A stretch of 64,000 bases of DNA from Paenirhizobium daejeonense (lineage in GTDB: Bacteria > Pseudomonadota > Alphaproteobacteria > Rhizobiales > Rhizobiaceae), in assembly GCF_014280875.1 (NCBI RefSeq), contig NZ_JACLAL010000005.1:62001-126000 (forward strand), read 5' to 3'. The notes beneath the pieces are model-generated. The model searched no databases and was not told the DNA's origin. It worked only from the letters and a program-made list of their open reading frames with translations. This document shows positions 1 through 64,000 of this stretch, piece by piece. A program made the position numbers and the translations under genes. Each line of letters opens with the position of its first letter. Position 1 is the stretch's first letter.

Positions 1-333
1 AAGATTGTGGCTCAATTCCCTGAGCCATTCGTCGTCATCCAGAGCGGCGAAGCCGCCGGGAGGGGCAGAGGAGCCGCCCACCACGTTGACAAGGATATCC
101 ACGCCACCGAGATGTCTCAAGGCCGCGGCCGCGACCTTCGCGCAGCCTTTACTCGTGGTGATGTCCGCTGCGACATAGTGGGCCTTTTCCGAAGCGACCT
201 CCGGCGGGTTACGCGCCGTCGCCACCACTCTTGCACCTGCCTGATGCAAAGCATCCACCACGGCGGCGCCGACGCCTTTCGTGCCGCCCGTCACCAGCGC
301 GCGGGCATCTCTGAGGCCGAGGTCGAAACTGAT
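1..333 (-). CDS. SDR-family oxidoreductase, partial at left edge
   Basis: The N-terminal third of a short-chain dehydrogenase/reductase, read on the minus strand and running off the left edge. The Rossmann glycine motif TGGTKGVGAAV is clear, followed by VVATARNP, the ADIT acidic position and the DILVNVVGG motif after strand 4. The substrate is unknown. The start is a problem: no ATG lies upstream of the first beta strand. The frame is open back to about 390 with only an ATC codon (331-333) where the family normally starts. A GTG at 292-294 overlaps the stop of the NTF2-like gene (GTGA) but would remove part of strand 1. The boundary given is therefore approximate. It appears translationally linked to the NTF2-like gene upstream. 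Confidence 0.7.
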   Translation of the reverse strand, partial: MSFDLGLRDARALVTGGTKGVGAAVVDALHQAGARVVATARNPPEVASEKAHYVAADITTSKGCAKVAAAALRHLGGVDILVNVVGGSSAPPGGFAALDDDEWLRELSHNL

Positions 334-656
334 AGGGTGATCTCCAGTCTTGCGATCGCATCGCCTTCCAGCACGAAGGTGTATCTCAGATCGACGGGGC
401 TTCCGGGGAAATTGCCTGTGACGCGGCCGGTGACGACAATGCCGCCGTTTTCCTCGGCGACCGCGATGGGCTCGCTGACATAGTCGAATTTCGCGGAAGC
501 GTTGGATTTCCAGCGTTGTATCGCGGCCCGGCCGGTATGCATCTTTCCTTCATCGAGAACGACAGCGTTCTCGGTAAAGCATTGCGCCATGTTTGCGCTG
601 TTGATCCGGTCGACGGCGAAATAGGCTTTGATCGGTTTCGGCAAGGTTATCGGCAT
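291..656 (-). CDS. NTF2-like / SnoaL-type small protein
   Basis: A 121-residue protein with the NTF2-like cone-fold pattern. It has an N-terminal helix with a YFAVDRINSANMAQCFTENAVVLDEG core, then the GRAAIQRW helix, and beta strands ending in DLRYTFVLEGDAIARLEI. Family members are small hydrolases, isomerases or ligand-binding proteins, and nothing here fixes the substrate. It lies immediately upstream of the SDR gene on the same strand and overlaps it, so the two probably form an operon that modifies a small carbonyl compound. It is divergent from the HxlR regulator 54 bp away, a typical regulator-target layout. Confidence 0.8.
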   Translation of the reverse strand: MPITLPKPIKAYFAVDRINSANMAQCFTENAVVLDEGKMHTGRAAIQRWKSNASAKFDYVSEPIAVAEENGGIVVTGRVTGNFPGSPVDLRYTFVLEGDAIARLEITLSVSTSASEMPARW

Positions 657-710
657 TGCGGTTCTCCCGGTTCGTTTGCTTTACCGAAGAGATCGCTCTA
701 TCCTGAAAAA

Positions 711-1121
711 ATGACAAGAACGCACGAAAAAGTAAGGTACTCACCTAAAGGTAAGGAACATGGATACACGAGGGATACCGCGGCGGAAGGTGTCGAAAAA
801 GCTTTGAAATTCCTCGAGGGCCGATGGAAACTTGTGATCCTGTTCCATCTTTTCGGAGGCCGGGTTCTTCGCTTCTCCGATCTGGAGCGGGCAATTCCTG
901 GTGTCTCTCAGAAAATGCTCATTCAGCAGCTCCGGCAGCTGGAAAATGACGGCATCGTACAGCGCATCGTTCACCATCAGGTACCGCCGAAGGTGGAATA
1001 TTGCCTGACGGAATGGGGGCAGGCGCTGTGCCCCGCGCTCGACTCATTGCTGACCTGGGCCGCACTCCGCGAGGACATGTCCGTGGCAGCGGCCGGATCC
1101 GACGGAGAAGGGGCAGGCTAA
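711..1121 (+). CDS. HxlR-family winged-helix transcriptional regulator
   Basis: A 136-residue DNA-binding regulator of the HxlR/YtfH family. The winged helix is visible: GRWKLVILFHLFGG, then RFSDLERAIPGVSQKMLIQQLRQLENDGIV with the recognition helix, then the wing KVEYCLTEWG. I chose the ATG at 711 because the conserved region begins about 20 residues later; an open frame extends upstream to about 516 but resembles no regulator. The N-terminal cysteine found in many redox or aldehyde-sensing HxlR proteins is absent. It is divergent from the NTF2-like/SDR pair and most likely controls it, which is inferred from position only. Confidence 0.88.
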   Translation: MTRTHEKVRYSPKGKEHGYTRDTAAEGVEKALKFLEGRWKLVILFHLFGGRVLRFSDLERAIPGVSQKMLIQQLRQLENDGIVQRIVHHQVPPKVEYCLTEWGQALCPALDSLLTWAALREDMSVAAAGSDGEGAG

Positions 1122-1153
1122 TGCGGGTGAAGGGACACATTGGGTCGAAACGC

Positions 1154-1178
1154 GAAAAAGCCCGCCATCCGGCGGGCT
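1154..1178 (-). terminator. Intrinsic terminator, minus strand
   Basis: Perfect 7-8 bp GC-rich stem (1159-1166 with 1171-1178) and a 4-base loop. On the minus strand it is followed by a run of five T. The nearest minus-strand gene upstream of it is gpt, whose stop is about 260 bp away with a repeat element in between. Confidence 0.6.
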
Positions 1179-1405
1179 CAGATTGCTGACAAAGTCCGTA
1201 TTGAGCGCAGTTGTCCCCTTGTCCGCCATGCCGGACTTGTTCCGGCATCCAGCTGCGCGATGTCCATCGCGCATAAGACTCCCTTGCGATCAAGGACTTG
1301 ATCGCGCTGGATTCCGGCTCAAGGCCTGAATGACGACAGTGGGTGTGGCACCGCCATCACAAAAGACAATCGGAAAGGCTTTGTCAGTAATCTTAGCCCG
1401 CTATC
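1155..1405. repeat. Nested palindromic intergenic element (RIME-like)
   Basis: The gap between the HxlR regulator and gpt is filled by nested inverted repeats. The outer pair is about 25 bp with few mismatches (1172-1197 against 1377-1401). Inside it, a second pair of roughly 29 bp (about 1224-1252 against 1310-1338) carries the CCGGA...TCCAG pattern common in rhizobial and Brucella intergenic repeats. Two compact palindromes (GCGCGATG...CATCGCGC and GCGATCAAG...CTTGATCGC) lie in the centre. I see no gene here. The family assignment to rhizobial mosaic elements is from memory of the pattern. Confidence 0.6.
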
Positions 1406-1441
1406 CGGCCGGCTTCCAGCATCCGTGTGGGACCGGAAGAA

Positions 1442-1939
1442 TCAGCCCTTGCTGCCCTTGGCGATCGGCTCCTGATAGGTGAAGCCCATATCCCAGGGGA
1501 AGTAGATCCAGGTGTCCTGCGAGACCTCCGTGATGAAGGTATCGACGGTCGGAACGCCCTTCGGCTTGGCATAGACGCAGGCGAAATGAGCGTTCGGGAG
1601 CATTTCACGTACTTCCAGCGCCGTCTTGCCGGTGTCGGTAAGGTCGTCAACCACGAGCACGCCTGCGCCACCGTCCGTGGCAAGCTCGGCCGTGATGCCC
1701 TTCAGGAGCTGCGTTTCGCCCTGATTGACGTAATCGTGGCGGGTGGCGATGCAGACCGTGTCGATCAGGCGGATGTTGAGTTCGCGCGAAATGATTGCTG
1801 CCGGTACGAGACCGCCGCGGGTGATACAGACGATACCACGGAATTCCTGATTGAGGCTTGCCAGCCGCCAGGCAAGAGCGCGCGCATCGCGGTGGAACTG
1901 ATCCCAGGAAACGGGAAAGGCTTTATCGGGCAGGGACAT
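1442..1939 (-). CDS. gpt: Xanthine phosphoribosyltransferase
   Basis: A 165-residue purine salvage enzyme that transfers phosphoribose from PRPP to xanthine or guanine in the cytosol. The PRPP-binding motif [14 protein letters not shown] is at residues 94-107, and the [10 protein letters not shown] loop is near residue 38. Length matches the Gpt family (about 152-165). The start at 1939 (MSLPDK) gives a normal N-terminus; the frame is open about 190 bp further upstream, but that sequence is not family-like. Monocistronic by appearance. Confidence 0.92.
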
Positions 1940-2171
1940 CAGACTAAAAGCTCCGCAAGGGCGAGGGTTCATATTCGCCGGCCGGCCGGCATCCTTTTTT
2001 GAAGACCGGTCCGTTGCGGAGGCGCACGTCGTCATCGACGTCTCGCTACCAAAAACGGCAAACGCGCGGACAAGCCGCGCGAGTGACGCCCACAAGGGGC
2101 TCAGGTCTCTGGCCGCTGCTATTAGCGGCATTCCGGGCCCGAAGGCAAGGGCTTCTCGCCGCTCTCCAGCC

Positions 2172-3014
2172 TTATCGCGAAAGGAGCGTCAACGCCGTCA
2201 TCGAATCGAGAACTGTGCGGGTAACGCCGCCAAACAATGCCTCCCACCAGCGCTTGTGGCTGTAGGCGCCCATGACCAGCAGATCGATGGAGCTGTCAGA
2301 GAGGCGGTTTTCGATAGCCGCGGAGGCCGGAAGCTTGTCCGATTCCTGACGGACGACCGTGACATTGATGCCATGGCGCGCCAACGCGGCGGCGATTTCG
2401 GCACCCGCCATTTCAGCCGACTGCATCGACGTTTCCGGAGGATCGACGGAAAACACCTCGACCGCTTCGGCTGCCCTGAGGAAGGGCAGGGCGTCGAAGG
2501 TGGCGCGTGCCGCTTCCCGCGAACCGTTCCAGGCGATGAGTACGCGTTTGATCGGCTTCGGCTGCTTGAGGATATAGGGAACCAGAAGGACCGGACGTCC
2601 GCTTTCGAACAGGAAGTTTTCAAGATCGGCGCGGCTTTCCGAAAGCAGACCACTTTCGCCCTGGCCAGCAACTACCAGATCGACGGATCGGGCGCTGTCG
2701 ATCAACGACGCGGCGCTATATCCCGCGGAAGAGACGAAGCTGCGCCATTCATGAGAGGTGCCGTTCCGCTCGGCGGTGGAGCGGAAGACTTTCTCTACCT
2801 CCACCGTCTCCTTGTGGGCCATGTCCTGAAGCGCCTGAACGGTGGCGGGATCCGGAATTTCCATCGGCGCTACCAGCGGCACGGCGGCGAGCGCCTCGGC
2901 GTGCAGCCCGACGACGTGGGATCCGAACTGTTCGGCAAGGAAAATGGAAAAATCAGTGATTTGTTGCGCGTCCTTCTGCATGTCCAGGACGGCAAGAAGT
3001 GTTTTGTAACCCAT
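2172..3014 (-). CDS. Tandem-domain universal stress protein (UspA family)
   Basis: A 280-residue protein with two UspA-like domains, residues about 1-145 and 150-280. Each has the opening hydrophobic strand ([19 protein letters not shown]) and a closing ATP-loop-like region ([32 protein letters not shown]). The second ATP-loop fits the family pattern better than the first. The ATG at 3014 follows a GAGGAG Shine-Dalgarno. An FNR/FixK-type palindrome lies 70 bp upstream of the start, so expression under low oxygen is plausible. The gene follows the CinA-like gene on the same strand after a 95 bp gap. Confidence 0.88.
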
Positions 3015-3083
3015 GGTGGTCTCCTCGGCGGTGTTCAATTCGGTCCCGCGTGAACATATTGCCGCGGGAGACTGGTCCCTTCC

Positions 3084-3097
3084 TTGACTTCGGTCAA
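3084..3097. promoter_or_regulatory. FNR/FixK-like box upstream of the universal stress gene
   Basis: The perfect palindrome TTGAC-N4-GTCAA matches the consensus TTGAY-N4-RTCAA of FNR, FixK and FnrN proteins. It lies 70-83 bp upstream of the ATG at 3014 and just past the stop of the CinA-like gene, a spacing suited to an activator site near -41.5. Confidence 0.55.
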
Positions 3098-3109
3098 TAG
3101 AAAGCCGGC

Positions 3110-3898
3110 TCAAGCCAGCTCGCCGGTGCCGAGGTCGCGGACCCGGGCGGCATCCTTTTCCGCGGTGATCTTGGCAATCATCGCCTCGATAGCGACGGCC
3201 GCCGCATCGACGGCTGCCGCATCGCGGGCGCGCACCACGAGTTCGGTCGAAAAGCGCTGGCCATCGAACTGCGGGTAGGAGCCGATCGAAGTATCCGGAT
3301 GCGCCTTCTGCACGCCGGCCAGCAGCGTCCCGATATCGCCCTCGCCGAACGGGCAGGCGATGGAACGGGAGATTACCTTGGCTCCGGCGGGAAGGGTGGA
3401 GATCACATTGTCCAGCATGGCCTGGAAGACCTGCGGAACGCCGGCCATCACATGCACATTGCCGATGACGAAGCCGGGCGCTGTGGAGACCGGATTAGGT
3501 ATATGGCGCGCGCCGCGCGGCATGCGGGCCATGCGCTGGCGCGCCTCGGTGAATTCCATGCCTCGGCGTTGATACATCTCGCCGAGCAGGCGCATCGCAT
3601 CGGCATCGTGCTCGCACGGCACCCCGAAAGCCGCCGATACGGCATCGGCAGTGATATCGTCATGGGTCGGACCTATGCCGCCCGAGGTGAAAACGTAATC
3701 GTAGCGGCTGCGCAGCGCGTCCAGTGCTGCAACGATCGCCTCCTCCTCGTCTCCGACGATGCGCACCTCCTTGAGGTCGATGCCGGCAACCGTCAGCATG
3801 TCGGCGAGGTGGCCGATATTCTTGTCCTTGGTACGGCCCGAAAGCAGTTCGTCGCCGATGGCGAGCATGGCGGCCGTCTTGATGATTGCCTGTGTCAT
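3110..3898 (-). CDS. CinA-type molybdopterin-binding-domain protein
   Basis: A 262-residue protein matching the N-terminal COG1058 domain of CinA (MoaB/Mog fold). Visible motifs are AIGDELLSGRTKDKN near residue 13, TSGGIGPTHDD near residue 70, and PGFVIGNVHVMAGVP. The C-terminal nicotinamide-nucleotide amidase domain of full-length CinA is absent, as in many alphaproteobacteria where it is a separate gene. By analogy with CinA this domain may hydrolyse ADP-ribose or related nucleotides, which is not provable here. The start at 3898 (MTQAIIK) is chosen because upstream codons look non-coding. Confidence 0.85.
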   Translation of the reverse strand: MTQAIIKTAAMLAIGDELLSGRTKDKNIGHLADMLTVAGIDLKEVRIVGDEEEAIVAALDALRSRYDYVFTSGGIGPTHDDITADAVSAAFGVPCEHDADAMRLLGEMYQRRGMEFTEARQRMARMPRGARHIPNPVSTAPGFVIGNVHVMAGVPQVFQAMLDNVISTLPAGAKVISRSIACPFGEGDIGTLLAGVQKAHPDTSIGSYPQFDGQRFSTELVVRARDAAAVDAAAVAIEAMIAKITAEKDAARVRDLGTGELA

Positions 3899-4194
3899 GG
3901 AGGTTATGGAATCCCGATATTGCGTCGTGTCAGAACCTAGTCCTGTCTCCTTCGGAAGCAAGAGCATTGTCCTGTGGTTCGGGTCCGAAAATATGTCGGT
4001 AATGCAAATGCAAGGAAAAATCGTTCACCGGGATTGAACACTCCGTATCAGTGTCGTCATCTGGTGAACGACGAATAGCTGCTATAAATTCCCGTCATCG
4101 ATCACGACGGATATCTGACATGATCTTCGACTTCTTGAAACGGCTGCTCAGCGGCCAACCTCAACCGGTAATCCCAGCAAAGGAAAGCAAGCCA

Positions 4195-4791
4195 ATGGCA
4201 AAGGTACTCGTACTCTACTACTCTTCGTATGGTCACATTGAAACCATGGCCTATGCCGTGGCCGAAGGTGCAAAGTCGGCTGGTGCCGAAGTCACCGTCA
4301 AGCGCGTTCCCGAACTGGTTCCGGAAGAAGTCGCCAAGAGCTCGCACTTCAAGCTCGACCAGAAGGCCGAGATCGCTACCCCGGCGGAACTCGAAAACTA
4401 CGACGCCATTATCGTCGGCGCTGGCACCCGTTTCGGTACCGTCGCTTCGCAGATGCGCAACTTCTGGGATCAGACCGGCGGCCTGTGGTTCACCGGCAAG
4501 CTCGTCGGCAAGGTGGGCTCTGTCTTCACCTCCTCCGCAACCCAGCACGGCGGTCAGGAATCCACCATTCTCGGCTTCATCCCGACGCTTCTGCACCACG
4601 GCATGGTTGTTGCCGGCCTGCCTTATGCCTTCCAGGGCCAGATGGGCGTTGATGCCGTCAAGGGTGGCTCGCCTTATGGCGCTTCGACGATCACGGACGG
4701 CGATGGCTCGCGCCAGCCCTCGGAAGTCGAGCTGGAAGCTGCCAAGTTTCAGGGCGCGCATGTCGCCAAGCTTGCTGCAAAGCTCGCCTGA
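4195..4791 (+). CDS. wrbA: NAD(P)H:quinone oxidoreductase, WrbA type
   Basis: A 198-residue flavodoxin-like FMN enzyme that reduces quinones by two electrons, preventing semiquinone formation. The FMN phosphate loop [12 protein letters not shown] is at residues 7-18. The [24 protein letters not shown] segment and [12 protein letters not shown], both diagnostic of WrbA, follow. The start at 4195 sits behind an AAAGGAAAG ribosome-binding sequence and gives the family-standard length. An in-frame ATG at 4120 would add 25 residues not usual in WrbA. A strong terminator follows, so it is probably a single-gene unit. Confidence 0.93.
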
Positions 4792-4815
4792 TCGGTTTCT
4801 GTCCGGTGATGAGTG

Positions 4816-4846
4816 GGGCGGAGAATTCATTCTCCGCCCTTTTTCT
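4816..4846 (+). terminator. Intrinsic terminator after wrbA
   Basis: A perfect 9 bp stem (4816-4824 with 4831-4839), loop ATTCAT and a T-run from 4840. Confidence 0.9.
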
Positions 4847-4936
4847 ATGGTTTCGCTAACTATTGCATGGTTTTCTCAACGAATAATTAGAGTCTTGGGT
4901 CGCTGAATCCTGTCAGAAAGGACAGGACGAACGGCC

Positions 4937-5194
4937 ATGAACGAACGCAGAGCGCAACCAAGGTCGCGTGCCCTCAAGGCGGCACGCATTATTTTGCCAG
5001 GTGGATATTCCACCTTCGATTGCATGGTCCGCAATCTCTCCGAGGGCGGAGCAAAGCTGGTGATGGAAACCACGGCGGGCGTACCCGACGAGTTCAATCT
5101 GAGATTTGAGGACGGCAGCATGCGCCCTTGCAGGGCATGCTGGCGTAATGCCAAGGAACTTGGCGTTTCCTTCGGTACGGCTAACGCCGCCTGA
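4937..5194 (+). CDS. Single-domain PilZ protein, predicted c-di-GMP binder
   Basis: An 85-residue protein consisting of one PilZ domain. The RxxxR motif lies in RRAQPRSR near the N-terminus, and the D/N-x-S-x-x-G motif is NLSEGG, about 35 residues in. Both are the ligand-contact motifs for cyclic di-GMP, so binding is likely. No output domain is attached. A GGACAGGACG stretch precedes the ATG. It is not near a flagellar or cellulose operon in this window, so its target is unknown. A second PilZ protein lies at 20.1 kb. Confidence 0.85.
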   Translation: MNERRAQPRSRALKAARIILPGGYSTFDCMVRNLSEGGAKLVMETTAGVPDEFNLRFEDGSMRPCRACWRNAKELGVSFGTANAA

Positions 5195-5293
5195 CCCGGA
5201 TCTCATCGCGCCGCTGGCGCGGACAGCACCTGAGCGGTGCTCGTCCCTGATGTGACGGTTGATGCCCAAAAATGCCGGATGACATTCATCAAT

Positions 5294-5379
5294 TGGTGCG
5301 GACGACGGGGGTCGAACCCGTATAGCCAAAGGCTGAGAGATTTTAAGTCTCTTGCGTCTACCAGTTTCGCCACGTCCGC
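5294..5379 (-). tRNA. tRNA-Leu (anticodon TAA)
   Basis: The minus-strand cloverleaf has a 7 bp acceptor stem GCGGACG/CGTCCGC, a long variable arm typical of class II tRNAs, T-loop GGTTCGACCCC and an encoded CCA. The anticodon stem AGAGA/TCTCT encloses CT-TAA-AA, so it reads UUA leucine codons (and UUG by wobble). Confidence 0.95.
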
Positions 5380-5507
5380 GCGGGCTTCTATGTCCAGCAC
5401 TTGGCGGATTCGGTCAAGTACCGCTGCCCCGGAATGTGTTCGGCCAGGACGCCCTTGTTTGCATCCTGAGTTTGGAATTTCGCGTCGGTCGGACAACCGC
5501 GGCCCGC

Positions 5508-6110
5508 TCAGTGGTGGGCGACGACGGTAAAGGGCTGTTCGACGCCGGTGGTTTTCTGGCCGAGCGTGTCGTTGATCGTGTAGCGCAGACGATAGGCACC
5601 CGGTGCCGCACCATCGATATCAAGGGTGAGATGAGTGTACATCTCCTGGTTCCGCGCATAGCCGGCAAACGAAAAAGTGCCGAAATTTTTCTGACTGGCC
5701 AGTATTTCACCCTTGCTGTCGATCAGTTCGAAATCGACCGTAAAGTTCGAGTGCTGCAGCCCGTCATCCTGCCTTTGCCAATTGAGACCGATGAGTTCCA
5801 CATAGGTGATCAGCGGCTCTCCGGGTTCGAAGACCGGTTCCTTTCTCGGCTTGTAGGCGCCGTAGCCCTTCGGTCTTTCGGTCACGAAGACCGCCTTGCC
5901 GACGGTGAGGGGCAGCAGGCCGCCAAAATCGGCGAAGGCATCGCGCATAGCTTCGAACGCACCGACGAAATCGCTCCTGTCGGCCTTTTTCTCGGCCTCG
6001 GCCGCTGCCGTTGCAAGCATTCCTGCCGACGCTTGTGAAACCAGGAGGGCTGCCGAGACTGCGAGCGCAGCCGGTTTCAGCCCGTAACTTGTGATCTTCC
6101 TCATGTGCAC
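5508..6110 (-). CDS. Conserved exported protein of unknown function
   Basis: A 200-residue protein with an N-terminal signal peptide: a basic start, a hydrophobic stretch AALAVSAALLVSQ and a likely cleavage after ASA near residue 29. The mature part is beta-rich (ITYVELIGLNWQ, NFTVDFELIDSKGEIL, YRLRYTINDTLG) and resembles a periplasmic immunoglobulin-like or beta-sandwich fold. I do not recognise a named family. A second possible start is 6104, two codons in. It lies between tRNA-Leu and trkH on the same strand as both, with 80 bp to trkH. Confidence 0.75.
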   Translation of the reverse strand: MHMRKITSYGLKPAALAVSAALLVSQASAGMLATAAAEAEKKADRSDFVGAFEAMRDAFADFGGLLPLTVGKAVFVTERPKGYGAYKPRKEPVFEPGEPLITYVELIGLNWQRQDDGLQHSNFTVDFELIDSKGEILASQKNFGTFSFAGYARNQEMYTHLTLDIDGAAPGAYRLRYTINDTLGQKTTGVEQPFTVVAHH

Positions 6111-6190
6111 GACATCCCCGCCTGCGAGTCACCCGCGCCAAGTCTGGTAGAAAGCGGCGTGCCGTCAAGCCGGCAGGGCCGCCTCTTTCA

Positions 6191-7678
6191 TCAGTTGCGC
6201 CAGAAAATTGGCATCAGCAACACAAGCACGGTGAGGACTTCCAGACGTCCGAGCAGCATCATGATCGACATGATATAGAGTTCGGGATCGTTGAAGCTCG
6301 AGAAATTTCCGACCGGACCGATCAGCGGGCTGACGCCTGGGCCGACATTCGAGAGTGCCGTGATGACGGCGGAAGTCGATGTCATCATGTCATAGCCCAA
6401 AGCGGCCATGGCCATGCTACCGAGCACCCAGAGGAAGATATAGGCGCTGAAAAACAGAAAGACCGTGCGCTGTGTCTCGGCATCGACAGTCTGGTTGCCG
6501 TAACGCACCGAGTAGACGGCGTTGGGATAGATAAGCTTCTTCAGGCCGGTGCCGAGGATGTTGAACAGAATGACGAAGCGGTAGGCTTTGATGCCGCCGG
6601 CCGTGGACCCTGAGCAGCCACCGATAAAGGTGGCGAAAAAGGCGGCCATGATGGTGAAGGGACCCCATCCGAGATAATCCTGGCTGGAGAAACCGGTCGT
6701 GGACAGGATGGACGAGAAGTTGAAGAAAGCGTGTGTCAGGGCATCAGGGAAAGGTTCGCCGTTCCGCAGGTGATTGTAGATCGCCGCAGACAACGAAAAG
6801 GCGATGACATACCCCAGAAAGACGCCGATCTGCGGATCGCGCAACGCATCCAGGCGACCACGAACCGCCAGCACGATCAGGATCGAGAATGGCAGGCTCG
6901 ATATCGTCATGAAGAAGGTCGACACCCACAAGACGGCGTTGCTGTTGAAATAGTCGAAAGAGGCATCGTGGGTCGAAAAACCGGCGGTTGCGACCGTAGA
7001 AAATGCGTGGTTGATCGCGTCGAAGCGGCTCATTCCGGCAAGGGCGTAGCAGATGGCGCAGGCAAGCGTTATGCCGACATAGATGGCGATGAAGGCACGG
7101 GTGAAGGTGGCGAGCCGGGCGAATGGCTTGTCGCTGGTGTCGGAGGATTCCATCTTGAAGAAAGACATGCCGCCGACGCGCAGGAACGGGAGAACGAACA
7201 GTCCGAGAGCCACGATGCCGATACCGCCGAGCCATGCCAGCAGCGAGCGCCACATCAAGAGGCCGGGCGGCATCGAATCAAGCCCTACGATGACGGTGGA
7301 ACCGGTGGTGGTAATGCCGGAAATTGATTCGAACAGGGCCTGAGCAAAACTGAGGTCCGCGTCGGAAAACATGAAGGGTACTGCGCCGGCCAGCGAGAAT
7401 ACGGCCCAGAGCACATTGACCAGCAGGAAGCCGAGCCGTTTCGTGAACATCGGCGGTGCACCGCGTGTCGCCATGGCGGCAAGCAGAGAAACTCCTCCGA
7501 CCATGAAGGCGCAGGTCGTGAAAACGCGCCAGTCGGAGTGGCCATAATAGAGGTCGACCATCGCGGGAACCAGCATTGCGATCGACAGATAGAGACCGCA
7601 AAGGGAGGCGATGTAGACAACGGCTCGGAGGGTGTTGGCGTTCAAGGATGAGAAACCGGTTTTCGAGGTCTTGCGCAA
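6191..7678 (-). CDS. trkH: TrkH-type potassium uptake channel subunit
   Basis: A 495-residue inner-membrane K+ translocation subunit of the Trk/Ktr superfamily. The four pore-loop filter segments are recognisable: TTTGST after the first membrane pair, STVATAGFSTH, LSTTGFSS and ALSNVGPG. Each has the conserved central glycine that lines the selectivity filter. About ten membrane helices are visible. It would work with the cytosolic NAD-binding subunit TrkA, which is not in the window. Its start lies 60 bp from the divergent ilvA. Confidence 0.93.
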   Translation of the reverse strand: MRKTSKTGFSSLNANTLRAVVYIASLCGLYLSIAMLVPAMVDLYYGHSDWRVFTTCAFMVGGVSLLAAMATRGAPPMFTKRLGFLLVNVLWAVFSLAGAVPFMFSDADLSFAQALFESISGITTTGSTVIVGLDSMPPGLLMWRSLLAWLGGIGIVALGLFVLPFLRVGGMSFFKMESSDTSDKPFARLATFTRAFIAIYVGITLACAICYALAGMSRFDAINHAFSTVATAGFSTHDASFDYFNSNAVLWVSTFFMTISSLPFSILIVLAVRGRLDALRDPQIGVFLGYVIAFSLSAAIYNHLRNGEPFPDALTHAFFNFSSILSTTGFSSQDYLGWGPFTIMAAFFATFIGGCSGSTAGGIKAYRFVILFNILGTGLKKLIYPNAVYSVRYGNQTVDAETQRTVFLFFSAYIFLWVLGSMAMAALGYDMMTSTSAVITALSNVGPGVSPLIGPVGNFSSFNDPELYIMSIMMLLGRLEVLTVLVLLMPIFWRN

Positions 7679-7738
7679 ACAGGCTTTGTCTCCGCCGCCT
7701 GTCTATGCCATAGCGAGACCGACCCGAAAATTCAACGG

Positions 7739-8998
7739 ATGGAAAAAGTGACGCACAAGGACGTCGAGGCAGCGCTGGAAGCCATGCGGGGCCTGTTCCC
7801 CGCCACGCCGCTGCAGTTCAGCGAGCATCTGAGCGCCCGCCATGGCGCTAATGTCTACCTGAAACGCGAGGATCTGACGCCGGTTCGATCCTACAAGATC
7901 CGTGGCGCCTTCAATTTTCTGCGCAAGATCGTGGCCGATGGCGCCGAGGGCAAGACCTTCGTCTGCGCTTCCGCCGGCAATCACGCCCAGGGCTTCGCTT
8001 TCGTGTGCAGGCATTTCGGTGTGCCGGGGATCGTTTTCATGCCGGTCACCACGCCGCAGCAGAAGATCGACAAGACCCGCATTTTCGGCGGTGAGTTCAT
8101 CACCATCCGCCTGTTCGGCGATATTTTCGACCAGTGCTATACGGCGGCCCGCGAGCATGTCGAGGCGATTGGCGGCTATATGGTGCCGCCTTTCGATCAT
8201 GACGATATCATCGAGGGGCAGGCGACGGTTGCGGCTGAGATCGCCGAGCAGTTGCCGGAAGATGTGACGCCCGATCTCGTCATTGTTCCGGTTGGCGGTG
8301 GTGGCCTGTCCGCCGGTGTCACCGGCTATCTGGCCGATCGCCTCGGTCGCGATGCCTTCCTCTTTTGCGAGCCGGCTGGTGCGCCGAGCCTCAGGAAGAG
8401 CCTTGAGGCCGGAGAAATCGTCACACTGCCGAAGGTCGACAATTTCGTCGATGGCGCAGCTGTTGCCCGGATCGGTGACCTGAATTTCGCAGCCCTGAAG
8501 GATTTCTCGCCCAAGCAGGTGATGATCGTGCCGGAGAATGCGATCTGCGTAACGATGACCGACATGCTCAACGTCGAAGGCGTGGTGCTGGAACCTGCGG
8601 GCGCCCTTTCTCTTGCGGCACTCGATCTTTTGCCGCGCGAACGTCTCGAGGGCAGGACGGTGGTTGCAGTCGTCTCCGGTGGAAATTTCGATTTCGAACG
8701 TCTCCCCGACGTCAAGGAACGCGCGATGCGTTATGCGGGGCTGAAGAAGTACTTCATCCTGCGACTGCCGCAGCGTCCGGGCGCGCTTCGCGATTTCCTC
8801 AACCTGCTGGGTCCCGACGACGACATCGCCCGTTTCGAGTACCTGAAGAAATCCGCCCGCAACTTTGGTTCGATCCTGATCGGCATCGAAACGAACCGGC
8901 GGGAGAATTTCGCGGAGCTGGCGAGCCGGTTTGAAACGGCAGGGCTGGGTTACGAGGATATCACCGAGAACGAAATCCTCGCCAACCTCATCATCTGA
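7739..8998 (+). CDS. ilvA: Threonine ammonia-lyase (biosynthetic type)
   Basis: A 419-residue PLP enzyme deaminating threonine to 2-oxobutyrate, the first step of isoleucine synthesis. The PLP lysine lies in RSYKIRGAF at residue 53, and the phosphate-binding glycine loop is PVGGGGLSAG. The catalytic domain covers about 1-325. A C-terminal ACT-like regulatory domain begins near KKYFILRLPQRPGALRDFL. One ACT-like domain and this length fit the shorter feedback-regulated class (as in Bacillus and Corynebacterium), not the long two-ACT E. coli enzyme. The 3' end overlaps the convergent hydrolase gene by 8 bp. Confidence 0.92.
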   Translation: MEKVTHKDVEAALEAMRGLFPATPLQFSEHLSARHGANVYLKREDLTPVRSYKIRGAFNFLRKIVADGAEGKTFVCASAGNHAQGFAFVCRHFGVPGIVFMPVTTPQQKIDKTRIFGGEFITIRLFGDIFDQCYTAAREHVEAIGGYMVPPFDHDDIIEGQATVAAEIAEQLPEDVTPDLVIVPVGGGGLSAGVTGYLADRLGRDAFLFCEPAGAPSLRKSLEAGEIVTLPKVDNFVDGAAVARIGDLNFAALKDFSPKQVMIVPENAICVTMTDMLNVEGVVLEPAGALSLAALDLLPRERLEGRTVVAVVSGGNFDFERLPDVKERAMRYAGLKKYFILRLPQRPGALRDFLNLLGPDDDIARFEYLKKSARNFGSILIGIETNRRENFAELASRFETAGLGYEDITENEILANLII

Positions 8999-9926
8999 GT
9001 TCGGGTCGTTCTCCGAGCCAGTCTATGATCACGCGGGCAAGCGCTGCCGTCGTGCCTGGCGATAACGCATCGCCAGCGATGACATGCTTCTCGGGATCTC
9101 CGACGGGGCCCGGGTCGAGTAGCCGATGGGGACCGCCCCACCGGTTTGAAACGGCGTAAGTCTTGTCGAAGCGAACGACTCTATCGGATGGCGACTGGAT
9201 GAAGAACGCCGGTGTCGCAAAGCTTTCCACCCGACAATGGGACGCCAGCCTTACAAGCTGAGCCATGGGCAGGAGGGCTTCGACAGGATATGTCGTCGTC
9301 CAGAGCTTCGCGTGGGCAGCGTTTATCGGGTCGAAACTCCGGTGGGAGCCGAGGACCAGATGGGCGATCAGGCGGGCGAAGGGAAGCGTCAGCAGGAATG
9401 CACCGCGATTGGCGATAGCATAGTTCGGCGACAGGAATACTGCGGCCGCCACGCGGCCGGAGAACTGCGGCAGTGACATCGCGTAAGTGGCAAGCGAGGC
9501 GCCGGTCGAGCAGGCCATCACCACGACTTTCTCCCCGAGCCGTTCGCCGATCGCAAGCGCTTCCGAATAGTCCTCAAGCCACGCCTCCAAGCAGGCTTCG
9601 GCCATGGCGTCTCCTGAACGTCCATGACCCGTAAGCCGGGTAAAGAAGAGATTTGCGCCGAGTGAAGTTGCAACCAGATCGGGCAGGGGACGTAGTTCGC
9701 CGGCCGTGGCGGAGAAGCCGTGGATGTAGATGATCGAGATGCGGCTCTGCGCCTTATCGTTTGGGTCCGCCCAGACGATGTGCTTGAGTGCGTGCGGCCG
9801 GATATCAGCATATCTGGCCTCGGACATGGCAAGATACGCCTCCGGATCGGCCCCGATGGTCGCCGGATCGAAATGCGGACAATGTCCGGCCTGATGGCCG
9901 GCGATCAGCGCGAATGGGCACGGCAT
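8991..9926 (-). CDS. Alpha/beta-hydrolase-fold protein
   Basis: A 311-residue predicted hydrolase. The oxyanion-side motif IIYIHGFSATAGE is present, and the nucleophile elbow reads ACSTGAS, so serine is kept but the first glycine of GxSxG is replaced. The acid is probably the aspartate in SPSDRVV, and the base the histidine in EKHVIAGD near the C-terminus. The closest general class is monoacylglycerol-lipase-like or carboxylesterase. The substrate is unknown. No signal peptide is evident. An alternative start is the internal Met near residue 34. Confidence 0.8.
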   Translation of the reverse strand: MPCPFALIAGHQAGHCPHFDPATIGADPEAYLAMSEARYADIRPHALKHIVWADPNDKAQSRISIIYIHGFSATAGELRPLPDLVATSLGANLFFTRLTGHGRSGDAMAEACLEAWLEDYSEALAIGERLGEKVVVMACSTGASLATYAMSLPQFSGRVAAAVFLSPNYAIANRGAFLLTLPFARLIAHLVLGSHRSFDPINAAHAKLWTTTYPVEALLPMAQLVRLASHCRVESFATPAFFIQSPSDRVVRFDKTYAVSNRWGGPHRLLDPGPVGDPEKHVIAGDALSPGTTAALARVIIDWLGERPELR

Positions 9927-10111
9927 GGGCGGCCCGGCTCTGCTCCGTGGTTCGTTTGAAGCCTAGCCTGTCCTGTTGGAAAGACAAGATGATGTCGGTC
10001 CATCTGGAGAGGCGAGCCATCTTGTCCCTCCTATCGCCCTTAGATGGAGCTTCCGCAATTTCCAGACCGCCGGGACTTTTTCTCCGTCACTCTATGTGGT
10101 AGCCAATCGCC

Positions 10112-10435
10112 ATGGCTTCCTTTCTTTCGAACATCCTGTCCGTTTTCTCCGGTGGCTCCAAGGGAGCGGCACCGTCCGCGCCCGCTGCTGAGCCTCAGGC
10201 CTATCAGGAGTGCCTGATCCACGCCGCACCGATCCGCGAGGGTAGCCAGTATCGGCTGGCCGGAAAGATCGAGAAGCAGGTGAACGGCGAGACGCTTGAG
10301 CGCACCTTCATCCGGGCCGACATCTTCACGTCGCTCGATGATGCGCTGGAATGCACCTTCCGCAAGGCGCGCCAGATCATCGACCAGAACGGTGCCTCGC
10401 TTTTTTCCGATGGCGAGAAGTCGCGCAACGTCTGA
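10112..10435 (+). CDS. HlyU-family small protein
   Basis: A 107-residue protein whose C-terminal 75 residues (QECLIHAAPIREGSQYRLAG, then GETLERTFIRADIF, then FRKARQIIDQNGASLF) match the HlyU family of small winged-helix-like proteins. The Vibrio founder activates haemolysin genes, while in rhizobia these are orphan conserved proteins of unknown target. The N-terminal 25 residues are an Ala/Pro/Gly-rich linker after a short amphipathic helix. No partner gene is linked. Confidence 0.78.
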   Translation: MASFLSNILSVFSGGSKGAAPSAPAAEPQAYQECLIHAAPIREGSQYRLAGKIEKQVNGETLERTFIRADIFTSLDDALECTFRKARQIIDQNGASLFSDGEKSRNV

Positions 10436-10528
10436 CCGTGGCAGGTGCGAGGCTGCGACGGCGTAGCGCATCATAAGTCTTTCCGCATCGCAAAAAACCA
10501 CCTGTCACGAACACGTAATCTTAAATGA

Positions 10529-13500
10529 TTGTCGCTTGTATTGACCGATCAATATCTTGTTGAATCGGTTCGCACCTTGCGATTTTTATTTATTGTTCAC
10601 CCGTTTTTCCGGCTTGCGGCACTAGCGTTCGCTACCCTTGCTGCACCGGCTAAGGGCGTCGCAGCATCCGCCCCAGGAGATACCGCCTCTGCAGCTGGCA
10701 ATATCGCCTGGCTGATGGCAGCTGCTGGCATGGTCATGATGATGCAGGTCGGCTTCCTCCTCCTTGAAGCCGGGATGGTGCGTTCCAAGAACTCGATCAA
10801 CGTCGCTCAGAAGAACCTTCTGGACTTCGTCTTCGGAGCGGTCGCCTTCGCTGCGATCGGCTTTATGTTCGCTTTTGGCGCTTCCGGTTGGCTTCCGGTC
10901 GGTGTCGATGGTGATTTCTTCTTTCTCCAGAGGCTCGATAGCTGGGAATCCGCCTTCTTCGTCTTTCAGGTGATGTTCTGTGGCACGGCTGCTACCATCG
11001 TCTCGGGTGCCGTTGCCGAGCGCATGAAGCTCGCAGCCTATGTTTTCGGCTCCATCTTCCTTTCCGCGGTGATCTATCCGTTCTTTGTACATTGGGCCTG
11101 GGGAGGGGCACTGGGCCCCAATTCCGGTGCATTCCTCGCCAATCTCGGTTTCGTCGATTTCGCCGGTTCCACGGTGGTTCATGCGACCGGCGGCTGGATA
11201 TCGCTTGCGGCCTGCGCCGTTATCGGTCCTCGGCTGGGGCGCTATGACAGTGAGGGACGACCGGTCCGGATCGCGGGGCATAGTCCCGTTCTGTCGACGA
11301 CCGGCGCCCTTATCCTTTTCTTCGGCTGGATCGGCTTCAATGGGGGCTCGACGCTTTCGGCCAATGCGGACGTGGCTCCGATCATCCTCAATACGGTGCT
11401 TGCCGGGGGCATCGCCTGCTGCGTCGGTTATGTGCTTGGATATATGCAGGATCAGATCGTTTTGCCGGAGAAGTCGCTCTGCGGCATGCTGGGCGGACTG
11501 GTTGCCGTAACAGCCGGCTGCCAGGTTCTACAGCCGGGTGGAGCACTGATCGTCGGCGCTCTCGGAGCCGCGGTAGCGATATTCGCCAACGACTTCCTGG
11601 AGCGCAAGCTGAAGATCGATGACGCCGTCGGTGCAATCGGCGTTCACGGCTTCGCCGGTGTTGCCGGCACGCTCGCCTTGGCGTTGCTGGCCCCGGTTGA
11701 TCGCCTGCCCGCTGGCGGACGATTGGAGCAGCTATATGTGCAGGCATTCGGCTCGGCACTGAATTTCTACTGGGCATTCGGCCTCGGCTGGATATTCTTC
11801 AAGGTGCTGGACAAGACGCTTGGTATCCGTGTGTCGGGCGAGGTCGAGGAGATCGGCCTCAACGTTGCCGAACACGGCAGCCGGCTGGGTGTCGGCCATG
11901 TGGAGCAGGCATTGTCGGATCTCCTGTCCGGCGCGGCGGACCTGAGCCGCAGGCTTCCTGTCGAAGCGGGTGACGAGGCAGAGAACCTGACCGCGCTTTT
12001 CAACCGCTTGATGGACAACATCCAGACCGAGGAAAGAGCACGCGAGGAGGAACGCTCGCTGAAGCGCGACGACGAGGAAGCCGAGCGCGTTACGGCCCTC
12101 GCCAACGCCACCTTCGAGGCCATTGTCATCTATCATGATGGGATCATCCTCGATGGCAATGAACAGCTGGCGGAATTGATGGGTGTTTCTCTTGATCAAC
12201 TGATTGGCCGGCCTATCCGGGATGTTCTTGCTGCAGATCAGGCAGAGGCCGACGCCATGACAGGCGCCGAAGGCGGTTTCGACATGGAGATCAGCCTGCT
12301 GCGCGACGATGGCGAGGTTATCCCGGTCGAGATGAAGGGGCGCGAGATTGTTTATCGCGGAAAACCCATGCGTATCGGCTGCCTTGTCGATCTTCGCGAG
12401 CGCAAGCGTGTCGAAAACCAGATCCGCTACCTTGCCCAGCATGATCCACTGACATCCCTACCGAACCGGGCGTTGTTCAACCAGAGGCTCGCAGATAGCG
12501 TGAGGGATATACGGCGGCAGGGCGGATGCGCCGTGCTGATGATCGATCTGGATCACTTCAAGGATATCAACGATATCCACGGGCATCCCGCCGGCGATGC
12601 AGTGATCCGCGAGGCCGCTGACCGTCTGCAACGTATACTGGGAAGTCATGACGTCGCCGCCAGGCTTGGCGGCGACGAGTTCGCCATCATCCTGTCCCGA
12701 ATCAATTTTCAGGCCCAGGTCGAGGATTTCTGCGGCCGGTTGGCGCAGTCGTTCCGCAAGCCCTTTGAAATAGGGGGCGGCGATTTGATCAGGTGTGGTG
12801 TCAGTATCGGCGCCGCGATGTGTCCAGACCACGCAGAAACGGTTGAGGAACTGGTCGGCCGCGCGGACGTGGCACTTTACCACGCCAAGAATTCCGGTCG
12901 TAATACGTTCCGTATCTTCAAGCCCGGCATGAATACGCTGATCGAGAAACGCCGTGCCCTTGAGGTGGACCTCGACGCGGGCATCGCAAGGGGTGAGTTC
13001 GAACTTTTTCTGCAGCCGCGTGTCGACGTGGTTTCCGCCGAGGTGACGTCCTATGAAGCCTTGCTCCGCTGGCATCACCCGGAACGCGGCATCGTCAGCC
13101 CCGTCGATTTCATTCCGGTGGCCGAGGCTTCCGGCAAGATCATCGCGCTGGGTGAATGGGCCATCCGCGAGGCATGCCGCATGCTTTCGCTTGAGGCGAA
13201 CGTTGGCAGGCTTTCCATCAATGTCAGTCCGATACAGTTTCGCCACACCGATTTCCGCCGTCGTCTCGACGAGATCGTGCGCACAGCCGGCGTGGAGACG
13301 AAGCGGCTGGAGCTTGAGATCACCGAAAGCGTGTTGATCGATGACGACAAGCGGGCGCTCAAGATCCTCAACGAACTCAAGGTGAGCGGCTACGAAATAG
13401 CGCTCGACGACTTCGGTACCGGTTATTCTTCCCTGTCCTATCTGAGCCGCTATCCCTTCGATACGATCAAGATCGACCGCGGTTTTGTCTCCAACCTGGG

Positions 13501-13768
13501 GGAGGAAGGTAGCGCAGAGGCGATCGTTCACTCGATCATCGATCTTGGCGGCAGACTTGGTATGACCGTGGTCGCCGAAGGTGTGGAAACACTGGAGCAG
13601 GCTCGCTTCCTGGCAAGGTCCGGATGCGATGAACTGCAGGGATATCTGCTCGGCCGACCGCAGCCGCTTGACAAGATTGCGCTCTCAGTGCCGGCCGAAG
13701 TGGTGGCTGGTCTAGCCATGGAAATACATGGTGGAGCAGAGACGCCAGCAACTCAACGTGCGTCGTGA
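10529..13768 (+). CDS. Ammonium transporter fused to PAS-GGDEF-EAL (c-di-GMP signalling)
   Basis: A 1079-residue fusion. Residues about 50-450 are an Amt/MEP/Rh channel, with the pore aspartate in DFAGS (210), twin histidines His218 (VVH) and His373 (GVHG), and the Ser274 equivalent in FNGGS. The typical Amt tail motif GLNVAEHGS follows. A charged helical linker (about 450-520) leads to a PAS domain (about 525-635). Next come a GGDEF domain (intact GGDEF at 714, but the inhibitory-site RxxD position reads GSHD) and an EAL domain (EALLRW at 843, LDDFGTGYSS, AEGVET). The intact channel and both catalytic motifs suggest an ammonium sensor or transceptor controlling c-di-GMP. The start is probably TTG at 10529; other in-frame TTG codons at 10541 and 10577 are possible, and the first ATG lies inside helix 1. 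Confidence 0.92.
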   Translation: MSLVLTDQYLVESVRTLRFLFIVHPFFRLAALAFATLAAPAKGVAASAPGDTASAAGNIAWLMAAAGMVMMMQVGFLLLEAGMVRSKNSINVAQKNLLDFVFGAVAFAAIGFMFAFGASGWLPVGVDGDFFFLQRLDSWESAFFVFQVMFCGTAATIVSGAVAERMKLAAYVFGSIFLSAVIYPFFVHWAWGGALGPNSGAFLANLGFVDFAGSTVVHATGGWISLAACAVIGPRLGRYDSEGRPVRIAGHSPVLSTTGALILFFGWIGFNGGSTLSANADVAPIILNTVLAGGIACCVGYVLGYMQDQIVLPEKSLCGMLGGLVAVTAGCQVLQPGGALIVGALGAAVAIFANDFLERKLKIDDAVGAIGVHGFAGVAGTLALALLAPVDRLPAGGRLEQLYVQAFGSALNFYWAFGLGWIFFKVLDKTLGIRVSGEVEEIGLNVAEHGSRLGVGHVEQALSDLLSGAADLSRRLPVEAGDEAENLTALFNRLMDNIQTEERAREEERSLKRDDEEAERVTALANATFEAIVIYHDGIILDGNEQLAELMGVSLDQLIGRPIRDVLAADQAEADAMTGAEGGFDMEISLLRDDGEVIPVEMKGREIVYRGKPMRIGCLVDLRERKRVENQIRYLAQHDPLTSLPNRALFNQRLADSVRDIRRQGGCAVLMIDLDHFKDINDIHGHPAGDAVIREAADRLQRILGSHDVAARLGGDEFAIILSRINFQAQVEDFCGRLAQSFRKPFEIGGGDLIRCGVSIGAAMCPDHAETVEELVGRADVALYHAKNSGRNTFRIFKPGMNTLIEKRRALEVDLDAGIARGEFELFLQPRVDVVSAEVTSYEALLRWHHPERGIVSPVDFIPVAEASGKIIALGEWAIREACRMLSLEANVGRLSINVSPIQFRHTDFRRRLDEIVRTAGVETKRLELEITESVLIDDDKRALKILNELKVSGYEIALDDFGTGYSSLSYLSRYPFDTIKIDRGFVSNLGEEGSAEAIVHSIIDLGGRLGMTVVAEGVETLEQARFLARSGCDELQGYLLGRPQPLDKIALSVPAEVVAGLAMEIHGGAETPATQRAS

Positions 13769-13889
13769 CGCGTCGAAGATTGCTTAACCCTACCGCTAAG
13801 GGATCCGGGGCCGCCTTTCGAACGACGATAAAGCCTGATAATGCGTATGCAAGGCGTTGATCTGTCGCCTTAGGTGAAGGACATCGAGC

Positions 13890-15152
13890 ATGCAGACGTG
13901 GAACCTGGCCTTGTTCGTCAGCGAAGCGGTTCTCTACTTCGTCCTGATGACGACGCTCCTTCATTTCCGGCACCGCATTGGCCTTGGTGTCTTTCTGACG
14001 GCGCTTGGGGTCATGCACTTTGTTGAGACCTATCTCGCGGCGGTCTTCTATATCGAGCTTCCCTTCGGCGTCGTCTCACCGGGCTCTTCCGTGTTCTTCG
14101 CCGGCAAGCTGATGCTGATCCTGATGCTCTACATCAAGGAAGATGCGTCCACCGTACGCCAGCCGATCTACGGGCTCTTTCTAGGCAATCTCGTGACGGT
14201 TGCAATGGCGCAACTTCTGCTGCTGCACCAGACGGTCGAGCCGACGGCAGCGCAGGCCGCCGACATGACCTTCCTGCGGGAGATGGGCCTGCTGATGATT
14301 TGGGGCACGACGCTGCTCTACGTCGATTCGCTCGGCATCATCCTCCTTTATGAGCGGCTTGGTCGGATGATGCCGCGCCTTCCGGTCGCCAGATTCTGGC
14401 TTTCCGGCGCTCTCGTGTTGACCTTCGACCAGATCGGGTTCTTCGCGCTCCTGAACTATCTGTTTGATACGCCTCCTGAAGTCTTCTGGGGAGGCTGGCG
14501 TGCCAAGATGGTGTCGCTCATCCTGTATTCGGCAATGTTCGCGATTTACCACCGGCTGCTGCGGGGTGGTGGCGTATTGCACTCTCGGCGTCCGATCCGG
14601 GATGTGTTCAGCGATTTGACGTTCCGCGAACGCTACGAGGACCTGCTGTCCCGGACGGGGCGCGACGTGCTAACCGGGGTGTTCGATCGCAGCCGGATGG
14701 AGATTGAGGCCCCGCGCCTCCTTCGCGAGTCGCTGAAGGAGGAGGAGCCGGCCAGCCTGATGATTATCGACGTGGACTATTTCAAGTCGATCAACGATCG
14801 CTTCGGCCATCTACGCGGCGATGCATTACTGAAGGAGATCGCTGGCTGTCTTCAGTCCACGGTCAGGCCGCAGGACCATCTCTTCCGCTTTGGCGGTGAG
14901 GAATTCGTGGTGATGTGTCCACGCACAGCCTATGCGGAAGCGTTGCTGCTTGGGGAAAAGCTGTGCAGGACTATCCGCAATCAGGTCAACAATCCCACCG
15001 GCGAGGCCGTAACCATCAGTCTAGGCATTGCCGCCGCCCCTGAGGACGGCGGCAGTTTCAACAGTCTACTGTCACTGGCAGACGAGCGGCTTTATCAGGC
15101 CAAGAACGATGGCCGAAACCGAATCGTAGGCCGGCCGATCGCAGAGGCTTAG
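13890..15152 (+). CDS. Membrane-bound diguanylate cyclase (GGDEF)
   Basis: A 420-residue protein. Residues 1-230 hold about six or seven hydrophobic helices forming an unnamed membrane sensor. The rest is a GGDEF domain with DVDYFKSINDRFGH and the active-site GGEEF near residue 335. The product-inhibition site RPQD precedes it by five residues and is intact, so the enzyme is probably an active, feedback-inhibited cyclase making c-di-GMP from GTP. It starts 121 bp after the Amt-GGDEF-EAL gene on the same strand, and co-transcription is possible. The sensor input is unknown. Confidence 0.9.
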   Translation: MQTWNLALFVSEAVLYFVLMTTLLHFRHRIGLGVFLTALGVMHFVETYLAAVFYIELPFGVVSPGSSVFFAGKLMLILMLYIKEDASTVRQPIYGLFLGNLVTVAMAQLLLLHQTVEPTAAQAADMTFLREMGLLMIWGTTLLYVDSLGIILLYERLGRMMPRLPVARFWLSGALVLTFDQIGFFALLNYLFDTPPEVFWGGWRAKMVSLILYSAMFAIYHRLLRGGGVLHSRRPIRDVFSDLTFRERYEDLLSRTGRDVLTGVFDRSRMEIEAPRLLRESLKEEEPASLMIIDVDYFKSINDRFGHLRGDALLKEIAGCLQSTVRPQDHLFRFGGEEFVVMCPRTAYAEALLLGEKLCRTIRNQVNNPTGEAVTISLGIAAAPEDGGSFNSLLSLADERLYQAKNDGRNRIVGRPIAEA

Positions 15153-15763
15153 GCAGCCTTGGCCAGTTCCTGGGCGCGAGCCTGAGCGGCGCCGATTGCC
15201 TTCTCCGCAGCTTCCGGACCGTAGGCCACGCCTTCGATGCGGATCGCCTCGATATCGGTGATGCCAATGAAGTTCAGGACGCGGCGGAGATAGGGCTCAG
15301 CAAAGTCCAGAGCGGCTGCGTCGCCGGAGTAGATGCCGCCGGAAGCAATCACGAGGTAAGCCTTCTTGCCCTTCAAAAGGCCGACCGGGCCGTTCTCGGT
15401 GTAGTTGAAGGTGCGACCGGCGCGGGCGACGTGATCGACCCAGGACTTCAGGATCGAGGAGATGCCGAAGTTGATGAAGCCGCTGGAGAGAACGATCGTG
15501 TCGGCAGCCAGCAGTTCATCAACCGCTGCGTCGGAGACGGCGATGGCCTCCGCCTGAGCTGGCGTGCGATCAGCCGGGGCAAGACGGATTGCCGAGGAGA
15601 AGTCGCTGCCGATGTGCGGCAGGGGATTTGCGGACAGGTCGCGGTCCACGACAGTGGAGCCGGGGGCCTTCTTCTGCAGTTCGTCGACGAGCTGCAGGGC
15701 GATCTTGGTGGAGAGGGAATCGTCACCACGGGTGCTGCCGCGGACGAGAAGAATGGAGGACAT
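15149..15763 (-). CDS. azoR: FMN-dependent NADH-azoreductase
   Basis: A 204-residue flavodoxin-like reductase of the AzoR/AcpD family, which reduces quinones and azo bonds with NADH. Visible family segments are ILLVRGSTRGDDSLS near the N-terminus (FMN phosphate loop), SSGFINFGISSILKSWVDHVARAGRTFNY in the middle, and ASGGIYSG. The start at 15763 sits after an AGAGG-like sequence and gives the usual length. The 3' end overlaps the convergent GGDEF gene by 4 bp. It is divergent from a LysR regulator, the standard arrangement for regulator and target. Confidence 0.92.
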   Translation of the reverse strand: MSSILLVRGSTRGDDSLSTKIALQLVDELQKKAPGSTVVDRDLSANPLPHIGSDFSSAIRLAPADRTPAQAEAIAVSDAAVDELLAADTIVLSSGFINFGISSILKSWVDHVARAGRTFNYTENGPVGLLKGKKAYLVIASGGIYSGDAAALDFAEPYLRRVLNFIGITDIEAIRIEGVAYGPEAAEKAIGAAQARAQELAKAA

Positions 15764-15866
15764 GGTCTTACCTCTTGATCTGGAATTGGTCCCCGCAGGT
15801 CCAGGGAGGAGACCTTTGCGGTGCAAGACAGATAAGTTGCGCGACCAATCGAAAAAACTGTGATAA

Positions 15867-15887
15867 TATCGATCCTCTCAATCGATA
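15867..15887. promoter_or_regulatory. Inverted repeat in the azoR/LysR divergent promoter
   Basis: Perfect 7 bp arms TATCGAT and ATCGATA are separated by 7 bp. This fits the ATC-N9-GAT / T-N11-A geometry of LysR-family operators and lies 15 bp before the LysR start. Confidence 0.5.
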
Positions 15888-15901
15888 ATTTGGATAGAAG
15901 C

Positions 15902-16903
15902 ATGTTGCCCAATCCCACACTCGATCAGCTGCAGGTCTTTGTTGCCATTGCAGAAACCGGCAGTTTCTCCGCCGCAGCACGACGTCTAAACCGGGCTCAG
16001 TCCGTTATCAGCTACACGATCGGCAATCTGGAGGCTCAGCTTCAGCTCTCGCTGTTCGAACGCAGCGGCGCGCGGCAGCCGACGTTGACCGAGGCGGGGC
16101 GGGCAGTGCTGGAGGATGCCAAGCGCATTATCGCCGATCTCGATGGCTTGAGGGCGCGCACCAAGGCGCTGACTGAAGGGCTGGAGCCGAAATTATCGGT
16201 GGCCGTCAGCGTCATGGTGCCGGATTTCACGGTGATGGCGGTGTTGACGCTTTTCCAGCAGACTTTCCCAACGGTGCCGCTGCACCTCACGGTCGGTTCT
16301 CCCTTCTTTGTCGCGAGAATGGTTGACGAGGGGAATGCGGACATTGCCATCGGCGGCGCGACCAAGGAAGCCAGCGGCGGTGTCGTCGAGCGGAAGATCG
16401 GCCATTCCTTTATCGTTCCAGTGGCTGCTCCGCAGCATCGTCTGGCGGCGCTGGGACGGCGGCTGAGCTTCGCCGATGTTGTTGACGACGTGCAGATCGT
16501 CGTGACCGATAGCGCCCGGCCACTCGACGATCGGGGCTTCAACATCATTTCCCGGCGCAGGTGGCACGTCAGTGACATGACCACCAAGCACAGGCTGGTG
16601 CTCGCCGGCCTCGGATGGGGTGGGGTGCCTCTCGCCATGGTGCGGGACGATATCAAGGATGGGCGTCTCGTCCGGCTGGATGTCGAACCCTACGAACAAT
16701 TCGAATATCCGCTGGCGGCTCTCTGGCGTGTCGCGACACCACCGGGGCCAGCCGGGCGCTGGCTGGTTGATCGTTTTGCCGAACGCCTGTCGAACTGCCC
16801 CGACAACATGACGGATGCCATAGCGCATATCACCAGTGACGACGATCCGGCGGCAGCTAGAATGAAGAGAGCCGCTCCGGCGGTGTTGCGCGAAGCGGTC
16901 TGA
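15902..16903 (+). CDS. LysR-family transcriptional regulator
   Basis: A 333-residue regulator with an N-terminal winged helix-turn-helix (LDQLQVFVAIAETGSFSAAARRLNRAQSVISYTIGNLEAQL) and a two-lobed effector-binding domain from about residue 95. The start at 15902 (MLPNPT) is family-typical; the frame extends 42 bp upstream through the inverted repeat. It probably represses or activates the divergent azoR, perhaps in response to quinones or electrophiles, which is inferred from position. The C-terminal 40 residues are longer than usual. Confidence 0.9.
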   Translation: MLPNPTLDQLQVFVAIAETGSFSAAARRLNRAQSVISYTIGNLEAQLQLSLFERSGARQPTLTEAGRAVLEDAKRIIADLDGLRARTKALTEGLEPKLSVAVSVMVPDFTVMAVLTLFQQTFPTVPLHLTVGSPFFVARMVDEGNADIAIGGATKEASGGVVERKIGHSFIVPVAAPQHRLAALGRRLSFADVVDDVQIVVTDSARPLDDRGFNIISRRRWHVSDMTTKHRLVLAGLGWGGVPLAMVRDDIKDGRLVRLDVEPYEQFEYPLAALWRVATPPGPAGRWLVDRFAERLSNCPDNMTDAIAHITSDDDPAAARMKRAAPAVLREAV

Positions 16904-16916
16904 TCGACTTTCAGGC

Positions 16917-17077
16917 CGATGCGTACATTCAAGATGTTAGAGCGTCCTTTGTGCGTCCAAATGGACGCACGGCGCTCTAGTGCATGTCACGCAAAAGTGT
17001 GCAGTGGTTTTGCAGCAACGACATGCGATCAAACAAAAACTTAAAGCGCAAGAAGCGAATCTGAAAGATCGCGACAC
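16917..17077. repeat. Two adjacent palindromic intergenic repeats
   Basis: The gap between the convergent LysR gene and the nucleotidase gene is almost wholly repeat. The first unit (16917-16981) has nested arms TAGAGCG/CGCTCTA and GTGCGTCC/GGACGCAC, and shares a roughly 65 bp stretch in direct orientation with 27337-27402. The second (about 16981-17077) has arms GCATGTC/GACATGC and ends in a CGCTTTAG tail. Such units are, as far as I recall, dispersed in Rhizobium and Agrobacterium genomes. No gene is seen. Confidence 0.65.
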
Positions 17078-17080
17078 GCT

Positions 17081-19069
17081 TTAGAGAATGAGACGGAACT
17101 TGGCGAAGCCTTCGGCGCCGTTGCCGGCATCCTCTATCTTCGCGCCTTTCACCGTCGCTGCATAATCGCGCGCCTTCGGACCGGTCTCGAAGACTGCCGT
17201 CGTCCCTTCCATCGGTGCGAAGCTCCAGTTCTCATCGGCGGCCGGATTGATCGTGCCCTGATCGACGATGTAGCGGACGATGACGTCGCGGTTGGTGTCG
17301 GGTGCGACAAGGATGACCTTGTCGGCGGCGATTTCAGGGAACTTGCCGCCACCGCCCGCGCGGTAGTTGTTTGTCGCGACGACAAATTCCTGACCCGGAT
17401 CGATAGGCTTTCCGTCGAACATCAGGTTGACGATGCGGCTTGCTTCCGGATGGACCGGCTTGCCGTCCTTGTCGAAGCGTGCGGGCATCGAGAGGTCGAT
17501 CTGGTAGGTAACGCCGTCGATAACGTCGTAATTATAGGACGGGAAGTCCGGATTGATGAGCGGCTGATCCTTCTCGCCGGGCTTGAGCTGGTTGAAGATC
17601 CCGGCCGACATTTCCAGCCAGTTCTTCACCTGCTCGCCGGTGATCTTCACCGCCTGCACGGTGTTCGGATAGAGATAGAGGTCGGCGACGTTCTTGATGG
17701 CGATATCGCCTGCGGCAACGTCGGTATAGTAGTCCGCACCACCGCGTCCGCCAGCCTTGAAAGGGGCGGCGGCCGAGAGGAGAGGCAGATCCTTGAATTC
17801 GCCTTCCTTCAACAGGTTCCTGACATACCAGGTCTGCGCGTTCGAGACGATCTGTACCGACGGATCATCGGCTACCAGGGCGAAATAGGAATAGAGCGGC
17901 GCCGAGGTCTTGCCGACCGGGGTACGGACATATTCCAGTGTTGCCTGATGTTCGGCGGCGACGCTTGCCACCACTTCGGGTTTGTCGGCCACATTGGCGA
18001 CGATCTTGCGGCTCTCGTCACGATGATAGATCGGCCGGGCTTCGGAGGTGAAATCCAGGATCTTCCAACCGTTGCCATCCTTTTCCAGGAGCAGGTCGAT
18101 AAGGCCCATATGCGAGCCCCAGAAGCCAGCCATGACAGCAGGTTTGCCGAGTAGCGAGCCCTTCACCGGGTCGGCACCCGGCACATCGACAAAATCCTTC
18201 GGTCCCGGAAAGACCAGATGCTGGTGTCCGGTAAAGACGGCATCGATACCTTCGACGCCTGCGAGATAAAGCGAGGCATTTTCCATACGATCGGATTGGC
18301 CATGGCCGTCGATGCCGGAATGGGAAAGCGCAATCACGATATCGGCGCCTTCCTCCTTCATGACGGGTACCCACGCTCGCGCCGCCTCAACGATATCGCG
18401 CGTCTGACCCTTGCCTTCGAGATTTTTGGCGTCCCACACCATGATTTGCGGCGGTACGAAACCGATGAAGCCGACCTTGATCGGGCTCATCTGGCCGGCT
18501 CCGTCTTTGATCGATTTTTCGAGGATCACGTAGGGCTTGAAATGTAGTTCGTCCTGCTTCGGATCGCTGGCGAGCTGGCCCTTGGTGAAGTTGGCGCACA
18601 CGATCGGGAAGTTCGCGCCGGCCAGCGTGTTGAACATGAAGTCGAGGCCGTAGTTGAACTCGTGGTTGCCAACGGTGCCACAGTCGTAACCGAGCACATT
18701 CATTGCCTTGATAACCGGATGAAGGTCGCCAGCCTTCATGCCTTTCCTGTAGGCCATGTAATCGCCCATCGGATTGCCCTGAAGGAGATCGCCGTTATCG
18801 ACTAGGATCGAGTTGCCCGCTTCCGCCCGAATCGAATCAATCAAGGTTGCCGTGCGCGCCAGGCCCATCGTGTCGTTCGGCTTGTCCGCATAATAGTCAT
18901 ACGGCATCACGTTGACGTGGATATCGGTGGTTTCCATCAGGCGGAGGTGAGCCTGGTTGCCGTTGGCCCTGGCCGCAAAGGGATGCAGCGCGATCAGCGC
19001 AGTCGTTGCGGCGAAGCCACCAATGAACGAGCGGCGGGAGATCGGATGGAGGTCGATCAAAGACGGCAT
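17081..19069 (-). CDS. cpdB: Tat-exported 2',3'-cyclic-nucleotide 2'-phosphodiesterase/3'-nucleotidase
   Basis: A 662-residue periplasmic nucleotidase of the CpdB/5'-nucleotidase family that salvages phosphate and nucleosides from external nucleotides. A twin-arginine signal SRRSFIGGF precedes a hydrophobic stretch ending ARA. The metallophosphatase core shows TTDIHVN, NGDLLQG, GNHEFNYG and SHSGIDGHG. The C-terminal substrate-binding domain carries NNYRAGGGGKFP. The ATG at 19069 follows AAGGAG at good spacing; an ATG five codons upstream (19084) has a weaker GAGAGGA. Tat export is unusual beside the Sec-exported E. coli enzyme and implies folding with metal in the cytosol. Confidence 0.9.
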   Translation of the reverse strand: MPSLIDLHPISRRSFIGGFAATTALIALHPFAARANGNQAHLRLMETTDIHVNVMPYDYYADKPNDTMGLARTATLIDSIRAEAGNSILVDNGDLLQGNPMGDYMAYRKGMKAGDLHPVIKAMNVLGYDCGTVGNHEFNYGLDFMFNTLAGANFPIVCANFTKGQLASDPKQDELHFKPYVILEKSIKDGAGQMSPIKVGFIGFVPPQIMVWDAKNLEGKGQTRDIVEAARAWVPVMKEEGADIVIALSHSGIDGHGQSDRMENASLYLAGVEGIDAVFTGHQHLVFPGPKDFVDVPGADPVKGSLLGKPAVMAGFWGSHMGLIDLLLEKDGNGWKILDFTSEARPIYHRDESRKIVANVADKPEVVASVAAEHQATLEYVRTPVGKTSAPLYSYFALVADDPSVQIVSNAQTWYVRNLLKEGEFKDLPLLSAAAPFKAGGRGGADYYTDVAAGDIAIKNVADLYLYPNTVQAVKITGEQVKNWLEMSAGIFNQLKPGEKDQPLINPDFPSYNYDVIDGVTYQIDLSMPARFDKDGKPVHPEASRIVNLMFDGKPIDPGQEFVVATNNYRAGGGGKFPEIAADKVILVAPDTNRDVIVRYIVDQGTINPAADENWSFAPMEGTTAVFETGPKARDYAATVKGAKIEDAGNGAEGFAKFRLIL

Positions 19070-19280
19070 GGCGGGCTCCTTCATGAATATCCTCTCGGGC
19101 CGGGAGAGTATGTCTGTTTTTCGAGAAGTGCATCCCGAAAATGACAGGGATGTGATGGTGATGAAGTGTCATCACCAAGGCGTGACGTGTGCAATTATCG
19201 TTGATTGTGTTTTGTTGAAATGCAATCTATGGAATAGTAGGATAAAGGAGTGTAACTCGGACGTCATAGGGGGTAGCTGG

Positions 19281-20051
19281 ATGCAATGGTGGAGTTCGAT
19301 CTTCATGGCTGGTGCGGTCGGCGGCATGTCGCCGGAGCTAGCACGCATGGCAGTCAGGGCACAATCGGGGGAGTTTGCAAACTGGTTGGCAAAACTTGAC
19401 AAGGAGGCCGCCTATTCAGTGGCCGTACCGATCATTGCGTCGATAGGCATATTGTTGCTGTTGGCACTGATTGGCGGGCTCGTGGCTCATTTCGTGCGGG
19501 AGGAGGTCAACGGCAAGGCTTTTCTCCTTGGGATCGGCGCTCCGGCATTCGTCCTCTCAACCTTGACCGCCGCGTCTCCAACACAGGAAGTGACAAAGAC
19601 CACAACGGTGGTGACGGAGGGAGCGATGATTAAAAACAGCTCCTTTCTGGTTTCAAATGCGTTCGCCCAATCGGAATCGACCGTTGCGCCCGCAGAGGTT
19701 CTTCTCAATATCGGTGCGATTTCGCAGCAATGTGTTGATTGTCGGGTTGTGTTGCAGGACGCCAACGGACAGGAGCTGGTCACGAAACCGGTAGAGACCG
19801 GCGCCAAGGAGGTCCAGTTTGTCGTGCCGCAGGGAGCGGCAACCGCGACGATTGAAGGCGTCGTTGGCACCAACAATGCCCGCTTTTCCCTGAACGATCT
19901 TGGTCAGGCATCGCCCAGCGGAAATGGCGTGATTGATATCGAGGTGTCTCGGTCGCGAAACTACCTCAACGATGTCCGCTACTTGCTCGGAAACGGAGCG
20001 ATTCAGCCCTTCGATATCGAGTTGAAGGCGGCTGCGCCTGAGTTCAAGTAG
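19281..20051 (+). CDS. Membrane protein of unknown function
   Basis: A 256-residue protein I do not recognise. The N-terminal 40 residues include a short amphipathic region. They are followed by a strong membrane helix (VAVPIIASIGILLLLALIGGLVAHF) and a second hydrophobic segment (FLLGIGAPAFVLSTLTAAS). A Thr-rich linker leads to a NAFAQS stretch that looks like a signal-peptidase site. The C-terminal about 115 residues are predicted beta-rich and contain a CVDC pair. The frame is open upstream, but the antisense of cpdB accounts for that. The start at 19281 has a GGGGG-rich ribosome-binding sequence. There is no obvious partner. Confidence 0.6.
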   Translation: MQWWSSIFMAGAVGGMSPELARMAVRAQSGEFANWLAKLDKEAAYSVAVPIIASIGILLLLALIGGLVAHFVREEVNGKAFLLGIGAPAFVLSTLTAASPTQEVTKTTTVVTEGAMIKNSSFLVSNAFAQSESTVAPAEVLLNIGAISQQCVDCRVVLQDANGQELVTKPVETGAKEVQFVVPQGAATATIEGVVGTNNARFSLNDLGQASPSGNGVIDIEVSRSRNYLNDVRYLLGNGAIQPFDIELKAAAPEFK

Positions 20052-20136
20052 GGCCTGCCAGTCTGCAAACGCAGTGCGGAAGACCAGTGCCTGGTACGGG
20101 CACTGGTCTTCGGATCAGACGTCGCTATAGCAGTTC

Positions 20137-20472
20137 TTAACGGACGAGAACTGGCCGAACCTCCTGATGGAAATTGCGGAAATAGGCGGACATCTGCGCC
20201 AGAGAATTGGAACTCTGATCGATCTGGACGCCCAGATAGCCGCCATAGGCCCAACGCACAGTGCCTTCAATCAGCCCGATGTCATCGGTCTGAACGACGA
20301 CGTGACTGCCCTTTGCGACATGCAACCTTCCCAGCAGCTCGATCCCGATGCCGGTTCGCGAGACGTTGTAAATGCGTCCTTCGCTTTCCTGGTTGAGGTG
20401 CCTGATCCTGCCCTTCATGCGGACGCGGCTCCGGTTCGCCTTGCGCCCTTCGATCTGCAGTCTTTGCTCCAT
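20137..20472 (-). CDS. PilZ-domain protein, predicted c-di-GMP binder
   Basis: A 111-residue single-domain PilZ protein. The RxxxR motif is RKANR near residue 10 and the second motif is NVSRTG near residue 34, so both cyclic-di-GMP contact motifs are intact. The remaining strands (SHVVVQTDDIGLIEGTVRWAYGGYLGVQID) fit the PilZ barrel. The start at 20472 (MEQRLQIEG) is preferred; 11 additional upstream codons are open. It is transcribed alone, convergent with the unknown membrane protein. Confidence 0.85.
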   Translation of the reverse strand: MEQRLQIEGRKANRSRVRMKGRIRHLNQESEGRIYNVSRTGIGIELLGRLHVAKGSHVVVQTDDIGLIEGTVRWAYGGYLGVQIDQSSNSLAQMSAYFRNFHQEVRPVLVR

Positions 20473-20576
20473 CGTTTGCCCCCGTGATGTTCGATTTCGG
20501 GGCATTATGGAAACGAGGCGTAGACGCTGATTAAATCTGGTCGGTAAAATATGAACTATTCTGCATTTTGGGACCG

Positions 20577-21038
20577 TTAGAGGCCGACATTGGGCCGTTC
20601 CATGACTTCCCGGAGTGCAAAGCTGGAGTTTATCTTCACCACGTGCGGCAAGGCGGATAGCCAGTCGCGGTGGATCCTTTCGTAGTCTTCGAGATCCTTG
20701 GCCGCGACCCTGAGGATATAGTCGTATTCGCCAGACATCAGGTAGCAGACCAGAACGTTCGGACAGCGCTTCACTGCCGCCTCGAATTCGCTGAGCGTCT
20801 TGGCGAACTGTCCGGAGAGGGAGATGTGGACGATCACCATCATCTTGTACTCGATCGCCTTGTGCGACAGTCGGGCATAATAGCCGCTGATGACTCCGGT
20901 CTTTTCGAGAATGTCGTGCCGTCTCGAACAGGCCGAGGGGCTGAGGCCCACCTTCTCCGCGAGTTCGGCATTGGTCATGCGGCCGTTCTGTTGAAGCTCC
21001 TTCAGAATGGCAAGATCGATGCTGTCGAGTTCACTCAT
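20577..21038 (-). CDS. Lrp/AsnC-family regulator, probably of ald
   Basis: A 153-residue Lrp-type regulator. The N-terminal helix-turn-helix (LKELQQNGRMTNAELAEKVGLSPSACSRRHDILEKTGVI) is followed by a RAM ligand-binding domain (MVIVHISLSGQ, then VLVCYLMSGEYDYILRVAAKDLEDYERI). The start at 21038 gives the standard length. It is divergent from alanine dehydrogenase across 157 bp, the same layout as aldR-aldA in rhizobia. Activation of ald by alanine is the likely role, inferred from this arrangement. Confidence 0.9.
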   Translation of the reverse strand: MSELDSIDLAILKELQQNGRMTNAELAEKVGLSPSACSRRHDILEKTGVISGYYARLSHKAIEYKMMVIVHISLSGQFAKTLSEFEAAVKRCPNVLVCYLMSGEYDYILRVAAKDLEDYERIHRDWLSALPHVVKINSSFALREVMERPNVGL

Positions 21039-21195
21039 TCGCGGATCTTTCGAAGTTTGCTTAAGCGAACGCAATTTTCTGCGAATGACGCGGTTTTGGC
21101 AATTCCATTTTGCAAGGACATTCCACGCATTCGGTGGTTCAATTTCTCGCTTTTAGCGAGAGACCGGCTCAAGGCCGGCGAGAAGAGAGGAACCC

Positions 21196-22314
21196 ATGCG
21201 CGTAGGCTGCCCCAAGGAAATCAAGAACCATGAATATCGCGTCGGACTGACGCCCGGCGCGGTGCGCGAATATGTGGCCCATGGCCATGACGTGCTTGTC
21301 GAAACGGGAGCCGGAGCCGGGATCGGCGCGGATGACGGGGCCTATATGGCTGCGGGCGCAAGGATCGCCGCAAGCGCCAGGGATGTGTTCGAAAAGTCGG
21401 ACATGATCGTCAAGGTCAAGGAACCACAGCCCTCCGAATGGGTGCAGTTGCGCGATGGCCAGATCCTCTACACCTATCTGCATCTCGCGCCCGATCCGGA
21501 ACAGACGAAGGGCCTTCTGGCCAGTGGCGTGACGGCTGTCGCCTATGAGACGGTTACCGACGACCGTGGCGGGCTGCCGTTGCTTGCTCCCATGTCCGAA
21601 GTTGCGGGGCGTCTTGCAATTCAGGCGGGGGCGACGGCCTTGCAGAAGGCGAATGGAGGCCGTGGCATTCTGCTCGGCGGTGTCCCGGGTGTCCTGCCGG
21701 CCAAGGTGACCGTGATCGGCGGCGGCGTCGTCGGCCTGCATGCCGCGCGCATGGCGGCGGGTCTTGGCGCCGACGTGAGCATAATCGATCGCTCATTGCC
21801 GCGCCTTCGCCAGCTCGACGAACTCTTCGCCGGCCGCATACACACCGTCTATTCGACCATAGATGCACTGGAACAGGAAGTGTTCTCGGCGGACCTTGTG
21901 ATCGGCGCGGTGCTGATCCCTGGTGCGGCCGCGCCGAAACTCGTTACCCGCGAAATGCTTTCCGGCATGAAGAAGGGAGCGGTCATCGTCGATGTGGCGA
22001 TCGATCAGGGCGGCTGTTTTGAGACCTCCCACGCCACCACCCATTCCGATCCGACCTATGAGGTCGATGGCATCGTGCATTACTGCGTCGCCAATATGCC
22101 GGGCGCCGTTCCGGTGACGTCGGCCCATGCTCTCAACAATGCCACGCTGGTGCATGGTCTGGCGCTGGCCGACAGGGGCCTGCGGGCGATTGCCGAGGAT
22201 CGTCATCTGCGCAATGGCCTCAACGTCCACCGGGGCCGGGTTACGAACGGACCTGTCGCGGAGGCGCTGGGATATGACCTTCAGGCGCCAGAACTGGCGC
22301 TGAACGTCGCCTGA
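21196..22314 (+). CDS. ald: Alanine dehydrogenase
   Basis: A 372-residue NAD-dependent enzyme interconverting L-alanine with pyruvate plus ammonia. Catalytic Lys75 (KVKEPQP) and His96 (YLHLAP) sit at the same numbers as in the well-studied mycobacterial enzyme. The NAD fold motif [15 protein letters not shown] begins near residue 175. A GAGAGGAACCC ribosome-binding sequence precedes the ATG. Regulation by the divergent Lrp-type gene is expected. In rhizobia this enzyme influences alanine use and export by bacteroids. Confidence 0.96.
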
Positions 22315-22374
22315 GAGGTTACGGCCACGGCAAGCGCGATGTCAGGTCCGCTTCTTCGGTGCGGCCGTGGCCGA

Positions 22375-22407
22375 AAGGGCCGGCTCTCCCATCGGCCGGC
22401 CCTTTTT
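22375..22407. terminator. Bidirectional terminator between ald and the DUF1203 gene
   Basis: A 10 bp GC-rich stem (22375-22384 with 22395-22404) with a T-run on the plus strand and A-rich bases on the other side. It separates convergent genes. A second long-arm hairpin (GGCCACGGC/GCCGTGGCC) lies just before it. Confidence 0.8.
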
Positions 22408-22416
22408 CATGTTCGG

Positions 22417-22887
22417 TCAGGCCCGGTCGATCCGGCATTGATAGCAGTTGTTGCGGGCGGAGCGGACATGCACATAGGCGATATCGGGTCGCGCCAGGAG
22501 TTCGGCGGCTCGCGCCTCGACATTTTCGCGCAGCGTGACGGCGCCGGTGCCGTAGACGATGCGGTCGTCGTGGCCGTAGCCGCGCAAAATATAATCGGGA
22601 CTGCTTTCCAGGATCGGCGGCACGCTCTCGCCGGCATAGCGTGGGCATTCCTCGGCATGCATGAAGATCGGCCCTGTCTCGGCATAAGGCTGAAGAGCCG
22701 GGAAGGGACGATAGGCTAGCGTCAGGTACGGCTTGCCGTCGCCGATGTCCGAAAGGCAGTGGCGGCAGGGATAGCCGGTGCCGGAGGTCATGCGTCTCTC
22801 GGGGGCAAGGCCATAGGCGTCCGCTTCCCCGAGGCGGTAGGAAGTCGCCTGATCGCTCGGCATGGGCGTGAATGTGATGGTCGTCAT
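22417..22887 (-). CDS. DUF1203 family protein
   Basis: A 156-residue protein with the DUF1203 signature: YPCRHCL, then the YLTLAYRPF segment, the GPIFMHAEECPRY motif with His and Cys, and the closing VRSARNNCYQCRI. The paired cysteines (PCRHC; NCYQC) and the HxxxC pattern suggest a bound metal or redox function, but no reaction is known to me for the family. Monocistronic, 169 bp from the divergent metallopeptidase gene. Confidence 0.85.
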   Translation of the reverse strand: MTTITFTPMPSDQATSYRLGEADAYGLAPERRMTSGTGYPCRHCLSDIGDGKPYLTLAYRPFPALQPYAETGPIFMHAEECPRYAGESVPPILESSPDYILRGYGHDDRIVYGTGAVTLRENVEARAAELLARPDIAYVHVRSARNNCYQCRIDRA

Positions 22888-23056
22888 GAGGTGGTTCCTT
22901 CTGATTATGCCCCATTGTCCCGCTCCTGACGAAGCTCGCCCACCCGATTCCTGCCTTGGCGGCTGATATCCGCCCAGATTTGGCGATTCTCCCTCTCTTC
23001 CCGCTGTCCTAGCTTCCTGCTGCGTTTTCGCTCTTCAGGAGAACAGGGGGGGGTAC

Positions 23057-23896
23057 ATGAGGAGGTTGTCGATCGGACTGGCGGCGGCACTGATGGTCAC
23101 AGTCGTAGCGGGGGCCGGCCCGCTACAGGCCAAGGCCGCCAAGGAGGCAAAGCTGACGGAGAAGCAGCTGGAAGAGGCGCGGACCTTCATGGTCAACAAC
23201 GCGATCTTCACGCTGTTTCACGAGGCTGGCCACATGCTGATCTCGGAATTCGGCCTGCCGGTTCTGGGGCGCGAGGAGGATGCCGTCGATGCGCTCTCCT
23301 CGATCCTGCTGTTGGAGGCCGATGTCGAGGAGCTCGACGTCGCCATGCAGGATGCCGCCGATGGCTGGTTTCTGTCGGATGAAGCACGTGAGGAGGATCT
23401 GAACGAAACCGACTTCCTCGACACGCACGGTCTCGACCGCCAGCGCGCCTATGCCATTGTCTGCATGATGGTCGGGGCGGATGCGAAGTATTTCGAGAAT
23501 TTTGCCGACTCGCTCGATTTCCCCAGGGAACGCCGGGAGGAATGCGAGGGGGAGTATCAGCATGCCAAGGATAGCTGGTTCTCGCTTCTGGCACAGCATC
23601 AGGCGGAGGAGGGCAAGGGCAAGCCGCTCAATGTCTCCTACGAGCCTGCCGACAATCCGGATGTCCAGATCTTCGCGGACATGCTGAAGGAGGCAAGCGT
23701 ACTGGAACTCGTTTCCGAGGGCATCGGCACCAGCTACAAATTCGATGATGGTATCAAACTGACGGCCAAGAGCTGTGGCGTCGTCAACGCCTTCTGGAAT
23801 CCGCAGACGCGTGAGATCACCTATTGCTATGAATTGGCCGTGCAGCATCTCATGCTGATCGATGGCTATTTCAAGCGCGAGAAGGTGCAGAACTGA
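23057..23896 (+). CDS. Secreted DUF4344 metallopeptidase-like protein
   Basis: A 279-residue exported protein. A signal peptide (RRLSIGLAAALMVTVVAGAGPLQA) is followed by the zinc-protease motif HEAGH at residues 55-59. About 20 residues later comes an acidic ED-x2-DALSS segment that probably supplies the third metal ligand, as in the DUF4344 family. The C-terminal part has NAFWNPQTREITYCYEL, also family-conserved. Its substrate is unknown. The ATG follows a G-rich AGAACAGGGGGGG sequence. No peptidase partner or inhibitor gene is adjacent. Confidence 0.85.
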   Translation: MRRLSIGLAAALMVTVVAGAGPLQAKAAKEAKLTEKQLEEARTFMVNNAIFTLFHEAGHMLISEFGLPVLGREEDAVDALSSILLLEADVEELDVAMQDAADGWFLSDEAREEDLNETDFLDTHGLDRQRAYAIVCMMVGADAKYFENFADSLDFPRERREECEGEYQHAKDSWFSLLAQHQAEEGKGKPLNVSYEPADNPDVQIFADMLKEASVLELVSEGIGTSYKFDDGIKLTAKSCGVVNAFWNPQTREITYCYELAVQHLMLIDGYFKREKVQN

Positions 23897-23917
23897 AGAC
23901 CGGCTGCGCCGGACGAA

Positions 23918-23955
23918 AAAGCGCCGCGTTCCCTCCGGAGCAACGGCGCTTTCCC
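23918..23955. terminator. Bidirectional terminator after the DUF4344 gene
   Basis: A 9 bp stem (AAAGCGCCG with CGGCGCTTT) and a 17-base loop. T-tracts lie on both strands, and it sits between convergent genes. Confidence 0.8.
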
Positions 23956-23972
23956 AGATTGAAAAGGCTGGA

Positions 23973-25412
23973 TCAGAGCGCGACGTTGTCGCGCTTGAGA
24001 AGCTGCAGGAGCTCTGTTTCGCTGATCGGATCTACAAGCGTGGTTGAGGTTCCAACAGGCGAGAAGCCAAACTGCTGATAGAGCTGCAGCGCGCGCGGAT
24101 GGTCCAGAGAATTGGTCGTCACCACCACCTTTTTCGGATTGCCCTGCCAGACAGAATAAAGGGCCTGCAGGAGGAACCACTTGCCGAGGCCAAGGCCGAG
24201 CGCGTGTTCGATCAGTCCGAAATAGGAAAGCTCGACCAGTTCCTCGCTCTGCTGCAGGAACTCGAAGAAACCGGCAGGTGCTCCATTCACATACAGCACG
24301 GAAATGGTAACTCTCGGATCGTGGATTGCCGTTTTGAGTTCGGCATCGCTCATCCTGAGCCGGCTGTACCAGTGCCAGCGGGCGCCCACCTGACGGTGAA
24401 GGAAACGATAGAACGGCAGTGGAATTTCATGGGTCCGCATGATCGCTGTCTGGATGTTGACCGGCACCGGCAGGCTGGCCTTCGGAGGCGCTGTCATCTC
24501 CAGCGTCGTCACAGTTGCGGTGAGGGGGCCGTGTGTCGGCGCGCCGATCGCTTCGGCCGCGCCGGTAACGATCGGCGTTTCCGTTTCCGGCTTCGAACCC
24601 CATTCCGACCACGATCCGTCGTAAAGCGAGTTGTCGCTGTGGCCGATGGATTCCAGCGCGAGCGTGACCACCGCTGCCGTGACCCCGGACCCGCAACTCG
24701 TGACCACCGGCTGGGAAAGATCGATACCAGCGGTGGTGAAGATAGAACGGAGGGTCGCCAGGTCCTTCAGGTGACCGTTCTCTGAGAGAATGGAAGCAGG
24801 AACGCTACGAGCGCCCGGCATGTGGCCGGAACGCATGCCGGCGCGGGGCTCGGCTTCCTCGCCAGTAAAGCGGCCGGCCGAGCGGGCGTCGGCGATCTGC
24901 CGTGAGCCGGCCTCGACGATATCCAGCATCTGCGGGAAGGAGGTTACGCGCTTGCGATCGAAAGTGATTTCGAATGTGGCAGGCTTCGGTTCCGGCAGGT
25001 CGGTTTCCAGCGGTCGGCCCGAGGCCTTCCAGCCGTCGATGCCGCCATCGAGCACGTAGACGGCCTTTGCACCCATCACCCGGAACATCCACCAGACGCG
25101 CGGCGCGGAAAAGAAGCCCGGACCGTCATAGACGACGATGGTGTCGGTGGCGGAAATGCCGAGCTTGCCGACTTCTTCCGCAAAGTATGACGGCGTCGGC
25201 AGGGTGTGCGGAAGACCGGTCGAATGGTCGGCGATGGCGTCCTGATCGAAGAACACGGCACCCGGAATGTGGCCGGCGGCATATTCCGCCGCGCCGTTGC
25301 GGTTATGAGCCGGCAGATACCAGGAGGCATCGACAATCCGGAACTCCGGTGCGCCGAGCTGTTTTTCGACCCAGTCGGCAGACACGACGAAACGGCTTTT
25401 CTCCGCAGGCAT
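23973..25412 (-). CDS. sseA: 3-mercaptopyruvate sulfurtransferase fused to GNAT acetyltransferase
   Basis: A single 479-codon frame. Residues 1-284 form a two-rhodanese mercaptopyruvate sulfurtransferase, with the active-site loop CGSGVTA at Cys240 and the closing DGSWSEWG motif. Instead of stopping there, the frame continues through an Ala/Thr/Pro linker (about 282-300) into a complete GNAT domain (about 300-479: EMTAPP, LPFYRFLHRQVG, the acetyl-CoA loop ALGLGLGKWF, DHPRALQLYQQFGF). No stop or good ribosome-binding site for a separate GNAT start is seen; an internal Met306 has GGAG directly abutting it. Third gene after cysK and alaX. Confidence 0.85.
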   Translation of the reverse strand: MPAEKSRFVVSADWVEKQLGAPEFRIVDASWYLPAHNRNGAAEYAAGHIPGAVFFDQDAIADHSTGLPHTLPTPSYFAEEVGKLGISATDTIVVYDGPGFFSAPRVWWMFRVMGAKAVYVLDGGIDGWKASGRPLETDLPEPKPATFEITFDRKRVTSFPQMLDIVEAGSRQIADARSAGRFTGEEAEPRAGMRSGHMPGARSVPASILSENGHLKDLATLRSIFTTAGIDLSQPVVTSCGSGVTAAVVTLALESIGHSDNSLYDGSWSEWGSKPETETPIVTGAAEAIGAPTHGPLTATVTTLEMTAPPKASLPVPVNIQTAIMRTHEIPLPFYRFLHRQVGARWHWYSRLRMSDAELKTAIHDPRVTISVLYVNGAPAGFFEFLQQSEELVELSYFGLIEHALGLGLGKWFLLQALYSVWQGNPKKVVVTTNSLDHPRALQLYQQFGFSPVGTSTTLVDPISETELLQLLKRDNVAL

Positions 25413-25451
25413 GGTCTTCTCCCATATGATCTGTAGGTTTTGGCCCCGAGG

Positions 25452-26189
25452 TCAGGCCGAAGCGTCCGGTGCACCGAAACGGATGCGAAACCGACGGTTT
25501 TCCTTGCCTTTTTTCTCGATCTTGGCGATGTGAATCGCCCCGACTTCCTGTGTTTCCGACACATGTGTGCCGCCGCAGGGCTGGCTGTCAACGCTGGAGT
25601 TTTCGCCGATGCAGACGAGGCTGACGCGCCCCATGCCAACAGGCGGACGGACGTTCTTCGACTTGACGATGCCAGGATTGGCGATCAGTTCCTCGTCGGT
25701 GATCCACTGTACGTAAATCGGATGGTTTTCCTGAACGAGCCGCATAAGGTCGGCCGTCACCTGATCCTTGTCGATGGTCTCCGACATGTCGAAATCGACG
25801 CGGCTTTCATCTTCGCCGACTGCGGCGCCGGTGATCGGATAGGCGCAGACGACGGACAGGAGATGACAGGCGGCATGCATGCGCATCAGCTTGTAGCGAC
25901 GCGGCCAGTCGATATGCAGGACCAGCTTTTCGCCGACTAAGGGCAGGATCTCTCCCTCGGCAAGCTGATGCAGAATGATGTCCTTGGTTTCGCCGTGGCG
26001 TGTGACCGCAACGGCGATCTTCGAGCCATCGGCGCGCTCGAAGACGCCCGTATCCCCGGGCTGGCCGCCCGAGGTCGCATAGAAACAGGTCTGGTCGAGC
26101 TCGACCGCGCCGCCCTCATGTACTGCCGTCACCACCGCTTCGCATGTCGAGAGATAGAAGTCGTCGCGGTAGAGAGCAGTGGTTGGCAT
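25452..26189 (-). CDS. Alanyl-tRNA editing protein, AlaX type
   Basis: A 245-residue free-standing editing domain that hydrolyses mischarged Ser- or Gly-tRNA(Ala). The zinc ligands are in place: HAACH at 105-109 and CGGTH at 205-209. The N-terminal FYATSGGQPGDTG segment matches the editing-domain beta barrel of AlaRS. It starts 4 bp after the stop of cysK and ends 39 bp before sseA, so the three are almost certainly one transcript. Why tRNA quality control is coupled to cysteine synthesis is not known from the sequence. Confidence 0.9.
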   Translation of the reverse strand: MPTTALYRDDFYLSTCEAVVTAVHEGGAVELDQTCFYATSGGQPGDTGVFERADGSKIAVAVTRHGETKDIILHQLAEGEILPLVGEKLVLHIDWPRRYKLMRMHAACHLLSVVCAYPITGAAVGEDESRVDFDMSETIDKDQVTADLMRLVQENHPIYVQWITDEELIANPGIVKSKNVRPPVGMGRVSLVCIGENSSVDSQPCGGTHVSETQEVGAIHIAKIEKKGKENRRFRIRFGAPDASA

Positions 26190-26193
26190 GAGG

Positions 26194-27234
26194 TCACTCT
26201 GGAGATTGGAAGGGCAACGGGAACTGTGCCTTGTGCCCGATCCAGCCCGGCGCCGGCAGGTTCTTGGAACGCAGGAAATCCGGATTGAAGAGCTTCGACT
26301 GATAGCGGGTGCCATAGTCGCAAAGCACGGTCACAATGGTATGACCCGGACCGAGGTCGCGCGCAAGCCTGATTGCGCCGGCAATGTTGATGCCGGAGGA
26401 GCCGCCAAGGCAAAGCCCCTCGTTCTCGACGAGGTCGAAGATGATCGGAAGAGCTTCGGAATCCGGGATCTGATAGGCGAAATCGGGCGTGAAGCCTTCG
26501 AGATTGGCGGTGATGCGGCCCTGGCCGATACCTTCGGTGATCGAGGAGCCCGAGGACTTCAGCTCGCCGTTCTTGTAATACTCATAGAGAGCGGCACCTT
26601 CCGGATCGGCAATGCCGATCTTCACTTCGGGCTTCAGGTTGCGCAGGCCTATGCCGGTGCCGGCCAGTGTGCCGCCTGAGCCGACCGAGCAGATGAAGCC
26701 GTCCACTTCGCCATTGGTCTGTTCGAAGATTTCGCGCGACGTGGTGGCGATATGCGCCTCGCGGTTCACGGCGTTATCGAACTGGTTGGCCCAGATGGCG
26801 CCGTTTGGCTCGCTCTTGGCAAGCTGCTCGGCAAGGCGGCCGGAGAGCTTCACGTAGTTGTTCGGGTTCTTGTAGGGAACGGCCGGTACCTCGACCAGTT
26901 CGGCGCCGAGCAGCTTCAGCGCATCCTTCTTTTCCTGACTCTGGGTTTCCGGAATGACGATGACGGTGCGGTAGCCAAGCGCCTTCGCGACCAGTGTCAG
27001 GCCGATGCCGGTATTGCCGGCCGTACCCTCGACGATCACGCCACCGGGACGAAGCAGGCCGCGACGTTCCGCATCACGGATGATGAAGAGCGCTGCGCGA
27101 TCCTTCACCGACTGGCCGGGATTGAGGAACTCGGCCTTGCCCAGAATGGTGCAGCCGGTTGCCTGAGACGCAGCTTTCAGGCGGATAAGCGGCGTATTGC
27201 CGATGGCCTCGAGAACGGAGGGATGAAATGACAT
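26194..27234 (-). CDS. cysK: Cysteine synthase
   Basis: A 346-residue PLP enzyme making cysteine from O-acetylserine and sulfide. The PLP lysine is Lys44 in NPGQSVKDRA. The phosphate loop is GSGGTLAGTGIG, and the substrate loop is EGTAGNTGIG (TAGNTG, where TSGNTG is commoner). It is longer than CysK of E. coli (323) through a C-terminal tail. It heads the cysK-alaX-sseA/GNAT group. Upstream lies a palindromic repeat and no recognised CysB-like site. Confidence 0.92.
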   Translation of the reverse strand: MSFHPSVLEAIGNTPLIRLKAASQATGCTILGKAEFLNPGQSVKDRAALFIIRDAERRGLLRPGGVIVEGTAGNTGIGLTLVAKALGYRTVIVIPETQSQEKKDALKLLGAELVEVPAVPYKNPNNYVKLSGRLAEQLAKSEPNGAIWANQFDNAVNREAHIATTSREIFEQTNGEVDGFICSVGSGGTLAGTGIGLRNLKPEVKIGIADPEGAALYEYYKNGELKSSGSSITEGIGQGRITANLEGFTPDFAYQIPDSEALPIIFDLVENEGLCLGGSSGINIAGAIRLARDLGPGHTIVTVLCDYGTRYQSKLFNPDFLRSKNLPAPGWIGHKAQFPLPFQSPE

Positions 27235-27309
27235 GGGGGATCTGCCTTCTCTTTCACGGAAGATAGGGCCAAAACCCTTATCGGGTTTGGACCCTAGCGT
27301 ATCGGCCTG

Positions 27310-27402
27310 AAAATCGGAATCGATTTTCGGAAGGCTCGATGCGTAACTTCAAGACCTTAGAGCGCCCCTTATGCCTCCTAATGGACGCAAGGCGCTCTCA
27401 GC
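27310..27402. repeat. Palindromic intergenic repeat, second copy
   Basis: The 305 bp gap between cysK and phrB holds this element. It begins with a short hairpin (AAAATCG...CGATTTT, about 27310-27328). Then comes a roughly 65 bp stretch matching 16917-16981 in the same orientation, ending AGAGCGCC...GGCGCTCT. The inner stem is eroded here compared with the first copy. I see no gene in the rest of the gap (27403-27539). Confidence 0.65.
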
Positions 27403-27539
27403 CGAGACTTTTCCGGCCACAAACGCGTGAAGGCAAGAAAACACATTTCAACCCTGCCGCCGCTTCTGAAAAACCATGCCCGAGTCACCGGTGTTTCTCG
27501 TTGCAAGGCCGTGGGCTGCTGCCCGGGTACTCCGAATCC

Positions 27540-28982
27540 TTAATCGAGAGACTGATAGGCAGCCATCGCCATGCTGCGCGCCTTGCGATGATCTACGATG
27601 GGAAGCGGGTAGGTTTCGCCCAGCCGGACGCCTGCTGCACTGAGCGCAGCCTGCGGCGCTTCGAACGGCTTGTGGATGTATCTCGCATCAAGGCTGGCCA
27701 GTTCTGGAACATGTTGGCGCACGTAATCGCCGTCCGGATCGAATTTTTCGCCCTGGGTGATCGGATTGAAAATGCGGAAGAAAGGAGCTGCATCGGCACC
27801 GGATCCCGCTACCCATTGCCAGCTTGCGGCATTGGACGCCGGGTCGGCATCGACCAGCGTATCGCGGAACCAGCGTTCGCCCTCCCGCCAGTCGATCAGC
27901 AGATCCTTGACGAGGAAGGAGGCAACGATCATGCGCACCCGGTTGTGCATGGTGCCGTACCGCCAGAGTTCTCGCATTCCCGCATCGACGATCGGATAGC
28001 CGGTCCGTCCTGTTGTCCACCGCTTGAACAGGTCCTGTGAGCCAGACCAAGAGAAGGCGTCGAATCTCGGGTTCCAGTTCTTGGTCGCAAGCTCCGGGAA
28101 ATGGAAAAGCAGGTGGTAGGAGAAATCGCGCCAGGCGAGTTCCTTACGGAAGTGGATGACGTCTTCGGCACTGACGGAAGCACCAAGGCCCCGCATGGCG
28201 TGCCAGACGTCCGCGGGTGAGATTTCGCCGAGCGACAGATGGGGTGAAAGCTTCGACGTGTTCGAACGGGCAGGGAAGTCGCGCCCGTGGCGATAGCCTC
28301 CGATACCGTTCTCGATGAAGCTTGCGAGGCGTTCTTGCCCCCCTGCTTCGCCGGGCTGCCAGACATCGGCAAACTCCGCGGCCCAGTTGGGGTGTGTCGG
28401 CAAAAGCTTCCAGTCTTCAATATTCTCGCTGCCCGGCCAGTTGGTTGGGGCGCCAAGCGATGTCGGGGCTGGCACAGGCTCCGGAGGTTCTCCGGATGCT
28501 TCCAGCGCCTTCCAGAAAGGAGTGTAGACGCGGTAGGGCGTTCCTCCGCCAGTCCTCAGGCGGGTTGGTTCATGCAACAATTGGCCGGAGAAACTGCGAA
28601 CCGTCAGCCCGCTCGTGGTAAGGGCTTCCTTGAGGGTTGTGTCGATCGCGACGCCGGCTGGGTCGTAACGCCGATTCCAGTGGACCGCGTTTGCCTTGGT
28701 TTCTGAAATCAGAGACGCAAGGACGGCCTCGGCAGGGCCGCTGCGCAAAATGAGACCGCTGCCAATGTTCCCTAACGAAGCGATGAGCGACAACAGCGAA
28801 TGGTGTAGCCACCAGGCTTGTGCCGCTCCGAGCGGTCCGGTGCCAGTCGATGCTGGCTCCAGAATATAGACCGGCACGACCGGTCTCGCGCTTTCAACTG
28901 CTGTGGCCAGCGCAAGATTGTCACGAAGTCGGAGATCCTTGCGGAACCAGACAATGATCGGCGACCGGCTTAGGGATGTCAT
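27540..28982 (-). CDS. phrB: Deoxyribodipyrimidine photolyase (class I CPD type)
   Basis: A 480-residue blue-light DNA-repair enzyme that splits cyclobutane pyrimidine dimers. The N-terminal antenna-binding Rossmann domain begins IIVWFRKDLRLRDN. The C-terminal FAD domain has the conserved RNTSKLSPHLSLGEISP-type stretch, ELAWRDFSYHLLFHFP, and the GRTGYPIVDAGMREL, MHNRVRM and ASWQWVAGSGADAAPFFRIFNP motifs. The start at 28982 is chosen where homology begins. It appears single-gene. Confidence 0.94.
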   Translation of the reverse strand: MTSLSRSPIIVWFRKDLRLRDNLALATAVESARPVVPVYILEPASTGTGPLGAAQAWWLHHSLLSLIASLGNIGSGLILRSGPAEAVLASLISETKANAVHWNRRYDPAGVAIDTTLKEALTTSGLTVRSFSGQLLHEPTRLRTGGGTPYRVYTPFWKALEASGEPPEPVPAPTSLGAPTNWPGSENIEDWKLLPTHPNWAAEFADVWQPGEAGGQERLASFIENGIGGYRHGRDFPARSNTSKLSPHLSLGEISPADVWHAMRGLGASVSAEDVIHFRKELAWRDFSYHLLFHFPELATKNWNPRFDAFSWSGSQDLFKRWTTGRTGYPIVDAGMRELWRYGTMHNRVRMIVASFLVKDLLIDWREGERWFRDTLVDADPASNAASWQWVAGSGADAAPFFRIFNPITQGEKFDPDGDYVRQHVPELASLDARYIHKPFEAPQAALSAAGVRLGETYPLPIVDHRKARSMAMAAYQSLD

Positions 28983-29144
28983 GAGGAAATGGCCCGAATC
29001 TGCTGCACGAAACAACTGTTCTACGTCGGGAGTGCTGTGGAGGATCAACGGTACATGCGATTTCTTGCATAAAACGTCGCGTAGATGCGCCAGCTCATGA
29101 CCAGATTACGTTTGAGTCATCACTGATGCTCAAGGGAGGCGACG

Positions 29145-29182
29145 TAAAGAAAACGGGCGGGCCGTCTGCGGTCCCGCCCCCC
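29145..29182 (-). terminator. Intrinsic terminator, minus strand
   Basis: A 7 bp stem GGGCGGG/CCCGCCC with a T-rich tail on the minus strand (GTTTTCTTT). It lies 36 bp downstream of the 78-residue gene. Confidence 0.75.
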
Positions 29183-29217
29183 TACGCTTGACTCGAAAAT
29201 GGAAAGTTATCGTTGCG

Positions 29218-29454
29218 TCAGGCCGTGGCAACGGCGGCAGCCGTCACTCGGGCCGTTCTCACCTGCTGCTCGCCGATCAGTTTCATGATTTCCGCAGCGC
29301 TTTCGCGGACATAAAGCCTGTGCAGTTTTTCGGCGACCGGCGCGGTCGTCAGCAGACAGGTATATTTTTCCCGCTCGTACCAGCGGAAGTCCACCACATT
29401 GTCCATGTTCACGAAGAAGGGGAAGCCGTCCCCGTCATGAAGCTGGAGCCACAT
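29218..29454 (-). CDS. Small conserved protein of unknown function
   Basis: A 78-residue protein beginning MWLQLHDGDG. The N-terminal half looks like a small beta-sheet (PFFVNMDNVVDFRWYEREKYTCLLTT) and the C-terminal half is an amphipathic helix with an Ala-rich tail. An AGGAGAG ribosome-binding sequence sits 8 bases before the ATG, and a clean terminator follows, which supports it being a real gene. No family was recognised. Confidence 0.65.
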   Translation of the reverse strand: MWLQLHDGDGFPFFVNMDNVVDFRWYEREKYTCLLTTAPVAEKLHRLYVRESAAEIMKLIGEQQVRTARVTAAAVATA

Positions 29455-29673
29455 ATATTCTCTCTCCTGATCACAATATTATGGCCGCTTGATATCAGGC
29501 AAAAATGAAGACCGGGTTTCGCTGCCCTGAGTGATCCGGAATTATGAGGAGATTGCAGCCGAATTGTCGGAGCGCGCTCAGTTCAGGAAGTGGCACCATG
29601 ATTGATGCGCGCAGATGACCGAAAAGGTTCACGGTCTATCGTTGAGGCGCAAGTTATTGAAGGACAAAAGAAT

Positions 29674-29701
29674 AAGGCCCGAGCATTTCTGCTCAGGCCT
29701 T
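29674..29701 (-). terminator. Intrinsic terminator of tRNA-Asn
   Basis: A 12 bp stem with one mismatch (AAGGCCCGAGCA with TGCTCAGGCCTT) and a TTTC loop. On the minus strand it is followed by TTATTCTTTT. It lies 9 bp after the tRNA 3' end. Confidence 0.8.
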
Positions 29702-29709
29702 GAATTCTT

Positions 29710-29784
29710 TGGCTCCCCGGGTCGGATTCGAACCGACGACCTATCGATTAACAGTCGAGTGCTCTACCGCTGAGCTACCAGGGA
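29710..29784 (-). tRNA. tRNA-Asn (anticodon GTT)
   Basis: The minus-strand cloverleaf has acceptor TCCCTGG/CCGGGGA, D-arm GCTCAGCGGTAGAGC, anticodon loop CT-GTT-AA, T-arm GTCGGTTCGAATCCGAC and an encoded CCA. One non-canonical pair closes the anticodon stem. Confidence 0.95.
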
Positions 29785-29946
29785 ACAACCGCTCGCCGCG
29801 GTGTGAGTGGGCTAATACAAACGCCTGTTCGATTTGCCAAGCGGTTTTTTGAAAAAAAATGTGACAAGCTTGCATATTTTTTCTCAGGTACCATCTCATG
29901 CGCTGTGCCCTTGGGCGCATTTTTCCATGAATCCAAAGGGTTTCGA

Positions 29947-30231
29947 ATGGCCGGCAAGGGTAAATACCGCATCGACGGAGACCGTGGAAAACTTGTGCTC
30001 GGTGGTTTCGAGTTGCCGTTCCCCCGGTCCCGGACGGGACGCATCGTTACCGGTACGCTGCTGGTCGGCGGTGGCTTTCTCGGATTCCTGCCTATTCTCG
30101 GTTTCTGGATGGCGCCGCTCGGACTGCTGGTACTTTCTCATGATCTTCCATCCGTTCGCCGGAAAAGACGACGCATAGCGATCTGGTGGCGGAAGCGTTA
30201 TCCACAGGTGAAGCGGGCCGGGCGTGGCTGA
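29947..30231 (+). CDS. Small membrane protein of unknown function
   Basis: A 94-residue protein. A polar N-terminus of about 35 residues (KYRIDGDRGKLVLGG) is followed by one long or two short membrane helices (IVTGTLLVGGGFLGFLPILGFWMAPLGLLVLS) and a strongly basic C-terminus (VRRKRRRIAIWWRKRYP). The topology suggests an N-out/C-in inner-membrane protein. The start at 29947 is where a conserved-looking sequence begins; the frame is open upstream. I recognise the pattern as common in Rhizobiales, but no function is known. Confidence 0.75.
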   Translation: MAGKGKYRIDGDRGKLVLGGFELPFPRSRTGRIVTGTLLVGGGFLGFLPILGFWMAPLGLLVLSHDLPSVRRKRRRIAIWWRKRYPQVKRAGRG

Positions 30232-30403
30232 TACCCGTCAGGCCGGAACTGGGGGCGTCGTTCGGGTCGCGTGGCGTTTTTCGGTGGGCTTGCCACCCCT
30301 TTCAAGTTTCGAACAATTAAAAGGTAAATTTGCGAAAATCCCTCTTGCGGTTTCCCGGTATCCCGTCTAAATCCGCGCCACCACACGCTTTTAAGTTTGG
30401 AAT

Positions 30404-30477
30404 GGCCTCGTGGCGGAGTGGTTACGCAGAGGACTGCAAATCCTTGCACCCCGGTTCGATTCCGGGCGAGGCCTCCA
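30404..30477 (+). tRNA. tRNA-Cys (anticodon GCA)
   Basis: Plus-strand cloverleaf with acceptor GGCCTCG/CGAGGCC, anticodon stem GGA/TCC around CT-GCA-AA, T-arm CCGGTTCGATTCCGG and an encoded CCA. A T-rich stretch follows. Confidence 0.95.
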
Positions 30478-30593
30478 TTTCCTTATTTATACATTGATTG
30501 CGCCGATCCGCACAAAGTTGGACGATTGCGGCGGATTGCGCCTTTGACGCAATGGCTTAGAGCATGAAGCCTCCAGTAAGGAGGAACCTGATC

Positions 30594-30926
30594 ATGCGTC
30601 GTCATTTCATGCTCGCCGTCGCCACTCTGTGCAGTTTTTCGGTCACTCCGGCTTTGGCCGGCAATCTCAGCGTGACGCTGGAGAACGAAACCGAGGGCAT
30701 GATCGTGAAGTTTTTTGCCACGCCGGCGAATGGCAAGGGCCAGCGCCAGGAGTTGCTGAACAAGCACGGTCTCGGCAAAGGCAAATCCCGAAAACTTACT
30801 CTCGTCGGGGGGAGCGATATCTGTGAGTATCGAGTTCGGGCGGTGTTCGAGGACAGTGCCGAATACGAGAATCTCTCCGACAAGATCGATTTCTGTGAGG
30901 TCGACACTTATACCATCGAGGATTGA
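30594..30926 (+). CDS. Small exported protein of unknown function
   Basis: A 110-residue protein with a clear signal peptide (RRHFMLAVATLCSFSVTPALA) and likely cleavage after ALA near residue 23. The mature domain of about 87 residues is beta-rich (NLSVTLENETEGMIVKFFA) and contains two cysteines (DICEYRV and DFCEVD) that could form a disulfide in the periplasm. An AAGGAGG Shine-Dalgarno is correctly spaced before the ATG at 30594. No family was recognised. Confidence 0.75.
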   Translation: MRRHFMLAVATLCSFSVTPALAGNLSVTLENETEGMIVKFFATPANGKGQRQELLNKHGLGKGKSRKLTLVGGSDICEYRVRAVFEDSAEYENLSDKIDFCEVDTYTIED

Positions 30927-31099
30927 TGAGGGCAGGCGACGGCTTTGAGGAGTGCGGCGTCAGCCTCGTCGTCTTCAGACGCCGCGCGCAGCTTTGCCAT
31001 CCGAGAAACGCATGCGGGGCTGTGCAATGTCTTGAAAGCCGCGGCGGCTCCAATTAAGACACTCGTGACGCAACGCGGCCGGATATGGGGCGACAGGAA

Positions 31100-31771
31100 A
31101 TGATGGACTTCGAAGCAGCACGCATCAAAATGGTGGACAACCAGATTCGCACGACCGACGTGACGTCGCATTCCGTGCTGACGGCATTTCTGACGGTGCC
31201 GCGCGAAGCCTTCGTTCCAGCCCAGCTGAAGCGCCTTGCCTATATCGATGAGGACATGCAGATCGCGCCTGCTACCGATGGCAGGCCCGCCCGTTACATC
31301 ATGGAGCCATCGCCGCTTGCCAAGCTCCTGCAGCTCGGCGCCATCACCAAGGATGATCTGGTGCTCGAGATCGGTTGTGGCGCTGGCTATGCCGCAGCAA
31401 TCTTGTCGTCGCTGGCGGGCTCTGTCGTTGCGGTCGAAAGCGACGAGGCATTGGCGGCGTCGGCGACAGAAAAGCTCTCGGAGCTCGGTTGCGATAACGT
31501 TGCCGTTGTCACGGGCGATATGGAAAAGGGTTACCCCGCCGAAGCTCCCTATGACGTCATATTCCTCAACGGTTCTGTCGAGGAAGTGCCGGAGGGTCTG
31601 CTTTCCCAGCTTCGAGACGGCGGACGCCTTATTGCCGTTGTCGGCTACGGCAATGCCTCCCGGGCGCGACTTTATGTCCGTACCGGGAAGTCCTACTCTC
31701 ATAACGACTACTTCAATACCGCGGTGCGCCCGTTGCCGGGTTTCCGTAGGGTTCAAGAATTCGTTTTCTAA
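31100..31771 (+). CDS. Protein-L-isoaspartate O-methyltransferase-like protein
   Basis: A 223-residue SAM-dependent methyltransferase of the PIMT family. The SAM loop LEIGCGAGYAAAIL and the acidic VVAVESD are clear. The substrate segment that normally reads QTISQP is ARYIMEP, so the catalytic Thr/Ser is not obvious and repair of isoaspartate may not be its job. It stands directly upstream of tolC, a position seen in other rhizobia. A second PIMT relative is at 55.6 kb. Two ATGs in tandem (31100, 31103) are possible starts. Confidence 0.8.
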   Translation: MMDFEAARIKMVDNQIRTTDVTSHSVLTAFLTVPREAFVPAQLKRLAYIDEDMQIAPATDGRPARYIMEPSPLAKLLQLGAITKDDLVLEIGCGAGYAAAILSSLAGSVVAVESDEALAASATEKLSELGCDNVAVVTGDMEKGYPAEAPYDVIFLNGSVEEVPEGLLSQLRDGGRLIAVVGYGNASRARLYVRTGKSYSHNDYFNTAVRPLPGFRRVQEFVF

Positions 31772-32026
31772 TCGAACTACCCCCCGTTTCTGCGGGGGCT
31801 CCTCCGTTCGGGCGATTGATTTAGTCGAAGCTGAATGAGAATGTTGCCGTTGCGCAACGATGTCTGTGTTTCTCCCTGATGAGGATGGTGGTCATGTTGC
31901 AGTCGAGGCTGCAGCAGGCCATCTAATGTACGGAAAGCGTTGAAGCTTCACGGACGGGCTGCCGGCATCAATAGCCGGCGCGGAGTGGGGATATTCCGTA
32001 GGCCGTTCTTAGTTGGGGAGTGGAAT

Positions 32027-33418
32027 ATGTCGTTCATCCGGAAAATTGCGCTGGCTTCCGTTGTTTTACCCGCGCTTGTGCTGGCGGTAGCGCCAGCAAC
32101 GGCCTTCGCCGAAAGCCTCTACGGGGCGATGGCCAAGGCTTATGAGAACAATCCGGATCTCAACGCTGCTCGCGCTGCATTGCGGGCCACCGACGAAAAC
32201 GTCACGATTGCCAAGGCTGGCATGCGGCCGCAAGTCGCCGCAACCGCCACTGCAAGCGCCGTCAACGTATCCAATATCAGCGGCGGAATTCCCGACTATG
32301 GTTACAACAACCAGACGGTCGGCATTTCTATCACTCAGCAGATTTTCGACGGCTTCCAGACCCTGAATAACGTTCGGGCAGCCGAATCCGGCGTTTTCGC
32401 CAATCGCGAAAGCCTTCACGCCAACGAAATCTCGATCCTGCTCGCAGCTGTGCAGTCTTACGCCAATGTGGCTCGCGACCAGCAGATCGTCGTCATTCGC
32501 AAGCAGAACCTGGCGTTCCTGCAAGAGCAGTTGAATGCCGCCAATGCTCGCCTGCAGGTGGGCGAGGGTACTCGCACAGACGTCAGCCAGGCCGAGGCCC
32601 AGCTCGCCGGTTCGCAGGCCCTGCTTTCCGCGGCCGTGGCCCAGCTCAAGCAGAGCGAGGCGACCTATGTGCAGATCGTCGGAGAGATGCCGAAGGGCAT
32701 CAAGCAGCCTTCGCCGGCAAGCAAGGCGCTGCCTCAGAATCTCGAGGCTGCCGTGCAGATCGGAATTCGCGAACATCCTTCGGTCCTGGCGGCGCTCCAT
32801 GCCGTCAATGCGGCCGGTTATCAGGTGAAATCCGCTGAAGGTAGTCTTCTGCCGGGCGTGGTGATTCAGGGTAACGTCGGGCGCAACTGGACCAATGAGC
32901 CCTCCGTGAGCGGTGACAGCCCTGATAACAGCGTGGCCAGTATCACGGCGCAGCTGAAGATCCCAATCTATCAGGGTGGCGCCGAATACGGCCAGATCCG
33001 CAAGGCCAAGGAAACCCTCGGCGAACAACGCATTCTAGTCGATTCAGCACGCGCCGAGGTGGTTCAGCAGATTACGTCTGCCTATGCGCAGATGGAGGCG
33101 GCAACCGCCGCAATCTCTGCAGCCCGTAAACAGATCTCGGCCGCCAATCTTGCGCTGCAGGGTGTCATCGAGGAGCGTAATGTCGGCCAGAAGACGACCC
33201 TCGACGTTCTCAATGCACAGCAGACAGTGCTTGAAGCGAAGGAAAGCATGGTCGGATATCAGCGTAATGCAGTTGTCGCGAGCTATGCGGTCATTGCGGC
33301 ATCGGGCCGTCTTACCGTCCAGAGCCAAGGCCTTGCAGTGGCCGAATATCGGGCGGAAGAGCACTATGAGGCCGTTAAGGACGCATGGTTCGGACTGCGC
33401 ACGCCCGACGGGCGCTGA
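32027..33418 (+). CDS. tolC: TolC-family outer-membrane channel protein
   Basis: A 463-residue outer-membrane efflux and type I secretion duct. A signal peptide (RKIALASVVLPALVLAVAPATAFA) precedes two repeated OEP halves. Each has the long helices with NPDLNAARAALRATDENVTIAKAG and RQISAANLALQGVIEERNVGQKTTLDVLNAQQTVLEAKESMV, the latter a family hallmark. It would pair with RND efflux pumps or type I ABC exporters encoded elsewhere. The 255 bp upstream contain two small hairpins but no recognised operator. The start at 32027 follows GGGGAGTGG. Confidence 0.93.
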   Translation: MSFIRKIALASVVLPALVLAVAPATAFAESLYGAMAKAYENNPDLNAARAALRATDENVTIAKAGMRPQVAATATASAVNVSNISGGIPDYGYNNQTVGISITQQIFDGFQTLNNVRAAESGVFANRESLHANEISILLAAVQSYANVARDQQIVVIRKQNLAFLQEQLNAANARLQVGEGTRTDVSQAEAQLAGSQALLSAAVAQLKQSEATYVQIVGEMPKGIKQPSPASKALPQNLEAAVQIGIREHPSVLAALHAVNAAGYQVKSAEGSLLPGVVIQGNVGRNWTNEPSVSGDSPDNSVASITAQLKIPIYQGGAEYGQIRKAKETLGEQRILVDSARAEVVQQITSAYAQMEAATAAISAARKQISAANLALQGVIEERNVGQKTTLDVLNAQQTVLEAKESMVGYQRNAVVASYAVIAASGRLTVQSQGLAVAEYRAEEHYEAVKDAWFGLRTPDGR

Positions 33419-33586
33419 GCATTCACGTAAATCTGTCCGAAGAAAGCTGTGTATCAGTACCATTTCCGGACGTTCTCGTGATTTTTTTCCCCATAGGCGT
33501 ATCCTAAGGTGAACGCGAATCAGTTTGCTGCGTATGCGATGTTGCGCTGTGGCAGGCGGTCAAATCTGGGACCAACGGGGATGAAT

Positions 33587-34462
33587 ATGGCTCAGCCAAG
33601 TGTAGCGCGTGAACCGTCCATGGAAGAAATTCTGGCTTCGATTCGCCGGATTATCGAAAGCAATGATCCGGGTGGTGAAAAGGCGATGTCCGGTTCCCTG
33701 CCGCCGGTTTACGGTGGCGAGGAGGATGAGATGGACGACGCGATTCATCTGACGGTCGATGAAGAGCTTTCCTATGCCGCCGCCGATATCGTTCCCGCCA
33801 ACGATGCGGGTATTCCGGTCCAACCGATTGCTGCTTCCTATGCTGCACAGCAGGCCCCGGTCGAAAAGGCCCAGGCCAAGAACATCTCTCTGGCCGATCT
33901 TGCCGCGCGCGTCCGTTCTGCGTCGGAGCGCAGCGACCGTATGGCTCCAGTGGAGCCCGTGCCACAGCAGGCTGCTGCCTTCCGTGCCGAAAGCCCGGTC
34001 ATGACCAGCCGAATGGCTGAACTACGTGCGGCTCCCGCCCGGCCCATGGAGCCCCAGTTTGCACGCGCGGTGGTAGTGCCTGCCGAGCCCGTGGCTGTCG
34101 AGCCGACTCCGTCCGCGCTCGATACTGCCGCTTTTGAAGCGGCGGCCATGGCCGATGTCGAGGCCGCAACCGCTGCGGCTCCGGTTGTTGCGGAGGAGGC
34201 GATGCCGGAGGTGCAGACTCCTGCAGCTGCCGTTTCCGGTCTGAATGCGCTTGTTTCGGCCGCTACGGTGGAGCAGGTTTCCCGTTCTTTTGGCGAACTC
34301 GCTGCGGCAATCGACGGCCAGCAACGCCGCTCCCTTGATGAGATGGCTGAGGAAATGTTGCGCCCCATGCTGCAGGAATGGCTGGACGATAATCTTCCGA
34401 CCCTTGTCGAACGACTGGTGCGTGAGGAAATCGAGCGTGTGGCCCGCGGACCCCGCCGCTAA
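33587..34462 (+). CDS. popZ: DUF2497 / PopZ-family polar organising protein
   Basis: A 291-residue acidic, Pro/Ala/Glu-rich, largely disordered protein. It is bracketed by two conserved ends: the N-terminal MEEILASIRRIIE helix and the C-terminal EMAEEMLRPMLQEWLDDNLPTLVERLVREEIERVAR region that drives oligomerisation. PopZ proteins form a condensate at the cell pole that anchors ParB-parS and cell-cycle factors; in Agrobacterium it marks the growing pole. It is placed between tolC and valS as in other rhizobia. Starts at 33581 and 33587 are both possible. Confidence 0.9.
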   Translation: MAQPSVAREPSMEEILASIRRIIESNDPGGEKAMSGSLPPVYGGEEDEMDDAIHLTVDEELSYAAADIVPANDAGIPVQPIAASYAAQQAPVEKAQAKNISLADLAARVRSASERSDRMAPVEPVPQQAAAFRAESPVMTSRMAELRAAPARPMEPQFARAVVVPAEPVAVEPTPSALDTAAFEAAAMADVEAATAAAPVVAEEAMPEVQTPAAAVSGLNALVSAATVEQVSRSFGELAAAIDGQQRRSLDEMAEEMLRPMLQEWLDDNLPTLVERLVREEIERVARGPRR

Positions 34463-34490
34463 TTCCTTTTTCGCCAGCTTGAGGGACAGG

Positions 34491-34519
34491 GCCGCTCCGG
34501 GGATCGGGGCGGCTTTCTT
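34491..34519 (+). terminator. Intrinsic terminator after popZ
   Basis: A 9 bp GC stem with one G-T pair (34491-34499 with 34505-34513), followed by TTTCTT. Confidence 0.7.
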
Positions 34520-34584
34520 GTTGACTCGGGGTCGGCCATCCTATTTACAAACCAACAAGAAGAACCTCGAAGTCTGGTCAGAAA

Positions 34585-37428
34585 ATGCTCGAAAAGACCT
34601 ACGATTCAACCACAGTCGAACCGAAGATCGCCAAGGCATGGGAGGAGGCTGACGCCTTCCGCGCCGGCGCTAACGCCAAGCCGGGCGAGGACACTTTCAC
34701 CATCGTGATTCCGCCACCGAATGTGACCGGTTCGCTGCACATGGGGCACGCGCTGAACAATACGCTTCAGGACATCATGATCCGCTTCGAACGGATGCGC
34801 GGCAAGGATGTGCTGTGGCAGCCCGGCATGGACCATGCCGGCATTGCCACCCAGATGGTTGTCGAGCGCAAGCTCATGGAGCAGCAGCTTCCGAGCCGTC
34901 GCGAGATGGGCCGTGAGGCGTTCGTCGAGAAGGTCTGGGAATGGAAGTCTGAATCCGGTGGCTTGATCTTCAATCAGCTGCGGCGTCTTGGCGCATCGTG
35001 CGACTGGTCGCGCGAACGCTTTACCATGGATGAGGGGCTGTCTGAGGCCGTGCTCGAGGTTTTCGTCACGCTCTACAAGCAGGGCCTGATCTATAAGGAC
35101 AAGCGCCTCGTCAACTGGGATCCGAAGCTCCTGACCGCGATTTCCGACCTCGAGGTCGAGCAGGTCGAGGTTAGTGGGAACCTCTGGTATCTGCGCTATC
35201 CGCTTGAAGAAGGTGTCACCTACGAGCACCCGATCGCGTTTGACGAAGAGGGCAAGCCGACCGAGTTCGAAACGCGTGACTATCTGGTTGTCGCCACCAC
35301 GCGTCCGGAAACCATGCTGGGCGACACCGGTGTTGCCGTCCATCCGGACGATACGCGCTACGCGTCGATCGTCGGCAAGCACGTCGTCCTTCCGATCGTC
35401 GGCCGCAAGATCCCGATTGTCGCCGACGAGTATCCGGATCCGACCGCCGGCACCGGTGCGGTCAAGATGACGCCGGCCCATGACTTCAATGACTTCGAGG
35501 TCGGCAAACGTACCGGCCTCCGTATGGTCAGCGTCCTGAATATCGATGCGACCGTTACCATCACCGACAATGACGATTTCCTGGAAGGGCTGACGCCGAC
35601 TCGCGAACAGCAGGAAGTATGGGAAACGCTGCAGGGGCAGGATCGCTTCCATGCCCGCAAGCGCATCGTTGAGATCCTTGAGGCGGAAGGCCTGCTTGAA
35701 AAGATCGAGCCGCACAAGCACATGGTTCCCCACGGCGACCGTGGCGGTGTGCCGATCGAGCCGCGCCTGACGGAACAGTGGTATGTCGATGCCAAGACGC
35801 TGGCCAAGCCGGCGATCGAGAGCGTTCGCGAGGGTCGCACCAAATTCGTTCCGAAGAACTGGGACAAGACCTATTACGAGTGGATGGAGAACATTCAGCC
35901 GTGGTGCGTCTCGCGTCAGCTCTGGTGGGGACACCAGATTCCCGCCTGGTACGGTCCGGACGGTCAGGTCTTCGTTGAAAAGACCGAGGAAGAAGCGCTA
36001 GACGCTGCCGTGCAGCACTATCTTGCCCATGAAGGTCCGTGGAAGGCCTGGGTACAGGAGCGACTTGAAAACTTCGCGCCGGGCGAGATCCTGACGCGCG
36101 ACGAGGACGTTCTCGACACCTGGTTCTCTTCGGCGCTGTGGCCGTTCTCGACGCTCGGCTGGCCGGGCGATACGCCCGAACTCGCCAGATATTACCCGAC
36201 AGACGTGCTCGTCACAGGCTTCGACATCATCTTCTTCTGGGTTGCCCGCATGATGATGATGGGCCTGCATTTCATGAAGGACGAGGACGGCAAGCCGGTC
36301 GAACCCTTCCACACGGTTTATGTCCACGCTCTGGTTCGCGACAAGAACGGCCAGAAAATGTCGAAGTCGAAGGGCAACGTCATCGATCCGTTGGAACTGA
36401 TCGATGAATACGGTGCTGATGCTCTGCGCTTTACGCTTGCCATCATGGCGGCGCAGGGCCGTGACGTGAAGCTTGATCCGGCTCGTATCGCCGGCTATCG
36501 CAACTTCGGTACCAAGCTCTGGAATGCGACGCGTTTTGCGGAGATGAATGGCGTTGCTAACGATCCGCACTTCCTGCCAGAAACGACGACGCTGACCATC
36601 AACCGCTGGATCCTGACGGAACTTGCGCGCACAGAGCGCGAAGTCACCGAGAGCATAGCAACTTTCCGCTTCAATGATGCGGCGGGTGCGCTTTATCGCT
36701 TCGTCTGGAACAGCTTCTGCGACTGGTATCTGGAGCTGCTGAAGCCGGTTTTCGCCAGCGACGATGCGGCAGCAAAGGCCGAGGCACAGGCTTGCGCTGC
36801 TTATGTCCTCGACGAGACCTACAAGCTGCTGCACCCCTTCATGCCTTTCATGACCGAAGAGTTGTGGGCGCATACGGCAGGTGAGGGCAAGGCGCGCGAT
36901 ATGCTGCTTTGCCATGCCGACTGGCCGACCCCGACCTTCGCTGACGACAGCGCGGCCGCCGATATCAACTGGCTGATTGACCTCGTCACGGGTATTCGTT
37001 CGGTTCGCGCCGAGATGAACGTTCCTCCGGCTGCCGTCGCGCCACTGGTCGTGGTCGGATCGAATGGCGTCACCCGGGAGCGACTTGCCCGTCATGAAGC
37101 TTCGATCAAGCGCCTTGCTCGCGTCGAGAGCATCGCGCTTGCCGGCGAAGCTCCAAAGGGAGCGGCGCAGATCGTCGTCGGTGAGGCCACCGCCTGCCTG
37201 CCGCTGGGTTCGCTCATCGATCTTTCAGCCGAGAAGGCCCGCCTCGAAAAGGCGATCGGGAAGGTTGATCAGGAGAAGTCGCGTATCGCCTCCAAGCTTG
37301 CTAACGAGAAGTTCGTGGCGAACGCCAATCCGGAGGTGGTGGCGGCGGAACGCGAGCGTTTTGCCGAACTTGAGGTGCAGCGCGCCAGCCTGGAGACAGC
37401 ACTCAAACGAGTTGCCGAAGCCGGTTGA
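34585..37428 (+). CDS. valS: Valyl-tRNA synthetase
   Basis: A 947-residue class I aminoacyl-tRNA synthetase. The HIGH-type motif is in PPPNVTGSLHMGHALN and the KMSKS loop is KMSKSKGNVIDP. Between them lies the editing domain with ATTRPETMLGDT. The anticodon-binding region follows, and a C-terminal coiled coil (EKARLEKAIGKVDQEKSRIASKL) typical of ValRS closes the protein. No T-box or other leader is visible upstream; it is separated from popZ by a terminator. Confidence 0.97.
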   Translation: MLEKTYDSTTVEPKIAKAWEEADAFRAGANAKPGEDTFTIVIPPPNVTGSLHMGHALNNTLQDIMIRFERMRGKDVLWQPGMDHAGIATQMVVERKLMEQQLPSRREMGREAFVEKVWEWKSESGGLIFNQLRRLGASCDWSRERFTMDEGLSEAVLEVFVTLYKQGLIYKDKRLVNWDPKLLTAISDLEVEQVEVSGNLWYLRYPLEEGVTYEHPIAFDEEGKPTEFETRDYLVVATTRPETMLGDTGVAVHPDDTRYASIVGKHVVLPIVGRKIPIVADEYPDPTAGTGAVKMTPAHDFNDFEVGKRTGLRMVSVLNIDATVTITDNDDFLEGLTPTREQQEVWETLQGQDRFHARKRIVEILEAEGLLEKIEPHKHMVPHGDRGGVPIEPRLTEQWYVDAKTLAKPAIESVREGRTKFVPKNWDKTYYEWMENIQPWCVSRQLWWGHQIPAWYGPDGQVFVEKTEEEALDAAVQHYLAHEGPWKAWVQERLENFAPGEILTRDEDVLDTWFSSALWPFSTLGWPGDTPELARYYPTDVLVTGFDIIFFWVARMMMMGLHFMKDEDGKPVEPFHTVYVHALVRDKNGQKMSKSKGNVIDPLELIDEYGADALRFTLAIMAAQGRDVKLDPARIAGYRNFGTKLWNATRFAEMNGVANDPHFLPETTTLTINRWILTELARTEREVTESIATFRFNDAAGALYRFVWNSFCDWYLELLKPVFASDDAAAKAEAQACAAYVLDETYKLLHPFMPFMTEELWAHTAGEGKARDMLLCHADWPTPTFADDSAAADINWLIDLVTGIRSVRAEMNVPPAAVAPLVVVGSNGVTRERLARHEASIKRLARVESIALAGEAPKGAAQIVVGEATACLPLGSLIDLSAEKARLEKAIGKVDQEKSRIASKLANEKFVANANPEVVAAERERFAELEVQRASLETALKRVAEAG

Positions 37429-37507
37429 CGAGAAGCGAGCAGCGAATCTTTTTGCTGCAGTGCTTTCTTGTATTTTGCATTTTGTGACGATTTTTCAGAC
37501 GCTTGAG

Positions 37508-37541
37508 AATGCTGCTCTGCAACAGGTAGAGCGGCATTTTT
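37508..37541 (+). terminator. Intrinsic terminator after valS
   Basis: An 11 bp stem with one wobble pair (AATGCTGCTCT with AGAGCGGCATT) leading into a T-run. Confidence 0.75.
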
Positions 37542-37696
37542 CATGCCTTAATGGATCGGGAGTGACGTTGTGATGAAAGACACAGTATTTTCCGGCTGTG
37601 TCGCCGTCGCAACAACTCGTGCATTTTTTGGATTTTTTTTCTTTGATTGCGCCTCAGCTGAAGGATTTTTGGTAAAAAAATCTGAGAAATTTGACT

Positions 37697-37726
37697 TCTT
37701 ACGTTAAGGTAAGAAAATTTACGTAA
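37697..37726. promoter_or_regulatory. Paired palindromes upstream of the FadL-like porin
   Basis: A 6 bp inverted repeat TCTTAC-N6-GTAAGA (37697-37714) is followed 4 bp later by the palindrome TTACGTAA (37719-37726). A further TCTTAC half-site is at about 37739. The array lies 107-136 bp before the ATG and looks like a regulator-binding array. The regulator is unknown. Confidence 0.4.
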
Positions 37727-37832
37727 GAAATGCAATGCGTCTTACCCGTTCTGGTGGGGTGTCGTTAGATTGTTATTACCCCTCTCCTAGCTAAAATGGG
37801 CTTCTTAGTATTTGCCAGGAGTGGGGAGACAG

Positions 37833-39005
37833 ATGGCAACTAAATTCATGAAACGAACCTTGCTTTGCCTTTTGGGCGCTACGGCCTTTGCCGGCGTTGC
37901 CAATGCAGGCGGTTTTTCACGCGGCGAAGCTGATACGGACATTCTCTATGAGGATGGCACTGTCGTTATCAGAACGGGTGCCACCTGGGTATCGCCGCAA
38001 CGCGAGTTCGAGACCACGGGAGGGGTCGCGAACGACGATGGCGTATTCTCGGATAACTACTGGATCCCGAGCGTTGCCATGAAGGTGAAGCTGCATGACC
38101 GTCTGGCCTGCGCATTCACCTATACGCAGCCCTTTGGTGCCGACTCGAATTATGGCCCGGATGCGCAGGTGGCCGCCTTGCTCAACGGCAACAATCCGTA
38201 TGGCTACAAGGGTTTCGACAGCAACGAATATGCCGCGACCTGTGATGTGAATTTTGAAGCCGGTCGCGGTGTTCTGCACGTTCTCGGCGGCGGTTTCATT
38301 CAGGACTTCAGTTACACCGCCCATAACGTAAGCAACGACTATAATGCACTTCTGCCGCCTGCCGCGCAGAACATGGGTGGTACCCTCCAGCTCGATGACA
38401 GCGGCTCCTACGGCTATCGTCTCGGTGCTGCATACGAAATCAAGGAATACGCTCTGCGCGTCCAGTTGATGTACCGTTCGCAGATCGATCATGAAACCGA
38501 TAGTGGTTCCTATGATCTGGATATCGCTCCGATCTCGCGCATCGCCAGTGGTTACGGCTCGCTGCCGCAGTCCCTGAAGCTCAGCGTGCAGTCAGGTGTT
38601 GCTCCGGGCTGGCTGGTTTATGGTTCTGTGAAGTGGACGGACTGGAGCGTACTGAAGGCTCTGAACTATACCGTCGCCGGAACCCCGTATGAGGATATCT
38701 ACAACTGGCAGGATGGCTGGACCATTCAGGCCGGTGTCGCACATGCCTTCACCGAAAAGGTGGCTGGCACAATCAACCTCACCTGGGACAAGGGCGTGGG
38801 CACCGGCGCCGATATCATGACCGACACCTGGACGCTCGCGGCCGGTACAGCGATCAAGGCAGGTCCCGGCGAACTTCGCTTCGGTGCAGGTATCAGCTAC
38901 ATGACCGCAGGCAGCCAGTCGCTCGCGAAGGGCGCAACCTACAATGCGACTGCGGATGGCGACTGGGCCTATGCCGTCTCCGGATCCTACCGGATTTCCT
39001 TCTGA
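37833..39005 (+). CDS. OmpP1/FadL/TodX-family outer-membrane protein
   Basis: A 390-residue predicted beta-barrel porin for hydrophobic compounds such as long-chain fatty acids. A signal peptide (MKRTLLCLLGATAFAGVANA) precedes GGFSRGEADTDILYEDG, the mature N-terminus that forms the FadL hatch. Many alternating strands follow, ending with the outer-membrane signature YAVSGSYRISF with a terminal Phe. Length is slightly below E. coli FadL (446 precursor). A GTGGGGAG ribosome-binding sequence precedes 37833, and an alternative start is 37848. It is flanked by terminators, so it is a single-gene unit with its own AT-rich control region. Confidence 0.88.
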   Translation: MATKFMKRTLLCLLGATAFAGVANAGGFSRGEADTDILYEDGTVVIRTGATWVSPQREFETTGGVANDDGVFSDNYWIPSVAMKVKLHDRLACAFTYTQPFGADSNYGPDAQVAALLNGNNPYGYKGFDSNEYAATCDVNFEAGRGVLHVLGGGFIQDFSYTAHNVSNDYNALLPPAAQNMGGTLQLDDSGSYGYRLGAAYEIKEYALRVQLMYRSQIDHETDSGSYDLDIAPISRIASGYGSLPQSLKLSVQSGVAPGWLVYGSVKWTDWSVLKALNYTVAGTPYEDIYNWQDGWTIQAGVAHAFTEKVAGTINLTWDKGVGTGADIMTDTWTLAAGTAIKAGPGELRFGAGISYMTAGSQSLAKGATYNATADGDWAYAVSGSYRISF

Positions 39006-39035
39006 AGATCGCCCGTTTTGACAAGGTACTCGAAA

Positions 39036-39062
39036 GGCCCGGCTCAAGCCGGGCTTTTTGTC
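39036..39062 (+). terminator. Intrinsic terminator after the FadL-like porin
   Basis: A 7 bp perfect stem GCCCGGC/GCCGGGC with loop TCAA and a T-run of five. Confidence 0.9.
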
Positions 39063-39360
39063 TCTTACGCCAGCACCATGGTTGTGATGAAACTGCAACA
39101 GTTGGCCAATCGTTCTTTTCGAAGCCAGGCCCTGTCAATTTTGTCCATTTCCCGCCACAAACGAAGCGCAGCGATAATATCAAGAGACGGCGAGAGCGTT
39201 TCTCGGTGGGCGTAGCGTGAGTGAAGAATGGGGCAGGTAAACGGGGAATACCCTCAGAATTCAGCCATCGTTGCGGGGGCGACGTGGCGCGAAGTCGAAT
39301 TCTCAGGAAGGGGGCTACGTTGCGGTGCGGCAGTCGTAGTCTTGCCAGAAAGGACTCTTA
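39063..39360 (+). other. Upstream region of exoR, no gene seen
   Basis: Roughly 300 bp between the porin terminator and a possible small ORF. No ORF with coding character, no tRNA and no strong terminator is visible. It presumably carries the exoR promoter. The total distance from the porin stop to the exoR start is 539 bp, one of the longest gaps in the window. Confidence 0.45.
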
Positions 39361-39459
39361 ATGTCGCTGAAGTTGAGTTTGACGCGGGCGCCGGAGCTGG
39401 CGCAGGGCGTATTGAATTACGGCTCGGCGATGAACCTGGTGTTCATGCTTTCGCGCTAA
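39361..39459 (+). CDS. Possible 32-residue small protein in the exoR leader
   Basis: A short frame (MSLKLSLTRAPELAQGVLNY, then GSAMNLVFMLSR) ends 85 bp before exoR. The ATG is preceded by AAAGGA with a 6-base spacer, a better ribosome-binding site than many genes here. It could be a regulatory leader peptide or a small protein. It has no recognised family and coding status rests only on the start signal, so confidence is low. Confidence 0.3.
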   Translation: MSLKLSLTRAPELAQGVLNYGSAMNLVFMLSR

Positions 39460-39544
39460 ATCGTTCCAATGATGCAGCCGATCCTTCGGTATCGAACGAG
39501 CGGATGGGTTGATGTCGTCGGTTTTGTGGAAGAAATACGGAACT

Positions 39545-40339
39545 ATGTTCAATTCTGACTGGAAGTCTCCGGCGACATTGCTTCTTGCGGCAGCTTTGTT
39601 TCTTGCTGCGGGCAATTCCGGACATGCATTCGATATCAACTCCGGCGTGAGCAAGGAATCCGGCCCCTTCGATCTCTTCAAGTTCGGCTTCAAGGCCTAC
39701 AAGAACGGTCAGAAGCAGGAGGCTGTCGAAGCCTATCGCTACGCTGCTGAAAAGGGGCATACGGGCTCGCGCTGGGCTCTTGCCAACATGTATGCCGACG
39801 GCGACGGCGTGGTCGAGAATGATTTCGAGGCCTTCAAGATCTACTCCGAAATCGCAAGCGAAGGCGTGGAACCCGGCTCGGAAGACACCGGCTTCTTCGT
39901 CAATGCCCTGCTGTCGCTTGCTCGCTATTATCGTCAGGGCATTCCGGGAAGCCCGGTGCAGATCGACCTCTCGCAAGCCCGCCAGCTTTACTTTCAGGCC
40001 GCCTCGACCTTTGGCGTACCTGAGGCGCAGTTTCAGCTTGCCCGCATGATTCTCGCGGGCGAAGGCGGCAAGACGAATGTCCAGCAGGCGAAGAAATGGT
40101 TGAACCTCGCTCGTAAGAGCGGCCATGCCGGCGCCATGTCGGTGTTTGGCAACGTGCTCTTTCAGGAGGGGCAGACGGTTCGTGGCCTTGCTTTCCTGAC
40201 GGCGGCCGTCGAACGTTGTCCGCCGAAAGATTGCGGCTGGATGCAGGACCTTCAGGAACAGGCATTTTCGCTGGCCAGCGAAGACGACCGGCGCGTCGCT
40301 GTGGCGCTGGCTCCGCAGGTCTATAGCCAGAATGAATAG
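39545..40339 (+). CDS. exoR: ExoR, periplasmic Sel1-repeat repressor of ExoS/ChvI signalling
   Basis: A 264-residue exported protein closely resembling Sinorhizobium ExoR (268). In rhizobia ExoR binds the sensor kinase ExoS in the periplasm and holds the ExoS-ChvI system off. Its proteolysis at low pH or on host contact releases succinoglycan synthesis and represses motility. Seen here: a signal peptide (LLLAAALFLAAGNSGHA), the conserved KESGPFDLFKFGFKAYKNGQK opening, and Sel1-type helical repeats (AEKGHTGSRWALANMYADGDGV; PEAQFQLARMILAGEGG; GHAGAMSVFGNVLFQEG). Upstream starts at 39509 (TTG) and 39512 are open but would spoil the signal peptide. Confidence 0.94.
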   Translation: MFNSDWKSPATLLLAAALFLAAGNSGHAFDINSGVSKESGPFDLFKFGFKAYKNGQKQEAVEAYRYAAEKGHTGSRWALANMYADGDGVVENDFEAFKIYSEIASEGVEPGSEDTGFFVNALLSLARYYRQGIPGSPVQIDLSQARQLYFQAASTFGVPEAQFQLARMILAGEGGKTNVQQAKKWLNLARKSGHAGAMSVFGNVLFQEGQTVRGLAFLTAAVERCPPKDCGWMQDLQEQAFSLASEDDRRVAVALAPQVYSQNE

Positions 40340-40400
40340 TCACCCAACGAGGTGATCTCATGCGGGCCTTATTGGCCCGCAATGTAACTACCTGCTATTT

Positions 40401-41189
40401 TCAGGCGAAATCGAAGGTGGCCGTGACCGGAACATGGTCCGATGGCTTTTCCCATGAGCGTACGTGCTTTTCGATCGAGGCGCAGAGGAGGCGATCGTTC
40501 GCTTCCGGCGACAGCATCAGGTGATCGATGCGGATGCCGTTGTTTTTCTGCCAAGCTCCAGCCTGATAATCCCAGAATGAATAGAGCAGGGGATCGTCGC
40601 TTGTCGCGCGAACGGCATCGGTCAGGCCGAGGTTCTCAAGCCGCCGGAACGCTGCACGGGTCGCCGGCAGGAAGAGCGCATCCGTCTCCCATTGTTTGGG
40701 ATCTCTGCAGTCGTGAGGCTCGGGAATCACATTGTAGTCGCCAGCGAGAATCAAAGGTTCTTCCAGTGCCAGGCGACTCTCCGCGAACACCTTCAGTCGT
40801 TCCATCCAGGCAAGCTTGTAGGGATACTTGACCGGATCCTCAGGCGGATTGCCGTTCGGCAGATAGAGGGACGCTACCCGGACCACGCCGCCTGCAACGG
40901 AGAAAACGCCTTCAATGAAACGCGCCTGCTCGTCGGTGTCATCGCCGGGCAGGCCGCGGTTGATTTCGTCGGGCTTGATTTTCGACAGAAGAGCGACTCC
41001 GTTGAAGCCTTTCTGCCCGTGGGTCTCGACGTGATAACCGAGGGCTTCGATCTCAAGGCGAGGGAAGCCTTCGTCCACCGACTTGATTTCCTGCAGGCAC
41101 ACGATGTCGGGAGCCGAACTTTCGAGCCACTGGACCAGATTGGCGATCCTGGCTTTCACGCCATTGATGTTCCAGGTGGCTATCTTCAT
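40401..41189 (-). CDS. xthA: Exodeoxyribonuclease III
   Basis: A 262-residue AP endonuclease and 3'-5' exonuclease of base-excision repair. Catalytic motifs are NINGVKAR (Asn), CLQEIKS (metal Glu), LYLPNG, GDYNVIPEP (Asp/Asn) and the closing SDHVPVTATF (Asp-His). The start at 41189 begins MKIATWNING as expected. It follows erpA by 4 bp on the same strand, suggesting an erpA-xthA operon. Confidence 0.95.
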   Translation of the reverse strand: MKIATWNINGVKARIANLVQWLESSAPDIVCLQEIKSVDEGFPRLEIEALGYHVETHGQKGFNGVALLSKIKPDEINRGLPGDDTDEQARFIEGVFSVAGGVVRVASLYLPNGNPPEDPVKYPYKLAWMERLKVFAESRLALEEPLILAGDYNVIPEPHDCRDPKQWETDALFLPATRAAFRRLENLGLTDAVRATSDDPLLYSFWDYQAGAWQKNNGIRIDHLMLSPEANDRLLCASIEKHVRSWEKPSDHVPVTATFDFA

Positions 41190-41193
41190 GAAG

Positions 41194-41523
41194 TTATACC
41201 GAAAAGCTCGTGCCGCAGCCGCAGCTTGCAACGGCATTGGGGTTGTTGATCTGGAATGACTGGCCGAGCAGGTTATCGACGAAGTCGACCTCCGAGCCGG
41301 TCATGTAGGCGATCGACATCGAATCGATCAGCAGCGTCGCGCCGTCCTTGGTCACGACGATGTCGTCGTCCTGCGGTCCCTTGTCCAGTTCGAACTTGTA
41401 GGAAAAGCCGGAACAGCCGCCGCCTTCCACCGAAATACGCAATGCGCTCTTGTCGGCTTCGCTGGCGACGATTGCGGCGATGCGCTTGGCAGCAGCATCC
41501 GAAAGGGTAACGGTTTCATCCAT
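41194..41523 (-). CDS. erpA: Iron-sulfur cluster insertion protein ErpA/HesB
   Basis: A 109-residue A-type Fe-S carrier that transfers clusters to apo-proteins. The three cluster cysteines are present: GGCSGFSY and the C-terminal CGCGTSF. Length and the SDAAAKRIAAI opening fit ErpA/IscA. It is transcribed ahead of xthA and divergent from dgt across 208 bp. ErpA is preferred over IscA because no isc operon is adjacent. Confidence 0.92.
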   Translation of the reverse strand: MDETVTLSDAAAKRIAAIVASEADKSALRISVEGGGCSGFSYKFELDKGPQDDDIVVTKDGATLLIDSMSIAYMTGSEVDFVDNLLGQSFQINNPNAVASCGCGTSFSV

Positions 41524-41731
41524 AATCTATGTCCTCCTGACGGGTTCAAGGCCCGCGGGTTGGCAACTGGAAACGGAGGAGCTTCAAACGCGGGACACGA
41601 AAGATTGAGACTTTCGCGAAGGGGAATGAAGCTTATGTATCCGACATTCGCTAAACTCAGCCTTGCCGGCTGATTTGCTATAGGTATGAAGGCTGCGCAA
41701 TGGCGTCAATGGGCTGCAGGCAGGACAAGCA

Positions 41732-42949
41732 ATGACGATTGACAGAAGTGCCCTTGGTTTCGGATCCGGTGAGCGGGCGGTCTATGCGACCGACCCCTGG
41801 ACGACGAGAGGGCGTTTGTTCCCCGAGGGCGGAAGCCCCACTCGCTCCGATTTCCAGCGTGATCGCGACCGCATCGTCCATACCACCGCCTTTCGTCGCC
41901 TGAAGCACAAGACCCAGGTCTTCATCGGGCCGGATGGCGATCATTACCGCACGCGGCTCACCCATACGATCGAGGTGGCGCAGGTTGCCCGTGCGCTCGC
42001 CCGTGCGCTGAAGCTTGACGAAGACCTCGCCGAGGGCGTGGCGCTGGTTCACGATTTCGGCCATACGCCTTTCGGTCATACCGGAGAGGATGCGCTCGAC
42101 GAGGTGCTGAAGCCCTATGGCGGCTTCGATCACAATGCCCAGTCGCTGCGCATCGTCACCAAGCTGGAGCGGCGTTACGCCGAGTTCGACGGTCTTAACC
42201 TGACGTGGGAAACGCTCGAAGGATTGGTGAAGCACAACGGTCCGTTGTTGACCGGGGACGGTGAGGGGACCCGGGGTCCCGTGCCGCAGCCGATCCTCGA
42301 CTATTGCGAAATCCACGATCTGGAGCTTGCAAGCTATGCCGGTCTGGAAGCCCAGGTCGCGGCAATCGCCGACGACATCGCCTATAACACGCACGATATC
42401 GATGACGGCCTGCGCTCGGGCTACCTGACCTTCGAGATGCTGGAAGACGTGCCCTTCCTCGCCGGCCTGATGCGCGAGGTGCGCGATCGCTATCCGCATC
42501 TCGACGAGGACCGCTTCACCCACGAGATCATGCGCCGGCAGATCACCCGCATGGTCGAGGACGTCATCGGCGTTGCGCAGGAGCGGTTGAGGGAGGTTCG
42601 GCCGATGAGTGCTGCGGACGTTCGTGCCGCCGATCGCACCATGGCCACCTTCTCGGACGAGATGGCTGAGACTGACCGGCAGATCAAGAAGCTGCTGTTC
42701 AGCCGCATCTATCGTCATCCCGACATCATGCGCATCCGAGCCGGTGCGGCCCAGATCGTCACTGATCTCTTCCGCGCCTACATGACGGATCCGGGCCTGA
42801 TGAAGAGCCACTATTGGGTGGATCACATCGCAGGTCTCAATTCGCAGGCAAGGGCGCGGCATGTGGGCGATTATCTCGCCGGCATGACGGACACCTATGC
42901 GCTGCGCACCCACAGGGAGTTGTTTGACCACACTCCCGATTTGCGATAG
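41732..42949 (+). CDS. dgt: Deoxyguanosinetriphosphate triphosphohydrolase-like protein
   Basis: A 405-residue HD-domain dNTP triphosphohydrolase that cleaves dNTPs to deoxynucleosides and triphosphate, helping nucleotide balance. The HD ligands are visible as [10 protein letters not shown], then [16 protein letters not shown], and later [14 protein letters not shown]. It is shorter than E. coli Dgt (505) and matches the Dgt-like type used in alphaproteobacteria. It lies 65 bp upstream of argS, the usual rhizobial order. Confidence 0.93.
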
Positions 42950-43014
42950 GCACCCCCTCGATTTCTTTCAATTTGCCAGGCCTCAAGCTTGAGCGCCTGC
43001 GTCAGGTAAACGCC

Positions 43015-44775
43015 ATGAACCTCTTCGCCGATTTCGAAACGAGAATTAAGAACGCGCTCGAGCAGATCGACATCATCAAGGAAAAGCGCGAAACGCTCGA
43101 TTTCAGTCGTATCGTTGTCGAACCGCCGCGCGACTCGAGCCACGGCGATGCCGCGACCAATGCCGCCATGGTTTTGGCCAAGGGCATCGGCACCAATCCG
43201 CGCGCGCTGGCCGAGGTGATCGGCGAAAAGTTGAAGGAGGATGCCGACATCACCGAGGTGACTGTCGCTGGCCCCGGCTTCATCAACATCCGCCTGTCTA
43301 CCGGCTACTGGCAGCGCCTGCTGTCGACGGTGATCACGCAAGGTACGGATTTCGGCCGCTCGTCGCTCGGAAAGGGCCGCAAGGTCAATGTCGAATACGT
43401 ATCCGCCAATCCGACAGGCCCGATGCATGTCGGCCATTGCCGCGGCGCTGTCGTCGGCGATGCGCTGGCCAATCTTCTGGCCTTTGCCGGTTTCGAGGTC
43501 GATAAGGAATATTACATCAACGACGCGGGCGCCCAGATTGATGTTCTGGCCCGGTCCGTCTTCCTGCGTTATCGAGAAGCACTTGGCGAGGAAATCGGCG
43601 AGATCCCTTCCGGTCTTTATCCGGGCGATTATCTCGTTCCGGTCGGGCAGGCGCTTGCCCAGGAATATGGTGTGAAGTTGCACCAGATGCCCGAAGAAGA
43701 CTGGATGGCGATCGTCAAGGAACGCGCCATTGATGCGATGATGGTCATGATTCGCGAGGATCTCGCGACGCTGAACGTCCATCACGACATTTTCTTTTCC
43801 GAACGTACGCTGCACGCCAACGGCGCCGCCAAGATCCGCACCGCGATCAATGACCTGACCTTCAAGGGACATGTCTATCGCGGCACGTTGCCGCCCCCGA
43901 AGGGCCAGTTGCCGGAAGACTGGGAGGACCGCGAGCAGACGCTGTTTCGCTCCACGGAGGTTGGTGACGATATCGACCGTCCGCTGATGAAATCGGACGG
44001 CAGCTACACCTACTTCGCCGCCGACGTCGCCTACTTCAAGGACAAGTTCGATCGCGGCTATTCCGAGATGATCTATGTACTTGGCGCCGACCATGGCGGC
44101 TACGTAAAGCGTCTGGAAGCGGTCAATCGCGCCGTCTCGGAAGGCAAGTCGAAGCTTACCGTGCTGCTGTGCCAGCTCGTCAAGCTTTACCGCGACGGTG
44201 AGCCGGTGAAGATGTCCAAGCGTTCCGGCGACTTTGTCACCCTGCGTGATGTGGTGGAAGAGGTCGGCCGGGATCCGGTTCGCTTCATGATGCTTTACCG
44301 CAAGAATTCCGAGCCGCTGGATTTCGATTTTGCCAAGGTGACCGAACAGTCCAAGGATAACCCGGTCTTCTACGTGCAGTATGCCCATGCCCGCTGCATG
44401 TCGGTCTTCCGGCAGGCGCGTGAAGCTTTCCCGGATCTGGACATTGACGGTCTCGATTTTGCCTCTGCCGTGAAAGGCCAGATCAACGATCCTGCCGAGC
44501 TGCAGCTTATCGCCAAACTCGCCGAATATCCCCGGATTATTGAGGCTGCAGCCCAGTCTCAGGAGCCTCACAGGCTTGCTTTTTATCTCTACGATCTGGC
44601 AAGTTCTTTCCATGCTCACTGGAACAAGGGCAAGGATTCGCCCGAATTACGTTTTGTTAACGATAAACATCGACAATTGAGCATCGCCAGGCTTGGGCTG
44701 GTGCATGCTGTCGCCTCTGTTCTGAAGTCCGGATTGTCCATAACTGGCACTGAAGCTCCGGTAGAAATGCGATAG
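43015..44775 (+). CDS. argS: Arginyl-tRNA synthetase
   Basis: A 586-residue class I synthetase. The N-terminal Add-1 domain (about 1-110) is followed by the HIGH-type motif in [17 protein letters not shown] and a [12 protein letters not shown] loop, then the helical DALR anticodon domain ending near [24 protein letters not shown]. The start at 43015 ([11 protein letters not shown]) is typical; an upstream start at 42973 would add 14 unlikely residues. It is followed by the SPOR gene after 65 bp. Confidence 0.97.
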
Positions 44776-44840
44776 TATCGTCACCATTTCCCCACATTGC
44801 ACTGGCAAGCGTTTTGTCGCGTAAGTGAGTGGAAGTTGTA

Positions 44841-47687
44841 ATGGTACAAAAGCAAGCAGCCTATGGCAGCCGATATGGCAATGACAGCTTTGCGGACGAC
44901 GATCCGTTGGCTGAGCTTGCGCGTATCGTCGGCTTCGAGCCGGCGGAGCCTCAGGCTTCCGCCCCGGCAGCACGCGTGTCTCCGTCCGACGAAGACCACT
45001 TCAATCTTGAAGACGAATTGCTGCGCGAGTTCGAGGTTTATGATGCTCCTCAGCCGGTAGAGCCGGCTGTCGCGCGTGTCGATCAGGTGGCGGCGTACTC
45101 GCCGGCTCCTCGCGTGGAAAACACGTATCGTGAGCCGGAAGTCTCTGCTTCCTATTCCGCACCGGAACCGGCCTACGACAGTTATCGCGAAGATCCGTCC
45201 TTCGATGTGGATCTGGCCGATGAGCTCGAGCTTGCGGTTTCAGAGCCGGAAGAAGAGGCCTATTGGCAACCGGTCGATCCCGTAGTTGTGCCGGTCCCGG
45301 CGGTCGCTCCCGCTCGTGTAGCTTTTTCTGCTTCGGAGCCTGAAACCGCTCCGCGCTTTCGTCTTCCTCTTGCCAATTTTTCGACGGCTCCGTCGGTTTC
45401 GGCAGGCGACCACGAACAGTCGGTGGCTCCCGTTGCCGCCGTCCCGCCGCAGCCGGCGGCGCCTGCCCAAGTTGAGGCCGACGACTTCTCACTCGATGAC
45501 TTTGGACTTGAAGCCGAGCTCCCGGAAGAAAATTTCGACTGGTCTCCCTCCGAGCAGGTCGCCACAGCTGTCGTCGCTGAACCGGTGAAAGCTGCCGCCA
45601 AGGTCGATGATTTCTTCGGTTTCGATGACCTGATCGCGGAGGCCGATGCAGGAAAGTCGCACATCGCGCAGCCAGCACCCGTGGCTCCTGCCGCACCGGT
45701 CGCTCGCGCCGAGCCGTCGTTCACCTTCTCCTTCGCCGATGATCTTGCAGCAGAAGAGGAAAAGAAGCCGGCTCCTGCGCCAGCCCCTGTTTCTTCGGTT
45801 GCCTTCGCGCCTCGGCCTGCCGCAGCGCCGGTCATATCCGCGCTTGTACGTCAGTCCATGGAGGAGGCGTTCGATCCCTTCGCCGATGCCGAATTTGATC
45901 TGCAGCTCGATGATATCGAACTCGATCTTTCCGATATCGAAGCTGATGCCGATATGCGCGCCGCCCGTCCGGTGGTTCCGGCTGTTGTCGCAGCAGTAGA
46001 ACCGAGCCCACGGGCTGTCGCTCAGCCCGCGCGGACCATCGAGCCGACTTTTGCGGTGGAGCCCGTCCGTCCCGCGCCTCAGCCGCGTGCGCCGGAGCGA
46101 GCAGTCGTAGAGCCGTCGTTCGATCTGGCCGAAGAGCCGCTGCCCTTCGATCCGTCGGAAATTGCCGAACAGGAAGAGCATCCGGAATCGGTAGCAGAGA
46201 TGGACGTGCCGGAAGTACCTGCTCCGGAAGCCAAGGAACCACCGGCAGCTTTCCATCACGATTACGATCTCGATCTCGACACAGAGCTCGCCTCTCTTTT
46301 CGATGAGGCCGCGGCTCCTGCTCCGGTGGCTCCGTCACGGGTTCAGCCGGCAGCTTCTGTCGCCGCCGCAACTGCGACGGTCGCCGCAGCCTCGACCGCG
46401 GCACCCGCAAAGGCTCCGGTCGCAGCACAGCAACCGCTCGATGACTTCGATGCTTTCGAACGGGCGCTGGAGGAAGACTTCCGTCGCACGCTGAACAAGC
46501 CCGAGGAATACCGAGGCAATAATGCTTCTGGCCGTATCAATATTCCGCTCGAGCCTCAGGAAGGCATTGGCGCCACTCGCAGCTCGACGCGCCGGCTTCT
46601 GCTGACGGGTTCTGCGGTTGCTGTCGTTCTTCTGCTTGGCGCAGGCGGGCTTTATGCCTGGTTCAGCGGTTCGAGCGTTCCGGGCATTTCGTCTGGTACA
46701 CCCCCTGTCATCACGGCTGATAAAGAGCCGGTAAAGGTTGTTCCCGAAGACCGGGGCGGCAAGTCCGTTCCGAACCAGGACAAGGCCGTGTACGACCGAG
46801 TTGCCGGCGCTGGCGTCGAAGAGCCGAAGCAGCAGAGCCTGATTTCCTCGAGCGAGGAGCCGGTCGATGTCGTACAAAAGACGTTGATTCCGGAAACGCT
46901 TCCGCTGGAAGGCGAAAACGACGGCGAGGCCATGGGCACCCCGGTCGGCGAGACCGAAGATCCGCGCCTGTTGCCATCCGGGAACGAGGCAGAAGATCAG
47001 ACTGAGGCCGACGGCGATCAGACGACGATCACGCCCCGTAAGGTGCGTACAATGATCGTCCGTCCGGATGGCACCCTCGTCGCACAGGAAGCTCCTGCAG
47101 AACCGGCACCGGTCCAGTCGGCTGCAGCCGACAAGACCAACGCTCCGGCCGCTGAAGCCAAGTCGGCGCTTGCTGCGCCGACGGCCGGACGTGTCCAGCC
47201 GACAGAAACGGCTGCTCCGGCCGCAGCGCCCGCTCCTGTGAAGGAAGTGGCGCCGGTTACCGAAACGGCGGCTGCCGTTCCGACCGCCCGGCCTGCTGCA
47301 CCCACCGCAAGCCCGACGAGCAAACCGGCAACCGCAGCTGCTCCGGTAGCGCCGGTGGCCCAGGCAAAGCCGGTTGCCACTGAAACGGCGGCCGCAACTC
47401 CGGCTCCGGCCGAGCCTGCTCCGGCACCTGCGGCTGCAGCTCCCGGCAGCTATTTCATCCAGGTTGCTTCGCTTCCTTCCGAAGCCGAGGCCGAGAAGTC
47501 CTACAAGAGCATTTCCGGCAAGTTCGCGAGCGTTGTCGGTGGTCACGCCTACGAGATCAAGAAGGCTGAAATCGCTGGCAAGGGTACCTACTATCGCGTC
47601 CGCATCTCTGCCGGCAGCAAGGCAGATGCCCAGTCGCTCTGCGAGCGTTACAAGGCTGCTGGCGGAAGTTGCCTGGTTACGAAATAA
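44841..47687 (+). CDS. SPOR-domain membrane protein with long disordered region
   Basis: A 948-residue protein. Residues about 1-590 are an acidic, Ala/Pro/Val/Glu-rich disordered cytoplasmic region. One membrane helix follows (LLLTGSAVAVVLLLGAGGLYAWF, about 590-612), then a second Pro/Ala-rich periplasmic stretch. A C-terminal SPOR domain closes the protein (SYFIQVASLPSEAEAEKSYKSI to AGGSCLVTK, about 870-948). SPOR domains bind denuded septal peptidoglycan, so it is a divisome-associated protein placed like FtsN. Its neighbours argS and nagZ are the usual ones in Rhizobiales. The very long cytoplasmic part is unusual compared with classic FtsN. Confidence 0.88.
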   Translation: MVQKQAAYGSRYGNDSFADDDPLAELARIVGFEPAEPQASAPAARVSPSDEDHFNLEDELLREFEVYDAPQPVEPAVARVDQVAAYSPAPRVENTYREPEVSASYSAPEPAYDSYREDPSFDVDLADELELAVSEPEEEAYWQPVDPVVVPVPAVAPARVAFSASEPETAPRFRLPLANFSTAPSVSAGDHEQSVAPVAAVPPQPAAPAQVEADDFSLDDFGLEAELPEENFDWSPSEQVATAVVAEPVKAAAKVDDFFGFDDLIAEADAGKSHIAQPAPVAPAAPVARAEPSFTFSFADDLAAEEEKKPAPAPAPVSSVAFAPRPAAAPVISALVRQSMEEAFDPFADAEFDLQLDDIELDLSDIEADADMRAARPVVPAVVAAVEPSPRAVAQPARTIEPTFAVEPVRPAPQPRAPERAVVEPSFDLAEEPLPFDPSEIAEQEEHPESVAEMDVPEVPAPEAKEPPAAFHHDYDLDLDTELASLFDEAAAPAPVAPSRVQPAASVAAATATVAAASTAAPAKAPVAAQQPLDDFDAFERALEEDFRRTLNKPEEYRGNNASGRINIPLEPQEGIGATRSSTRRLLLTGSAVAVVLLLGAGGLYAWFSGSSVPGISSGTPPVITADKEPVKVVPEDRGGKSVPNQDKAVYDRVAGAGVEEPKQQSLISSSEEPVDVVQKTLIPETLPLEGENDGEAMGTPVGETEDPRLLPSGNEAEDQTEADGDQTTITPRKVRTMIVRPDGTLVAQEAPAEPAPVQSAAADKTNAPAAEAKSALAAPTAGRVQPTETAAPAAAPAPVKEVAPVTETAAAVPTARPAAPTASPTSKPATAAAPVAPVAQAKPVATETAAATPAPAEPAPAPAAAAPGSYFIQVASLPSEAEAEKSYKSISGKFASVVGGHAYEIKKAEIAGKGTYYRVRISAGSKADAQSLCERYKAAGGSCLVTK

Positions 47688-47710
47688 GGACAGCGGTTCC
47701 GAAATATGAA

Positions 47711-47748
47711 AAAGAGGCGGAAACCCAGCGTTTTCGCCTCTTTTTTTG
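47711..47748 (+). terminator. Intrinsic terminator after the SPOR gene
   Basis: A 13 bp stem with one wobble pair (AAAGAGGCG... with ...CGCCTCTTT), followed by a seven-T run. Confidence 0.85.
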
Positions 47749-47803
47749 TGTATGACGCTTTGCAGTGCTTCGGCTTTGCAACCATCCCTTCTATGATTCT
47801 CCC

Positions 47804-48832
47804 ATGACCCAAGAATACGCCCCGGCGAAAGCCATGATCCTCGGCTGCAACGGCCTTTCGCTGACTGCTGACGAGAAGTCCCTTTATCGCGACGAGCAGC
47901 CCTGGGGCTTCATCGTCTTTGCCCGCAACCTTTCGGAGCCGGCGCAGATACGTGATCTCGTGGCCGAAATGCGTGACACCGTCGGTGGCCGCAACGCGCC
48001 TGTCCTGATTGATCAGGAAGGTGGGCGGGTTCAGCGCATCCGCGAACCGATCGCGCCCCGCTATCCGTCGGGCGCCGAACTCGGAGAGCTTTACCGACGC
48101 GACAGGGTGCTAGGCCTGCGCGCGGCGTGGCTGATGTCTCGCCTTCATGCCTTCGATCTCCTGAAACTCGGCATCAATGTCGATTGCCTACCGGTGCTCG
48201 ATGTGCCGGTCGAAGGCGCAAGCAATGTCATCGGCGACCGGGCCTATGGTACCGATCCGGTGATTGTCGGCGAGATGGGGGAGGCGGCCGCGGCGGGCCT
48301 GAAGGCCGGCGGTGTGCTTCCGGTGATGAAGCATATGCCAGGACACGGCCGGGGCATGGCAGACAGCCATCACGAGTTGCCGGTCGTCACGACATCCCAT
48401 GAAGTTCTTTCCGCGCACGATTTTCCGCCGTTCCGCCGGTTGCGCAACGAATTGATGGCGATGAGCGCGCATGTGGTATACTCCGCCATCGATCCGGATC
48501 ATCCGGCTTCGACGTCGAAGGTGGTGATTGACAAAATCATCCGTGACGAGATCGGTTTCGATGGGTTGCTGATGTCCGATGACGTGTCGATGAATGCCCT
48601 TAAGGGCACGATAGCCGAGCGCGCCGCCGCGATCGTTGCTGGTGGTTGCGACGTCGTTCTCCATTGCAACGGAGTGATGGACGAGATGCGCGCCGTTGCC
48701 GCTGCTGCACCGGTGCTTGCCGGCAAGGCGAGGGCGCGTGCCGATGCCGTCGAGAAGGCCTTTGGCATTGTCGATCTCTATGCCGAAGCCGATATCCGCA
48801 ATGAGTTCGATGGTTTGAGGGCGACCGCCTGA
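47804..48832 (+). CDS. nagZ: Beta-N-acetylhexosaminidase NagZ
   Basis: A 342-residue glycoside hydrolase family 3 enzyme of cytosolic peptidoglycan recycling, removing GlcNAc from anhydro-muropeptides. Motifs are DQEGGRVQR near residue 68, KHMPGHGRGMADSHHELP (mobile loop with the Asp-His pair) and the nucleophile aspartate in GLLMSDDVSM. The start at 47804 was chosen over 47765 because MTQEYAPAKAMILGC is the family-type opening. Its stop overlaps the scpA start by one base. Confidence 0.94.
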   Translation: MTQEYAPAKAMILGCNGLSLTADEKSLYRDEQPWGFIVFARNLSEPAQIRDLVAEMRDTVGGRNAPVLIDQEGGRVQRIREPIAPRYPSGAELGELYRRDRVLGLRAAWLMSRLHAFDLLKLGINVDCLPVLDVPVEGASNVIGDRAYGTDPVIVGEMGEAAAAGLKAGGVLPVMKHMPGHGRGMADSHHELPVVTTSHEVLSAHDFPPFRRLRNELMAMSAHVVYSAIDPDHPASTSKVVIDKIIRDEIGFDGLLMSDDVSMNALKGTIAERAAAIVAGGCDVVLHCNGVMDEMRAVAAAAPVLAGKARARADAVEKAFGIVDLYAEADIRNEFDGLRATA

Positions 48833-49701
48833 TGTCTCGAACCGGAGCCATGCCCCCGACTACGGCGCGCAATTCGTCAGCTGGCGCTGGCCCAGCCACG
48901 CCGATGGACCCGTTGTGGCAGGAGACCTCCGCCGAGCGGCTGACGGGTGAACCGGCTCTGGTGATCGATGTCGCGGGCTTCGAAGGTCCGCTCGACCTTC
49001 TTCTGTTTCTCGCACGCAACCAGAAAGTCGACCTCGCTCGCATCTCGGTGCTGGCACTGGCCGAGCAGTATCTGCAGTTTATCGATAGCGCCCGGCGCAT
49101 CCGTATCGAGCTTGCCGCCGATTATCTCGTCATGGCTGCGTGGCTCGCCTACCTGAAATCTCGCATGCTCATTCCGCAGCAGGCCAAGGACGAGGGTCCC
49201 TCGGGCGAGGAAATGGCGGCAACACTCGCCTTCCGCCTGAAGCGTCTTGAAGCGATGCGCGAGGCCGCGACCAGGCTCATCAATCGTAATCGCCTTGGAC
49301 GCGACGTTTACGCACGCGGCGCGCCGGAACATGTACCGACCCGCGTCGAGAATTCATATGAGGCGACGCTTTACGATCTGCTGACTGCCTATGCGGCCCT
49401 TCGTCAACGACAGGCAATCACTCAGGTGACGATCGAGCGGCGCAAGGTGTGGGCCCTGTCTGATGCGCGCGCCATTTTGACGCGCATGATCGGCGAAATC
49501 GCTGACTGGACGACGCTCGAGCAATATCTGCTGCGCTACCTCGCCTCTGAGGAGGAGAGGGTAACTGCAATCGCCAGCGCCTTCGCCGCCTCGCTCGAGT
49601 TGGTGCGCGAGGGCAGGCTGGAGATCCGTCAGGACGGCGCATTCCAGCCGATCTACATGCGTAGCGGCCCGCGCGCTACCGACCTCTCGTCGGTGGAATA
49701 G
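48832..49701 (+). CDS. scpA: Segregation and condensation protein A
   Basis: A 289-residue kleisin subunit of the SMC-ScpAB chromosome condensation complex. The conserved opening is VIDVAGFEGPLDLLLFLARNQKVDLARISV, then AADYLVMAAWLAYLKSRMLIP, and the C-terminal winged helix that caps SMC heads (VTAIASAFAASLELVREGRLEIRQDGAFQPIY). The start at 48832 overlaps the nagZ stop by one base (TGATG). Internal starts at 48850 and 48904 would drop a non-conserved 24-residue leader. Confidence 0.93.
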   Translation: MSRTGAMPPTTARNSSAGAGPATPMDPLWQETSAERLTGEPALVIDVAGFEGPLDLLLFLARNQKVDLARISVLALAEQYLQFIDSARRIRIELAADYLVMAAWLAYLKSRMLIPQQAKDEGPSGEEMAATLAFRLKRLEAMREAATRLINRNRLGRDVYARGAPEHVPTRVENSYEATLYDLLTAYAALRQRQAITQVTIERRKVWALSDARAILTRMIGEIADWTTLEQYLLRYLASEEERVTAIASAFAASLELVREGRLEIRQDGAFQPIYMRSGPRATDLSSVE

Positions 49702-49706
49702 AGCGC

Positions 49707-50447
49707 ATGATGGGTGAACCGCAGGATCAGGATCTCTTCGTGGACGAAGATGATTCTTCGGATGCGCCGGCTCTGCCGAGCGCCGAGAGGCTGCGCCTGG
49801 AAAACGAGGCCATGCGGATAGCCGAGGCGCTGGTGTTTGCCTCCGCCGAACCGGTATCGGAAAACTTCATCGGCGACCGCCTGCCACGCGGAACCGATGT
49901 CCGCGCCATCATGCTGCGCCTCAAGGATGACTATGCCGGACGCGGGGTCAACCTGCTGCAGGTCGATGACCACTGGGCCTTTCGCACTGCCGCCGATCTT
50001 TCCTTTGCCATTCGCAAGGACGACGCCGAAGCGAAGAAGTTGTCCCGTGCCGCTCTCGAAGTGCTGGCGATCATCGCCTATCATCAGCCGGTCACCCGCG
50101 CTGAAATTGAGGATATTCGCGGTGTGCAGACGTCGAAGGGTACGCTGGATGTGCTGATGGAGGCGGGCTGGGTGCGTTTTCGCGGCCGCCGTCGTACGCC
50201 GGGCCGGCCCGTGACGCTTGGAACGACGCGAGATTTTCTCGACCATTTCGGCCTGGAAGAACTACGCGACCTGCCGGGTCTCGAAGAACTCAAGGGGGCA
50301 GGACTCCTCTCTGGCCGCATTCCGCCCAACATCTCAGTACCGCTGCCGATCGGCAATGACGACCTCGCAGAGGACGAGGATCCCATCACCCAACTCGATC
50401 TTGAAGAACTCGGTCTCTTGACACCGGGCGGTGAAGCGGACGAATAG
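49707..50447 (+). CDS. scpB: Segregation and condensation protein B
   Basis: A 246-residue partner of ScpA containing two winged-helix domains. Visible are EAMRIAEALVFASAEPVSE, then LSRAALEVLAIIAYHQPVTRAEIEDIRGV and the TLDVLMEAGWVRFRGRRRTPGRPV segment. The C-terminal acidic tail is variable. It starts 5 bp after scpA, so nagZ-scpA-scpB is one operon. Confidence 0.94.
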   Translation: MMGEPQDQDLFVDEDDSSDAPALPSAERLRLENEAMRIAEALVFASAEPVSENFIGDRLPRGTDVRAIMLRLKDDYAGRGVNLLQVDDHWAFRTAADLSFAIRKDDAEAKKLSRAALEVLAIIAYHQPVTRAEIEDIRGVQTSKGTLDVLMEAGWVRFRGRRRTPGRPVTLGTTRDFLDHFGLEELRDLPGLEELKGAGLLSGRIPPNISVPLPIGNDDLAEDEDPITQLDLEELGLLTPGGEADE

Positions 50448-50546
50448 GATCATGTTTTGTTGGATGATGGGCTTAGCTGCAGAAATCCACCGTGACGGTT
50501 CATTTTCGTCATGCAGTGCATTGTCAGTGGCCTTGCGGATGATGTT

Positions 50547-51653
50547 ATGAATTCGATCGCAGTCGATAGTACGGAGGCTAGGCGTACGGCAGGGGTAACC
50601 TTCGCCGCCAGTCTCAGTTTTCAGGATATCCGTCATGGTTATCACGGAAAGGAGACCATTCGCGGTGTTTCCCTGACTGCGAAGGCCGGCGAGGTTCTTT
50701 GCCTGTTGGGACCGTCGGGATCGGGCAAGACCACGCTTCTGAGGATTGCCGCCGGGATAGAGGTTCAGTCTTCGGGCCGCCTGTTGATGAACGAACGGGA
50801 AGTTGCCGGTTCCTCCGGTTTCGTTCCTCCCGAGAAGCGCGGCATTGGCCTGATGTTCCAGGATTTCGCTCTGTTCCCGCATATGAACGTGCTGGACAAT
50901 GTCCGCTTCGGGTTGACAGCATTGCCGCCCAAGGAGGCGACTGCGGAAGCCATGATCGCGCTGGAGCGCGTTGGGCTTGCCCATTATGCTGAAAAATATC
51001 CTCATGCCCTTTCGGGCGGAGAGCAGCAGCGCGTGGCTCTGGCTCGCGCCCTTGCGCCGCGTCCCGGCGTTCTCTTGATGGATGAGCCCTTTTCCGGCCT
51101 TGATTCCCGACTAAAAGACACCATTCGCGCCGATACGTTGGCGATCCTGCGCGAGACGCGGGCAACCGCCGTCGTGGTGACCCATGATGCCGAAGAAGCG
51201 ATGCGCATGGCGGACCGGATCGCTCTGCTCAGGGACGGTCGCCTTGTGCAGGTGGGAACCTCGGACGATCTTTATCGTCGGCCCACCGATCTTTTCACAG
51301 CCGCCTTCTTCTCGGAGATCAACGAGTTTTCGAGCATTGTTCGTGATGGACAGGTCGAGACGCCTCTCGGAAAGACCAGAGTTTCGGGAATCGGCGAGGG
51401 TTGCCCGGTATCCGTCGCGATCCGTCTGTCAGGTGTTGTCGTGCGGGAAGAAGGCGGAGAAATACCAGCGCGTATCCTGTCGCGGCGCTTTCTCGGTGTT
51501 GTCGAATTGCTGGAACTTGCTGTGCCCGGGACCGAGCGGCCTGTTCGTTCACGCATTCGTGCGGACGTTCTGGCACCGGGATGCAAAGAGGTTACGGTAA
51601 CAGTGAATTCACAGGACATTTTCGTATTTGTAAAACGGGCTGAAACATCTTAA
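50547..51653 (+). CDS. Orphan ABC-transporter ATPase
   Basis: A 368-residue ATP-binding subunit of the iron/thiosulfate/polyamine importer type (FbpC/PotA-like). Walker A is GPSGSGKTT, the Q-loop is in MFQDFALFPHM, the signature is LSGGEQQRVALARAL, Walker B is GVLLMDEPFSGLD and the switch is VTHDAEEA. The C-terminal part (about 260-368) is a TOBE-like regulatory domain. No permease or binding protein is in the window. It lies between scpB and tatA, so its partners are elsewhere. A start at 50511 is also open. Confidence 0.85.
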   Translation: MNSIAVDSTEARRTAGVTFAASLSFQDIRHGYHGKETIRGVSLTAKAGEVLCLLGPSGSGKTTLLRIAAGIEVQSSGRLLMNEREVAGSSGFVPPEKRGIGLMFQDFALFPHMNVLDNVRFGLTALPPKEATAEAMIALERVGLAHYAEKYPHALSGGEQQRVALARALAPRPGVLLMDEPFSGLDSRLKDTIRADTLAILRETRATAVVVTHDAEEAMRMADRIALLRDGRLVQVGTSDDLYRRPTDLFTAAFFSEINEFSSIVRDGQVETPLGKTRVSGIGEGCPVSVAIRLSGVVVREEGGEIPARILSRRFLGVVELLELAVPGTERPVRSRIRADVLAPGCKEVTVTVNSQDIFVFVKRAETS

Positions 51654-51686
51654 ATCGATGGGACACGCAAACAAGGAGTGACAGTA

Positions 51687-51884
51687 ATGGGTTCTTTTAG
51701 CATGTGGCACTGGCTGATCGTTTTGGCCATCGTCCTGTTGCTGTTCGGTCGTGGCAAGATCCCGGAACTGATGGGTGACGTTGCGAAGGGCATCAAGAGC
51801 TTCAAGAAGGGCATGTCCGACGACGAGGCTGAAAATCAGGCCCCGAACAAGACGGTAGATCACAAGGTCGAAGAGACCAAATAA
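51687..51884 (+). CDS. tatA: Sec-independent translocase TatA
   Basis: A 65-residue pore-forming subunit of the twin-arginine translocon. A short N-terminal membrane helix ([15 protein letters not shown]) is followed by the hinge and amphipathic helix [22 protein letters not shown] and an acidic tail. The ATG at 51687 has AAGGAG upstream. First of tatA-tatB-tatC. Exports folded proteins such as the Tat-dependent CpdB-like nucleotidase in this window. Confidence 0.95.
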
Positions 51885-51935
51885 GCGCGATACGGCCGCT
51901 CGTCGGCCTTCTGATTTGGCTTCGGGAGCCTTTTG

Positions 51936-52610
51936 ATGCTGGATGTAGGTTGGAGCGAGTTGCTCGTCATCGCGGTGATACTGATCGTGGTGGTGGGGCC
52001 GAAGGACCTGCCGCCAATGATCAGAGCGTTCGGCAAAATGACCGCGCGACTGCGCCGTACGGCTGGAGAATTCCGAGCTCAGTTCGATGAGGCCTTGCGA
52101 GAAGCCGAACTTGACGATCTGCGTCAGAGTGTGGACGAAGCGCGTAAGCTCAATCCTGCGACCTCGCTGCGCGACGCGATAAATCCGCTTCGCCAGATGG
52201 GTAACGAGATCAAGGCCGACTTGCAGAAGGCGACCAAGCCCGACAACAAGAGCGTGATGCCGCCAGTCAATGACACACCCGCCGAGACGCCGGTTCTACC
52301 GGAGGCTCCTGTGACGTTGCCTGGTACCCCGCCTGAGATCTCTCAGCCTGCACCAGCGGCGACACCGACCGCTTATCAGGCTCCTGTCCCGACAGCAGTT
52401 CCTGCCGTTGCAGAAGCGGTAAAGGCGGAGAGCCGTAGCCGCAAACCCAAGACACCTGCCGGATCCGTTAGGGCACCCACGGTCGATGCCGTAGCCCCTG
52501 CCAAGCGGACCCGCAAGCCAGCCGCTCCCAAGGCAGTCGATGAGACGACTCCTGCCAAAGGCGCCAAGACCAGCAAGCCCCGTAAGACAAAGACCGAGGA
52601 CCGTGCATGA
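51936..52610 (+). CDS. tatB: Sec-independent translocase TatB
   Basis: A 224-residue receptor-complex subunit. The N-terminal helix and hinge read MLDVGWSELLVIAVILIVVVGPKDLPPMIRAFGKM, with the conserved Glu in the helix and the GP hinge. A long amphipathic helix follows, then a Pro/Ala-rich, Lys-rich tail. Starts at 51936; the last 4 bp overlap tatC (ATGA). Confidence 0.95.
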   Translation: MLDVGWSELLVIAVILIVVVGPKDLPPMIRAFGKMTARLRRTAGEFRAQFDEALREAELDDLRQSVDEARKLNPATSLRDAINPLRQMGNEIKADLQKATKPDNKSVMPPVNDTPAETPVLPEAPVTLPGTPPEISQPAPAATPTAYQAPVPTAVPAVAEAVKAESRSRKPKTPAGSVRAPTVDAVAPAKRTRKPAAPKAVDETTPAKGAKTSKPRKTKTEDRA

Positions 52611-53428
52611 GCGGCGACATTGAAGACAAGCCGCAGCCGCTGATCGAGCACCTGATCGAGTTGCGTACCCGCCTGATTTGGGCGCTGGGTGCGTTCTTTA
52701 TCGCGTTCATCGCATGCTTTGCCTTTGCCAAGCACCTCTTCAACCTGCTGGTGATCCCCTACAAGTGGGCAGTGTTGTGGGCCGGTCTCGATGTTGCCAA
52801 GGCCGAACTCATCTATACTGCGCCGCAGGAGTTCTTCTTCACGCAGGTCAAGGTCGCGATGTTCGGGGCGATGGTCATCGCCTTTCCTGTGATCGCCGCC
52901 CAGATCTACAAGTTCGTTGCGCCGGGGCTTTATAAGAACGAAAGGGCGGCTTTTCTGCCATTCCTTATCGCTTCGCCGGTACTGTTCCTGATGGGAGCTG
53001 CACTCGTATACTTCTTCTTCACGCCGATGGTGATGTGGTTTTTCCTCGCCATGCAGCAGGCTCCGGGTGAAGGCGAGGTTGCGATCTCGCTGATGCCAAA
53101 GGTCTCGGAATATCTGAGCCTGATCATGACGCTCGTCTTCTCCTTTGGGCTGGTTTTCCAGTTGCCGGTTGTGACCACGCTGCTTGCTCGTGTAGGCATT
53201 CTCGAAAGCACTTGGCTTGCTGAAAAGCGCAAGTATTTCATCGTTGTCGCTTTCATCATCGCCGCAGTACTGACGCCTCCCGATCCGATGTCCCAGATCG
53301 GCCTTGCTTTGCCGACCATCCTTCTCTACGAGGTAGCCATCTATGCTGCACGACTCGTGGAGCGCCGGCGGGCTGCGGACGCGGACGCGCTCGTACCGAC
53401 GGACGAGGCAGGCGAGAAGAGCGAATAG
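52607..53428 (+). CDS. tatC: Sec-independent translocase TatC
   Basis: A 273-residue six-helix membrane protein that recognises the twin-arginine signal. Conserved features are the cytosolic HLIELRTRLIWALG opening, the first periplasmic loop with TAPQEFFFTQVKVA, the RKYFIVVAFIIAAVLTPPDPMSQIGLALPTILLYE segment and the charged C-terminus. Translationally coupled to tatB. Confidence 0.96.
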   Translation: MSGDIEDKPQPLIEHLIELRTRLIWALGAFFIAFIACFAFAKHLFNLLVIPYKWAVLWAGLDVAKAELIYTAPQEFFFTQVKVAMFGAMVIAFPVIAAQIYKFVAPGLYKNERAAFLPFLIASPVLFLMGAALVYFFFTPMVMWFFLAMQQAPGEGEVAISLMPKVSEYLSLIMTLVFSFGLVFQLPVVTTLLARVGILESTWLAEKRKYFIVVAFIIAAVLTPPDPMSQIGLALPTILLYEVAIYAARLVERRRAADADALVPTDEAGEKSE

Positions 53429-53542
53429 GGCGTCAGCCCTCGCTTGCCCGGCCTCCTTCATCGCGAGCATGCATCCATGGGGCCGGACAGGGCGCCCGCC
53501 AGGTCCGATCCGACGATCACCGCAAGACGACCTGGAACGACG

Positions 53543-54826
53543 ATGCTTGATATCAAATGGATCCGTGAAAACGCCGATACCCTTGACGCTGCGCTGGCAA
53601 AGCGCGGCGCTGAGCCGCTGGCTGCACAACTGATTGCGCTCGATGAGAAGCGCCGGGCCGTGGTCCAGACGCTTCAGGACATGCAGTCCCGCCGCAATGC
53701 CGCCTCCAAGGAGATCGGCGCTGCCATGGCGCAGAAGAACACCGAGCTTGCCGAGAAGCTGAAGGCCGAGGTTGCCCAGCTCAAGGATACAATGCCGGCG
53801 ACTGAGGAAGAGGAGCGTCGCGTTTCCGCGGAACTCACAGACCAGCTTTCGCGCATTCCCAACGTTCCGCTCGATGATGTGCCGGTGGGCAAGGATGAGC
53901 ACGACAACGTGGTTGCCCGCGTCGTCGGCCAGAAGCCTGGCTGGAACCATCCTGCCAAGGAGCACTTCGAAATCGGCGAAGGCCTTGGTTACATGGACTT
54001 CGAGCGCGCAGCCAAGCTGTCTGGCGCCCGCTTTACCGTTCTGACAGGCCCGCTCGCGAGGCTTGAGCGGGCGCTCGGCCAGTTCATGATCGATCTCCAT
54101 ACCAGCGAGCATGGCTACACTGAAGTGTCGTCGCCGCTGATGGTGCGCGACGAGGCCATGTATGGCACCGGGCAGCTGCCGAAGTTTGCGGAGGACCTGT
54201 TCAAGACCACCGATGGTCGTTGGCTGATCCCGACAGCGGAAGTGACGCTCACCAATCTGGTGTCGGGCGAAATCCTCGAGCAGGAAAAGCTGCCGCTGCG
54301 CTTTACCGCTCTGACGCCTTCCTTCCGTTCCGAGGCTGGCTCGGCCGGCCGCGATACTCGTGGCATGCTGCGCCAGCACCAGTTCTGGAAGTGCGAACTC
54401 GTTTCGATCACCGATGCCGAAAGCTCGATCGAAGAGCATGAGCGCATGACGGCCTGTGCCGAGGAAGTGCTGAAGCGTCTCGGTCTGCATTTCCGTACGA
54501 TGACGCTCTGCACCGGCGATATGGGTTTCGGTGCGCGCAAGACCTACGATTTGGAAGTCTGGCTTCCGGGCCAGAACACCTATCGCGAGATTTCGTCCTG
54601 CTCTGTTTGCGGTGATTTCCAGGGGCGCCGCATGAATGCCCGTTATCGCGGTAAGGATGGGAAGGGTACGACCTTCGTGCACACCCTGAACGGATCGGGC
54701 ACGGCGGTCGGCCGTTGCCTTATCGCGGTCATGGAAAACTACCTGAACGAGGACGGCTCGATCACCATTCCGGACGTATTGCTGCCGTATATGGGCGGTT
54801 TGAAGAAGATCGAGAAGGCTGCCTGA
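53543..54826 (+). CDS. serS: Seryl-tRNA synthetase
   Basis: A 427-residue class II synthetase. An N-terminal antiparallel coiled coil (about 30-100) contacts the long variable arm of tRNA-Ser. The catalytic core shows motif 2 ([21 protein letters not shown]) and motif 3 ([20 protein letters not shown]). The start at 53543 ([10 protein letters not shown]) is standard. The 114 bp separating it from tatC contain no clear terminator, so read-through from tat is possible. Confidence 0.97.
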
Positions 54827-54843
54827 AACAAGGGAGATACGGT

Positions 54844-55617
54844 ATGCGCATTCTCCTGACCAATGATGACGGCATTCATGCCGAAGGTCTGGCCGTCCTG
54901 GAACGCATCGCCCGAACCCTTTCGGACGATGTCTGGATCGTAGCACCTGAATCGGACCAGAGCGGCCTTGCTCATTCGCTGACGATTTCGGAACCGTTGC
55001 GCCTTCGCAAGGTGGCCGACAAGCGTTTCGCACTGCGTGGAACGCCGACGGACTGCGTCATCATGGCGGTCCGCGAGGTTCTCGACAGAAAGCCCGATCT
55101 GGTGCTCTCCGGCGTCAATGCGGGGGGCAACCTCGCTGACGACGTGACCTATTCCGGTACCGTGGCTGGCGCCATCGAAGGCACGCTGCAGGGCGTTCGC
55201 TCGATCGCGCTCAGCCAGCTTTACGAATATGACAATGGCGGCCGGATGATCCCCTGGGAAGTCGCCGAGACGCTCGGACCCAAGCTGCTGGCGCAGCTCA
55301 TTGAGGCGGATCTTCCTGACGGTACGTTCCTCAACGTCAACTTCCCCCGCTGCGCCCCATCTGAGGTGCAGGGCATCGAGGTGACGTCGCAGGGCAAGCT
55401 CGATTTCGGTTTGGAAGTCGAGCAGCGCGCCGACGGTCGGGGCTTTCCCTATTACTGGTTGCGGTTCGGCGATCGCGGTAGCCGTTTTCGCGAGGGAACG
55501 GACCTGCAGGCCATCAAGGCGAACAAGATCTCGGTTACCCCGCTGAAGCTCGACATGACGGACTATGCCGCGCAGGATCGTCTTGCGAAGGCGCTGGGCT
55601 TCGGAGTTGCGGGTTGA
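54844..55617 (+). CDS. surE: 5'/3'-nucleotidase SurE
   Basis: A 257-residue metal-dependent nucleoside-monophosphate phosphatase linked to stress survival. Metal-site motifs are [12 protein letters not shown] at the N-terminus and [14 protein letters not shown], then [22 protein letters not shown]. The start at 54844 follows AAGGGAG. It is 17 bp after serS and overlaps pcm by 4 bp, the conserved surE-pcm pair. Confidence 0.95.
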
Positions 55618-56267
55618 AATCGGCTTTGGTGGAAAAGGAGGGCTTCGCGGCTCTCGTGCTCAGGCTCCGGTCGGAGGGGATCTCGGATCTCGATCTTCTG
55701 ACTGCTGTCGAGCAGACTCCGCGATCGCTTTTCGTTCCGCCGCAATATTCCGACGAGGCCTATTCGAGCCGCTCGATCCCGATCGAATGCGGTTCCTTCA
55801 TGGAAGGCGCTGACCTCGCGGTGCGCTTGCTGTCATTGCTACAGGTCAAGCCTGGACAGCGCGTGCTGGAAATCGGCACCGGAAGCGGTTTCATGTCGGC
55901 GGTGCTCGGCCGATTGGCTGAGCGGGTACTTTCCGTCGATCGGTACAAGACGCTGCTTGCCGGTGCGCAGCAGCGTCTCGACAATCTTGGCATGCGCAAT
56001 GTGGTGCTGCGCCAGTCCGATGGCAGTAATGGTCTATCGGGTGAGGGCACCTTCGATCGCATCCTTTCGACCGCGGCCTTTCCCGCCATGCCTCGATTTT
56101 TCGCCGAACAGCTCGTCTCTGGCGGCATGTTCCTCGCTCCGCTCGTCACCGGCGAAAATACCTGCGTCATGGTGCGTCTCATCAAGACCGGTAGCCGTTT
56201 CGAGCGCGAGGATCTGTTCGAGGCGCCCTATCTGCCGCTGGTACCCAAGATTGCGTCTTTCCTCTGA
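55614..56267 (+). CDS. pcm: PIMT-family methyltransferase paired with surE
   Basis: A 217-residue SAM-dependent methyltransferase in the position of protein-L-isoaspartate O-methyltransferase, which repairs damaged Asp/Asn residues. The SAM motif [15 protein letters not shown] is clear. The segment expected to read QTISQP is IECGSFMEG here, so the usual catalytic Thr/Ser is missing or moved. The start is TTG at 55614, overlapping the surE stop. Gene order supports the pcm assignment; the sequence does not fully support canonical activity. Confidence 0.82.
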
Positions 56268-56341
56268 ATTGCCGACGACCGTGGCCCGAACCCCGTGCGA
56301 ATGTGCGGAGTTTCGAAATTATTCACAGTGATTCCTGCCAG

Positions 56342-56357
56342 TTAACCGCCCGGTAAC
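56342..56357 (+). promoter_or_regulatory. Possible CtrA-like site upstream of the LysM/M23 gene
   Basis: TTAA-N7-GTAAC, one base off the CtrA consensus TTAA-N7-TTAAC, lies 54-69 bp before the ATG. Envelope and division genes are CtrA targets in many alphaproteobacteria. This is only a pattern match. Confidence 0.3.
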
Positions 56358-56410
56358 ACTAACGCGCTTTAATTAAACCACATCAAGTTGCGTAGAATGT
56401 GGGTCGAGTT

Positions 56411-57976
56411 ATGCGTGAAAATGTATCGCCGAAATCCGGACTGCCAGTCGCCCGTATAGCAGTGGCAATGCTGCTGGCCGGTGCCGCCAGCGGGTGCAGT
56501 TCCGATGCGTCCCGCTTCAGTTCTGTCTTTTCAACCGACAGTATGACGACGGCCTCGACTCCGAGGCGTCATATTACTGGTGTCGAGGGGCAGAGGCTCG
56601 TGCCCTCGCAGGATATCGCTGGCGCACAGCCGGATTATTCGACCCGTCAGCAGGCAATGAGTCAGCCTTATCCTTCGGCTCAGCCCTCCTATCCGTCTCA
56701 GAGCGCGCCTTCGGTCGCCCGCAGTGCCGCCGCCCCGGTTTCGGTTCAGCGCGCCGAACTCGCTCCCCCGTCCGCAACGTCCCGCAATGACGAGCGACAG
56801 GCCGCTCTCGCGCAGCCGTTCCCCTCGGCCCCCAACAATACCCAAACAGCATCTCTCGGTGCTCCGCCGCGCAACCTCAATGCCGACGAGCTGTCCACCG
56901 GTACCACGCGTCCGGCCGGCAACTGGTCCGCGGCAAATGCCACCCGCGTGACGCTGAAGCCCGGCGAAACCCTTGCGACGCTTTCCCAGCGCTATGGCGT
57001 GCCGGAACGAGAAATCCTGAAGGCCAATGGCCTGACCCATTCATCGGATGCCGCAGCCGGTCAGCTCGTCATCATTCCGTCCTTCGCAGGGCAGAAGAAT
57101 GCTGCACGCGCCGCAGCCGACGCTTCCGGCTTGCCGGCGAACGGTCAGAAGCCGCTTGCTCCCCAGGCGCCGGAGCAGAACGTCGCCGTTCTTCCGAGTA
57201 CGCCGACTTCGCGCGATAAGTCACAGAATCTGGCGTCGAGCGCCACAGGTAAGTCGGACGCTGGCGCAGGTGCCGGACCTGCTCCCTATGTCGTCAAGCC
57301 GGGGGATTCCCTCAACAAGATCGCCAAGGCGAATGGCGTATCCGTCGATGCCCTGAAGAAGGCAAACGGTATTACGGATGGCAATATCCGCATCGGCCAA
57401 AAGCTGAAGATGCCGGGTGCGTCGAGTCAGGTGGCCTCCGCTGCCGACAAGGCTCCGGTCGCCGATCCTGTCAAGACGGCCTCTGTTCCGGCCAAGGACA
57501 ACAAGCCGGCACCGGCTGCCTACAAGCCGCCGGCTGCAACCCAGTCCGTCAGCGAAGTCGCTTCCGTCGATACGAAGGAAGATGCGCCGGAAGCCACCGG
57601 CATCGGCAAGTATCGCTGGCCGGTACGCGGTGCGGTCGTCGCCGGCTACGGCGCTAATGTCGAAGGCAAGCGTAATGACGGTATCGATATATCCGTACCG
57701 CAGGGCACGCCGGTCAAGGCCGCCGAAAACGGTGTGGTCATCTATGCCGGCAACGGCCTTAAAGAACTCGGCAACACGGTTCTGGTGCGCCACGACGACG
57801 GAACGGTCACTGTCTACGGCCATGCAGATGCGCTCTCGGTCCAGCGCGGCCAGAAGGTTCAGCGGGGACAGCAGCTCGCCACTTCCGGCATGAGCGGCAA
57901 TGTGAAGCGCCCGATGCTGCACTTCGAGGTACGCAAGGATGCGACCCCGGTAAATCCAATGACTTTCCTGGAATAG
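56411..57976 (+). CDS. LysM lipoprotein with degenerate M23 (LytM) domain
   Basis: A 521-residue envelope protein. The signal sequence ends in a lipobox LLAGAASGC near residue 30, then comes a disordered region. Two LysM domains bind peptidoglycan (VTLKPGETLATLSQRYGV near 180; YVVKPGDSLNKIAKANGV near 295). The C-terminal M23 fold starts around 405. The usual zinc ligands are partly lost: the HxGID histidine is Asn (RNDGID) and the HLH pair reads MLH. That pattern is typical of NlpD/EnvC-type activators of cell-wall amidases, so it likely activates rather than cuts. Last gene of the serS-surE-pcm stretch. Confidence 0.88.
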   Translation: MRENVSPKSGLPVARIAVAMLLAGAASGCSSDASRFSSVFSTDSMTTASTPRRHITGVEGQRLVPSQDIAGAQPDYSTRQQAMSQPYPSAQPSYPSQSAPSVARSAAAPVSVQRAELAPPSATSRNDERQAALAQPFPSAPNNTQTASLGAPPRNLNADELSTGTTRPAGNWSAANATRVTLKPGETLATLSQRYGVPEREILKANGLTHSSDAAAGQLVIIPSFAGQKNAARAAADASGLPANGQKPLAPQAPEQNVAVLPSTPTSRDKSQNLASSATGKSDAGAGAGPAPYVVKPGDSLNKIAKANGVSVDALKKANGITDGNIRIGQKLKMPGASSQVASAADKAPVADPVKTASVPAKDNKPAPAAYKPPAATQSVSEVASVDTKEDAPEATGIGKYRWPVRGAVVAGYGANVEGKRNDGIDISVPQGTPVKAAENGVVIYAGNGLKELGNTVLVRHDDGTVTVYGHADALSVQRGQKVQRGQQLATSGMSGNVKRPMLHFEVRKDATPVNPMTFLE

Positions 57977-58000
57977 GTATTGCGTCCCAGGCAGGTAATG

Positions 58001-58030
58001 AAAAGGCCCGGAAATCCCGGGCCTTTTCTT
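58001..58030. terminator. Bidirectional terminator
   Basis: An 11 bp stem AAAAGGCCCGG/CCGGGCCTTTT between the convergent LysM/M23 and DUF815 genes. Confidence 0.85.
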
Positions 58031-58057
58031 GTTGCAGGAGGCTGCGGCACCCGGCAT

Positions 58058-58930
58058 TCAGGGGCGGTCTGTCCTGACGCGAAGGCGACCGGCGAGATCC
58101 TGAATATACTGCCACGCCACACGACCTGAGCGGCCGCCGCGCGTGGTCGCCCACTCCAGCGCCTCGCGATGGAGTTGCTCCCGGTCGAGTGGAAGGGCGA
58201 AATGTTCAGCGTAACCGTCGATCATCGCCAGATAGTCTTCCTGACCGCACTTGTGGAAACCCAGCCACAGGCCGAAGCGATCCGACAGCGAGACCTTTTC
58301 TTCCACCGCTTCCGAAGGATTGATGGCGGTGGACTGCTCGTTCTCCATCATGTGACGGGGGAGCAGATGGCGCCGGTTCGAAGTCGCGTAGAAGAGAACA
58401 TTGTCCGGTCGTCCCTCGACTCCACCGTCGAGCGCGGCTTTGAGCGATTTATATGCGGTGTCGTCATGGTCAAATGACAGGTCGTCGCAGAAGACGATGA
58501 CACGGTGCTCCACATCCTTGGCCAGATCAAGAAGAGCGGGCAGGGTGGCGATATCCTCGCGATGCACCTCTACCAGCTTTAGCGATACGCCCGTTTCGGC
58601 CCGGACATCGGCATGAACTGCCTTCACGAGCGAGGATTTGCCCATGCCACGCGCGCCCCAGAGCAGCACGTTGTTGGCCGGGAATCCTTCTGTGAAACGA
58701 AGCGTATTCTCATGCAGGATATCGCGTACGTGGTCGACGCCGCGGATGAGCTTGAGCGCAATACGGTTCGGTCGTTTGACCGGTTGGAGCTCATTGCGAG
58801 CAGGGCTCCAGACGAAGCAATCCGCGGCATCCCAGTCGATTTTAGCGGGGCCGGGGCCGGCTAGCCGTTCGACGGCTGCCCTCAGTCGGCGCATTTCCTC
58901 CAGCAGCGAAAGATTGATCTCTTCGGGCAT
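58058..58930 (-). CDS. DUF815 AAA+-type ATPase
   Basis: A 290-residue cytosolic P-loop protein of the DUF815 family. Walker A is LLWGARGMGKSS, Walker B is RVIVFCDDLSFD, and the YATSNRRHL sensor segment follows. The N-terminal LEEMRRLRAAVERL helix is coiled-coil-like. The family is widespread, and its client is not established. It stands alone on the minus strand, 214 bp from the divergent yajC. Confidence 0.9.
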   Translation of the reverse strand: MPEEINLSLLEEMRRLRAAVERLAGPGPAKIDWDAADCFVWSPARNELQPVKRPNRIALKLIRGVDHVRDILHENTLRFTEGFPANNVLLWGARGMGKSSLVKAVHADVRAETGVSLKLVEVHREDIATLPALLDLAKDVEHRVIVFCDDLSFDHDDTAYKSLKAALDGGVEGRPDNVLFYATSNRRHLLPRHMMENEQSTAINPSEAVEEKVSLSDRFGLWLGFHKCGQEDYLAMIDGYAEHFALPLDREQLHREALEWATTRGGRSGRVAWQYIQDLAGRLRVRTDRP

Positions 58931-59144
58931 AGCGATTCCCTCTTAAGCGTGTTGCGATCTTCACCTGTCACGGTTTTGCCGGGCGGTAGCATGGCGTTTT
59001 GAGGCTCGAAAGGGTAAGAGGCGGTAAAACGGTACGCATAACGGCTGTTTCTGTTGCATTCATATAGCCGGTTACTATATTCCGGCGACCTGATGCGGGG
59101 GGCCAGCGGTTGCCCGCGCGCTTGGCTTGTCTAGGGAGTTATTG

Positions 59145-59495
59145 ATGTTCATTACTGAAGCCTTCGCCCAAGAGGGAACTGCTACCGGCGGTGTATTCGG
59201 CTCCGGCCTTGAAATGCTGTTCCTTTTCGCACCGCTGATGCTGATCTGGTATTTCCTGCTGATCCGTCCGCAGCGCCAGCAGATGAAGAAGCGCGAGGAA
59301 ACGCTGACTTCTATCCGGCGCGGCGATCAGGTCGTCATGGGCGGCGGCATTGTCGGCAAGGTTACCAAGGTGATCGACGACAAGGAACTTGAGATCGAGA
59401 TCGCCGATGGCGTCAAGATCCGTGCCCTGCGCACCTACATCGCCGAAGTTCGCGTCAAGGGCGAGCCGGTCAAGACCGAGGCGGCTGCCTCCTGA
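59145..59495 (+). CDS. yajC: Preprotein translocase subunit YajC
   Basis: A 116-residue accessory subunit of SecDF-YajC. An N-terminal membrane helix (LEMLFLFAPLMLIWYFLLIRPQRQQMKKREE) is followed by a small beta domain (RRGDQVVMGGGIVGKVTKVIDDKELEIEIADGVKIRALRTYIAEV). The start at 59145 follows GGGAGTTATTG. It heads the operon with secDF. Confidence 0.96.
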   Translation: MFITEAFAQEGTATGGVFGSGLEMLFLFAPLMLIWYFLLIRPQRQQMKKREETLTSIRRGDQVVMGGGIVGKVTKVIDDKELEIEIADGVKIRALRTYIAEVRVKGEPVKTEAAAS

Positions 59496-59560
59496 TTGCT
59501 GCCGGGCCGGCTTGACCGGCCCCGCATTGCCTTAAGCAAACATCTGATTTCGAGAGTTTC

Positions 59561-62113
59561 ATGCTGTACGTTTCTCGCTGGAAGACCGTATTGATCTGGC
59601 TTGCCGTGCTGGTGAGCACGCTGGTGGCGTTACCCAACGTCTTCAGCGAGGAACAGCTTCGCTCCCTGCCATCCTGGTTGCCGCATAAGCAGGTGACGCT
59701 CGGTCTTGACCTGCAGGGCGGTTCCCACATCATGCTCAAGATCGAGCGTGCCGATATCGTCAAGGAACGCCTTGAGACGACGGTCAGCGATATCCGCGCC
59801 GCTTTGCGTGATGCGGGCATCCGGTACACAGGCCTTTCGGGCGTGGGTCAACAGATCCAGGTTCGGATTACCGATGCCGATAAGGTCGAGGCGGCCAAGA
59901 AGGCACTGGAAAATATAACTGCGCCCGTGAGCGTGGGTGGACTGACGGGCGGTTCCGTTCAGGAAGTGACGCTCACGGAAGAGGGAACCCTTCTCCGCTT
60001 CAACTTGACGGAGGCCGGTATCGACTACCGCGCGTCCTCCGCGCTCACCCAGTCTCAGGAGGTGGTGCGCCGCCGTGTCGACGAGCTCGGAACCACCGAG
60101 CCGTTGATCCAGCGGCAGGGCAATGACCGCATCATCGTCCAGGTTCCGGGTCTGCAGGATCCGCAGCGGTTGAAGTCGCTGCTGAACCAGACGGCCAAGC
60201 TGTCCTTCCATATGGTCGACACGAGCATGCCGGTAGAGGAGGCCATCAACGGTCGTCCACCCGCAACATCGGAAGTTCTTTATTCGGTTGACGATCCGGC
60301 TGTTCCTTACCTTGTGGAGAAGCGCGCGCTGGTCTCGGGTGAAAACCTCGTGGACGCGCAGGCAAGCTTCAACCAGCAGAATAACGAACCGGTTGTCACC
60401 TTCCGCTTCGACAGCAAGGGATCGCAGCGTTTCGCCCAGGCGACACAGCAGAATGTTGGACGTCCCTTCGCCATCGTACTCGACGATCAGGTGATTTCAG
60501 CGCCGGTCATCCGTGAGCCGATCATCGGCGGCTCCGGACAGATCTCCGGAAACTTCTCGGTTGAAGGCGCCAACGACCTTGCCGTTCTGCTTCGCGCCGG
60601 CGCATTGCCCGCGACGCTGACCGTGGTCGAAGAACGGACCGTCGGTCCGGGTCTCGGTCAGGACTCGATCAATGCCGGTATTACCGCAAGCGGCATCGGT
60701 GCGATCTTTGTCGTGCTCTTCATGCTCGGTTTCTACGGCACCTTCGGTGTAATGGCGAACATTGCACTCGCCGCAAACGTCATCATGATCATCGCCGTCC
60801 TGACATTGATCGGCTCGACTCTCACTTTGCCGGGTATCGCTGGTATCGTGCTGACCATGGGCATGGCGGTGGATTCCAACGTTCTCGTCTATGAACGTAT
60901 TCGCGAAGAGGTCAAAAGCGGCCGGTCTCTCATTCAGTCGATCGATACGGGCTTCAACAAGGCCTTTGCGACGATCATCGACGCCAACCTTACGACGCTC
61001 ATCGCTGCTCTGGTCCTCTTCTTCCTCGGTTCCGGCCCTGTGCGCGGATTCGCTGTTACGCTTGCCGTCGGTATCGTGACCACCGTCTTCACCGCCTTCA
61101 CCATGACGCGCTGGCTGATGGCTATGTGGTATCGCTGGCGCCGTCCCAAGCATCTGCCGAAGGGTGTTCGCACCGGAATTTTCGATGCCCAGAACATTCG
61201 CTTCATGGCGATCCGACGCTACACCTTCGCCATTGCCGGCGCATTGACGCTGGCGTCGCTGGTCGGCTTCATGACCGTTGGCCTCAGCCTCGGCATCGAT
61301 TTCAAGGGTGGTTCCATCATTGAGGTGAAGGCGCGCAACGGCGCGGCCGATATAGCCGACATCCGTGACCGTCTCAGCCAGCTCAACCTCGGCGAAATCC
61401 AGGCTCAGGGTTTCGGCGATCCGTCGAGCGTCCTGATCCGTATCCAGGCCCAGGAGGGTGGTGAGAACGCTGAGCAGTCGGCGATCACTCTGGTTAGGAG
61501 CGAGCTTGAGAACGCTTATGAGTTCCGACGTGTCGAAGTGGTCGGTCCAGCCGTATCTGGTGAACTGACCAGGACTGCGACGATCGGCGTTGGCGTTTCG
61601 TTGATCTTCATCCTGATCTACATATGGTTCCGCTTCGAATGGCAGTTCGCGGTCGGTGCGATCATCGCAACCTTGCACGACGTGATCCTGACGCTCGGCC
61701 TGTTTGTTTTCCTTGGGATCGAATTCAACCTGACGAGCATCGCGGCGATCCTGACAATCATTGGTTACTCGTTGAACGATACAGTCGTGGTCTATGACCG
61801 AATGCGTGAGAATCTCAGGCGTTACAAGAAGATGCCGCTCAACGTTCTCATCGACACATCGATCAACCAGACTCTGTCGCGTACGGTGCTGACCGGTTCG
61901 ACGACGTTCCTGGCGCTGGTCGCGCTCTATCTCTTCGGCGGTGAGGTTATCTCCTCTTTCACACTAGCCATGCTGTTTGGCGTTCTGGTCGGTACCTTCT
62001 CTTCGGTTTATATCGCCGCACCAGTTCTGATCGCCTTCCGTTTGCGGCCTGAAACCTTCCAGAAGGACGATGTGGACAAATCGCGTCCGGTCTCCGGAAA
62101 GGTCGAGGCCTGA
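59561..62113 (+). CDS. secDF: Fused SecD-SecF protein-export subunit
   Basis: An 850-residue proton-driven Sec accessory protein. SecD (about 1-520) has the P1 periplasmic domain (LGLDLQGGSHIML) and helices with the conserved LTLPGIAGIVLTMGMAVDSNVLVYERIREE. SecF (about 545-850) has LGIDFKGGSIIEVKA and GYSLNDTVVVYDRMREN. In E. coli these are two genes. Here one frame carries both, as in many Rhizobiales and Bacillus. It is followed with no gap by the Mth938-like gene. Confidence 0.96.
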   Translation: MLYVSRWKTVLIWLAVLVSTLVALPNVFSEEQLRSLPSWLPHKQVTLGLDLQGGSHIMLKIERADIVKERLETTVSDIRAALRDAGIRYTGLSGVGQQIQVRITDADKVEAAKKALENITAPVSVGGLTGGSVQEVTLTEEGTLLRFNLTEAGIDYRASSALTQSQEVVRRRVDELGTTEPLIQRQGNDRIIVQVPGLQDPQRLKSLLNQTAKLSFHMVDTSMPVEEAINGRPPATSEVLYSVDDPAVPYLVEKRALVSGENLVDAQASFNQQNNEPVVTFRFDSKGSQRFAQATQQNVGRPFAIVLDDQVISAPVIREPIIGGSGQISGNFSVEGANDLAVLLRAGALPATLTVVEERTVGPGLGQDSINAGITASGIGAIFVVLFMLGFYGTFGVMANIALAANVIMIIAVLTLIGSTLTLPGIAGIVLTMGMAVDSNVLVYERIREEVKSGRSLIQSIDTGFNKAFATIIDANLTTLIAALVLFFLGSGPVRGFAVTLAVGIVTTVFTAFTMTRWLMAMWYRWRRPKHLPKGVRTGIFDAQNIRFMAIRRYTFAIAGALTLASLVGFMTVGLSLGIDFKGGSIIEVKARNGAADIADIRDRLSQLNLGEIQAQGFGDPSSVLIRIQAQEGGENAEQSAITLVRSELENAYEFRRVEVVGPAVSGELTRTATIGVGVSLIFILIYIWFRFEWQFAVGAIIATLHDVILTLGLFVFLGIEFNLTSIAAILTIIGYSLNDTVVVYDRMRENLRRYKKMPLNVLIDTSINQTLSRTVLTGSTTFLALVALYLFGGEVISSFTLAMLFGVLVGTFSSVYIAAPVLIAFRLRPETFQKDDVDKSRPVSGKVEA

Positions 62114-62115
62114 TC

Positions 62116-62517
62116 GTGGCGCTGGGACCGATCGGCAGGGGTATCGTCATCCGGCAGGCCCATTTTCCCGGTCGGGCACCGATTGATGCCTACGGCAATG
62201 GTGGTTTCCGTTTCGCGGATATGTCTCATCGTGGCTCGCTACTGCTTCTGCCTTCCGGCGTCTATGGCTGGGGACTGGATGAGGGGGAGCCGCTGACGGT
62301 CGCGGCATTCGAACGGGTGCTGGACGAATCGAAGGATATCGAAGTGCTGCTGGTCGGTACCGGCAAGCAGCTTCGTCCCTTGCCCGCAGAGCTCAAGGCG
62401 GCCTTGAAGGCGCTGGGAATCTCCAGCGACCCGATGAGCACTGGAGCCGCGGTGCGCACCTATAACATCATGCTGGCCGAGCAGCGCGCAGTTGCAGCCG
62501 CGGTTATCGCTGTCTGA
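62116..62517 (+). CDS. Mth938/NDUFAF3-like protein (complex I assembly factor family)
   Basis: A 133-residue Mth938-domain protein (DUF498). The conserved core is GGFRFADMSHRGSLLLLPSGVYGW, then EVLLVGTGKQLRPLPAELKAAL and SSDPMSTGAAVRTYNIMLAEQRAVAAAVI. It is the bacterial relative of mitochondrial NDUFAF3, which helps assemble respiratory complex I, and the same linkage to secDF is recognised in alphaproteobacteria. The start is GTG, 2 bp after the secDF stop, so it is translationally coupled to secDF. Confidence 0.88.
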   Translation: MALGPIGRGIVIRQAHFPGRAPIDAYGNGGFRFADMSHRGSLLLLPSGVYGWGLDEGEPLTVAAFERVLDESKDIEVLLVGTGKQLRPLPAELKAALKALGISSDPMSTGAAVRTYNIMLAEQRAVAAAVIAV

Positions 62518-62534
62518 AGAAGTCGGAGATTTCC

Positions 62535-63389
62535 GTGAGCCAGCAAATGCCCGACAGCAACGCCGTCAGCCTAACAATATTGCGGGATACGGATCGCGAC
62601 CGTTATCTCGCATGCTTGCTGTCACCAGCGGAGAAACGCGGAGCGCTGGCTGCTCTCTATGCCTTCAATGCGGAGATTGCCCGGATCCGCGATCTTGTCC
62701 GTGAACCCCTGCCGGGCGAAGTTAGGCTGCAATACTGGCGCGACCTTCTGGCCGGCTCGGGACATGGCTCCACCGAGGCCAATCCGCTTGCTGCCGAACT
62801 GCTGAGAGCCATCGAGGAACACCGGTTGCCGGTCGCGGCACTGCAAGGCATGGTCGATGCGCGGGTTTTCGATCTCTATGACGATCCCGTTGAGACTACG
62901 GCTATGCTCGAGGGTTATGGCGGCGAGACTGCTGCGGCGCTGATCCAGCTTGCCAGTCTGGTGCTTGATCCGGCCGCCGCGCCAGCCTGTGCGGATATCG
63001 CAGGGCATGCGGGTGTCGCTCAGGCCATTGCCGGGGCGATGCTGCTGATGCCGACCCACCGTGCCCGTGGTCAGCTTTTCCTGCCGCTGCAAATTCTCTC
63101 GGCCGTCGGACTGGACCGTGATACATTCCTTGCCGGCAAGGATAGGGAGCGGATCGGAGCCGCCGTGGCGGCCTTCGCGGGTCTCGGCCTCGATCACCTG
63201 CGCAAGGCGCGCGGTGCGGGCAAATTGCCGCGCAGTCTCGTTTGCGCCTATTTGCCCGTGGCATTGGCCGAGCCTGTTCTTGTCGCAGCACAGCGCTCCG
63301 GTGCTGCCATTTTCGAACGGGATATCAGGCCCGCCCAGTGGCGGCGGCAGTTGAGGATGATGCGTGCGGCCTATGCCGGGCGATTCTGA
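62535..63389 (+). CDS. Squalene/phytoene-synthase-like protein, NDUFAF6-type
   Basis: A 284-residue protein with the all-helical isoprenoid-synthase fold (FNAEIARIRDLVREPLPGEVRLQYWRDLL, then AGHAGVAQAIAGAMLLMPTHRARGQLFLP). The aspartate-rich DxxxD motifs needed to bind prenyl diphosphates are not present in either expected place: the first reads EIARIRD and the second is absent. It is therefore probably not a carotenoid enzyme but a homologue of NDUFAF6, a complex I assembly factor. GTG start, 17 bp after the Mth938-like gene. Confidence 0.85.
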   Translation: MSQQMPDSNAVSLTILRDTDRDRYLACLLSPAEKRGALAALYAFNAEIARIRDLVREPLPGEVRLQYWRDLLAGSGHGSTEANPLAAELLRAIEEHRLPVAALQGMVDARVFDLYDDPVETTAMLEGYGGETAAALIQLASLVLDPAAAPACADIAGHAGVAQAIAGAMLLMPTHRARGQLFLPLQILSAVGLDRDTFLAGKDRERIGAAVAAFAGLGLDHLRKARGAGKLPRSLVCAYLPVALAEPVLVAAQRSGAAIFERDIRPAQWRRQLRMMRAAYAGRF

Positions 63390-63469
63390 TCGCCGTCAAA
63401 TTCGCGCAAGGCTCGGCTGTTATCGCTTCATCCGCCGCCGGAAAACCGGCTTGGAATTGGAGGCATGGC

Positions 63470-63931
63470 GTGAGCTTGGTCACTTGGACGCTGATATTCG
63501 TGCTGGTCGCGGTCTTTGCATATTATTCGACGCGCATGACGAAGCGGGTTGCCGAGGACAATCTTCATGATACAGGCCTCGCCATTATGGAGTTCGGTCG
63601 GGCCTTTCCAAAAGAAGCGATCCGAAATCTGCACGCCACGGCCGACGGCAAGGTCGTCTTCGTGCGCCTTCACGACAACAAGGCCGGGTTCATGCGCAGC
63701 CTTCGCGGCCATTATGCCTGCCATCTGATCGAAGCGGGCACCGTCCGGGTGCGCGATCTCTCGAATGGTCGTGGTATTGCAATCGAGTTCCTCGATGCTC
63801 CGTTCCACAATGGTGAATTCACATTCTCCTCTCCGGCGGAGGCTGCTGAGGTCTCGCTCTGGCTGCTGGGAAATTACGTCGCGCCGGCCGGACGCGACAC
63901 TCCGCCCGCTGGCGCTTTGCCAACCACCTGA
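63470..63931 (+). CDS. Membrane-anchored protein of unknown function
   Basis: A 153-residue protein. An N-terminal membrane helix (SLVTWTLIFVLVAVFAYYSTRM) anchors a soluble domain of about 110 residues with AIMEFGRAFPKEAIRNLHATADGKVVFVRLHD and FMRSLRGHYACHLIEAG. The GTG at 63470 is preceded by a well-spaced GGAGG; the frame is open upstream, but that part overlaps the preceding gene antisense to its sense. It follows the NDUFAF6-like gene by 80 bp and may belong to the same transcript. Family not recognised. Confidence 0.7.
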   Translation: MSLVTWTLIFVLVAVFAYYSTRMTKRVAEDNLHDTGLAIMEFGRAFPKEAIRNLHATADGKVVFVRLHDNKAGFMRSLRGHYACHLIEAGTVRVRDLSNGRGIAIEFLDAPFHNGEFTFSSPAEAAEVSLWLLGNYVAPAGRDTPPAGALPTT

Positions 63932-64000
63932 TTCTCTTCAGCGGCATGACGTGCAAAGACCGTAGCGACGACCATCCCAAAGATAAAAAAGGCGCCGCCA
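63874..64000 (-). CDS. Probable membrane protein, C-terminal fragment at right edge
   Basis: A minus-strand frame entering from the right edge: GGAFFIFGMVVATVFARH, then a hydrophilic tail AAEENQVVGKAPAGGVSRPAG and a stop at 63874. The hydrophobic stretch and charged tail look like the last helix and cytosolic tail of a transporter (for example MFS), but too little is visible to be sure. It overlaps the convergent 63470-63931 gene by 58 bp. Confidence 0.4.
   Translation of the reverse strand, partial: GGAFFIFGMVVATVFARHAAEENQVVGKAPAGGVSRPAGAT

Follow-up and report, generated by a model that had tools for sequence, protein, structure and literature searches.

A single-gene Amt-HAMP-PAS-GGDEF-EAL protein of Paenirhizobium daejeonense as a probable ammonium-occupancy receptor controlling c-di-GMP

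The window, a stretch of 64,000 nucleotides of the Paenirhizobium daejeonense genome (contig NZ_JACLAL010000005.1, positions 62,001 to 126,000), carries an uninterrupted frame that translates from the window DNA into 1079 amino acids. The frame and the features assigned to it are the following.

10509 to 10530, + strand: conserved 22-bp near-dyad element, candidate promoter or operator of the Amt gene (matrix built on 12 of 78 scanned regions)
10529 to 13768, + strand: whole frame, Amt-HAMP-PAS-GGDEF-EAL, from the open frame and Pfam; start uncertain (TTG at 10529, 10541 or 10577)
10577 to 10669, + strand: N-terminal stretch ahead of the first Amt helix, probably signal-peptide-like (translation judged by eye, and relatives)
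10706 to 11881, + strand: Amt domain, residues 60-451 (Pfam PF00909 Ammonium_transp, E 4e-103)
10745 to 10825, + strand: buried-site residues Q73, E80, N96 and D99, at Ks-Amt5 Q24, E31, N47 and D50 (pairwise alignment, Ks-Amt5 ligands)
10994 to 11005, + strand: buried-site residues T156 and S159, at Ks-Amt5 T109 and T112 (same alignment)
11903 to 12025, + strand: HAMP linker domain, approximately residues 459-499 (under the Pfam cut-off in this protein, placed from matches in relatives)
12086 to 12400, + strand: PAS domain, residues 520-624 (two overlapping Pfam models, PAS_9 and PAS, over the cut-off)
12434 to 12904, + strand: GGDEF diguanylate cyclase domain with RLGGDEF, residues 636-792 (Pfam, 8e-45)
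12641 to 12652, + strand: I-site position, residues 705-708, degenerate (GSHD, not RxxD)
12968 to 13660, + strand: EAL phosphodiesterase domain, residues 814-1044 (Pfam, 9e-69)

All five domains fall in one frame in 78 of 80 relatives from named genomes (the best 80 of 407 confirmed relatives), including one with its N-terminus cut off (L078); in the other two (L038 and L077), the contig ends after the PAS domain. Hence, positions 10529 to 13768 form a single gene, and the split into two separately translated proteins that would have counted against the original prediction is not seen. Its placing of Amt, PAS, GGDEF and EAL on one polypeptide is borne out, while the HAMP domain joining Amt to PAS had been overlooked. 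Of 22 orthologs, 21 show a HAMP match at E<=0.1, and the match rises over the Pfam cut-off in the ortholog L091 (27.6 bits vs 25). In the related Amt-MCP protein L114, HAMP is over the cut-off too, supporting the linker assignment.

Translation probably does not begin at the TTG at 10529, because this codon is overlapped by the conserved 22-bp element and because an ortholog of 92% identity (L004) has no start codon at this place. The TTG codons at 10541 and 10577 are both kept in L003, L004 and L005. Elsewhere in the genome, the 22-bp element has two matches only, with three mismatches each, against one for the reversed control, and a regulon was accordingly rejected. As a sign of sigma-54/NtrC control, a seeming TGGCA-N8-GC site at 10439 proved unremarkable: the upstream regions of the window gene and 77 relatives performed no better than their single-base shuffles (mean fraction of shuffles reaching the score, 0.56). 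Near the gene, no RNA element exceeded the Rfam gathering score and PADLOC gave no defence annotation. Recurrent neighbours among the best 80 of the 407 relatives' loci are HlyU (45), IlvA (44) and a VUPS-GGDEF protein (26). These look like synteny rather than conserved operon partners, being missing from loci named Roseibium, Stappia, Cohaesibacter, Henriciella and from other families.

Comparison of the Amt domain with solved structures points toward sensors. Ks-Amt5 ranks first in the PDB (6EU6, E 8.5e-92) and 8QJ3 follows (3.1e-83), with 2B2F at 3e-47 and E. coli AmtB at about 1e-35; 8QPF is also among the top matches, after 6EU6. The Amt-GGDEF chains 8QJ3, 8QJ4 and 8QPF are presumably Sd-Amt1 of Shewanella denitrificans (Sci Adv 2024). 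According to its report, Ks-Amt5 is an ammonium sensor histidine kinase of Kuenenia, described there with no PAS or HAMP linker, and holds two ammonium ions in a buried site formed by Q24, E31, N47, D50, T51, T109 and T112 (PMC5764959). The window protein, with its different output and its linker, keeps six of these seven ligand positions, Ser taking the place of T112 and Phe that of T51. The resulting set (Q, E, N, D, F, T, S) is identical to that of 8QJ3, which matches the GGDEF domain of the window protein as well as its Amt. In contrast to the window protein, 8QJ3 displays no EAL match, and its ~46 residues between Amt and GGDEF are too short for a PAS domain.

Among the 83 distinct sequences of the five-part family, E, N, D, T and S of the buried site are invariant and Q is present in 82. 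All six residues occur together in 121 of 124 fused Amts vs 8 of 60 plain ones. An Amt counted as "fused" if its locus holds an open frame of 600 aa or more, or if it begins as Amt-HAMP-PAS, with no row-by-row Pfam check; 40 of the plain regions were hand-picked from a list and the remainder chosen automatically. Eighteen identical rows and the truncated L078 were left out of this count. Nine of the 60 plain Amts, with no transducer attached, carry the site with at most one change, so it was rejected as a strict mark of fusion. In these alignments, the buried site goes with fusion and is no proof of sensing; it may be older than the Amt fusions.

We propose that the protein is probably a membrane receptor of ammonium occupancy controlling c-di-GMP, the messenger by which bacteria change from swimming to settling and back, and not an assimilatory ammonium transporter. 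The proposal is built from domain order, site conservation, catalytic residues and family relationships, all read from sequence. Like sensor-type Amts, the protein has a cytoplasmic output module covalently joined to the Amt and the buried site within it; unlike AmtB-type proteins, it has no PII gene nearby, a fused C-terminus and a position in a separate clade. A PII gene was not found in any of the 80 family loci (best 80 of 407 relatives; mostly 6 kb on each side). The host genome contains two Amt genes only, the second being a separate AmtB-type gene (L001) beside a PII gene. L001 and E. coli AmtB share the Amt fold and the pore residues with the window protein; in contrast, both lack the buried site (LYCVAV in L001) and any fused output, adjoin a PII gene and belong to a distant clade.

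In the proposed mechanism, periplasmic ammonium would enter the Amt vestibule and be held in the predicted site of Q73, E80, N96, D99, T156 and S159. Occupation of the site would then alter the Amt domain at its cytoplasmic end. The change would be relayed through HAMP and the coiled coil of PAS to the GGDEF-EAL output, whose altered pairing would shift the balance between making and breaking of c-di-GMP. As to direction, we lean very slightly toward ammonium raising c-di-GMP rather than lowering it, by analogy with Sd-Amt1, for which ammonium reportedly leads to more c-di-GMP.

Both catalytic modules look intact. Of the 83 distinct five-part proteins, 82 or 83 retain the residues of the GGDEF signature and of metal binding, and all 83 the EAL catalytic residues; as expected of a tandem GGDEF-EAL enzyme, the GGDEF active site and the EAL catalytic residues of the window protein are complete in sequence. 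The RxxD inhibitory site, which many cyclases have and some do not and which is thus no strict criterion, occurs in only 13 of the 83; 70 are without it, the window protein among them. The GSHD motif was correctly described as degenerate, which is usual in this family and says little about whether PAS or Amt, rather than product feedback, controls the output. In many tandem GGDEF-EAL enzymes, GTP bound to the GGDEF domain serves as an allosteric switch, and the output is that of a phosphodiesterase. The nearest solved chains for the soluble part are likewise tandem proteins (5M3C and 4RNH), and ammonium might govern c-di-GMP breakdown alone. We regard this as a possible but rather doubtful version of the occupancy receptor, with which it overlaps rather than competes; conservation of the GGDEF residues is compatible with cyclase activity.

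The pore bears on whether occupancy or flux is the signal. A complete conduction pathway had been predicted, and the window Amt does have the pore Asp, the twin His, the Phe gate and the Ser. Such residues do not tell a conductor from a sensor, because the same seven are shared by 59 of the 60 plain Amts and 121 of the 124 fused ones, and Ks-Amt5 has the complete set as well. The bulky Y30 and F34 help shut the Ks-Amt5 pore; they are Leu and Met in the window protein, which is compatible with conduction by its Amt. With every conduction residue present and these obstructions replaced, a true transceptor, in which the Amt transports ammonium and the output follows flux or the transport cycle, can be envisaged. 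We nevertheless consider it unlikely: Ks-Amt5 keeps the pore residues yet does not efficiently translocate ammonium (PMC5764959), and the organism owns L001 beside its PII gene. Conversion of ammonium into a c-di-GMP level, as originally predicted, is retained as the best reading, with site occupancy favoured over flux since the cited residues also occur in this poor transporter and in nearly all Amts compared. Control by the PAS domain, with the Amt mainly a membrane anchor, is very improbable: PAS precedes GGDEF in all 78 relatives that are long enough (best 80 of 407) and the genome holds many Amt-free c-di-GMP enzymes (33 GGDEF and 17 EAL matches for its two Amt genes), but an anchor would not need a buried site kept in 82-83 of 83 proteins, and the scanned Amt-kinase and Amt-MCP fusions, without a PAS match, indicate that this type of Amt is joined to outputs also where PAS is lacking.

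The architecture is less special than first thought. It is widespread in Alphaproteobacteria, though little studied, with Ciceribacter, Neorhizobium, Pseudorhizobium, Roseibium, Stappia, Cohaesibacter and Henriciella among the genera that carry it; similar fusions exist elsewhere in the phylum, and Amt-GGDEF structures have been solved. Among the matches listed in the open-access literature, no title or abstract described an Amt-GGDEF-EAL protein. By Pfam, proteins from other classes (L210-L213, L215, L216, L222, L223) share the order Amt-PAS-GGDEF-EAL, as does L225 of the window's own class; L219, of the same class, is without PAS. The buried site is intact in most of the phylum's other Amt-PAS-GGDEF-EAL proteins, the Amt of L210 (L187) reading QENNAS. 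In contrast to the window family, these proteins have no HAMP match at E<=0.001, the tested rows form a separate clade (100/98 and 99/98 in the last two of the four trees), and 7 of the 9 other-class proteins displayed carry an RxxD I-site.

In the trees, the window family forms a clade of its own, which groups with Amt-MCP chemoreceptor-like proteins (L114, L115, L026, L132, L185, L186 and L229, the last from a Phaeobacter inhibens plasmid), the nearest relatives of its Amt beyond the family itself. The first six have a HAMP match after the Amt; Amt followed directly by HAMP is likewise found in the window protein, its own HAMP match being sub-threshold. The difference lies in the output, an MCP signalling domain instead of PAS-GGDEF-EAL, and Pfam gave no MCP match (PF00015) in the window protein. 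8QJ3 is placed elsewhere, in a clade that also holds Amt-kinases and further GGDEF-EAL fusions. All fused Amt rows lie on one side of a branch in four trees (support 92, 80, 92/83 and, weak in the last, 57/59); without the long Ks-Amt5 row, the remaining fused rows group at 99/90 and 92/90 in the last two. The long branches L209 and L198 were in the first tree and left out of the later three, and L225 and L204 entered the last alone. Twelve rows carry the label gammaGGDEFEAL, and L207 among them comes from the window's own class; seven were Pfam-scanned at full length and five assigned by custom HMMs (GGDEF found; EAL in full-length frames). A single origin of c-di-GMP-fused Amts is disfavoured (p-AU 0.004), for a group that was named after the tree had been seen and included L200 (PAS, no GGDEF by Pfam).

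Given the separate clade grouped with Amt-MCP proteins, Amts probably gained c-di-GMP output on two or more occasions. Coupling of Amt to c-di-GMP is already known from 8QJ3 and, reportedly, from Sd-Amt1; the new element is this clade and its grouping. We hypothesize, at somewhat less than even confidence, that the Alphaproteobacterial receptor arose independently of the Sd-Amt1 lineage, when an ancestral Amt-HAMP ammonium chemoreceptor swapped its MCP output for PAS-GGDEF-EAL. A buried site once able to steer swimming would now, within a single polypeptide, set c-di-GMP both upward and downward and so decide whether the cell swims or settles.

If the proposed receptor is real, many soil and marine Alphaproteobacteria would have a direct input of external ammonium to c-di-GMP, and the link between nitrogen supply and attachment would become testable in a single protein whose site can be mutated. 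Kinase, MCP, GGDEF and GGDEF-EAL outputs, naturally exchanged on the same kind of sensor across the wider group, provide material for studying how dimeric outputs are driven by a trimeric membrane domain. Such receptors can go under the name "ammonium transporter", as does the related Amt-MCP protein of Phaeobacter.

The frame at 10529-13768 (+) is continuous over 1079 residues, and Pfam places on it all four domains that the original prediction had assigned to a single polypeptide. A HAMP match lies between Amt and PAS, in the window protein below the Pfam cut-off (E 0.012, whole protein):

Residues 60-451, Ammonium_transp (Pfam)
Residues 459-499, HAMP (below cut-off)
Residues 520-624, PAS (Pfam)
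Residues 636-792, GGDEF (Pfam)
Residues 814-1044, EAL (Pfam)

HAMP is matched at E <= 0.1 in 21 of 22 orthologs, and its curated cut-off is exceeded in the ortholog L091 and in a related protein, L114. A scan of named genomes gave 407 relatives, the best 80 of which were analysed as loci. The reading as one gene rather than two proteins is borne out by 78 of these best 80, which carry Amt-HAMP-PAS-GGDEF-EAL in one frame; contig ends cut the proteins at L038 and L077 after PAS. The start codon of the window protein is uncertain: the candidate TTG at 10529 overlaps a conserved 22-bp element, and TTG 10541 and TTG 10577 are shared by the window with its two closest orthologs. This element, the near-dyad GAWCACNNANTNTTAARTGATT at 10509-10530 (+), lies upstream of the five-part gene at a near-constant distance. 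It is clear in ~13 of 78 upstream regions (12 used to build the matrix) and weaker in others, and the rest of the genome gives only two matches, with 3 mismatches.

Across 83 distinct five-part proteins, the GGDEF metal and signature residues are kept in all 83, with the first Gly in 82. The EAL-motif glutamate, the Asn, both Glu of EITE, both Asp of DDFG, the Lys, the Glu of AEGVE and the Gln are each found in 83/83. We take these positions to be catalytic from general knowledge of both families. With the residues kept in 82-83 of 83 proteins, the family is expected to be capable of both activities, in line with the predicted pairing of domains for making and breaking c-di-GMP. The degenerate I-site also reads as predicted, with GSHD at that position of the window GGDEF, and since RxxD occurs in 13 of the 83 proteins, product inhibition through this site is expected to be usually absent.

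The window Amt domain finds its top solved-structure matches in 6EU6 (E 8.5e-92), which is the ammonium sensor kinase Ks-Amt5, and in 8QJ3/8QPF (3e-83); E. coli AmtB is matched at E ~1e-35. In Ks-Amt5, every pore residue is reported to be present, ammonium translocation is not efficient, and a buried site holds two ammonium ions through Q24, E31, N47, D50, T51, T109 and T112 (PMC5764959). At these positions the window protein has Q73, E80, N96, D99, F100, T156 and S159. An identical set, Phe included, is displayed by 8QJ3, which also matches the window GGDEF domain, so that solved structures exist for an Amt-GGDEF protein. We take 8QJ3 to be Sd-Amt1, an Amt-HAMP-cyclase of Shewanella denitrificans, reportedly published in Science Advances in 2024. 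By its structural matches and site residues, the window Amt domain is probably a receptor-type one.

The site was compared at six positions in 124 fused and 60 plain Amts, with and without an output module (203 rows minus 18 identical and 1 truncated). Fused Amts carry QENDTS in 121 cases and EENDTS, QENNAS and QENDTA in one each; plain Amts carry AENLSS (31), AmtB-type residues (10), HEIDAS (9), QENDTS (8), AEKLSS (1) and QENDTA (1). In these alignments the buried site accompanies fusion, yet is not confined to fused Amts. Of the nine plain Amts that have the site, seven fall in one clade (100/100); the other two, L117 and L133, sit elsewhere, close to the AENLSS group. Possibly, then, the site predates the fusions, which weakens any reading of the site alone as a mark of sensing. 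The plain Amts L196, L197 and L202-L206 have the site and end in a short C-terminal tail resembling EH(A/G)E(V/I/L)GYPEF. The conduction pathway, predicted to be complete, loses its value as evidence for transport, as the same seven pore residues are present in 121/124 fused and 59/60 plain Amts and are thus uninformative on sensing or transport. In the five-part protein of Neorhizobium alkalisoli (L072), the Phe-gate and Ser (Ks-Amt5 223 and 227) are aligned as L and A, yet the buried site is retained, which may hint that the protein can do without conduction.

Amt domains from 83 rows were placed in a carefully built tree, later with two rows added. In both versions the five-part family forms one clade (100/100) and joins Amt-MCP proteins (23 rows, 100/98); two further Amt-MCP rows join at 93/83, or 93/79 with the added rows. 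A second clade holds Amt-kinases, other GGDEF-EAL fusions and 8QJ3 (100/98, or 99/98); with the added rows it also takes in L225, a fusion to GGDEF-EAL from the same class as the window. All fused Amts lie on one side of a branch whose support falls from 92/83 to 57/59 with the added rows. MCP domains were identified by Pfam, as were the architectures of the second clade, with HMMs made in this analysis for five rows. A single group of all c-di-GMP-fused Amts, named after seeing a tree and counting in L200, costs 72.75 log-likelihood units (p-AU 0.004, quick tree). The simplest reading is that Amts acquired c-di-GMP output at least twice and that the five-part family replaced an MCP output and kept HAMP; its placement among the Amt-MCP proteins depends on the 100/98 branch and the weaker 93/79-83 branch.

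The window protein is both similar and related to ammonium receptors already known. Its sequence shows the domain order, buried site, catalytic residues and kinship. Most likely, the buried Amt site would capture ammonium, a change would be relayed from Amt via HAMP and PAS, and the GGDEF-EAL output would then shift; binding, relay, enzyme activity and sign are inferred. In Azospirillum, c-di-GMP enzymes are bound by a PII protein (PMC7646526), which sets a precedent for nitrogen control of c-di-GMP through a different route. What is new is the domain combination and its probable separate origin; no description of an Amt-GGDEF-EAL protein was found in the open-access literature searched, whose coverage is partial.

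Among named genomes, Ciceribacter sichuanensis (Rhizobiaceae) comes closest, at 94% over the Amt-HAMP part. Full-length orthologs occur in 21 of 36 genomes of the window's genus (the window's own counted; some others incomplete) and in 1 of 24 from other families of the order (G056). At E <= 1e-130 the Amt-HAMP-PAS stretch is found in 41 of 393 genomes (the window's own counted) and 16 of 99 genera of the family, a patchy occurrence that marks the gene as accessory. The best 80 of 407 relatives include Neorhizobium, Pseudorhizobium, Roseibium, Stappia, Cohaesibacter, Rhodobium, Henriciella and a Devosia MAG. The gene is surrounded as follows:

Upstream, HlyU-family gene; alpha/beta-hydrolase gene (other strand); ilvA
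13890-15152 (+), VUPS-GGDEF gene, directly next downstream
Also downstream, azoreductase-like gene; LysR gene

VUPS is a vitamin-uptake-like sensor domain, making this neighbor another cyclase joined to a transporter-like sensor. Of the best 80 of 407 loci, 45 retain HlyU and 26 retain VUPS-GGDEF, none of them from other named families, and no PII gene was found in these 80. A plain AmtB-type gene adjoining a PII gene encodes the second Amt of the genome, so assimilation is served by its own gene. With 33 GGDEF and 17 EAL matches genome-wide, the five-part protein is one among many c-di-GMP proteins.

Further Amt fusions were encountered. L114, L115, L026, L132, L185, L186, L198 and L229:2950-5415 are Amt-MCP fusions, ammonium-chemoreceptor-like in appearance, the last on a Phaeobacter inhibens plasmid typed conjugative and annotated just 'ammonium transporter'. 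L116, L118-L131, L134 and L209, from genomes of the class or phylum, are Amt-histidine kinase fusions, with HATPase_c in 17/17 by Pfam. The 741-aa protein of L200:589-2811 (-) combines Amt and PAS; Pfam detects no output domain in it, though its nearest relative, L199, has GGDEF. It may be a truncated or disrupted copy, or its output may be encoded by a separate gene. A Vibrio sp. THAF191d plasmid (replicon 1.85 Mb) carries a 639-aa Amt-GGDEF protein (L230:3453-5369) whose layout resembles 8QJ3.
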